Shown here in pieces: positions 1 to 29,792 of a stretch of DNA of 29,792 nt. Positions within the stretch are counted from its first letter, which is position 1. The number at the start of each line of letters is the position of its first letter. The notes beneath the pieces are model-generated. The model was not told the origin of the DNA, searched no databases, and was given only the letters and a program-made list of their open reading frames with translations. Both the position numbers and the translations under genes were made by a program. Source of the stretch: a virus; IMG/VR virus record IMGVR_UViG_3300025828_003868, positions 1 to 29,792 of that record, one strand, 5' to 3'.

Positions 1-382
1 TTGTAGGTACCTTAAAAGGATAAGATATTTTTTCAACCCAAATCAAATTTTCTTTTATTTTAGTGATAGGTTTTTTTATAGAAACATGGTAATTTCTTTC
101 TGATAAATCAAAAGGCATAGCTTTTGAATCCATCCCCCATAAAGGACGTTCAAATATTAACTGCTGTATATCTTTACAGGTGCAATCAAATTGAAGCCTG
201 TTATTTAGCTGCAAAAGTCTAGCAAAGTAATCACCCTTTAGGGATTTATCGTCTACTGTCTCTCTATGGCTAGACAACGTTCTATTAATATATATCTTAT
301 CAAGAGTAAATGATATATTTTCTGGTTTTTTGTATAAACCAAAAAAAGGAAACTCTATATCTTTAAACGTCTGCAAGCTCAC
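1..382 (-). CDS. Hypothetical phage protein, 5' part only (runs off the window)
   Basis: An open frame continues from inside the end of the polymerase gene to the left edge of the window, about 127 codons with no stop, so its C-terminus is missing. No ATG lies near the beginning. The most likely starts are GTG at 382 or TTG at 376, giving an overlap of about 14-20 bases with polA. The visible protein has mixed charge and is rich in Lys, Asp, Ile and Phe, with no signal peptide, membrane segment or motif I recognise. Overlap with the replication block suggests co-transcription with polA. I do not recognise the family and assign no function. That it is coding is supported by the long open frame at high A+T, where stops are frequent by chance, and by filling the gap after polA. 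The start choice is uncertain. Confidence 0.7.
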   Translation of the reverse strand, partial: MSLQTFKDIEFPFFGLYKKPENISFTLDKIYINRTLSSHRETVDDKSLKGDYFARLLQLNNRLQFDCTCKDIQQLIFERPLWGMDSKAMPFDLSERNYHVSIKKPITKIKENLIWVEKISYPFKVPT

Positions 383-2615
383 CCCAACTAGGACCAATCT
401 CAAAATCTACTTTAATAGGACATCCTGGAATTGATAGTCCTCTATCAGTTTGGATACAGCGACGAGCATTTTCAATATATTCTTCAACTAAATCTTCTCT
501 TACCTCTGCAACAATAGAATCATGAACAACTGTAAACGGTAAGATAGCATCAAGATAATCATTATCTTCAATCCACTTTATCAGATCAACCACTCCTAAA
601 ATATTAATATCAGAGGCAACAGATTGCACTAAAAAGTTTACTCCAGATCTAATTGCATGTTTTGCTACGCCTTGATTTGGTGATTTTGCTTCTGGTAGCC
701 TGCGTTTACGACCAAAGAAAGAATAGATAAATGCATGATTCTCAATTTGTTGATTTGAGGCATCAATAAACTTTTTCAATGCTTTAGCTTCTGAGAAGTA
801 TTTATTGATAAACTGTTTTGATTGTGGAACTGAGATTTCTTCTCCTGGTTTAGCGTCTTTATTCACAGTTTCCGCAATTTTCGCTGGTCCTGCTTGATAC
901 ATGATTCCAAAAGTAATAGCTTTTGCATATTGTCGCTCATTTGGGTACTGCTTTTTAACCTCGTTAACCTCAACTGGCAGGTTGAACATTTGCTTTGCAA
1001 CATACGAGTGAAAGTCGAGTTTATCAATAAAAGCTTTTTGTAAAAACTGGTCTCCAGAAAGCATAGCAGCATAATACACCTCTGCTGTACCAAGGTCACA
1101 TTGGATAATTTTGTACCCAGGACGCGCTCTGAATAGTTTTTTGATGTCTTTATTATCTCTCGGAATATTTTGGTAGTTGAGATTACCGCTAGAAGACAGC
1201 CTACCAGAGGTGGTACCGTGAATATTAAAACCTGATCTAAGACGCCCATCATAGTCCACTCCATTTCTAATGTTTGAAATATATGTACCAGCAAGCTTAG
1301 TCTTTTCTCTCAGATCAAGAATAGCGTCTGCAAGAGGGTGTCCCATATTAGCTAGTACTTCTTTGTCAGTAGAGGGGGCTCCAGTTTCTGTTTTCTTTGT
1401 TACTTTCATATTTAGAATATTAAAGAATAGTTCACGAAGATGATATGTAGAATTTGGATTAAAATCTTTACCTTGTGTTCTTTCGAATCGTTGAACAGCT
1501 TCACTCATCATTATTTCTTCAAGGCACTCTTCCATATCGATAGTATACTGCTCTGTAAGATGAGCTACCTGTTCTGTATCAACTGGGCCACCATTCTTTT
1601 CTAGCCGTTTCATTGCGTGAGTCGCTGGCATCAAAATAGTTTTATAAAGTTTGTTAAATTCTTCACTTTTTTGTACTAGCGGCTTGAACTTCATATACAA
1701 CTGAAAAGTAGCATCTGCATCTTTACAAGCATAAGGAGCAAGAATATCACTAGGTAACATACCATAATTAAAATCGGCAAGCTTTACCTTGTTCTTACGT
1801 GCCCATGACTTTTTGTAGTCATCTAACTCTCGTTCATAATCACCAAGATCTGTAAATCTAAGAGCAAGAGGCTTAAGACCATGTGTTCCGACAGCTTCTT
1901 CAAGACAATAGTGAAGTAACATTGTGTCTTCATAATCAGGAAACTCAAATCCAAGCTCTGTTTCCATATAGTTAGTATCAAACTTTGAGTTATGGAAAAT
2001 ACATTTACGATTTACAAATAGCATATGAAACCATTGTTTGTTTGCGTTTACAATGTCAATTGATACATACAAACCTTGGTGTGGTCTTGTTGATATAGCA
2101 ATACCAAGAATTGTGCCTGTCATGGGTGATACTGATGTAGTTTCAATATCAACTACTAGGGTTGGTGCATCTTCTAGTTCTTGTTTATATTTAGCAAACT
2201 GTTCTGCCGTTTCTATAAAGCAGTAGTCTTTTTCGTGTGTTACTAGATCCTCGCCTGATAACAATTTTGGTATTTGAGCAAAGGCACGTTTAATTTCGTC
2301 TTCAAGTTGTGGTTTGATGATAGTTATATTTGGGTGCATGATTGGAAGATATTTCTTCTCAATAAACACGCCATTATATTTTTGAATGCCTGTCATACCT
2401 GCTACATACTTAAGCGAGTCTGCCCCTATGGGACATAAAATTTTATAGCTTTTTAACTCATCCATGTCTAAATCTAGATCTTTCTTCAAGATCTTGTCTT
2501 TATCTCCTGAATGTAAAAATTTTACATCATAGTCTACTCCTGCCAGATACTTATCGATAACTTTGTTTGGATCTTTTTCTGCAGTGCTTGGAAAAACAAA
2601 ACATACTTCACTCAT
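363..2615 (-). CDS. polA: DNA polymerase I family replicative polymerase with 3'-5' exonuclease
   Basis: This 750-residue protein is a family A DNA polymerase that would copy the phage genome. The proofreading domain shows Exo I (VVDIETT, D156 and E158), Exo II (HNSKFD, N209 and D213) and Exo III (YACKD, Y295 and D299). The polymerase domain shows TSGRLSS near 469, motif A (D507 and E512), motif B (R561, K565, F569, Y573 in RQYAKAITFGIMY) and motif C (HDS, H698 and D699). Motif A reads CDLGTAEVYYAA where most relatives have DYSQIELR, but the Asp and the Glu five residues on are kept. Residues 60-97 (PIGADSL, then MHPN) resemble the end of a uracil-DNA-glycosylase-like fold. There is no 5'-3' exonuclease domain. 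The Phe in motif B matches E. coli F762, a state usually linked to virulent phages. An AAGGA sequence precedes the ATG, and the start overlaps the preceding zinc-finger gene by 8 bases. Confidence 0.97.
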   Translation of the reverse strand: MSEVCFVFPSTAEKDPNKVIDKYLAGVDYDVKFLHSGDKDKILKKDLDLDMDELKSYKILCPIGADSLKYVAGMTGIQKYNGVFIEKKYLPIMHPNITIIKPQLEDEIKRAFAQIPKLLSGEDLVTHEKDYCFIETAEQFAKYKQELEDAPTLVVDIETTSVSPMTGTILGIAISTRPHQGLYVSIDIVNANKQWFHMLFVNRKCIFHNSKFDTNYMETELGFEFPDYEDTMLLHYCLEEAVGTHGLKPLALRFTDLGDYERELDDYKKSWARKNKVKLADFNYGMLPSDILAPYACKDADATFQLYMKFKPLVQKSEEFNKLYKTILMPATHAMKRLEKNGGPVDTEQVAHLTEQYTIDMEECLEEIMMSEAVQRFERTQGKDFNPNSTYHLRELFFNILNMKVTKKTETGAPSTDKEVLANMGHPLADAILDLREKTKLAGTYISNIRNGVDYDGRLRSGFNIHGTTSGRLSSSGNLNYQNIPRDNKDIKKLFRARPGYKIIQCDLGTAEVYYAAMLSGDQFLQKAFIDKLDFHSYVAKQMFNLPVEVNEVKKQYPNERQYAKAITFGIMYQAGPAKIAETVNKDAKPGEEISVPQSKQFINKYFSEAKALKKFIDASNQQIENHAFIYSFFGRKRRLPEAKSPNQGVAKHAIRSGVNFLVQSVASDINILGVVDLIKWIEDNDYLDAILPFTVVHDSIVAEVREDLVEEYIENARRCIQTDRGLSIPGCPIKVDFEIGPSWGELADV

Positions 2616-2787
2616 TTATAAAAATCCTTCCACAATAATGGCAATCAGCCCTGTTATTCTTCAGTTTATAGTATACTATAGGATGGTCATTAGCGCAAGA
2701 GACAGTTTCAGTTTTTACCTTAACTATGTCCGTTTTTTTAGGCGCGGATTTTTTATTGAATAAATCATCTCTAGGTAAGCCGCTCAT
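2608..2787 (-). CDS. Small zf-CHCC (NDUFS6-like) zinc-finger protein
   Basis: This 59-residue gene fills the gap between primase and polymerase. Its start overlaps the primase stop as ATGA, with GGAGG about 9 bases upstream, and its end overlaps the polymerase start by 8 bases, so the three are probably translationally coupled. The protein carries C31, H35, C49 and C52 in the pattern VSCANDHP followed by CHYCGRIF. This is the layout of the zf-CHCC family (PF10276), known from the 13-kDa complex I subunit NDUFS6 and short alphaproteobacterial proteins. The N-terminal 25 residues are basic and probably unstructured. The family match is by motif reading only. A role at the replication fork or in binding nucleic acid is inferred from position alone. 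The gene may have been acquired from an alphaproteobacterial host. Confidence 0.85.
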   Translation of the reverse strand: MSGLPRDDLFNKKSAPKKTDIVKVKTETVSCANDHPIVYYKLKNNRADCHYCGRIFINE

Positions 2788-3641
2788 TTTAAAAAAGCCT
2801 CCGCTTGTCTTTGATTTATATCGCCAGGGTCAGTCCCGATTGGCAATTTTATATTTCTAGAATATATGTCTCTCGAACTGAGAGCATCCGCAATCTTTGT
2901 TGCAGCCATTTGCCCAGGAGCATCAGGGTCCATCATAATATCAACTCTTGTAACGCCGATTCTATCTAGTATCTCAAGTTTTTTTCTACTAAAATTAGAA
3001 GCACCAAAAATACATAAAGTGTTTTTATATCCTAGTTGCCACATATTTAACATATCAAATATGCCCTCTACAAGAATTACATAATTAGTATTTTTAATTT
3101 TATCTAAAGGAAATACAACATCTGACACAGATGCTCCTTGTGGTCTCCTATAGTATTTTACTTTACCAGAAACCATCCCTGCATATCTTCCTTCTATAAA
3201 CTTAAGTTTACCAAATTGATAGACAGGTATGCAAATGTAATCTTTCAAGCCAAGGTGTTGAGTTGTAAAAGCTTGAAACTCTTTCATAACAGCACCGCTT
3301 ATACCTTTAAATTCTCCGTTATAAATATGTCGCTCAGTTGGTAGTTGAATATCATCTTGTTCGATGACTTTTCTAATTTTATCTTTTAACTTTTTGATCT
3401 TGTATGGTTGTTTACTGTCCACATCGAGTATGACAGTTTCTCCAATAGACTGCATAAACTTCGTGATTCCTCCTGAGAAACCACAACTCCAGCAATGAAA
3501 TATGTTTTTTTCTAAATTATAAGATAGGCTTGGAGACTTATCACTGTGCTGCCCACTAGTGCAAGAAATAAGAATTTCTTCTGGATTATTAGTTTTTCTA
3601 TATTCAATTCCACGTGAGTTTAATAAATCAATCAAATCCAT
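2784..3641 (-). CDS. dnaG: DnaG-like DNA primase (CHC2 zinc finger plus TOPRIM)
   Basis: This 285-residue protein would make RNA primers for lagging-strand synthesis. The N-terminal zinc-binding domain has C27, H32, C50 and C53, with WSCGFSGG following. The TOPRIM catalytic core has E192 in VILVEG, D196, and the acidic pair D238 and D240 in MMDPDAPG, which coordinate metal. At 285 residues it is much shorter than bacterial DnaG (about 580-600) and lacks the C-terminal helicase-binding domain, which is usual for phage primases that work with a separate helicase. That helicase is encoded just upstream at 3809-5197 with one small gene between them. The ATG at 3641 immediately follows the stop of the upstream small gene. 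The last codons overlap the zinc-finger gene. The family call is secure. Confidence 0.95.
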   Translation of the reverse strand: MDLIDLLNSRGIEYRKTNNPEEILISCTSGQHSDKSPSLSYNLEKNIFHCWSCGFSGGITKFMQSIGETVILDVDSKQPYKIKKLKDKIRKVIEQDDIQLPTERHIYNGEFKGISGAVMKEFQAFTTQHLGLKDYICIPVYQFGKLKFIEGRYAGMVSGKVKYYRRPQGASVSDVVFPLDKIKNTNYVILVEGIFDMLNMWQLGYKNTLCIFGASNFSRKKLEILDRIGVTRVDIMMDPDAPGQMAATKIADALSSRDIYSRNIKLPIGTDPGDINQRQAEAFLK

Positions 3642-3812
3642 TTATCTACCTAAAAGAAGTTTTCTGCTATTATCAAGAAATTTACGGTCTTCTGGAGTAA
3701 AACAACCCCAAAACCTAAGTAGTCTTAGGTATAAGTCCCAAACTTCTTGAGGTTGTTTTTTATAGTGCCTAGTTTCAATCATTTTTTTAAACGTGTTTAG
3801 TCTCTTGTTCAT
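3642..3812 (-). CDS. Small hypothetical protein between helicase and primase
   Basis: A 56-residue frame fills the gap between helicase and primase exactly. Its ATG overlaps the helicase stop as ATGA, and its TAA is immediately followed by the primase ATG. The product is basic and aromatic-rich, with the stretch VWDLYLRLLRFWG in the middle and a Lys/Arg-rich tail, and is probably a compact helical protein. I do not recognise a family. Its position between helicase and primase, together with the tight coupling, suggests a role in replication, perhaps as an accessory or adaptor, but no motif supports a specific job. The coding call rests on the perfect fit of start and stop with both neighbours. 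Confidence 0.75.
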   Translation of the reverse strand: MNKRLNTFKKMIETRHYKKQPQEVWDLYLRLLRFWGCFTPEDRKFLDNSRKLLLGR

Positions 3813-5197
3813 AGGTCTTTAGCTCCTTCTTGTTTATCTGAGCCGAATTTTACTGCTGCATGAGGCTTTTCGCTTATAACTTCAGACATATTAGGATTGA
3901 TTTTAACGCAGGACCAATCCATATGTACATCAAAACTCATGTGTCTACCATTTCTCATCTTAGTTGTATGAATTGTGATTTTAGAGTCTAGACTTCTGTC
4001 TTCTGTTTCTGGAGGAGGAAAAAAGTTAAAACTTCTATCTGCTGAATCCAAAATACCCTTAGCAAATCTAGCCTCACCTGTGGCATCAATTTGATATGGA
4101 GATACCATTGTTAAATCGTATTTTCTTGAAAGAGACTTGAGGTTATCAGCAATTGTTATTTGTGTTTGCCAATCTTTTTGATTGTCGTGTTTAACAATAT
4201 TTATATAATCAACTACTGCCATATTAAAGTTGGGATATTTTGATGAAAACATATTACAATAGTGATCCATTCTATTAAGAGTTAAGGACTCGTCATCAAT
4301 CATAAATAATCTATGATCTTTAAGTTCTGGTTTTTCTATCTTTACACGTTTTTCAAAATTTTTAAAATCTTTCGTATATTCCAGATTTTTAAGTAACTCA
4401 TCTACTTTATCTGATGGTTTATAAAATGCTTCAAACTTAGACTTTGCGATTTGTATTTTTTGACTATCGTTCAGTTTATTCCTAAATATATCTAAGAAGG
4501 GCACTCCTGATATAATAGACAATACCCTATCATATACTTCTTTATATCTCATTTCAATAGTGAAAAAAGATACCGTATTACCCTGTAAGAACCTATTAAG
4601 AGCTAAGTTAAGAGAAATAATAGATTTACCTGATCCTCTTCTACCTCCTAATAAAATAAGTTCTTGTGTCGCAAATCCTCCGTTGATAGCATCGAACTCT
4701 GACGATAGTCCTGAAGGGTATATCTTAAAATCTTCTTCAGAAGGAAAAAAGTCAAGTTCTGCTATATCGTATAGCTCATCATCGTGTGGTATGGCCTGAT
4801 TTAAGTGTAAAAGATGATTCTGAAACTTATCTACAACTTCTACTTTTTCTAAATCGTCTAGTTCGTCTACTAACTTATCCATAAAATGAATAGTCTCATC
4901 ACGGATATAATAATCCTGTAGTTGTGCTACTAAGAACTCATCTAAGATATCATCATTTTGATTATCTTCAGAACAAATTTGATTTTCAATATATTCTTGA
5001 AGTCCTATATCTTTTCGTAACGCAAGAATCTCATCTGTAGAAGGCAGACGAGTATTAGCTTTGTAAAAAGACTTAATCTTGTCGTATAATACAGAGTTAA
5101 TTCCTGTAAAATATTGATTTAAAAGTTTAGAATATAGATCATTACTCTGCGTATCTAATAGTCTACGCAGAGTAAGTTTTTGCAAATCAATTGCCAT
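3809..5197 (-). CDS. DnaB-like replicative DNA helicase
   Basis: This 462-residue protein is a RecA-fold hexameric helicase of the DnaB/gp41 type that unwinds DNA at the fork. The N-terminal 150 residues are helical and variable. The ATPase core has Walker A at 184-192 (GGRRGSGKS), a Glu at 215 in FFTIEM that matches the catalytic Glu of DnaB, and Walker B ending at D330 (MAVVDY). Further on are SPYQID (366-371) and a late arginine-rich region likely to hold the finger. The insert at about 255-290 is rich in Lys and Glu. The start codon overlaps the stop of the upstream helix-turn-helix gene as TAATG, and the end overlaps a 56-residue gene as ATGA. The tail after 435 is probably disordered. 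No fused primase domain is present; the primase is separate at 2784-3641. Confidence 0.93.
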   Translation of the reverse strand: MAIDLQKLTLRRLLDTQSNDLYSKLLNQYFTGINSVLYDKIKSFYKANTRLPSTDEILALRKDIGLQEYIENQICSEDNQNDDILDEFLVAQLQDYYIRDETIHFMDKLVDELDDLEKVEVVDKFQNHLLHLNQAIPHDDELYDIAELDFFPSEEDFKIYPSGLSSEFDAINGGFATQELILLGGRRGSGKSIISLNLALNRFLQGNTVSFFTIEMRYKEVYDRVLSIISGVPFLDIFRNKLNDSQKIQIAKSKFEAFYKPSDKVDELLKNLEYTKDFKNFEKRVKIEKPELKDHRLFMIDDESLTLNRMDHYCNMFSSKYPNFNMAVVDYINIVKHDNQKDWQTQITIADNLKSLSRKYDLTMVSPYQIDATGEARFAKGILDSADRSFNFFPPPETEDRSLDSKITIHTTKMRNGRHMSFDVHMDWSCVKINPNMSEVISEKPHAAVKFGSDKQEGAKDL

Positions 5198-5961
5198 TAA
5201 CCAGCCTTAACAGGGAATAGTTTATCACGGGTAACGGTTTTATAACCGCCATAATCATCAGTCTTATAGATGAGATAAGACTCTCTACCAGTTTCTTCAA
5301 TAACTTTACTAACTTTTTCACGTTGATGCAAGAAAGCTTTTAGTTTACGTGTAGGCAAAACTTCTCCTTCTAGCATCCAATAGATTTCATAGTGTATACC
5401 TTCAGTTGGTTCGGAGTACTTACCGGCCATACCATTACGTCCTGGTTTAAATGGGTATATTTCATAGTATTTTTGAAATCCATACTCATGTTGCTCTAGC
5501 CAATCTTCATCATATACTTCACGGACTTCGGCAAAAGCATTTTCTTGTGCTAAAAATACTTTATCGCCTTTATTAAACTTTACCTCAAGGTCTTGAATAA
5601 CATGATCTACTTTAGCAGCTTTACCTTTACCACGAGCCCGAATGGGAACATTCATCTCCATCAACATATTTTTAACACGTTGTGGTGAGATGTAATATTG
5701 TTTTGCAAGTGCAGACTGTGACTCGCCTGCGAGATAGGAATCAGCGATAATTTGCTTTTCAGCTTTGGAGAAGATCTTAGTGCGAGCTTTCTTTTTTAAC
5801 TCGGCTTCACGGTCTTGTTTATCGTGAAATTCTTTGATAATAGCGTCTAGTCGCTTAGTGTTATAAGCAATACCTAGATGTTCGCAAACAGACTTTTTAG
5901 TCTTTTTTGCTTTAATCATCCAGATAGCCTGACGAATTTTTGCTTCTGTGATTTCTGCCAT
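5197..5961 (-). CDS. Helix-turn-helix DNA-binding protein
   Basis: This 254-residue protein has two likely helix-turn-helix units in its N-terminal half. The first is at about residues 5-48 and the second at 64-106, where GESQSALAKQYYISPQRVKN fits a homeodomain-like fold. A basic linker (RARGKGKAAK) follows. The C-terminal half (from about 125) is a beta-rich, aromatic domain with GDKVFLAQENAFAEV, perhaps a small barrel. I recognise the DNA-binding part but not a named family. It is the first gene after a strong sigma70-like promoter (5985-6013), has AGGAGA before the ATG, and runs into the helicase gene by a TAATG overlap. It may be a regulator or replication-associated DNA-binding protein made with the helicase, primase and polymerase. 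Function is inferred from fold and position. Confidence 0.8.
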   Translation of the reverse strand: MAEITEAKIRQAIWMIKAKKTKKSVCEHLGIAYNTKRLDAIIKEFHDKQDREAELKKKARTKIFSKAEKQIIADSYLAGESQSALAKQYYISPQRVKNMLMEMNVPIRARGKGKAAKVDHVIQDLEVKFNKGDKVFLAQENAFAEVREVYDEDWLEQHEYGFQKYYEIYPFKPGRNGMAGKYSEPTEGIHYEIYWMLEGEVLPTRKLKAFLHQREKVSKVIEETGRESYLIYKTDDYGGYKTVTRDKLFPVKAG

Positions 5962-5984
5962 AGATGTCTCCTGTTATTTTATGT

Positions 5985-6013
5985 ATTATAACAAATATAG
6001 GAGCAACTGGCAA
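5985..6013 (-). promoter_or_regulatory. Sigma70-like promoter for the helicase-primase-polymerase unit
   Basis: On the minus strand a -35 box TTGCCA (6008-6013) is followed by a 17-base spacer and a perfect -10 box TATAAT (5985-5990). The predicted start of transcription lies about 15-20 bases before the AGGAGA ribosome binding site of the gene starting at 5961. It would let host RNA polymerase transcribe the replication genes. Supported by sequence only. Confidence 0.75.
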
Positions 6014-6021
6014 GATGTCAT

Positions 6022-6327
6022 TTAATGAGTGCGGAGATCATCATCTACATAGTACATATCAGCGATGACATTTCGGATAAAACCTTTATCAGTGTACACT
6101 ATAGTATATTTTTCATTAAAAAACTTATTAGATCTGTACATCTTTTCAAGATAGAAAGAACTATTATAGTTTTCTAATAAGTTGTTAAACTCGTCAGAAT
6201 CTTCTTTGATATTTGGAAAATACTTACGAGCAATTTTTTTAAAATACTCTACCCTAGATTTTGGAGGTAATCCTAAGATTGCATCTAAGGTAGCATCATC
6301 TAAATCGTCTAAAATAAAAGGTTTCAT
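6022..6327 (-). CDS. Hypothetical phage protein, about 101 residues
   Basis: The ATG at 6327 (MKPFILDD) gives an acidic N-terminus followed by a basic stretch (KKIARKYFP) and an aromatic, charged C-terminal half ending YYVDDDLRTH. No signal peptide, membrane segment or catalytic motif is visible, and I do not recognise the family. The open frame continues upstream to a TTG at 6366, but that would place coding sequence through a perfect hairpin (6336-6357), so I prefer 6327. There is no Shine-Dalgarno sequence within the usual 5-10 bases of this ATG. The nearest, TAAGG at 6358-6362, lies on the far side of the hairpin. The gene sits alone between two DNA-binding-protein genes, and the next promoter begins right after its stop. 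Confidence 0.7.
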   Translation of the reverse strand: MKPFILDDLDDATLDAILGLPPKSRVEYFKKIARKYFPNIKEDSDEFNNLLENYNSSFYLEKMYRSNKFFNEKYTIVYTDKGFIRNVIADMYYVDDDLRTH

Positions 6328-6335
6328 AAAGATAA

Positions 6336-6357
6336 GGGATGGTGTTGCCACCATCCC
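6336..6357 (-). promoter_or_regulatory. Perfect 9-bp hairpin with GCAA tetraloop before the 6327 start
   Basis: Minus-strand sequence GGGATGGTG, loop GCAA, then CACCATCCC forms a perfect 9-bp stem closed by a GNRA tetraloop. TAAGG lies directly 5' of it, and TTATCTTT then ATG directly 3'. It could be a weak intrinsic terminator for the gene ending at 6387, since six of the next eight bases are T. It could also be a structural spacer that brings TAAGG to about 8 bases from the ATG. The pairing is certain; the role is open. Confidence 0.7.
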
Positions 6358-6386
6358 CCTTAACAATCAGAAAGTTAAGTTAGTGA

Positions 6387-7070
6387 TTACTCACCAGCAG
6401 CTTTTGGCGTGTAATCTGCACAGCTCAGACCACGACGGGTCAGAACAGTTTTTACACCACGAACTGTTTTGTCGAATGAAGTTGCAATTTCTTCGACAGT
6501 CTGATCGAGCATATCTTCAATACCCTCGTATGGGTCAGATTTAACAGCTTTTTTATCACGCTGAGGAGCCTTGAGACCCATTGACAGAAGCTTGCCACGG
6601 ATTGAGTTTACAGAACGACCCATTGCGTCTGCTACCTCTTCAAGATAAGACCCGCCTTCTACCATAGAAGTGATCTTTGCTTCTTCTTCCTCAGAGTAAG
6701 TACGTGGAGTAACTTTCTTTTCGGCTGGCTTGACGTGCGAAGTCATTTCCAGAGAAAGTGCTTTACCGTTAATTTGACGAGCAGTGAATTTACCATCCAT
6801 AAAGGAGTCAGCAATTTCTTCTGCGGTCATATTACCAGAGTTTGCTTCCAAGAATGATGCGAGCGCATCAGTTTCTTCAGCTGAGAAGACAGGAGCTGCG
6901 CCTGGCTTCTTTGGTACGTCGTATCCCAGCTTACGCAATTTAGCTGTGACAGAACGACGTGGAAAATCGAATTCAGTCATCAGACCTTCAATCGACTCTT
7001 CGGTTACACCTGCACCTGCAACTTCGTGCATACGAGCAACCATTTCATCAGTATATTCAAACTTAGACAT
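6387..7070 (-). CDS. DNA-binding protein with about four Myb/SANT-like helix-turn-helix repeats
   Basis: This 227-residue protein appears to be built from four similar units of about 45-50 residues, starting near residues 5 (YTDEMVARM), 62 (FSAEETDAL), 124 (YSEEEEAKI) and 178 (DPYEGIEDM). The first three start with an aromatic residue and an acidic helix. All end in a basic recognition-like helix such as SVNSIRGKLLSMGL or TVRGVKTVLTRRGL. This matches tandem Myb/SANT-type three-helix folds that bind double-stranded DNA. The gene is visibly richer in G+C than its neighbours, has its own promoter (7143-7171), a strong GAGGGG ribosome binding site and a hairpin in its 5' leader. These features suggest high expression, for example as a genome-coating or transcription-regulating protein. 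The fold is read from sequence; the role is inference. Confidence 0.8.
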   Translation of the reverse strand: MSKFEYTDEMVARMHEVAGAGVTEESIEGLMTEFDFPRRSVTAKLRKLGYDVPKKPGAAPVFSAEETDALASFLEANSGNMTAEEIADSFMDGKFTARQINGKALSLEMTSHVKPAEKKVTPRTYSEEEEAKITSMVEGGSYLEEVADAMGRSVNSIRGKLLSMGLKAPQRDKKAVKSDPYEGIEDMLDQTVEEIATSFDKTVRGVKTVLTRRGLSCADYTPKAAGE

Positions 7071-7106
7071 TTATTGTTCCCCTCGAACTTAAGTTTTGTT
7101 GAATTT

Positions 7107-7130
7107 TCAAGAGTTATGTTTTTCTCTTGA
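7107..7130 (-). promoter_or_regulatory. 5'-leader hairpin before the Myb-like gene
   Basis: A 7-bp perfect stem (TCAAGAG and CTCTTGA) with a 10-base loop lies just downstream of the predicted transcription start and about 37 bases before the start codon at 7070. Placed at the very 5' end of the message, it may protect the RNA from decay. The alternative, an operator for a dimeric protein, cannot be excluded. Confidence 0.5.
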
Positions 7131-7142
7131 CTTTATATAGAG

Positions 7143-7171
7143 ATATTACAGAAAAGTTTTAGAACAAGCAA
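7143..7171 (-). promoter_or_regulatory. Sigma70-like promoter for the Myb-like DNA-binding gene
   Basis: A -35-like TTGCTT (7166-7171) and a -10-like TAATAT (7143-7148) are separated by exactly 17 bases in the 145-base gap between ligase and the 7070 gene. The match is weaker than the 5985-6013 promoter but well placed. Confidence 0.5.
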
Positions 7172-7215
7172 CTGAAATATGACAGTATTTGGTGACTTGG
7201 TTGTTTTTCTTTTTA

Positions 7216-8958
7216 TTAAAAATCACCGCTTAAGACTTCTTTTTGGCTTGACCAGTAATCTACAATGGTTATACCAAGAGTAACAGCACGCTTATATTTA
7301 GAAGAGGTTGTATCTCCTCCAGTAATAAGTGCGTAACAATCTTTAGTGACTGTTGAAGTTACTTTGAAGCCTTTGCTTTCGAGACGATCTGCAAGATCAC
7401 CACGAGTCATATCCAGCTTTCCTGTAATACATACTTTTCGAGCAGGCGTTCCTACTATTTCTTCAACCGTGACATTCTGTTCTAGTTGAAGAGGTAAGGT
7501 TGTTACCCACTCTTCATTTTCGTCGAGCCAAGATAGAACTGAATCAACAGTTGAAGGGCCAATACCTTTTATTTCTGTGGTTTCAATATCTCTTAGATTT
7601 CTGAATGCTGGAATCTTGCTAATAATCAGTTTAGCGGCAGATTTACCAACCCCAGGGATGCCAAGGGAAGCAAGAACAATATCATAAGGTTTGGTTTTTG
7701 TTCTTTCGATCTCAGCTTCGACTTTAGCGCCGTTAGCGCCAAGTTTAGACCAGTTTTGATCATCATAGATGTCAACTGGATGCGTTAGTCCCATCTTCTG
7801 AACAGAAGCTGGACCTAATCCTTTGATATCAATAGTCTTGATAAAGTGTTCCAAAACTTTTGATGTGTTAATATTATTACGATCTGCGACCACCAGTCTA
7901 GGACCATCTCGCTTTGTTTGCATACCAATGGTCTGTTCTGCGTGGTTTTGGGTAATCTTAATTCTGTGCTCAGAGTGTTGGACAACGCCTATAAATTTTG
8001 GTATAACACCACCAGCACGTTCGATTTGAATTAGATCACCTAGCCCAAGATCGTGTTCTTCTATAATGCCTATATTATGTAGAGTGACACGCGAAATGGT
8101 GGCGTCATCGAGCACTACTGGCTCGACAACGCCTGTGGGATTCACAGTTCCAGTTCGACCAACTACCCATAAGACGTCTTGTAGTGTAGTGATTGCAGTC
8201 TCAGTCATGCGCTGTTTGAGAGCCACAGCAAATCGCGGATACTTTGAAGTATATCCAAGTTGCTGTGATTTAGCATATGAGTTGCAACGATACACTACAC
8301 CGTCTTTAGGGTATTCCCAAGCGCGGTCTTCAAGCACTGTAAAGAATCCCATCCCTTTTAAAACTTTCATACGAGGCAAGTAGTCCATATCGACTCCAAG
8401 CCAATCATGTGCGATAAAATTAATATTTCTGTCTTTGAACTCATACGCAGATTTTAAGCCTAGTGCGCCTGAGACATAATTTCTAAAATTTTCAACTTCA
8501 TTATCTGTCACACACTCACCATTAACAACAACTTCATCGAATTGTGTATCGATTCGATGAGGAACATTTTTAATCCACTCTGCGAGATATGTTACATCTT
8601 CTCCCTGCTCTCCATTACCACGTGTGATAGCGAGCCTAAGCTTACCGCCACGATAAACGAGTGTAAGATTTGAACCATCAATTTTAGGAAGTTTGACATC
8701 CATCCAAGATTCAACTTCTTCTTCACCTTCATAGATTTTACGAAGAGAATAGAGTTTGTGAGGGTGTGTGATTTTTCCAGCAGAACCGCCTACACGAAGA
8801 GTTGGGGAGTCATAGTCTCTCCAGCCTTGTGCTTTTTCCATTGCTTCAAGCTTATCATACAACTGATCATATTCCCCATCTGAAAGAGTGGGGGCTGACA
8901 AATCATAGTAAGCTTGATTATGTGTTTGGATAATTGTTTTGAGTTCTTTGTAATTCAT
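7216..8958 (-). CDS. ligA: NAD-dependent DNA ligase lacking the zinc-finger cysteines
   Basis: This 580-residue protein seals nicks using NAD. Domain Ia is seen at 17-37 (YYDLSAPTLSDGEYDQLYDKL). The adenylation lysine is K92 in PKIDG, and TRGNGEQGEDVT (112-123) is the next hallmark. The OB-fold motif is GRTGTVNPTGVVEPV (267-281) followed by ISRVTLHN. Helix-hairpin-helix repeats occur around 378-390, 433-447 and 463-477, and a BRCT domain at about 506-575 (VCITGKLDM). In bacterial LigA (about 670 residues) four cysteines bind zinc between the OB fold and the helical repeats. Here residues 325-365 contain none, so the zinc finger has degenerated. No clear Shine-Dalgarno sequence precedes the ATG at 8958, and the 47-base gap upstream is very AT-rich. 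The ligase call is secure. Confidence 0.96.
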   Translation of the reverse strand: MNYKELKTIIQTHNQAYYDLSAPTLSDGEYDQLYDKLEAMEKAQGWRDYDSPTLRVGGSAGKITHPHKLYSLRKIYEGEEEVESWMDVKLPKIDGSNLTLVYRGGKLRLAITRGNGEQGEDVTYLAEWIKNVPHRIDTQFDEVVVNGECVTDNEVENFRNYVSGALGLKSAYEFKDRNINFIAHDWLGVDMDYLPRMKVLKGMGFFTVLEDRAWEYPKDGVVYRCNSYAKSQQLGYTSKYPRFAVALKQRMTETAITTLQDVLWVVGRTGTVNPTGVVEPVVLDDATISRVTLHNIGIIEEHDLGLGDLIQIERAGGVIPKFIGVVQHSEHRIKITQNHAEQTIGMQTKRDGPRLVVADRNNINTSKVLEHFIKTIDIKGLGPASVQKMGLTHPVDIYDDQNWSKLGANGAKVEAEIERTKTKPYDIVLASLGIPGVGKSAAKLIISKIPAFRNLRDIETTEIKGIGPSTVDSVLSWLDENEEWVTTLPLQLEQNVTVEEIVGTPARKVCITGKLDMTRGDLADRLESKGFKVTSTVTKDCYALITGGDTTSSKYKRAVTLGITIVDYWSSQKEVLSGDF

Positions 8959-9005
8959 ATATAGATAATATCTGAAAAATAAGTATTAAGAAAGAAATAA
9001 GTGAC

Positions 9006-9626
9006 TTAAGAATTGTCACACGCTTTTTTAACCAGTAAATCAAGTGGTTGTTGAGGTATAGAGTTGATATATTTAGCATTTTCATCAATCTCTAGTATTT
9101 TATTTATCATAGGGTTTTGATAATCAATTGGGAAGAACTTATTTAATGTTTCTAGGTATTCTTGCTTATATAAGTAGAGTAATTCTGTGCTAATAAACAT
9201 TTTATCAGCATATCTTATGTTTTTTATTTCTTGAAGTAGTTTATCATAGGTTTTTTCACCTCTAACTCTTTCTTCTTGCTTTTCAAGAATGTTTTTATCT
9301 CTTCCAATAATTACAAACGTAGTTTCACAATACAATCTTGCTATATTAAAGAATTCAAAATATTTTGGGATATTAGGTTGTTTGTCGTAGAAGTAAGGAC
9401 ATGAGATAGACGTGACGAAATAGTTTGATTTATCCCAATCAAAAGCATGAAGTAGATCTGGATTTTTCCAACAAAGAGAAAAAGGTTCTTCGTGATGACC
9501 TATCCAATACTTATCTAAAAGAGCACTCCACCCAAATACTTTCGGGTGAAGCGCAAATATCTTAGACCAAAGATGGTTTCCAGAACCTTGTGGTCCGGTT
9601 AAGATGAGTAGTTTTTTACTTGGCAT
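9006..9626 (-). CDS. P-loop sulfotransferase-like or nucleoside-kinase-like protein
   Basis: With the ATG at 9626 the protein has about 206 residues. It begins with a strand and a P-loop-like motif, LILTGPQGSGNHLWSKIF, followed by HP and an aromatic, His-rich segment (IGHHEEPF). FVIIGRDKN near 120 resembles the second (3'-phosphate-binding) region of sulfotransferases. The overall pattern resembles small sulfotransferase-like P-loop proteins in marine phages, but a kinase cannot be excluded. The start overlaps the symporter stop by 11 bases, so the two are translationally coupled and may act on the same process. A longer frame exists upstream, but its first residues lie inside the symporter gene and would add an unlikely hydrophobic leader. 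Substrate unknown. Confidence 0.6.
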   Translation of the reverse strand: MPSKKLLILTGPQGSGNHLWSKIFALHPKVFGWSALLDKYWIGHHEEPFSLCWKNPDLLHAFDWDKSNYFVTSISCPYFYDKQPNIPKYFEFFNIARLYCETTFVIIGRDKNILEKQEERVRGEKTYDKLLQEIKNIRYADKMFISTELLYLYKQEYLETLNKFFPIDYQNPMINKILEIDENAKYINSIPQQPLDLLVKKACDNS

Positions 9627-11052
9627 CCATTTTACTAATAACAAGAGCAAGAACAGGTGAACCAAAAATTGCGATTAAGGTTCCCATAAATGCAGTATTA
9701 GTATACCCTAATTTTCCAGCAACAAACAAGACTTCTCCTACCGTAGCTGGTACGAGAATACCCCAAAACATTCCACGTTCTGTGATCCAGTGTGGTTTTA
9801 CTAGAGAAATCATTGACGGTAGCCAAACAGCGGCTCTTAGTACTGCAAAAAACAAAAACAGATATACAAGTTGCATACCTGGGATATTAGCTACAACAAT
9901 ACCTGCAATAGCTAAAGTAATCATTCCCCATCTAGCATAGTTGATAACTGCTTGGTCATCAGTACCGCCTTTAAAGGCGTTAAAAATATCATGTCCTGTC
10001 ATATTTGCTACAGAAGCAAATTGAGAGTCAAGAATAGCAACAAGCCCAGCAAAAATCATAAAGGCAAAAAAGATGGATGCTACTGGAGGCAAAAGTGTTC
10101 CAATGACGACAGCGTTGGTAGTGCCAACCATGTTATTTGGTATACCAAGCTCTAATCCTGCGGCAAGAAATCCAAGTAATCCCATTAGAATAGGGATCAC
10201 GATAAACACAAATGACGCAATTACATATGATGGAATAATTGACTTTGTTTTAATGGAAAAGGCTCGTTGATAGAAAGAATTATCTCCCCAAGGACCTCCC
10301 ATGTGTCCAAGAAAAGCTGCGGCACCAAATCCTGTAAAAATACCCCAAGCAAAAGGAGTTCCAAAAATCTCAGCTCCTTGGCCTGTACGACCACCAATAC
10401 CTGCTACTACTACATCCCAGCCTCCTGCTGAAGAAATAGCCCAAGGTACCAGAATAACTGCTCCTGCCCAAACTACACAGATTTTGATAATCTCTGTTAC
10501 AACAGTTGCTTTTAACCCTGTTCTAAAAGAATAAAGAATTGCTACACCAGCCATTAGAAAGGTAGCAAGAGTGTAATCAATGCCAGTTAAAACTTCAACA
10601 GTTTTTGAACCAGCTAAGAGGTTGATTGCGAAAGCGCAAGTTGCCAGAATCATCATTTCTACAACAAAAAGAGTTTGAACCCTTCCAGAAAATCGTTCTT
10701 TTAAGTATCCTGAGAAGGTAAAACCTTCAGGAGCACGTTCTCTAATTTGTTTTGCAAAATAAGCAAAGGCTCCTAGTGTTAAAAAGTTTCCAAGGCAGAA
10801 CCAAAAAAGACCAACAAGACCATTTACATATGCCTGTTGTGCAGAAATAAATAGTCCTGGAGCCCAAAGCCATGCAGCAGCTACTGACAAACTACCTTGA
10901 AAAGTATTAAGCTCACGACGAGCTACTAAAAATGATGTTTTAGTATCATTGTACCCTCTTGAGAACCAGTAAGTCAGTGCAAGAGCAAAAAGCCCATAAG
11001 CACCTAAGATAGCAATCCCCATAGAAGGAGCAAAAAGAGGAAATAAATCCAT
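9616..11052 (-). CDS. Sodium:solute symporter (SSS family)
   Basis: This is a 478-residue, strongly hydrophobic inner-membrane protein with about 12-13 transmembrane segments, close to the usual length of the SSS family (PutP, PanF, Dur3 type). Family marks are an N-terminal TYWFSRGYNDTKTSFLVARR segment, the loop with DNSFYQRAFSIKTKS, and, about 330 residues in, AILDSQFASVANMTGHDIF. The last matches the SSS signature region, whose small polar residues line the sodium site. The substrate cannot be read from sequence; a small nutrient such as an amino acid, urea or carboxylate is possible. I chose ATG 11052 because GGAG lies 7 bases upstream. The longer frame would begin in the terminator. A whole nutrient transporter is an unusual phage cargo gene and suggests support of host uptake during infection. 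It is coupled to the P-loop gene at 9006-9626. Confidence 0.9.
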   Translation of the reverse strand: MDLFPLFAPSMGIAILGAYGLFALALTYWFSRGYNDTKTSFLVARRELNTFQGSLSVAAAWLWAPGLFISAQQAYVNGLVGLFWFCLGNFLTLGAFAYFAKQIRERAPEGFTFSGYLKERFSGRVQTLFVVEMMILATCAFAINLLAGSKTVEVLTGIDYTLATFLMAGVAILYSFRTGLKATVVTEIIKICVVWAGAVILVPWAISSAGGWDVVVAGIGGRTGQGAEIFGTPFAWGIFTGFGAAAFLGHMGGPWGDNSFYQRAFSIKTKSIIPSYVIASFVFIVIPILMGLLGFLAAGLELGIPNNMVGTTNAVVIGTLLPPVASIFFAFMIFAGLVAILDSQFASVANMTGHDIFNAFKGGTDDQAVINYARWGMITLAIAGIVVANIPGMQLVYLFLFFAVLRAAVWLPSMISLVKPHWITERGMFWGILVPATVGEVLFVAGKLGYTNTAFMGTLIAIFGSPVLALVISKMDAK

Positions 11053-11065
11053 TATAATTCTCCAT

Positions 11066-11096
11066 AAAAAAATCCATGCCCTTGCGAGCACGGATT
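11066..11096 (-). terminator. Intrinsic terminator directly before the symporter ribosome binding site
   Basis: On the minus strand AATCCGTGC, an 8-base loop, then GCATGGATT form a 9-bp stem with one G-U pair, followed by a run of seven Ts. The ribosome binding site GGAG of the symporter (11060-11063) begins only two bases later. A terminator so close to the translation start could end the upstream unit or act as a switch controlling the symporter. Confidence 0.75.
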
Positions 11097-11104
11097 GAAA
11101 AAGA

Positions 11105-11133
11105 TTAACGAACTTCTAAGCGAGCGTTGTTAA
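11105..11133 (-). other. Second stem-loop upstream of the terminator
   Basis: An 8-bp stem (TTAAC and AAC pairing with GTT and GTTAA, one bulged base) with a 12-base loop lies between the methyltransferase stop (11142) and the terminator. Together with the terminator it makes a 70-base structured leader before the symporter. Possible roles are an attenuator, part of a riboswitch, or a processing site. Confidence 0.5.
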
Positions 11134-11141
11134 ACTATATG

Positions 11142-11825
11142 TTATTCATATGGTTTTGACCATATAAAATAAAGTCTACCATTATTGTCGCTTTTAATAT
11201 CAAGAATGTCAACCCCAAGATAATCAGCAGAGTTAATAATAAAGTTAGTTGACCACGGATAAAATGAAATCCAACGAGATTCAGGAGCATCGTGAGATAA
11301 TCCTGGATTTACTCTAAAAAACATTTTACCATTTTTTGCAGAAAGTGACACAGTTTTTTCTAATTCAGAAAATATTTTATCAGTAGAGCCAAAGTTAATG
11401 CTTCCAAAAGCGATAATAGCATCATACTTTTCCTGTGTGATATAACTTAATATAGGAACTTTGATATCAGCACAGTCATTATAGGGATCAATACCGATAA
11501 GGTTATGGATTTTATTTTTAAATTCATTATACCCACAACCAATATCTAATACTGTCCTCGGATTGAGAGAGTTTATTTCTTGAAGAATAGCCAGACCTGA
11601 GTGTTTGTATGTTTTTGTTCTGGGTTGCCAGATTTCTGTAAAATACTTTTTTAATACTTCCTCATCAATTCTATCTACTAACTCACCAATATTAGTAAAG
11701 TTAACATCTTCAACATCTATATTGAATATGCCTCTGATAGCTTGTCTGAGTTTTTTATCGTTTCGTAGTAGTTGTGGGGATGTTTGAAACATCTCTTCAA
11801 GCTTAAAAAGAATTTTATTATTCAT
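11142..11825 (-). CDS. Class I SAM-dependent methyltransferase
   Basis: This 227-residue protein has the Rossmann SAM-binding motif VLDIGCGYNEF at about residues 91-101, an acidic strand end IGIDPY, and motif IV-like YDAIIAFGSINFG. The N-terminal 75 residues are helical and may be a substrate-recognition cap. The remainder (FFRVNPGLSHD, then WISFYPWS) is typical of small-molecule or sugar methyltransferases, but the acceptor is unknown. It lies 8 bases after the SGNH hydrolase gene and is the last gene before the terminator at 11066-11096, so the two may modify the same glycan. The methyltransferase fold is well supported; the substrate is not. Confidence 0.85.
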   Translation of the reverse strand: MNNKILFKLEEMFQTSPQLLRNDKKLRQAIRGIFNIDVEDVNFTNIGELVDRIDEEVLKKYFTEIWQPRTKTYKHSGLAILQEINSLNPRTVLDIGCGYNEFKNKIHNLIGIDPYNDCADIKVPILSYITQEKYDAIIAFGSINFGSTDKIFSELEKTVSLSAKNGKMFFRVNPGLSHDAPESRWISFYPWSTNFIINSADYLGVDILDIKSDNNGRLYFIWSKPYE

Positions 11826-11833
11826 AATATTTT

Positions 11834-12529
11834 CTATAGGTCATTATTATGTTTCCATTTATTATAAAAGTAATCTGCATATACTTTATTAATATTTTTA
11901 CTCATATGAAAGCCGTCTCGGTTTCTTTCTTCACTAGTTAGTTTACTAGTGTATGTAAAAATTCCATTATCTTCTAGAAAGGATCTTTCTACAGGATGCC
12001 AACACCAAGAAGGTAGTGCAGCTTCATATACATTTGATATACGTTGTCGCAAGAAATAGTTGAAGTTATCACGTATTTTAGGATTATCGCTATGTTTTAA
12101 AAAGTTAAAATTCTCGTCTAATCGACGATGTAAAAAACTATACATTACAAAAACATCTTGTACATCAAATATACTACAGGCTCGCTCATATACTATCCGA
12201 ATAGCATCATTACCTGCACCATCCATACCTAAGTTGATTGTTGGAATAGTAAAATACTTTGCTAATTGACTACACCAGCTGTGTTCAATAGGACCGCCTA
12301 CATTTACAGTATAACTATCGCCTAAACATATATTTATGGGTTTACCTAAAAACTGCTCATACTCTGGACCTCTAAAACCCCAACTATTAAACTTATAATC
12401 AAAATTTTGTACTGGATACGTATGCCAATCTTTTACTGTGCGGTATGCTTCCTTTGGATTATCCATTCCGCTGGTTTTAGCATTATAATTAGCTTTAGTG
12501 TAAAAATAAGTAAAATTATTGATTAGCAT
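11834..12529 (-). CDS. SGNH/GDSL-type hydrolase
   Basis: This 231-residue protein shows the nucleophile block ICLGDSYT (Ser72), a glycine/asparagine block NLGMDGAGND (99-108) that fits the G and N of the family, and RDGFH (Asp205, His208) for the rest of the triad. The family includes esterases and O-acetyl-glycan deacetylases. There is no signal peptide, so it is probably cytoplasmic or virion-associated. The region WGFRGPEYEQF just before the GDS block is common in carbohydrate-linked SGNH proteins. The neighbouring methyltransferase and the large sugar cassette make a glycan substrate plausible. The ATG at 12529 has only a weak ribosome binding site. The 71-base gap upstream is extremely AT-rich and holds no feature I can support. 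Confidence 0.8.
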   Translation of the reverse strand: MLINNFTYFYTKANYNAKTSGMDNPKEAYRTVKDWHTYPVQNFDYKFNSWGFRGPEYEQFLGKPINICLGDSYTVNVGGPIEHSWCSQLAKYFTIPTINLGMDGAGNDAIRIVYERACSIFDVQDVFVMYSFLHRRLDENFNFLKHSDNPKIRDNFNYFLRQRISNVYEAALPSWCWHPVERSFLEDNGIFTYTSKLTSEERNRDGFHMSKNINKVYADYFYNKWKHNNDL

Positions 12530-12600
12530 TTTTCAATCAAAGCAGTATAAAAAATATAACACTATTATTTTGGGGAAAATATTCAAGTTTAAAAATAATC

Positions 12601-13077
12601 TTATTTTTCGTTATCGTGTACGTAAAGTTGTAGTAAAGCGTAATGTATTACTTTTAACAAATCTTTTCTGGCATCTTCTTTTGTGCCTTTTTTACCGTAT
12701 CGGTTAGAGTATTTATCTACGTTGCCCATACAAAAACCTGTTCCATGTCCTCTGTCTATGATTACTTCAGTAGACTGAAACTTATTAGTGGAGTAATGTT
12801 GAGAGTAAGTAGAATCTATATACTCTTTAATTTCTTGAATATATTTATCTTCATTAAACTTATAATTGATATCTGACGAATGAATCTTTACTCTCTGTGT
12901 GTAAGCAGATCCGAAGGGACGTTTATAAACAGTCTTACCGTTATCTGGAGATTCAAATATATACTTTTTATCAAGCATTTGTTTGTGCTCTTCCCATTTA
13001 CTGTCTTCATACTTAGCAAGATCTTCTGTCATACGTCTTTTCATATAGTCTTCATGACTTTCGTATTTTTGTACCAT
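12601..13077 (-). CDS. DUF3310-containing phage protein (possible nucleotide-metabolism protein)
   Basis: The C-terminal part of this 158-residue protein (about 111-150) carries FCMGNVDKYSNRYGKKG followed by DARKDLLKVIHYALLQLY. This is the hallmark of DUF3310, a common phage domain also found in T7 gp1.7, which is reported to act as a nucleotide kinase. The N-terminal half is highly charged (Lys, Glu, Asp) and shows no motif I recognise. In this family the N-terminus varies while the C-terminal motif is conserved. The start has an AGGA-type ribosome binding site and lies 8 bases after the bL33-like gene. A nucleotide-pool function is inferred from the family and not proven here. Confidence 0.85.
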   Translation of the reverse strand: MVQKYESHEDYMKRRMTEDLAKYEDSKWEEHKQMLDKKYIFESPDNGKTVYKRPFGSAYTQRVKIHSSDINYKFNEDKYIQEIKEYIDSTYSQHYSTNKFQSTEVIIDRGHGTGFCMGNVDKYSNRYGKKGTKEDARKDLLKVIHYALLQLYVHDNEK

Positions 13078-13085
13078 AACATATC

Positions 13086-13289
13086 CTATTTAGAGTGCGG
13101 AGGCATTTTAGTCTCTACAAACCAGACGTGTTGTCTTAGTCCAGGATGGTATCTTCTCATCCTTAGTTTAACTCCGTTTCTGATTTGAGACATAGTTTTA
13201 GGATGGACGAAATGATAGGAAGCAGCAGAACGCTTCTCACCTTCAGGAATCATCCAAACTTTGTTCAGTCTGTTTTTCTTAGCAGCCAT
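13086..13289 (-). CDS. rpmG: Ribosomal protein bL33-like protein
   Basis: This 67-residue basic protein resembles bL33 of the large ribosomal subunit. The start (MAAKKNRLNKVWMIP) matches the N-terminal basic strand. SAASYHFVHPKT aligns with the SAGTGYFYVTKKN region. The C-terminal RRYHPGLRQHVWFVETKM aligns closely with the bL33 hallmark KYDPVVRKHVLFVEKK. There are no cysteines, so it is of the zinc-free type. Length is slightly above the usual 50-56 residues because of the insert before KLRMRRYHP and a short tail. bL33 sits near the E site of the 50S subunit. The start overlaps the upstream helix-turn-helix gene stop as TAATG. The identification is by motif reading. Together with bS21 and the tmRNA it suggests that the phage alters host ribosomes. 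Confidence 0.65.
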   Translation of the reverse strand: MAAKKNRLNKVWMIPEGEKRSAASYHFVHPKTMSQIRNGVKLRMRRYHPGLRQHVWFVETKMPPHSK

Positions 13290-13597
13290 TATCCTATCTT
13301 TTGTTTAATAGCGTTTAGAAGTTTGACAAGATTTTCTTTTTTATTAAGGTTCACACCTTCAATCTCAACTTCTAAGATGTTCTCTAGTTCACGAAGCATC
13401 ACCTTAACTGTTTGAGACTTATCGTCTTCCTCAATTACAGGTTTTTCGTAAATTTTTAATTGAACTAATTTACTTATAACACTTCTATAACCTTTTGAGA
13501 AGTATTCAGCTAATTCATGAACGTCTTTGCGTCCATCTTCAGTATAGAGCTTTATCAATTCAATTTCTTGCTCATCACTCCAAGCTTTAATACTCAT
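13289..13597 (-). CDS. Small SANT/Myb-like helix-turn-helix protein
   Basis: This 102-residue protein begins WSDEQEIELIKLYTEDGRKDVHELAEYFSKGYRSVISKLVQL when read from residue 6. That is a three-helix Myb/SANT-like DNA-binding unit with SKGYRSVISKL as the likely recognition helix, similar in plan to the repeats of the gene at 6387-7070. The second half (55-102) is a charged helix (ELENILEVEIEGVNLNKKENLVKLLNAIKQ) that could mediate pairing. It overlaps the PC4-like gene by 11 bases and the bL33-like gene by 1 base, so the three are made together. A role in phage transcription regulation or DNA organisation is plausible; no named family is claimed. Confidence 0.75.
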   Translation of the reverse strand: MSIKAWSDEQEIELIKLYTEDGRKDVHELAEYFSKGYRSVISKLVQLKIYEKPVIEEDDKSQTVKVMLRELENILEVEIEGVNLNKKENLVKLLNAIKQKIG

Positions 13598-13865
13598 AAT
13601 CGTTCTCCAATTCTAACTCTAATTGCGTATTCCAAATATATCTTTTTGCAACCGCGTCACTTGCGTCTTCTAGTAGGGGTATAAGAGAGCTTACTTCATC
13701 TGCAGGGATTGAAAATCCTGATTTAGTAGGATACCATTGGCCAGTATCTCCGTCCATTGAATATTCTCTAATGTGTAAATAAAGTTTATCTCTAAATTCA
13801 TTTATTGTAACTTTTACTGCATTACCATTGGGCTTATGAAATGCGGTACCAAAGTCTATATTCAT
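13587..13865 (-). CDS. PC4-like single-stranded-DNA-binding coactivator protein
   Basis: This 92-residue protein matches the PC4/YdbC pattern (PF02229). A beta sheet reads AVKVTINEFRDKLYLHIREY, followed by a loop with TGQWYPTKSGFSIPADEV and a helix SLIPLLEDASDAVAKR. The sequence of strand, REY, TKSG, small hydrophobic strand and amphipathic helix is the core that binds single-stranded DNA as a dimer. The acidic tail (LELELENDYEY) is also seen on many single-stranded-DNA-binding proteins. In bacteria and phages such proteins act in replication or transcription. It overlaps the upstream oxygenase gene as ATGA and the next DNA-binding gene by 11 bases. Identification is by motif reading and quite secure. 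Confidence 0.8.
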   Translation of the reverse strand: MNIDFGTAFHKPNGNAVKVTINEFRDKLYLHIREYSMDGDTGQWYPTKSGFSIPADEVSSLIPLLEDASDAVAKRYIWNTQLELELENDYEY

Positions 13866-14446
13866 ACTATTTCTATCTGATCTTTATTAATAAAGTCTTT
13901 TAACCAAGGGGTAACAGGGTATGCACTAAATACCTGTACTAAAGAGTATCTTATTTTGTCTTTGGAATTATTAATCATTCCATGGCCTACTAAATCCGGA
14001 TCAAAAATAACTGTTTCTCCAGTTTTTAGAGTTAGTTGTTCTACTTCACCATTTAACTCAAATTGATATATAAAGTTTTCGTCACTGGTTAAAGCTGTTA
14101 CAGCTCTGAGCCTAAAATCATCATTTGTCTTAGCATTGATATTGTTATCATCTGTATGAATAGGTATAATTTGCCCAGGTTCTTGTTTGTGAACTCTGAC
14201 TCTCGTAGTATCAAACTGAAAAAAATCAATCAAGGGTTTGCAAAGTGAATAGTATTTTGTGTACTTAAAATCTTGAGGATGTTCAACAGGTTTGTTTCTG
14301 TAAAAACTGTGAATATGACCGTCTACACTTTTTATAGACACAGCATCTACGTTTCCTGCTAAATCATAATCATCATGTGGTTTAAAATCTAATTTTGATA
14401 ACCACGAGTTATCAAATATCAGTTTTGTTTTAGCAATTGTAAGCAT
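13862..14446 (-). CDS. Fe(II)/2-oxoglutarate-dependent hydroxylase-like protein (Asp/Asn hydroxylase type)
   Basis: This 194-residue protein has the double-stranded beta-helix signature of Fe(II)/2OG oxygenases: H97 and D99 (IIPIHTDD), a distal H155 (DLVGHGMINN) and an Arg at 166 (KIRYSLVQV) for 2-oxoglutarate. The spacing and the segments RVRVHKQEPG and KTGETVIFDP match the aspartyl/asparaginyl beta-hydroxylase-like group. Substrate unknown; phage members could modify proteins, nucleobases or sugars. The gene overlaps the end of the large unknown gene by 17 bases and the PC4-like gene by 4. It is one of three oxygenase-like genes in the window, and a second, at 15784-16416, lies just upstream. 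Confidence 0.8.
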   Translation of the reverse strand: MLTIAKTKLIFDNSWLSKLDFKPHDDYDLAGNVDAVSIKSVDGHIHSFYRNKPVEHPQDFKYTKYYSLCKPLIDFFQFDTTRVRVHKQEPGQIIPIHTDDNNINAKTNDDFRLRAVTALTSDENFIYQFELNGEVEQLTLKTGETVIFDPDLVGHGMINNSKDKIRYSLVQVFSAYPVTPWLKDFINKDQIEIV

Positions 14447-15803
14447 ATAAGTAGTCTTTTAACCTATCACCCTCGACTGGACGATCTAAGTAATCTTTAC
14501 CTAAAATCCAAATGTCTGGGTTTTTTTCGTCGATTTGTTTAATCCAGTCTTCATAACAGGCTTTAACCCCGCTTAATCCTCTTAAATACTGAGCACCTAC
14601 TGTGTGAAAAGCGTTACTCCACCAAATAACTGAATTTTCTTCTGGTGTAATTAGCTTAGTCACTTTTTCAGGATTAATACATATGTCAGTATGAATAAAA
14701 GTGTGTTTTAATGACCTGTATTTTTCCCAGTGTTCTTTGATTACTTTTTCTGATCCCCACCAAGCAATCTCTCGTTCCCATAATTTTTTTCTACTAAGAT
14801 TTTGTGTTTCGTTGCCCCCTGTTTCATCTATTCTATATTTCTTTTGTGCATAATCAAGAAACGCAGGATAATCTTCACCATCCCATTCAGTAACTAGTAA
14901 TTTTTTAAAAGCTAATGACGGTTTACTATAGTCAAAGAATACTACTTCTGAGTCTTCTTCAAATCCATAGTGGTGAAGAATCATATTAGGTTTAAAACTA
15001 GCAGCAACCGCATAGAGTTTTTTGACAGGTTGATTCATAGTAACATATTTTAAGTCTGAATAATTTTCAGTATTCCAAAAGAAAACACACTTTTGAGCAT
15101 AATTAGCAATAGAAGTAATCCATGATAATTGATGCTCTAACTCTGCTGCACTAGTTTTAGGATAGATATACTCTTTACACTCTCTAATTTTAGGATGAAA
15201 GTTGTATACAGTTAGATCATTAGCTAAAGAAGTATTTATGAAATTCCAACCATCAACTAATGGGGTACAAACGGTTAACTCTTCTGTAGGTTTCAAGGAT
15301 AATGGGGTATAGTCATCATGAATATCTTTTACGTGCCTACTAGCTTTGATAAGTGTTTCTTCTTTTGAGCTTTTTTCTCCAAAAACAGGCTTGTCAAACT
15401 TCTTATAATATTTAAGATTTACAAGCATACATTGTTTATGTAGTCCATAATAACCTTGTGCTCCACTAGGATTATTTTTATTTTTCTTATTTTTATCCAT
15501 AATGTGGCCTGTAATAAAGAAATCTTGTTTTTCAATCCATTTTTCGATGAATTGAAAAAAAGTAACTTCTTTGATTATATGACCAACTGATTGAACTATG
15601 CAGTAATCAACATCATATGAAAGTGCTTCGTCTAAAACATCATTGATATTATTTTTTACGATAATAGGGCCAAAATACTTAAATCGAGTAAAAAATTCTG
15701 TTATTTCTTTATTTTTTTCAGCTTGAGTTAAGTTTTGTGACATACGTGTATCATCATATATGCCTACAACGTAGTTTTTATTTTTACCCATGATTCTTTT
15801 CAT
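14430..15803 (-). CDS. Large phage protein, possibly glycosyltransferase-like
   Basis: This is a 457-residue protein. The N-terminal third (YVVGIYDDTR, then DYCIVQSVGHIIKE and FITGHIMDKN) reads like a nucleotide-sugar-binding alpha/beta fold. GYYGLHKQCMLVNLKYY is followed by a short acidic region. The rest is aromatic and His/Trp-rich (VFFWNTENYSDL, HYGFEEDSEVVFFDYS, AWWGSEKVIKEHW), without a clear catalytic motif. No transmembrane segments are visible. It overlaps both flanking hydroxylase-like genes, so the three are likely to work together. Two in-frame ATGs lie four codons apart (15803 and 15791), and I keep the longer. A glycosyltransferase role is a guess from the fold-like N-terminus and the context. 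Confidence 0.7.
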   Translation of the reverse strand: MKRIMGKNKNYVVGIYDDTRMSQNLTQAEKNKEITEFFTRFKYFGPIIVKNNINDVLDEALSYDVDYCIVQSVGHIIKEVTFFQFIEKWIEKQDFFITGHIMDKNKKNKNNPSGAQGYYGLHKQCMLVNLKYYKKFDKPVFGEKSSKEETLIKASRHVKDIHDDYTPLSLKPTEELTVCTPLVDGWNFINTSLANDLTVYNFHPKIRECKEYIYPKTSAAELEHQLSWITSIANYAQKCVFFWNTENYSDLKYVTMNQPVKKLYAVAASFKPNMILHHYGFEEDSEVVFFDYSKPSLAFKKLLVTEWDGEDYPAFLDYAQKKYRIDETGGNETQNLSRKKLWEREIAWWGSEKVIKEHWEKYRSLKHTFIHTDICINPEKVTKLITPEENSVIWWSNAFHTVGAQYLRGLSGVKACYEDWIKQIDEKNPDIWILGKDYLDRPVEGDRLKDYLYAYNC

Positions 15804-16416
15804 AGCTTCTCTCTACAAGATTTTCAAACTCTTTTGTTTTAACTCCGTGAACAATTATATGATATCTGTCTTCCTTACTATCGTTAATGTACGCATGCTC
15901 ATTGCCTACATCTAACATCAGTGCAGTCCCTGGCTCAAAAGGTACAAACCCTTTATGACCTTTCATTTTCATTTTACACCCATCAGGATGATTAAGAGCC
16001 ATATTAATTGGAGATAGCTTATTAATATCTGTATCTACATGAGGAGTGATATACCCTCCTGGCTCAAGTAACATGAATCTAACTCTAAAATATCTTTTGT
16101 AAGGAAATTTGTTTTTAAAGAAATTAACAGTATAAGGACATAAATCAGCTATCTCAGTCCAATGATAAGGAGCCTCATCATTTGATGAATAACCGTACTC
16201 TTCATAGTGATTAGTTTTTTCAGCGGAAATTCCGTGAATACATAAACTACGCCAACCTTTATGTCTATAGCCTCCCGTACCATCTTGATCTCTATGTTTT
16301 ACAAAAATACTCCTTAAAGCTACTGCCTCTTTAAGCATTGTTTCATGATCGTATTGTATATCAAGTTTAAGCCAAGGTAATTTACTCTTATTTACAATCC
16401 AATTAAAATCAGTCAT
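15784..16416 (-). CDS. Aspartyl/asparaginyl beta-hydroxylase-like oxygenase
   Basis: This 210-residue protein has the full iron and cosubstrate set of the aspartyl/asparaginyl hydroxylase family (PF05118 type): H126 and D128 in GGYITPHVDTD, H174 in GNEHAYIND and R184 in EDRYHIIVHG. VRFMLLEPGG before the HxD and PFEPGTALMLDV before the distal His are typical. The N-terminal 90 residues hold many aromatic residues and probably form the substrate cap. It would hydroxylate a protein or small-molecule target; which one cannot be told. The start overlaps the Fe-S carrier gene by 8 bases, and the end overlaps the next gene by 20. Having an Fe-S carrier next to iron-dependent oxygenases suggests attention to iron supply. 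Confidence 0.85.
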   Translation of the reverse strand: MTDFNWIVNKSKLPWLKLDIQYDHETMLKEAVALRSIFVKHRDQDGTGGYRHKGWRSLCIHGISAEKTNHYEEYGYSSNDEAPYHWTEIADLCPYTVNFFKNKFPYKRYFRVRFMLLEPGGYITPHVDTDINKLSPINMALNHPDGCKMKMKGHKGFVPFEPGTALMLDVGNEHAYINDSKEDRYHIIVHGVKTKEFENLVERSYEKNHG

Positions 16417-16927
16417 ATAGATCTAGTAACTCCTCATCAAAAGCAAAACTGGTACCACAACCACACGATGCACGTGCCCCAGGGTTATCAACCTTTAAAA
16501 GTTTGTTCATGCCTTTATCTTCTAAATCAATAGTAGTTCCATATAAAAACTGTAAAGATTCACGGTCTACCAAAGCAGGTGGCGAATCCGAAAACTTAAT
16601 ATCATTCTCCGAAATCGCTGTGTCCACATCAAACTCGTAATTAAAACCAGAGCAACCTCCTCCAATGACACCAAATCTAAAATATTGTCCTTTTTCGAGA
16701 TTTTGAGTAATAAAGATTTTAGCTTTTGCAGTAATATTTGGCAACTGTCCAGAATAAGATTGATCAATGATCGGAGCGTTTCCATGAAAATCATCTAATA
16801 CTTTATCAAAAAGAGAAAAGTCTCTTTTTTGTTCTTGCGGTTGCTCTCTTTCTAGATCAATACTGGCTTCTAGTTCTTCAAACCATTTATCAATATTAAT
16901 GTCGGATTGCTCTTGGTTGTGTGTCAT
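16409..16927 (-). CDS. A-type iron-sulfur cluster carrier (IscA/ErpA/HesB family) with N-terminal extension
   Basis: With the ATG at 16927 (GAGGA ribosome binding site 6 bases upstream) the protein has 172 residues. The family core begins near 62 and carries the three cluster-binding cysteines C92 (GGGCSGFNYEF), C155 and C157 (ASCGCGTSF). It would pass Fe-S clusters to host or phage enzymes; a radical SAM protein is encoded at 28739-29581. The N-terminal 60 residues (many Glu, Gln and Asp, including FEELEASIDLEREQPQEQ) are an addition to the usual 107-120 residue family length and may be a partner-binding tail. IscA-like genes are known in several marine phages, so the core call is strong. 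The start overlaps the end of the glycosyltransferase gene by 32 bases. Confidence 0.93.
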   Translation of the reverse strand: MTHNQEQSDINIDKWFEELEASIDLEREQPQEQKRDFSLFDKVLDDFHGNAPIIDQSYSGQLPNITAKAKIFITQNLEKGQYFRFGVIGGGCSGFNYEFDVDTAISENDIKFSDSPPALVDRESLQFLYGTTIDLEDKGMNKLLKVDNPGARASCGCGTSFAFDEELLDLYD

Positions 16928-18056
16928 GTAAATCCTCAAGTACTTTCACATAAGATTGAACAACAGATTCCCATGTATTTGGAAATGTTGTATTTTTCAC
17001 TTTTTCAAAATAATCTTTTTTATCGTGTGAATGATATGCCCATTGTAACATTTTTTGTAAAGATTGTCCATCAGGCTCATTCATAAATGTGTGAGAATTC
17101 ATCATCGTAAAAGAATCACCTGGTTTTTGAGCAAATATTTGACCAGAGGTAATATCTACGTGCTTTGGGTGAGTTTTTATTCTACGCCCTACATCATCAG
17201 GAATAAAGTCTTGATGTGGTCCAGTATCAGGTAGTATAGGCACACAACCACAAGCAGCAGCTTCTTGGATATGCATACCAAATCCTTCAGCTCTGTAAGG
17301 ATGTACTACTACCTTAGAGGCTGTAAACAATCCTGCCATCTCTTCATCTGTCAATGGGTCATCAATATAAAGAACCTTAGCACAGTCCGTTTTGTATTGC
17401 ATCTTAATAAGTTCATTTAAAACACTATTTTTTCCATAAATTTGAGGACTATCTTTGATAATTAATCTTGCATTATCGTATGACTTAAAGCAATTGTGCC
17501 AAGCATTGATTAAAAGATCTAGACCTTTTCGCCATTGAGAGTTTCCAACATAAACAAAATTAAATTTATCAGGATTTATCCCATATCTAGTTAAAGGCTT
17601 AGCTTCTTTATTGAATACTTTTTCATTATAACCGTTAGGCACAGTAGTAATTTTTTTAGGATTAATTCCTCCTCTAACAGCAACGTCTCTGATATAGTTA
17701 GAAGGAACAATGACATGATCAGCAAATGTTTCCCATTTATATTGCCACTCAAAAGGAATCTTTGGGTACTCCCAAGGTTGAATATAAACTACTTTAGTTG
17801 CTTCGTTAACAGGCCATTGCCATATAGGAGGATAAGAATGTCTTAATTGTATATCTGGACCGTTCTCAGGGTGTTCTTTTCCTTGTAATTCTTTTAACGT
17901 TTTAACTATGTTTTTTTCTACACCGTGTGTAGGATCAAAAGAATCAAGAGAAGTAATAAAAACGTTATGATATTTAGTAAGCTCTAAAGCAATATTTCTA
18001 TTGATAATAGTCAATGAGTGATTATCATAAAATTTTCCTACAATTTCAATATTCAT
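16896..18056 (-). CDS. Glycosyltransferase, GT-B fold, family 4 type
   Basis: This 386-residue protein transfers a sugar from an activated donor. The C-terminal donor domain has the family mark EGFGMHIQE with the paired glutamates E257 and E265 (EX7E). FVYVGNSQWRKGLDLLINAW at 167-186 is the start of this domain. The N-terminal domain (VPSNYIRDVAVRGG, TTVPNGYN) is the acceptor half. No membrane segment or signal peptide is visible, as expected for a cytoplasmic enzyme. It overlaps the upstream glycosyltransferase gene as TAATG and the Fe-S carrier gene by 32 bases. It belongs to the surface-sugar cassette; the sugar donor and acceptor cannot be told. Confidence 0.9.
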   Translation of the reverse strand: MNIEIVGKFYDNHSLTIINRNIALELTKYHNVFITSLDSFDPTHGVEKNIVKTLKELQGKEHPENGPDIQLRHSYPPIWQWPVNEATKVVYIQPWEYPKIPFEWQYKWETFADHVIVPSNYIRDVAVRGGINPKKITTVPNGYNEKVFNKEAKPLTRYGINPDKFNFVYVGNSQWRKGLDLLINAWHNCFKSYDNARLIIKDSPQIYGKNSVLNELIKMQYKTDCAKVLYIDDPLTDEEMAGLFTASKVVVHPYRAEGFGMHIQEAAACGCVPILPDTGPHQDFIPDDVGRRIKTHPKHVDITSGQIFAQKPGDSFTMMNSHTFMNEPDGQSLQKMLQWAYHSHDKKDYFEKVKNTTFPNTWESVVQSYVKVLEDLHDTQPRAIRH

Positions 18057-18907
18057 TAGTATGCTCTCCCTAAATTCTGTACAAGATACTCTTCTACTTG
18101 ACTAGAAGGGATAGGTATTACTTTGGGCCACTGTGCTTCCCCTAGTCCTGATGTTTTAAAATTTTCTAATTCATGAAAATTATCCCAAGTAACTTGAGAC
18201 CAAATCTGATAAAAAGGATCTTTTTCTACCAAATCAGAGTGACCGATATTATGAATTTTTTCGTGAAGCTCTTTTTCTGGTCGGCAAAGGCTCCAGTGAA
18301 GAGCGACTAGAGGGCTCATAAGCCTATTTCCTCCTGCTCCAGACTTATCTGTCCACCTAGCATAAGTAAAAGTGCTATCTTTTGAAGTTACAACTCCTTG
18401 ATTTTCTCCAAAAAACGGGGTATCATCAGTGTTTGCGATCATAAGTGTTTGAGAGTTTCCATCGTTATCAGTTAAGACTTTATAAGGAGTGGCCCAAGTC
18501 ATACAAATATCCATCTTGTACATGTATGGCTCTACAATGGGACAAAAGTCGTAGAAAAAACTTTTAGCATTGACTAGCATCTCATCAGCATCAAAAGAAA
18601 AAATCCAGTCATGAGAACATTGTTCTTTTAAAAAGTTACGCTCATAGTTATCGTTTTCAATAGCAACTTTAGATTGATGAAAGTCTTCTTCAATAATAGA
18701 GATTTTACCATCACCATCAATCTGTGATAACTCTGTCCATAAAGCATCTTCATCGATTGAGAAAGAGTTTCCACTCCAGGTTATACGATCTTTATCAATT
18801 CCTAAAATAATCTCATCTACATAGTTATAGTATCTTTTGATGGAATTTGGTAAAAAACGATTAGCATCGTAGGAAATTAAACTAATAACACTTTTTTTCT
18901 TAGCCAT
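18056..18907 (-). CDS. Glycosyltransferase, GT-A fold, family 2-like
   Basis: This 283-residue protein begins with SVISLISYDANRFLPNSIKRYY, followed by a strand VDEIILGIDKD and a DxD-type motif WIFSFDADEML (about 101-111) that would hold the metal-bound nucleotide sugar. The remaining region has many Trp and His residues (LVALHWSLCRPEKELHEKI), as seen in GT2-like proteins of phage sugar clusters. It overlaps the upstream methyltransferase gene by 8 bases and the downstream GT4 gene by 1 base. The sugar it transfers is not known. A nucleotidyltransferase could have a similar start, but the DADEM motif favours a glycosyltransferase. Confidence 0.8.
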   Translation of the reverse strand: MAKKKSVISLISYDANRFLPNSIKRYYNYVDEIILGIDKDRITWSGNSFSIDEDALWTELSQIDGDGKISIIEEDFHQSKVAIENDNYERNFLKEQCSHDWIFSFDADEMLVNAKSFFYDFCPIVEPYMYKMDICMTWATPYKVLTDNDGNSQTLMIANTDDTPFFGENQGVVTSKDSTFTYARWTDKSGAGGNRLMSPLVALHWSLCRPEKELHEKIHNIGHSDLVEKDPFYQIWSQVTWDNFHELENFKTSGLGEAQWPKVIPIPSSQVEEYLVQNLGRAY

Positions 18908-19643
18908 TTTTAACCTGTGTATTTGCTGTTGGTTTAGAAACTACTTTTGTAGTTGATTTTTTAACTAGTCCAAAAACTCTAATACCGCTATAATATTTAG
19001 ATGCATCAGCATTTCCTCCAGAAACTCTAATCTCATTAAATTGCGAGTTGAATTTAGATTCATGGCGTTTCATAGATTCATTTAACATCTCTGCGTGCAT
19101 ATGCGTTGATTGTTGACTGAATACAACAACTGAACTCTGTGAAAGTGCTGGAAGAATTTTTTCAAAAAATCCATCATAGATTTCTGCGTTAACAGGACTG
19201 ACATCAAAGAAACATAGATTAAATTTACCTTTTGGCAAGTCAGCCTCTCTGAAATCACCCTCAATAATTTGTACTTTATCTCCATTTACTACATCAGGTT
19301 GAAGTCTATAAGTATTAAGATTAGCTTCTAGTTGAGATTTCATATTATCCCATATGTATCCTTCTGGAGCCCATTTGTTAGGCTCTCTTTCGTCATATAA
19401 AAAACTATCAATACCTGTTGCATTGATATCATTACCTCGCATAGCCGCAATTAAAGTAGATCCTTTATATGTACCAATTTCTAAATAATTAACTGATTCT
19501 GCAGCACAAAGATTATTGATAAGACACTTTAGCCTTATAGAGCTAAGACCATGCATCTCCCGCTCTCGTTCAGTAATTTTTGATCTTTCGTTATCTGCCA
19601 TTTCAAGTGAAGCTTTTACCCACTCATGATTTAATTTACCCAT
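18900..19643 (-). CDS. Class I SAM-dependent methyltransferase (O-methyltransferase-like)
   Basis: This 247-residue protein has the SAM motif NYLEIGTYKGSTLIAAM (52-68), the acidic strand end ATGIDSF, and motif NLCFFDVSPV around 142-151. These form the class I Rossmann layout of the Methyltransf_24 / catechol-O-methyltransferase-like group. It lacks a clear substrate-recognition motif. The C-terminal tail (from 228) is Thr/Lys-rich and probably disordered. It sits inside the sugar cassette between two glycosyltransferase genes and overlaps neighbours at both ends, so capping or decorating a glycan by O-methylation is a sensible inference. Confidence in fold is high, in substrate low. Confidence 0.8.
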   Translation of the reverse strand: MGKLNHEWVKASLEMADNERSKITEREREMHGLSSIRLKCLINNLCAAESVNYLEIGTYKGSTLIAAMRGNDINATGIDSFLYDEREPNKWAPEGYIWDNMKSQLEANLNTYRLQPDVVNGDKVQIIEGDFREADLPKGKFNLCFFDVSPVNAEIYDGFFEKILPALSQSSVVVFSQQSTHMHAEMLNESMKRHESKFNSQFNEIRVSGGNADASKYYSGIRVFGLVKKSTTKVVSKPTANTQVKNG

Positions 19644-19852
19644 TATTTACTCCTTTTAAATAATCTATCTACAAAAACAAAGGGAATGCATACAATAAAG
19701 TATATCATCCAAAACACAACTAAAGGAATAGCCCAGATTAATGATACGCATAATCCCAAAAGTATTAAAAAGGATAAAAAGGGACCGGCTTTTTCTCGTT
19801 GAGTATGGAGTGTTTTTGTAAGTTCATCTTTTGTTATGTACACCTTATCCAC
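19643..19852 (-). CDS. Small membrane protein
   Basis: This 69-residue protein has a basic, soluble N-terminus (about 22 residues) followed by one long or two short hydrophobic stretches (FLSFLILLGLCVSLIWAI and VVFWMIYFIVCIPFVFV) separated only by a proline, then a basic end (RLFKRSK). It would sit in the inner membrane with both ends probably on the cytoplasmic side. It overlaps the GT2 gene by 8 bases and the methyltransferase by 1. The position inside the glycan cassette hints at a membrane anchor or small flippase-associated protein, but no family is recognised. Confidence 0.75.
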   Translation of the reverse strand: MDKVYITKDELTKTLHTQREKAGPFLSFLILLGLCVSLIWAIPLVVFWMIYFIVCIPFVFVDRLFKRSK

Positions 19853-20585
19853 TTTTTATCTCCTTGTCCAGCGTTTTATAAAATTTTGAGTTTGCCCATT
19901 TCGTCTGGAGACGAGCGAGGTTTCTCATTTCCATATCAGCTTTACTTTGATCTTTTATTCGCTTGTTATCGCGGGATTCATGATGATAGAGTCGTACAGG
20001 TATCTGATAGATGTGGAAACCAGCTTCTCGTCCTGATAAGCAGTAATCCACGTCTCTGTTGTAAGTCCATTCAAAGGAGGGGTCAAAGTTTCCCACGGAA
20101 TTGATAAGTTCCCGTCTAATGTAGCAACCTCCAAAAGTTGTCCAGGCAACTTCTCTCGTGGTATCGTACTGTCCTGTATCAACTTCCAGTTCTGACTTAA
20201 AAGTTCCCCCGTTTTCAAGTACCAGCCCACTTCCGAAGTGATCTGGTCTATTGTCTGTGAACTTTCCTCCAGCACACTGTATGTAATGTTTGCCACTTTT
20301 GTCTGTTGCTGGGTACAATAACAAACAACCAAACATTCCTGCTTCTGGGTATTGCTCGACATGTTCAAGCACCTCCTCCCACCATCCGTCATGATAAGGC
20401 GACATGTCGGCGTGTAAAATAAAGATGTCATCTTCTGGATACTGCGACCACATCTTTTGAAACATTAAGTCTGAACCAATTCCAGCAATATCACGTTCAT
20501 AATGAATGTCAAGTTCCCAAAACTGATTTTTATGGTGAATAATTTCTTCTTCAAAAACATACGGTGTTATAATTTTAATGCTCAT
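19845..20585 (-). CDS. Glycosyltransferase family 2-like protein
   Basis: This 246-residue protein has a GT-A layout. The acidic motif DIFILHADMSP (53-63) is the DxD-like site; it is followed by GWWEEVLEHVE and, in the second half, by TTFGGCYIRREL and WTYNRDVDYCLSGREAGF. The latter is a typical GT2 catalytic-base region (the D in RDVDYC) before the final YQIPVRLYHH. There is no membrane segment. The gene is somewhat richer in G+C than its neighbours, which may reflect more recent acquisition. It overlaps the upstream gene by 11 bases and the small membrane protein gene by 8. Donor and acceptor are unknown. Confidence 0.88.
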   Translation of the reverse strand: MSIKIITPYVFEEEIIHHKNQFWELDIHYERDIAGIGSDLMFQKMWSQYPEDDIFILHADMSPYHDGWWEEVLEHVEQYPEAGMFGCLLLYPATDKSGKHYIQCAGGKFTDNRPDHFGSGLVLENGGTFKSELEVDTGQYDTTREVAWTTFGGCYIRRELINSVGNFDPSFEWTYNRDVDYCLSGREAGFHIYQIPVRLYHHESRDNKRIKDQSKADMEMRNLARLQTKWANSKFYKTLDKEIKSG

Positions 20586-20997
20586 AAAATATATATTCTC
20601 TGTTATTATCTTTAATCATATCAAATTTAAGTTTATTTTCTCTGTGGTCTTCTAAAACTTTTTCAAAACCATAAATATGTATCTTTGTAAATCCTAACGC
20701 ATGAGCTAATACAATTGCATTCATACCAGAACTTAAACTGTGTGATTTTACCCAGTTTTTATAATCAAATTCATAACATCTTGGATAGTCTTTATACCGT
20801 GGATAAACTTTAGGATTTGTAAAAACTAATTGGTGTGTGAATCCGTCTACGTTTTTTCTTAGTAGACTTTCAACCACAGGTTCATCAACTGCAAATATAA
20901 TATTAGCCCACGAACAGTGAAAATTAGTACTAATAGTAAATCTATCAGGTTTTACTAAACTTTTACTTGGACCACCGCCTACTATATTACACTCCAT
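20575..20997 (-). CDS. Hypothetical protein with glycosyltransferase-like fold
   Basis: With the ATG at 20997, which overlaps the sulfotransferase stop as TAATG, this protein has about 140 residues. It starts with IVGGGPSKSL, a glycine-rich strand-loop motif seen in DUF115-like and sialyltransferase-like proteins, then ISTNFHCSWANIIFAVDEP and later SSGMNAIVLAHALGFTKIHIYGFE. Such Gly-Gly-Gly-Pro-Ser starts together with an ending IxIYGFE are typical of these nucleotide-sugar-binding folds. I cannot say which sugar, or whether it is enzymatically active, since it is short. It is part of the surface-sugar run and overlaps the glycosyltransferase downstream by 11 bases. Confidence 0.7.
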   Translation of the reverse strand: MECNIVGGGPSKSLVKPDRFTISTNFHCSWANIIFAVDEPVVESLLRKNVDGFTHQLVFTNPKVYPRYKDYPRCYEFDYKNWVKSHSLSSGMNAIVLAHALGFTKIHIYGFEKVLEDHRENKLKFDMIKDNNREYIFYEH

Positions 20998-21596
20998 TAG
21001 AACCAACCGTTATCGTAGTCTATCTGATATTTAGCTACAATCCATGCTTCTTGTTCATTCGTAAGATTAGCTTCTCTTTTCTCTCCAGATTGTTGTAAGT
21101 GAAGATTTGGGAGATGAACTTTTGCGTAGTCCTCTAAGAACTCTCTTACTTCTGTCATATTAGAATGATGAAAAGTATGAGTGAAGAACGCAGGATCTGA
21201 ACCATAGCACTCGGTTTGTGTTCTAAAGTGTGCTTTTACCATTTTGTTTTGTGTCATGTGGACATCCCACTCATTGATGAGATTTTGTATAGAACTAAGA
21301 TGTCCTAACCATTGCATATTTTGATAAGCACTGATAAACCGTTTAACAGGGTCTCTTTTAACACAGAACACAGTTTTACCCTCACTTGTTTCGATGTGTT
21401 CTGTTTTAATTAATCTTTTTATTTGTTTGTAAGCGTGGTTTTGTTTTTGAGGAACTTCAGGAAACCAATCTTTGTGTCTATATAATCCTGGTTCTCTCAT
21501 AAGCATCATCCATCCAAGTGTAGTTCTTGAAGCAACTTTAGGTGCAGGAACATAATGTAGATTGTCATCAAATAAGTTTTTGAAGGTTTTTATCAT
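20997..21596 (-). CDS. Carbohydrate sulfotransferase-like protein
   Basis: This 199-residue protein matches the Sulfotransfer_2 pattern. The 5'-phosphosulfate-binding motif is VPAPKVASRTTL (16-27), with K20 as the key lysine. The 3'-phosphate motif is CVKRDPVKRFISAYQN (78-93), with R81 and S89. It would move sulfate from PAPS to a sugar hydroxyl. PAPS would have to come from the host, because no APS kinase or ATP sulfurylase is seen. The gene overlaps the small gene upstream as ATGA and the next as TAATG. Sulfated glycans on phage or host surface are uncommon, so this is a notable part of the cassette. Confidence 0.85.
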   Translation of the reverse strand: MIKTFKNLFDDNLHYVPAPKVASRTTLGWMMLMREPGLYRHKDWFPEVPQKQNHAYKQIKRLIKTEHIETSEGKTVFCVKRDPVKRFISAYQNMQWLGHLSSIQNLINEWDVHMTQNKMVKAHFRTQTECYGSDPAFFTHTFHHSNMTEVREFLEDYAKVHLPNLHLQQSGEKREANLTNEQEAWIVAKYQIDYDNGWF

Positions 21597-21757
21597 AATT
21601 TATCTTTTATCTCTTTGACTCTAGCATTAATCCATTTTTTTACAGCTTCAGCTTCTTCTTGTGTTAAGTCCCATCGTTCTTTATGATCTGCTACCTCAAA
21701 ATCGTGAGATTCCCACTGAAGGGCGTGAAGAAGATTAAGTTCAATGCTGTTGATCAT
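21593..21757 (-). CDS. Small hypothetical helical protein
   Basis: This 54-residue frame fits exactly between epimerase and sulfotransferase. Its ATG overlaps the epimerase TAA as TAATG, and its TGA overlaps the sulfotransferase ATG as ATGA. The product is acidic in its first half and forms a likely long helix (TQEEAEAVKKWINARVKEI) at the end. I recognise no family; it could be a small subunit or an adaptor of the sulfotransferase. The exact coupling at both ends supports real translation. Confidence 0.7.
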   Translation of the reverse strand: MINSIELNLLHALQWESHDFEVADHKERWDLTQEEAEAVKKWINARVKEIKDKL

Positions 21758-22776
21758 TAGATTAATTTATCCGTCCATGTTTTAGGTGTTTCTTCCGTTA
21801 TGAACTCTAACGGTAAATGATACTCAAAGTCTTTTGGTTCTCTACCTTTAATCCAAGCAACCATACTTTCTAGTGTTTTATCTAAAGATATAGATGCGTT
21901 ATAGTTAAACTCTCTTCTGATTTTATCTGATGAGCAGTAAGCATTTTTTACTTCACGCGGTCTATCAGGAAAATGGTTGAAGGATGGGTATATAGAGGCA
22001 TAGTGTCCTACTTTATATGCAAGTTGTTTAATTGATATCTCGTTATCATCAGGGCCGATGTTATATGCTTGACGAGAAATATCTCTATCAGTAATCATCA
22101 TTTTATATACTGCTTCGATGCAGTCATAGACATCAGAAAATGAACGTTTTTGCTCCCCGTCTCCATATATCACAATAGGCTTACCTTGCAAAGCACGGTT
22201 AATCATAATCCCTACTACGTTTCTGAAAGGATCGTAGTAGCGTTGACCCACTCCGATAACATTATGAGGAACTACTGTTACAAAGTTTAGTCCATGAATA
22301 TCATGCAACATCTCAAGGTGTTCTTCTGCTTGAGCTTTTGCTAAACCATATGGATCAACTGGTTTACGCTGCATATCTTCTGTGAAGGGAGGGAGCTGTT
22401 CTCCATATCGCGCCATAGATGAACAATTAATTAATAATCTTACATTATTTGCTAAACAAGCTGATGCTATAGAAACTGTACCCGAAACTATAGAATTAAC
22501 TGTTATAGCAGGAGAAAAAACACTTAAACCTTCATAAGGTAAAGCTGCGGTATGAAATACTGTATCAACTCCTTTACACAATTCAGTAAGAAGCTTTGTA
22601 TTAGTTATATCTCCCTCTATATAGGTAGCTCGTTCTGGAACATTTCCTTCTACACCTCCAATCATATTGTCGATGCCTACGACTTCGTAACCTCCTTTAT
22701 TGATCAAGTAACGAGCAAAAGTACTTCCTAAAAGACCTCCTATACCTGTAATTAACACTTTTGTAGTTTTCACCAC
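21757..22776 (-). CDS. NAD-dependent sugar epimerase/dehydratase (extended SDR)
   Basis: This is a 339-residue extended short-chain dehydrogenase. The nucleotide-binding motif is LITGIGGLLGS (8-18), the catalytic set has Ser119/Ser120 and Y143 with K147 in DPYGLAKAQ. RSFSDVYDCIEAV and AYNIGPDD are typical of UDP-sugar 4-epimerases such as GalE/WbpP. It would epimerise or dehydrate a nucleotide sugar. The start is GTG at 22776 (or GTG at 22773), with AAGGAG 5 bases upstream of the first. It overlaps the RmlB-like gene by 7 bases. The exact sugar is not known. Confidence 0.88.
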   Translation of the reverse strand: MVKTTKVLITGIGGLLGSTFARYLINKGGYEVVGIDNMIGGVEGNVPERATYIEGDITNTKLLTELCKGVDTVFHTAALPYEGLSVFSPAITVNSIVSGTVSIASACLANNVRLLINCSSMARYGEQLPPFTEDMQRKPVDPYGLAKAQAEEHLEMLHDIHGLNFVTVVPHNVIGVGQRYYDPFRNVVGIMINRALQGKPIVIYGDGEQKRSFSDVYDCIEAVYKMMITDRDISRQAYNIGPDDNEISIKQLAYKVGHYASIYPSFNHFPDRPREVKNAYCSSDKIRREFNYNASISLDKTLESMVAWIKGREPKDFEYHLPLEFITEETPKTWTDKLI

Positions 22777-23732
22777 ACAAACTCCTTTTTATACTGATTT
22801 ACTAGATTTACAATTTCCATATCAAACTCTTTTTCAGGGCGCCATTGTAGCTGCCTTAAGGGATCACAAGAGATAGCATATCTAATATCTTGACCTGGTC
22901 TACTAAATGATAAATCTAAAAATTGTTCTATGTTAGGAACATCTCTGTTGATTCTACCTAAATCGTATGCGTTTATAACTTTTGTGACTGTTTCAAGATT
23001 AGTTTGTTCAAACTCGGAGGAAATGTTGTAAATACGGTTTCTCTCAGCTTTTTCATATAATGTTAAGATTGCACTTGTTGTATCTTCAGAGTGAGTCCAT
23101 GTCCTAACCGGTTTTCCGTCATTATGCAATTTTATCTTTTTACCTCTTGCTAATCTTTTAACTGTTAGTGGAATTAGTTTTTCTGGATATTGGAATAGTC
23201 CATAATTATTTGATGGTCTCGCGATGATATATTCAATACCAAAAGTACGAGCGTAAGACTGAATAAGTAAATCAGCTGCTGCTTTAGTTGCTGCATAAGG
23301 ATTAGAGGGTTTAAGCTCTGCTGTTTCATTAAAAACTCCTTCAGTTAGATCACCATATACTTCATCTGTTGAAACCTGAAAGAAAAGAGGTTTATCCGCA
23401 CGGAGAACAATTCTATTATTAATTATATCTAAAAGATTCCTTACTCCATCAATATTAGATTTTATAAATCTATCACAAGATTGGTTGCCTATATCTACAT
23501 CAGACTCTGCTGCAAAATTAAAAATTACATCACATTCAGGAAGCCATGTAATTTTTCTTATATCCATAGCTTCCCACTCAAAATTATCATGAAACGTGTT
23601 TGTAAGCTTATGGTTTGAAACGTGAGTAAATTTATCAAAACCATATACTTTCCAGCCATCAGCTAAAAGTCTTTTAGTAAAAGTAGTACCGATAAAACCA
23701 CCAAACCCAGTTACTACAGCTGTTTTAATCAT
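22770..23732 (-). CDS. dTDP-glucose 4,6-dehydratase-like (RmlB-type extended SDR)
   Basis: This 320-residue protein has the NAD-binding motif VVTGFGGFIGT (7-17) and the RmlB catalytic triple S121-T122-D123-E124 in VSTDEVYG, where Asp and Glu take part in the dehydration step. The YxxxK pair is Y146 and K150 (NPYAATKAAAD). ARPSNNYGLFQYPEKLIP is a strong RmlB hallmark. It would convert an NDP-hexose to the 4-keto-6-deoxy sugar, the entry point to deoxy and amino-deoxy sugars, followed by the aminotransferase at 23725-24720. A GGAGG ribosome binding site lies inside the end of that upstream gene, and the two overlap by 8 bases. The sugar nucleotide (dTDP, UDP or GDP) is uncertain. Confidence 0.9.
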   Translation of the reverse strand: MIKTAVVTGFGGFIGTTFTKRLLADGWKVYGFDKFTHVSNHKLTNTFHDNFEWEAMDIRKITWLPECDVIFNFAAESDVDIGNQSCDRFIKSNIDGVRNLLDIINNRIVLRADKPLFFQVSTDEVYGDLTEGVFNETAELKPSNPYAATKAAADLLIQSYARTFGIEYIIARPSNNYGLFQYPEKLIPLTVKRLARGKKIKLHNDGKPVRTWTHSEDTTSAILTLYEKAERNRIYNISSEFEQTNLETVTKVINAYDLGRINRDVPNIEQFLDLSFSRPGQDIRYAISCDPLRQLQWRPEKEFDMEIVNLVNQYKKEFVW

Positions 23733-24720
23733 TTATTCCTCCAGTAATTGGAAAACAGATAATTCTGTCATATACATGTTTAGATACTGGTAATCCTCTT
23801 AAGGGATAATAATACTTTTTACAATCTTCATATGGAAATTCTTGAATATCTGTAGGTTGCTCAAAAATGAAAGGTAAACAAGAAGGAAAAAAGTTATCTT
23901 CATCTGAATTGTTAGGATAGGGTATACCTTGATAATTTTTATTAATTTCAAAAAGTTTGTTGTAGTAATTATCAATAAGTTTTTTTTGCATTTCATTAAT
24001 GTCAAAAGAATCCCAGTATTGAAGTATTGAAGCAGCTGCTACTTCACTTATTTTAAAGTTACTACCTCTCTCATTAAATTGCCCTTGCACCAGACCAAAG
24101 TTACAAGCTACTCTCACACCTTCTTCGAGGTGTGCGTCTACGATTGCTAGCCCTCCTTCACCAAAGCCAATATGCTTAGTATGGTGAAGTGAAATATAAG
24201 ATGCTTGGCCTAAGTTACAGGTATTGATACCATTAAAAAAAGAATATGGAGAAGCAGCGTTATCAAATATAATAAATTTTTTATTTTCTTGTGCGTGCAT
24301 AAGAATTGAGTCTAATTCTTGTATATGTCCGAAGCAGTTAGTAACAATATTTATTTGTCCATACTCATGTGCAAACTCATCATATACGTTCATATTACAG
24401 TTTTGATCAATATCTGTAATGATGGGACCAGTAGCTGGACCTTGAGAATTTGATGGGAAAGTAAAGTCTTGCGTACACACTCGCATATTAGCATTATTAT
24501 GTCTCATAACTGCGAATAAAATTGCGTGAAGTGCAGAAGAGCCAGAACTTGTTGCTATTATTGCTTTGGAATCACCTATTTTGAGTAATTCTCTTGCTCT
24601 ATTTTCTAGCTCTCTCGCAGCTCTTCCACCATTAGAAAACTGGTTTGTATTGTGAGCAGGTTCTAGGTATTCTGCTAAACGAGTGTAATTAATTTTTTTA
24701 TTAAGTACAAATTGACTCAT
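23725..24720 (-). CDS. DegT/DnrJ/EryC1/StrS family sugar aminotransferase
   Basis: This 331-residue PLP enzyme would add an amino group to a keto-sugar. The PLP-binding lysine is K182 in HHTKHIGFGEGG, and D153 (FDNAAS) holds the ring nitrogen. ATSSGSSALHA (56-66) is the phosphate-binding start. Length is a little below the usual 360-390. The gene overlaps the upstream glycosyltransferase gene by 20 bases and the RmlB-like gene by 8. A natural route is RmlB-like 4-keto-6-deoxy sugar, then this aminotransferase, then the acetyltransferase at 25465-26091, giving an N-acetylated amino-deoxy sugar. The family call is secure; the route is inferred. Confidence 0.92.
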   Translation of the reverse strand: MSQFVLNKKINYTRLAEYLEPAHNTNQFSNGGRAARELENRARELLKIGDSKAIIATSSGSSALHAILFAVMRHNNANMRVCTQDFTFPSNSQGPATGPIITDIDQNCNMNVYDEFAHEYGQINIVTNCFGHIQELDSILMHAQENKKFIIFDNAASPYSFFNGINTCNLGQASYISLHHTKHIGFGEGGLAIVDAHLEEGVRVACNFGLVQGQFNERGSNFKISEVAAASILQYWDSFDINEMQKKLIDNYYNKLFEINKNYQGIPYPNNSDEDNFFPSCLPFIFEQPTDIQEFPYEDCKKYYYPLRGLPVSKHVYDRIICFPITGGIND

Positions 24721-25468
24721 ATATACTTTTCCAATTAATATAAGGAGTTATACACCCATCTTGTAGATGAGTAGCGTGTCCAGGGGTGGGACATAATGCA
24801 CCTACTTGAGCAAAAGCTTTCCATGTCCATGTATCGTCTGCAAAAGCTCCTGCCCTAAGTAATTCATATTTGTAGTGTAACCATGTTTTACCTAGAGCAG
24901 CGATTGTAAGAGTAGCACTTGGTATAGATCTTAAATGACCATACGGACCAGCATGTAATTCGCATTGTTTAGTTTTATCTATTGTGTATCGATCAGGATA
25001 GTCATAAGGAGCATAAAAACCTTGAAATCCTTGTTTAAATACCTCTTTCATAGCCAAGATAGCGTATTCAACATGAAGATAGTCATCTTCACACACATAG
25101 ATTATTTCTTCTGGGTTTCTTTCAGCTACTGCGACCAAATGTTCCATTAAATCTGGACACGAATTAGCAGTAACAGGGTGATAATTTGGATATGGATGTG
25201 TTTTTCTGAGCTCATCAAGAGAAGTAATAGGTTTTACTCTGAATTGTGCTAAGGTTTTTTCTCTCATCCATTGTAGGGTTTCAGGTGTAGTTCTGTCATT
25301 TACAACTATTAATAAGTCTTTATCGTCTAAACCAGGTTGTACAGACATATAACACTTGCGAAGTATCTCAAGTTTGCCATGACCTTCCCAACGAGGTTTG
25401 TCCTCAAAGCCGTCTCCGAGTGACCCTGGTGATAGATTAGCTTCACAACTTCTAAATAATACAATCAT
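24701..25468 (-). CDS. Glycosyltransferase-like protein (GT-A fold)
   Basis: This 255-residue protein begins LFRSCEANLSPGSLGDG and has DLLIVVNDRTTPETLQWM (56-73) and IIYVCEDDYLHVEYA (121-135), where EDD is a DxD-like metal site of GT-A enzymes. PSATLTIAALGKTWLHY and a terminal ATHLQDGCITPYINW complete a glycosyltransferase-like plan often seen in phage and bacterial sugar clusters. No membrane segment is visible. It overlaps the acetyltransferase gene as ATGA and the aminotransferase gene by 20 bases. The acceptor cannot be told. Confidence 0.75.
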   Translation of the reverse strand: MIVLFRSCEANLSPGSLGDGFEDKPRWEGHGKLEILRKCYMSVQPGLDDKDLLIVVNDRTTPETLQWMREKTLAQFRVKPITSLDELRKTHPYPNYHPVTANSCPDLMEHLVAVAERNPEEIIYVCEDDYLHVEYAILAMKEVFKQGFQGFYAPYDYPDRYTIDKTKQCELHAGPYGHLRSIPSATLTIAALGKTWLHYKYELLRAGAFADDTWTWKAFAQVGALCPTPGHATHLQDGCITPYINWKSIYESICT

Positions 25469-26091
25469 GAGTCTTTATCCAGTACTAACCCTGATTGAAA
25501 AAATTGTCTCGTTCCCATGTCATCAAACACTGTTTCTCCTGCAGATAATGTGTTATCGTCTCCTATAGATACTTTTGGGGTTATATGTGTGCCTGTTCCT
25601 AAAAAGTTATCATCTCCAACCTTACAATACCCCATTATTCCGGCATAAGGTGAAAATATATTATTATTTCCTATAATAGTGTCGTGGTGAATGGAAGAGT
25701 ATGAGTAGAGCATATTAAAGTTTCCTATAGCTGCATTACCGTTTAGTACAGAAAAGTTCATAAATACATTACCTACTCCTAGATAAGATGTTTTAGAAAC
25801 ATAGGCATAGGGAGCTTCAACATTAGGGAAATGATAGAGATTAGTTTGATAGTAAGAGGTAAACTTATCAATAAAAGTTTTACGCCAATATTTATTACCT
25901 GTGCCAATGATAAAACGAGCAGAGGCTGGATAGGTAAAAGGATTAGCCCCTTCGTCTCCAATTAAAATAGCCTCATCATTTTTTAATATGACGAAGCCAC
26001 CAAATGTTTCTTTTACTGCCTGATTTAAAATAATTTGTTCAAAGACTTCTTGAGCGAAACCTCCGTTGCCAAGAATATAGATATTAGACAT
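25465..26091 (-). CDS. NeuD/PglD-family sugar O- or N-acetyltransferase
   Basis: With the ATG at 26091 the protein has 208 residues. The N-terminal PglD_N Rossmann part starts IYILGNGGFAQEV (4-16). The C-terminal part is a left-handed beta helix of hexapeptide repeats (for example VSKTSYLGVGNVFMN, IGNFNMLYS, IGDDNTLSAG), typical of trimeric acetyl-CoA-dependent acetyltransferases. H127/H128 in SSIHHDT are candidates for the catalytic base. I chose 26091 because GAGGG precedes it and the longer frame upstream is tmRNA sequence. It would acetylate an amino sugar made by the DegT enzyme. It is the first protein gene after the tmRNA and starts the sugar cassette. Confidence 0.88.
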   Translation of the reverse strand: MSNIYILGNGGFAQEVFEQIILNQAVKETFGGFVILKNDEAILIGDEGANPFTYPASARFIIGTGNKYWRKTFIDKFTSYYQTNLYHFPNVEAPYAYVSKTSYLGVGNVFMNFSVLNGNAAIGNFNMLYSYSSIHHDTIIGNNNIFSPYAGIMGYCKVGDDNFLGTGTHITPKVSIGDDNTLSAGETVFDDMGTRQFFQSGLVLDKDS

Positions 26092-26200
26092 AAATCCCTC
26101 ATAAGTTAAGCGTGGGGCTTCCACCCACTCCCACCTCACTTTTAAGTCTGCGTGTCCAAGACTGTTAGATTCTGTTTCAAGGCTCTAACAAGCCCAGAGA

Positions 26201-26242
26201 CTATGCCGCTAGGCGCATCTCAGGCGCAAAGTTATCGTTTGC
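26201..26242 (-). other. tmRNA tag reading frame (ANDNFAPEMRLAA, stop TAG)
   Basis: The resume codon GCA is at 26242-26240 after AAATAAAT, and the frame runs 13 codons to a TAG. With the alanine carried by the tmRNA the tag is A-ANDNFAPEMRLAA. The ANDNFA start is what alphaproteobacterial tags show, and the LAA end is the usual signal for ClpXP degradation. Supported directly by sequence. Confidence 0.93.
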
Positions 26243-26315
26243 ATTTATTTAAGTCTTGCGGTTAAGGTCGCTTGCGCACCTGCTTCTCCACTCGCCTATT
26301 AACTACCTGTCGATC

Positions 26316-26420
26316 CTAGTTCGCCCCCATCATAAGCACTTCAAGTAAAGCTCCAAATAATATTATAATTAATCCAAACTCTACAAATCTTAGTAATAAA
26401 TAGGTTACTACATTGTGCAT
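26316..26420 (-). CDS. Tiny membrane protein encoded in the tmRNA spacer
   Basis: A 34-residue frame starts at ATG 26420 with GGAG five bases upstream and ends in the TAG of the conserved AACTAGG inside the tmRNA coding piece. 92 of its 105 bases lie in the 110-base segment between the two tmRNA pieces. The product has a polar start (MHN), a hydrophobic stretch with FGLIIILFGALLEVL in its centre and a neutral end, so it should be a single-pass membrane peptide. The frame is open and has a good ribosome binding site, but no homologue is recognised, so real translation is inferred. It can only be made from unprocessed RNA. Confidence 0.55.
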   Translation of the reverse strand: MHNVVTYLLLRFVEFGLIIILFGALLEVLMMGAN

Positions 26421-26473
26421 TTTTACTCCAAGTGTTTATGGTGGAGGCGGCGGGTACTGCCCCCGCGTCCAGT

Positions 26474-26584
26474 CTAGCGTTTGGTTCGCTTCTTCGAAGC
26501 TCTGTATCCTAAATAATCGGGCTCTTCTTTGATTTTAAAAATTTTTACAAACCAGCGTTCAAGCCATTCTTGAATGTAGCTCAT
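26474..26584 (-). CDS. Tiny basic protein ending inside the tmRNA acceptor piece
   Basis: A 36-residue frame begins at ATG 26584, 19 bases after the stop of the 26604-27191 gene, and ends in a TAG within the acceptor piece (CGCTAGACT). Its last part, RASKKRTKR, is very basic, and the first part (IQEWLERWFVKIF) is an amphipathic helix. AAAGG lies about 12 bases before the ATG, a weak ribosome binding site. It may be real or may be an accident of the tmRNA leader; no family is recognised. Confidence 0.4.
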   Translation of the reverse strand: MSYIQEWLERWFVKIFKIKEEPDYLGYRASKKRTKR

Positions 26585-26603
26585 AGTTCTTTAAAACCTT
26601 TGT

Positions 26604-27191
26604 CTAATATGTTGTCCATATATAAACAGCCTTTTTATATTTACTTATGGTTGAATTAGTGTGTAGGTGCTGACTGTCGAATACACAAACTGATCCAACT
26701 TTCCACTCATAAATATGTTCTATCTCAAGTCCTTGTAAAAGGTTGTAATCAAAAGTTGTAAGATACTTACTGTGTATTGCTTTATCAAATGGTTCTTTTG
26801 ATAGATAGTCTAAATATTTCTTGTTTTCTAGAGAAAGATTCATATTTGTTCCAAACCATTTATTTTTAAAAATTACTGTTTGAGCAGGTTCTACTATCTC
26901 AAGTGGTATAACTATATTTTTATCACATTTACTACCGTTAATAGTATCAGTGTGTATTCCTAACTGATGATCTAAATCTATCATCATAATTGCATAAGGA
27001 TTAGATTTAATTTCTAATCGTTTTAGCAACGCTAATACCCAACCTCTAGGCCAGTTATTTTTTGACCAGTCAAAACCTTGTTTTCTTACAAATTGTCCTT
27101 CTTGATAATATTCATCTTTTTTATCTAAAAATGTTAATAAGTGATCAATTCCTTTAGTAGAAACAATGTTTTCATAAACTTTTACACTCAT
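26604..27191 (-). CDS. Fe(II)/2OG-oxygenase-like protein
   Basis: This 195-residue protein carries HTDT (H80, D82) in DHQLGIHTDT and a second His-rich site, FDSQHLHTNSTIS (H175 or H177), followed by a lysine in place of the usual arginine (KYKKAVYIW). The intervening NIVIPLEIVEPAQTVIFKN and the EWKVGSVCVF strands fit the double-stranded beta helix of Fe(II)/2OG dioxygenases. It is therefore a likely dioxygenase or cupin; the Lys replacement makes cosubstrate use uncertain. It overlaps the small gene upstream as TAATG and precedes the tmRNA. It is the third member of this fold type in the window. Confidence 0.65.
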   Translation of the reverse strand: MSVKVYENIVSTKGIDHLLTFLDKKDEYYQEGQFVRKQGFDWSKNNWPRGWVLALLKRLEIKSNPYAIMMIDLDHQLGIHTDTINGSKCDKNIVIPLEIVEPAQTVIFKNKWFGTNMNLSLENKKYLDYLSKEPFDKAIHSKYLTTFDYNLLQGLEIEHIYEWKVGSVCVFDSQHLHTNSTISKYKKAVYIWTTY

Positions 27192-27310
27192 TAGTCATTA
27201 AAACTCACAATATGCGTGTACTGAGTTTTTGACAAACCTTCTTTCACTAGAGAGGCTTTAACTTTAAATAGCTTTAAAATTAGTCTCTCAAAGAAAATAA
27301 CTAAGTTCAT
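27191..27310 (-). CDS. Truncated copy of the 27539-27811 gene end (39 residues)
   Basis: A 39-residue frame starts at ATG 27310 (TAATG with the stop of the gene upstream) and ends TAATG with the oxygenase-like gene. Its last 24 residues are 18 of 24 identical to the end of the 27539-27811 protein (both have KTQYT, one residue, then IVSFND). The DNA there, 27193-27265, aligns with 27541-27613 at about three quarters identity, with the first 21 bases identical. The first 15 residues (MNLVIFFERLILKLF) are a different, hydrophobic start. So this is a partial duplicate fused to a new start, either a new small gene or a decaying remnant; the exact coupling on both sides argues for translation. Confidence 0.6.
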   Translation of the reverse strand: MNLVIFFERLILKLFKVKASLVKEGLSKTQYTHIVSFND

Positions 27311-27613
27311 TAGTACTCATCTCCAGTGTATGTTTCAGGAATGCCTAGCCAAGCACTCACCCCAAAAACTTCCATAATCATAAAAGTAAACATTAATAAA
27401 ATGATACTCCATACTATCATTTTACCGCTAAAGTTTGATGCTGCAAGTTTGATAGCAATAATTTCATTACCAAAAAAACGAAGCATGAGTTCAAACTCAT
27501 TATGTTCGTTTTTTATCTCAATTGCTTTTTTATCATCGTCAGTCATTAAAACTCACAATATATGTATATTGAGTTTTACGCAGCTTTTCTTTAACAATAG
27601 CTGCTTGAACTTT
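27193..27613. repeat. Partial direct duplication (27193-27265 and 27541-27613)
   Basis: Two 73-base segments in the same orientation, about 275 bases apart, share 56 of 73 bases by hand alignment without gaps; the first 21 bases are identical. Both code for the C-terminus of a small protein in the same frame. A membrane-protein gene lies between them. The divergence suggests an old duplication kept under some coding constraint. Confidence 0.8.
27310..27546 (-). CDS. Small single-pass membrane protein
   Basis: This 78-residue protein has a charged soluble first half (DDDKKAIEIKNEHNEFELM), then one membrane segment MIVWSIILLMFTFMIMEVF (about 44-62) and a short polar end. It overlaps the gene upstream by 8 bases (ATGACTGA) and the truncated duplicate by 1. 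It sits between the two copies of the duplicated segment. No family is recognised. Confidence 0.75.
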   Translation of the reverse strand: MTDDDKKAIEIKNEHNEFELMLRFFGNEIIAIKLAASNFSGKMIVWSIILLMFTFMIMEVFGVSAWLGIPETYTGDEY

Positions 27614-27811
27614 TGCTTGAGAAAATGTATCAAACCGAGTAGGTTCTAATTGACCATCAACCTCTTCCATTATACAACCTATTTCTTCTGATTCTGTATC
27701 ATGGATTTCTACTAAATAATACATTCTAATTTTATCGTTTCGTAAGTCTGACAAATCAATTACATCTGTCTCAATTAATGTATACTCTTTATGAAAAGAG
27801 ACTTTCGTCAA
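27539..27811 (-). CDS. Hypothetical protein, full-length parent of the duplicated end
   Basis: This 90-residue protein starts with TTG at 27811, 7 bases after a clear AGGAG, and has no better ATG nearby. It is acidic with a beta-rich first part (MYYLVEIHDTESEEIGCIME) and a C-terminal helix followed by KTQYTYIVSFND, the segment copied at 27191-27310. It overlaps the SH3-barrel gene by 23 bases. No family is recognised. Confidence 0.75.
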   Translation of the reverse strand: MTKVSFHKEYTLIETDVIDLSDLRNDKIRMYYLVEIHDTESEEIGCIMEEVDGQLEPTRFDTFSQAKVQAAIVKEKLRKTQYTYIVSFND

Positions 27812-28037
27812 TAGTTAACTCCTTGGGGCTGTTATCAGCTGTATTCCAATTAAAAATTCGAAAATTATCAGCTTCTAAATCCCAAACAAGTTCCATGCCT
27901 TCTGGATAAGTTTGTTCAGAGCCAGCTCCAATAACACGAGTTTCTAAAAAGTGTTCTGGTAAATCTGCAAGACGAGCAAACGTCATATCACGTGATTCAC
28001 CATTCTTTTTCTTAAAAGTACCTTTATAAGCTTTCAT
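27789..28037 (-). CDS. Phage SH3 beta-barrel protein (WYL_2 / DUF2693 type)
   Basis: Starting at ATG 28037 (GGAG 6 bases upstream), this 82-residue protein reads KGTFKKKNGESRDMTFARL at its start and GMELVWDLEADNFRIFNWNT near its end. That matches the small SH3-barrel domain (PF10902, formerly DUF2693) widespread in marine myophages. The function in phage is unknown; single-domain SH3 barrels often bind nucleic acid or peptides. It is the first gene behind the promoter at 28063-28092, so it may be early and well expressed. Confidence 0.85.
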   Translation of the reverse strand: MKAYKGTFKKKNGESRDMTFARLADLPEHFLETRVIGAGSEQTYPEGMELVWDLEADNFRIFNWNTADNSPKELTIDESLFS

Positions 28038-28062
28038 ATAAATCTCCATTAGTTATATAGAG

Positions 28063-28092
28063 ATTATATACATTCTACCTACCATTATGCAA
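28063..28092 (-). promoter_or_regulatory. Sigma70-like promoter before the SH3-barrel gene
   Basis: A -35 box TTGCAT (28087-28092) and a perfect -10 box TATAAT (28063-28068) are separated by 18 bases. It lies in the 47-base gap before ATG 28037 and just inside the end of the gene upstream. It would drive the run of small genes and, if transcription reads through, the tmRNA. Confidence 0.7.
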
Positions 28093-28393
28093 GATTGTTC
28101 TTACGTAAAGCGCTTATAAACTGTCTACGAATTGTTTCCCACTCAGTTAAGTCAAAACGATAGTGAAATTCATATGATTCTGAAAACAGCTTAACACGGT
28201 CTGAAAGCTTTTGCAACTCCCAATGTTTACCGTGTATCTGTCCAGACCATTTTTGGGTATCCTTACTCATAATTTTTGTGAATGTTTCTAGCGAAAATGC
28301 TAGGTTGTGTACATAGTTATCGCTTATTTTGATTGCGAGATGAATGTGTTTGGTTTTTGGATTGATTTGAACCTTGGTTAGATCTTTGTACAT
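28085..28393 (-). CDS. Hypothetical protein overlapping the bS21 gene
   Basis: I place the start at ATG 28393, giving 102 residues; a longer frame from a GTG at 28435 exists. The protein is beta-rich at first (KTKHIHLAIKISDNYVH) and helical later (LTEWETIRRQFISALRKNNLA). Its first 77 bases overlap the end of the bS21 gene in another reading frame, a long overlap for this genome. No family is recognised. Only a weak ribosome binding site (AAGAAAAAG) precedes the ATG, so coupling with bS21 is likely. Confidence 0.65.
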   Translation of the reverse strand: MYKDLTKVQINPKTKHIHLAIKISDNYVHNLAFSLETFTKIMSKDTQKWSGQIHGKHWELQKLSDRVKLFSESYEFHYRFDLTEWETIRRQFISALRKNNLA

Positions 28394-28661
28394 TCTTTTT
28401 CTTACGATTATTACGAAGTTGGTTACGTTCTTCACGAATGAATTTTTGTTCTAATTGAATACGTTTTTTCTCCCAACGTTTTTTTCCTGCTTTTGCTGCT
28501 AAACGTTTCTTTTCACCTTTTGAACGAAAAAATTCATTTTCTCTAGCTTCTTTCATGATACCTTCTGCAAGCATCTTCTTTTTTAGTATACGCAAAGCGC
28601 GATTAACATCATTATTTTTTACAAATATCTTCATTTGCTTTTCAGATGATGAAGCAGACAT
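28317..28661 (-). CDS. rpsU: Ribosomal protein bS21 with extended C-terminus
   Basis: This 114-residue protein is a bS21 homologue. VKNNDVNRALRILKKKMLAE (14-33) and KEARENEFFRSKGEKKRLA (37-55), then KKRWEKKR, follow the family order of NxVxRALRxLKKK and KExRxREFYExPxEKRKR. bS21 sits near the platform and the 3' end of 16S rRNA on the small subunit, where it affects mRNA start selection. Phage bS21 genes are known in marine phages. Here about 40 extra residues, very rich in Asn, Gln, Lys and Ser, follow the family core and overlap the next gene. I chose ATG 28661 (AGGAAA about 9-10 bases upstream); an internal ATG at residue 10 is the alternative. Confidence 0.88.
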   Translation of the reverse strand: MSASSSEKQMKIFVKNNDVNRALRILKKKMLAEGIMKEARENEFFRSKGEKKRLAAKAGKKRWEKKRIQLEQKFIREERNQLRNNRKKKNVQRSNQGSNQSKNQTHSSRNQNKR

Positions 28662-28738
28662 AATGATAATTTCCTGATAAGTACTGCGTCCAAAATTATT
28701 CTTCCTCTTTGGTTATTTATATGCTAATTATATTAGCT

Positions 28739-29581
28739 CTAATATTCATATCTTTTAAAAACTTCTTTAGACTGTTTTTTATCTGGATTTGATGGACACA
28801 TACCACAAATCCATTCATCTTCGTTTTTAAAAAATTGTTCTATACTACTTTTAGAATCCGTAGGACTGATACCTTTATACTTAGAGTAAGGTTTCCAGTC
28901 TTTATCTTCTAAAAGGTCATACTTTGATAAAAAGTCATTTAAATAAGTAATAGCTCCACATTTGTGAAGCTTGCCATGATACAGTTGAACGCTATGTTTA
29001 GATACACAATTTTTCCAACTTTCTCGTGGTTTTTCATCCTTATAAGGTTTAGCTGTATAACCGTTTCCAGTATAAGTTTTGTACCAATGACCACGCATAT
29101 CTCTTATTTCTACTTCAATACCGTCGTAGTCAAAAACAGTTCTAAACCAAGTTTTCATCTTTACAGTTGAGTTACCCCAATTGTTTAAACATTGTAACTC
29201 ATTTTTGAATTTTTTTAAATAAGTTTTTTCATCTGAGTGCAAGGTGATTACTAGTATACAGTCATTTTTTCTCAGTGTATCAGGCAACCAAGAGTGTTTT
29301 GAGAGAGTAAAGCCATTTGTAAATAGTTTAATGGTAGAGTCAGGAAATAAAGATCTATATTGTTCTACAATCTTTTTACACTCTTTATTAAGCAGTGGCT
29401 CGCCTCCTAATAAATTTATTCTTTCTGGTTTAATTATCTTTGACCATGGTTCTGCCCAGTTATAGAGAGTTTTAGCTGAAAAGATTTCTTTGAACCCATA
29501 GTTAGACCAGTGATTACATCCATCACAGTTGAGATTACACCGATTAGCAACGTGAACGTCCATCATATAGCATGGAATCAT
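28739..29581 (-). CDS. Radical SAM protein with SPASM-like C-terminal cysteines
   Basis: This 280-residue protein has the radical SAM cluster motif CNLNCDGC (C15, C19, C22) and LLGGEPLL (58-65), which holds the SAM methionine group. The C-terminal part has cysteines in NCVSKHS and HKCGA and at the end CGMCPS, as in SPASM or twitch auxiliary-cluster proteins. Such enzymes often modify peptides or sugars. The gene upstream ends a DegT-type aminotransferase, and the next gene is bS21. The A-type Fe-S carrier of this phage could supply the cluster. The start overlaps the stop of the aminotransferase gene as ATGA. A sugar-modifying enzyme is possible but unproven. Confidence 0.88.
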   Translation of the reverse strand: MIPCYMMDVHVANRCNLNCDGCNHWSNYGFKEIFSAKTLYNWAEPWSKIIKPERINLLGGEPLLNKECKKIVEQYRSLFPDSTIKLFTNGFTLSKHSWLPDTLRKNDCILVITLHSDEKTYLKKFKNELQCLNNWGNSTVKMKTWFRTVFDYDGIEVEIRDMRGHWYKTYTGNGYTAKPYKDEKPRESWKNCVSKHSVQLYHGKLHKCGAITYLNDFLSKYDLLEDKDWKPYSKYKGISPTDSKSSIEQFFKNEDEWICGMCPSNPDKKQSKEVFKRYEY

Positions 29582-29792
29582 AACACACTCTTAATTCTTT
29601 CTAGTTCTTCATCGGTTAAAAAATGATGAGAAGGTAGGTGTACTAAATTATCAACAAAATGTAAGACTTTTGGCAAGTGTTTGCGGTTTTCATAGAATTT
29701 AAAAGTATTCACAGGTTGTTTGAACATTGTGCGTGCTAAACACTTGATAGAGTGAAGTCGTTCTAAAACGTCTACTACCTCTGTTGAAGGAA
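29578..29792 (-). CDS. DegT/DnrJ-type aminotransferase, C-terminal end only
   Basis: Only the last 70 codons lie in the window; the gene enters from the right edge. The visible end, VDNLVHLPSHHFLTDEELER, is the usual terminal region of DegT/DnrJ/EryC1/StrS aminotransferases (a Leu-His-Leu-Pro-like strand, then a helix). The TGA overlaps the radical SAM ATG as ATGA. It would be the second sugar aminotransferase of this phage, so the sugar cassette appears to extend beyond the window. Confidence 0.65.
   Translation of the reverse strand, partial: PSTEVVDVLERLHSIKCLARTMFKQPVNTFKFYENRKHLPKVLHFVDNLVHLPSHHFLTDEELERIKSVL

Follow-up and report, generated by a model that had tools for sequence, protein, structure and literature searches.

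What use, if any, can a phage make of the segment that separates the two pieces of a circularly permuted tmRNA gene? In the known members, this intervening segment is cut out of the mature two-piece tmRNA and is normally discarded. The window analysed here, a viral record of 29,792 bases, carries such a gene on its minus strand with a reading frame for a small protein in the intervening segment (hereafter the spacer). We consider it very probable that the gene encodes a working tmRNA whose discarded loop serves as a slot for small-protein genes, with a ribosome-binding site often paired into the precursor helix, and that the protein is translated from the precursor.

The first-pass annotation had described a phage-borne, circularly permuted two-piece tmRNA at 26110-26505. 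We were able to confirm this description, since ARAGORN, RF04321 and RF01849 agree, and the earlier coordinates were nearly correct, with the permuted call of ARAGORN at 26531-26110 (-). RF04321 scored 109.9 bits over 26500-26201 (gathering score 47) and RF01849, which had been suggested together with ARAGORN as a check, scored 97.4 bits over 26542-26161 (gathering score 50). The order on the minus strand is as had been stated, with the acceptor piece and its CCA end ahead of the spacer and the coding piece. CGCCTCC of the acceptor, with ACCA, precedes its partner GGGGGCG by 110 nt, and across the spacer the two strands form the 7-bp acceptor stem with G3:U70, the alanine identity pair. The tag frame is intact as well: it reads ANDNFAPEMRLAA up to its stop, as in the ARAGORN call, starts from an alanine resume codon GCA at 26242 and has an LAA ending of the proteolysis-tag type. 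A second pairing between the pieces, GCTTC with GAAGC, stands within the Rfam alignment, but the free fold favours a local GCTTC hairpin (GCUUCGAAGAAGC), and this pairing is therefore weaker evidence than the rest. No group I intron was found, the T arm being uninterrupted and the Rfam scans giving no intron family. Judged by these sequence features, the window gene is a complete alphaproteobacterial-type permuted tmRNA of a marine phage, and it is plausible that it sustains ribosome rescue, as had been proposed. What the earlier reading had overlooked is the protein gene in the spacer, which it had taken as plain. The features of the locus are listed in the table.

Table. Features of the permuted tmRNA locus and neighbouring reading frames in the window
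Feature	Coordinates	Strand	Remarks
36-aa ORF MSYIQEWLERWFVKIFKIKEEPDYLGYRASKKRTKR upstream of tmRNA	26474..26584	-	stop within acceptor piece; relative at same place in L245
Acceptor (tRNA-like 3') piece	26439..26531	-	CCA at 26441-26439; 5' limit by ARAGORN; RF04321 and RF01849 alignments
Intervening segment, 110 nt	26329..26438	-	flanked by CCA end and acceptor 5' strand
Precursor helix, 5' arm TAAACACTT	26430..26438	-	pairs with 26341-26333; MFE fold z -3.7
Shine-Dalgarno GGAG	26426..26429	-	5 nt before ATG; pairing probability with 3' part of spacer about 0.74
Spacer ORF, 34 aa, hydrophobic, MHNVVTYLLLRFVEFGLIIILFGALLEVLMMGAN	26316..26420	-	TAG stop ends 13 nt inside coding piece
Precursor helix, 3' arm AAGTGCTTA	26333..26341	-	TGAT leader next
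Coding (mRNA-like) piece	26110..26328	-	acceptor 5' strand GGGGGCG at 26328-26322; 3' limit by ARAGORN; Rfam
Tag reading frame ANDNFAPEMRLAA	26201..26242	-	ARAGORN
78-aa stand-alone gene	27310..27546	-	68% identity, E 3e-30 (tblastn) to 73-aa spacer gene of L137/L371

The spacer starts with TAAACACTTGGAGTAAAAATG, that is, with the helix arm followed by the Shine-Dalgarno motif and the 34-codon frame, whose product is probably membrane-inserted. Using the pattern VVTYLLLRFV, we found seven loci of this family including the window, every one of them in a tmRNA spacer, while the other matches (L545, L546 and L548) represent one unrelated protein sequence. The family is small, its seven loci providing six distinct ORF sequences, two of which differ only near the end. 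Between the window and L230, 17 nucleotide differences cause 4 amino-acid changes where 9.7 are expected, and none of 1500 simulations, in which the observed substitutions were relocated at random, gave a number as low. The comparison with L197 gave 7 changes against 10.9 expected (p ~0.01); some other pairs of the window family are not significant. Searches with tblastn gave no match of the 34-aa ORF among phage isolates, and the spacer ORFs had no confident family in PHROGs or Pfam.

To what extent such ORFs occur in other phages was read from a scan that selected on the acceptor 5' strand only, and is hence unbiased for the spacer; 94 distinct permuted tmRNAs were parsed among the matches listed. 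Thirty-six of the phage spacers among these matches are 100 nt or longer, and 17 of them include a Shine-Dalgarno site with an ORF of 30 aa or more, compared to about 1.4 in dinucleotide shuffles. In 109 bacterial permuted tmRNA genes parsed likewise, the median spacer length is 33 nt, and an ORF of this kind is absent from all 12 bacterial spacers that measure 60 nt or more. Further alphaproteobacterial genomes have short segments too, with few exceptions. Elsewhere in phages, ORFs of differing sequence occupy the same spacer position, such as MKNPLVQRVSKWMFRAYIVWSICADITLLAGIIYLVFF, MDEVILWEFRKELVKWICINNYSPRHARLIIMGAK and, in phage Melnitz, MFKWLSKTRLVVITRDYFRERNRKADAKIPKYLSG, and other phage spacers encode membrane-like proteins of 73, 77 and 82 aa. 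For the 38-aa MKNPL ORF, tblastn gave only weak, unrelated Arthrobacter matches.

The spacer-ORF families are, on the evidence of their substitution patterns, coding and under amino-acid constraint. In nine families the pN/pS ratio lies between 0.07 and 0.49, compared to 2.14 in a wrong-frame control. The individual values are 0.34 for MKNPL (56 sequences), 0.22 for INNYS, 0.30 for the Melnitz-like family, 0.27 for the L179 group, 0.45 for the KYLGK group, 0.28 for the window family, 0.49 for DLCM, 0.17 for the 73-aa and 0.07 for the 77-aa proteins, the last based on two sequences. These ratios are uncorrected Nei-Gojobori counts on related pairs, taken from spacer interiors without the helix arms and the overlap with the coding piece. 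Since k-mer clustering had merged some unrelated ORFs via the common tail ...MMGAK, the INNYS family was separated manually, and other mixed clusters were left out of the count of constrained families. In one class (families 1 and 10), the small first ORFs are unconstrained, with ratios of 0.96 and 1.28. In the MKNPL class, the first ORFs, which have the Shine-Dalgarno site AAAGGAG and encode 'DEEP' peptides, are accordingly not claimed as genes (pN/pS ~1).

In several comparisons, the content of the spacer is exchanged. Coding pieces that are at least 96% identical enclose unrelated spacer ORFs, as seen for L230 and L249 versus L371 and for L371 versus L404. The loci L163 and L416 are collinear, with 92% identity in the 3 kb upstream and 99.5% in the 1.2 kb downstream, and their spacers differ, one having 110 nt with an ORF and the other being empty with 30 nt. 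Moreover, the same slot is filled by spacer families without mutual sequence similarity, and members of these families are found outside the tmRNA. Homologues of the window gene at 27310-27546 lie inside the tmRNA spacer of L137, L370, L371 and L419, and the 73-aa gene of L137 and L371 is also a stand-alone gene in L404, L238 and others. In L198 and L319, an MKNPL gene immediately precedes the tmRNA, and the 82-aa spacer gene has relatives in the Pelagibacter phages Mosig and HTVC025P and in the Mediterranean fosmid phage MedDCM-S42-C7. The best reading of these sequences is that small protein genes can be exchanged in the intervening segment, which serves as their slot.

In both phages and bacteria, base pairing between the two spacer ends forms a conserved helix of about 10 bp, and TGAT stands directly ahead of the mature 5' end. 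The bases A(-2)U(-1) have been described as optimal leader bases for RNase P (PMC9433436). The window precursor folds better than its shuffled versions, and the ribosome-binding site can take part in the structure. In the window family, the pairing of the Shine-Dalgarno site is about 0.75 compared to 0.39 in controls with shuffled interiors, which retain the helix arms, so that part of the pairing stems from the helix itself. The first Shine-Dalgarno site of the MKNPL class lies within the precursor helix and pairs with the 3' part at about 0.96. Pairing is weak in L122/L385 (0.08) and in the L376 group (0.31), hence sequestration is not universal.

Translation, its timing and the membrane location and function of the product are what we infer from these features. 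The precursor is presumably cut into two pieces by tRNA-processing enzymes of the host, and with host-encoded SmpB these pieces would take part in rescuing ribosomes. The segment cut out may be regarded as a hairpin: its stem continues the acceptor stem, and its loop has been enlarged into the small-gene slot. Most likely, the 34-aa protein is translated, using its own ribosome-binding site, from a precursor that is still being transcribed and has yet to be processed, because in many members, including the window, this site can pair with the 3' arm, which is made later. Once the 3' arm has formed, translation would be turned off and processing would take over.

Alternatively, the permuted tmRNA of the window might be of the ordinary phage kind, its long spacer being non-coding and the ORF occurring by chance. 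Phage permuted tmRNAs are already known, and 72 of the 94 distinct unbiased cases among the matches listed lack a family ORF. However, the excess of ORFs over shuffles, the constraint in nine families, the stand-alone homologues and the unrelated ORFs within near-identical tmRNAs make this reading very improbable. Another idea is that the spacer is kept as an RNA structure, a processing or regulatory element, with the coding signal as a by-product. The conserved helix and the precursor fold (z -3.7) would suit such an element, as would the glutamine riboswitch that the Melnitz authors proposed near the gene (PMC9004378), but the differences fall mostly at synonymous sites of the ORF frame, dissimilar families share the slot, and between 25900 and 27400 Rfam gave no riboswitch match up to E = 5, with only marginal chance matches, far below gathering scores, besides tmRNA. 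We regard this explanation as extremely improbable. It is also very improbable that, instead of being a working tmRNA, it interferes with host trans-translation as a decoy or inhibitor: inhibition of the endogenous tmRNA in E. coli is described for a phage DS6A gene that resembles tmRNA but lacks a tag (quoted in PMC11915505), whereas in the window the tag frame, the resume codon, the LAA ending and G3:U70 are all intact.

The position of the stop codon raises a different possibility. In E. coli, RNase III cleavage yields the nonstop mRNA from which arfA is expressed, and trans-translation represses it (PMC10107115). By analogy, RNase P cleavage could strip the stop from the spacer ORF, leaving a nonstop message whose product mature tmRNA would tag for destruction, so that the protein would accumulate only when tmRNA is short. 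The ORF indeed stops within the coding piece in all six sequences of the window family, in four of four INNYS members and in 17 of 23 members of the Melnitz-like cluster, and there processing would leave a nonstop message. Most families, though, stop ahead of the cleavage site (MKNPL, 63 of 63), and the stop position is largely set by the frame in which the ORF enters the conserved tmRNA sequence. Hence, such a design was rejected as a general one, and as an explanation of the locus self-control of this type appears unlikely. Comparably tentative is a two-state precursor, in which a ribosome on the spacer ORF would keep the helix open and delay tmRNA maturation, while maturation would hide the ribosome-binding site; in the families that would lose their stop, new tmRNA would then destroy the protein of its own precursor. 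If this were true, phages would couple a small membrane protein to the capacity for ribosome rescue.

Our preferred reading, a working tmRNA with a small-gene slot, adds to what is known about phage tmRNAs. According to the Melnitz paper (2022, PMC9004378), this marine phage has a two-piece tmRNA, and phage genomes contain 53 tmRNAs of the two-piece type, 50 of them from marine or aquatic samples. Together with at least 120 matches in each of our two IMG/VR pattern scans for permuted tmRNA, this contradicts the first-pass annotation, which had called the phage-borne form rare. The alphaproteobacterial permuted tmRNA (RF01849/RF04321) has the same gene order, G3:U70 acceptor stem, T arm, tag frame and short helix of the spacer ends; its segments, however, mostly comprise about 33 nt and are without ORFs in our sample, whereas the window segment has 110 nt and contains a protein gene. 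The ssrA gene of the Methylophilales phage Melnitz, taken from an isolate genome, is likewise phage-borne and permuted, and its 142-nt spacer has a Shine-Dalgarno site and an ORF starting with MFKWLSKTRLVVITRDYF, which is unannotated beneath the SsrA feature. Neither the annotation nor the accessible text of the paper mentions this ORF, and the riboswitch proposed next to the Melnitz gene has no counterpart matched in the window between 25900 and 27400. As this example demonstrates, such genes are missed because the tmRNA annotation masks the ORF beneath it.

Intron-form tmRNAs with homing endonuclease genes (PMC11915505) also have a protein gene nested in a part absent from the mature RNA. 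There, self-splicing group I introns reside in the T-loop, whereas the window gene, of the permuted form, has no intron and its slot is the intervening segment. The same 2025 database paper (PMC11915505) describes extra content in the intervening sequence, one case each of a tRNA-Ala gene and of a repeat, with protein genes not reported. In the literature on tmRNA structure and phage tmRNA we found no report of protein genes in this segment; subscription papers were mostly outside the search and priority is unproved. Phage permuted tmRNA being known already, the protein gene in the intervening segment is the part that looks new. A segment usually treated as waste would then be a gene slot with different small proteins in different marine phages, and one transcript would yield a stable rescue RNA and a protein. 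This would provide phage tmRNA genes with a second selectable function and would allow the role of these genes to be tested in a cultured phage.

The DNA polymerase of the window genome is about 40% identical to those of T5-like coliphages, and further genes encode a DnaB-like helicase, a NAD-dependent ligase and many sugar-modifying enzymes. No smpB gene was found within the window record, and SmpB is thus assumed to come from the host. In the sugar-modification region, a gene with an aspartyl/asparaginyl beta-hydroxylase domain (15784-16416, -) adjoins one with an iron-sulphur cluster biosynthesis domain (16409-16939, -). The 36-aa ORF upstream of the tmRNA resembles, by eye, the KYLGK/KYLSG spacer ORFs.

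Some minor observations concern other loci. An unannotated permuted tmRNA-like gene is located in Erythrobacter phage vB_EliS-L02 (L003, 2501-3100); its tag frame was missed by the simple tag search, and a frame ending in ...DEVRLAA was seen by eye. Small genes of the spacer kinds with their own starts are present outside spacers in L168 (2717-2815, -), L222 (5134-5259, +) and L361 (6635-6715, +), ending in ...YEDLCM, ...YEDLCK and ...KYLTG and located directly after the tmRNA, before the tmRNA and after a tRNA CCA end, respectively. L371 has a second, partial tmRNA 3' region about 270 nt downstream (~1080-1195 in the oriented 4 kb extract), which looks like a gene end duplicated around a small ORF.
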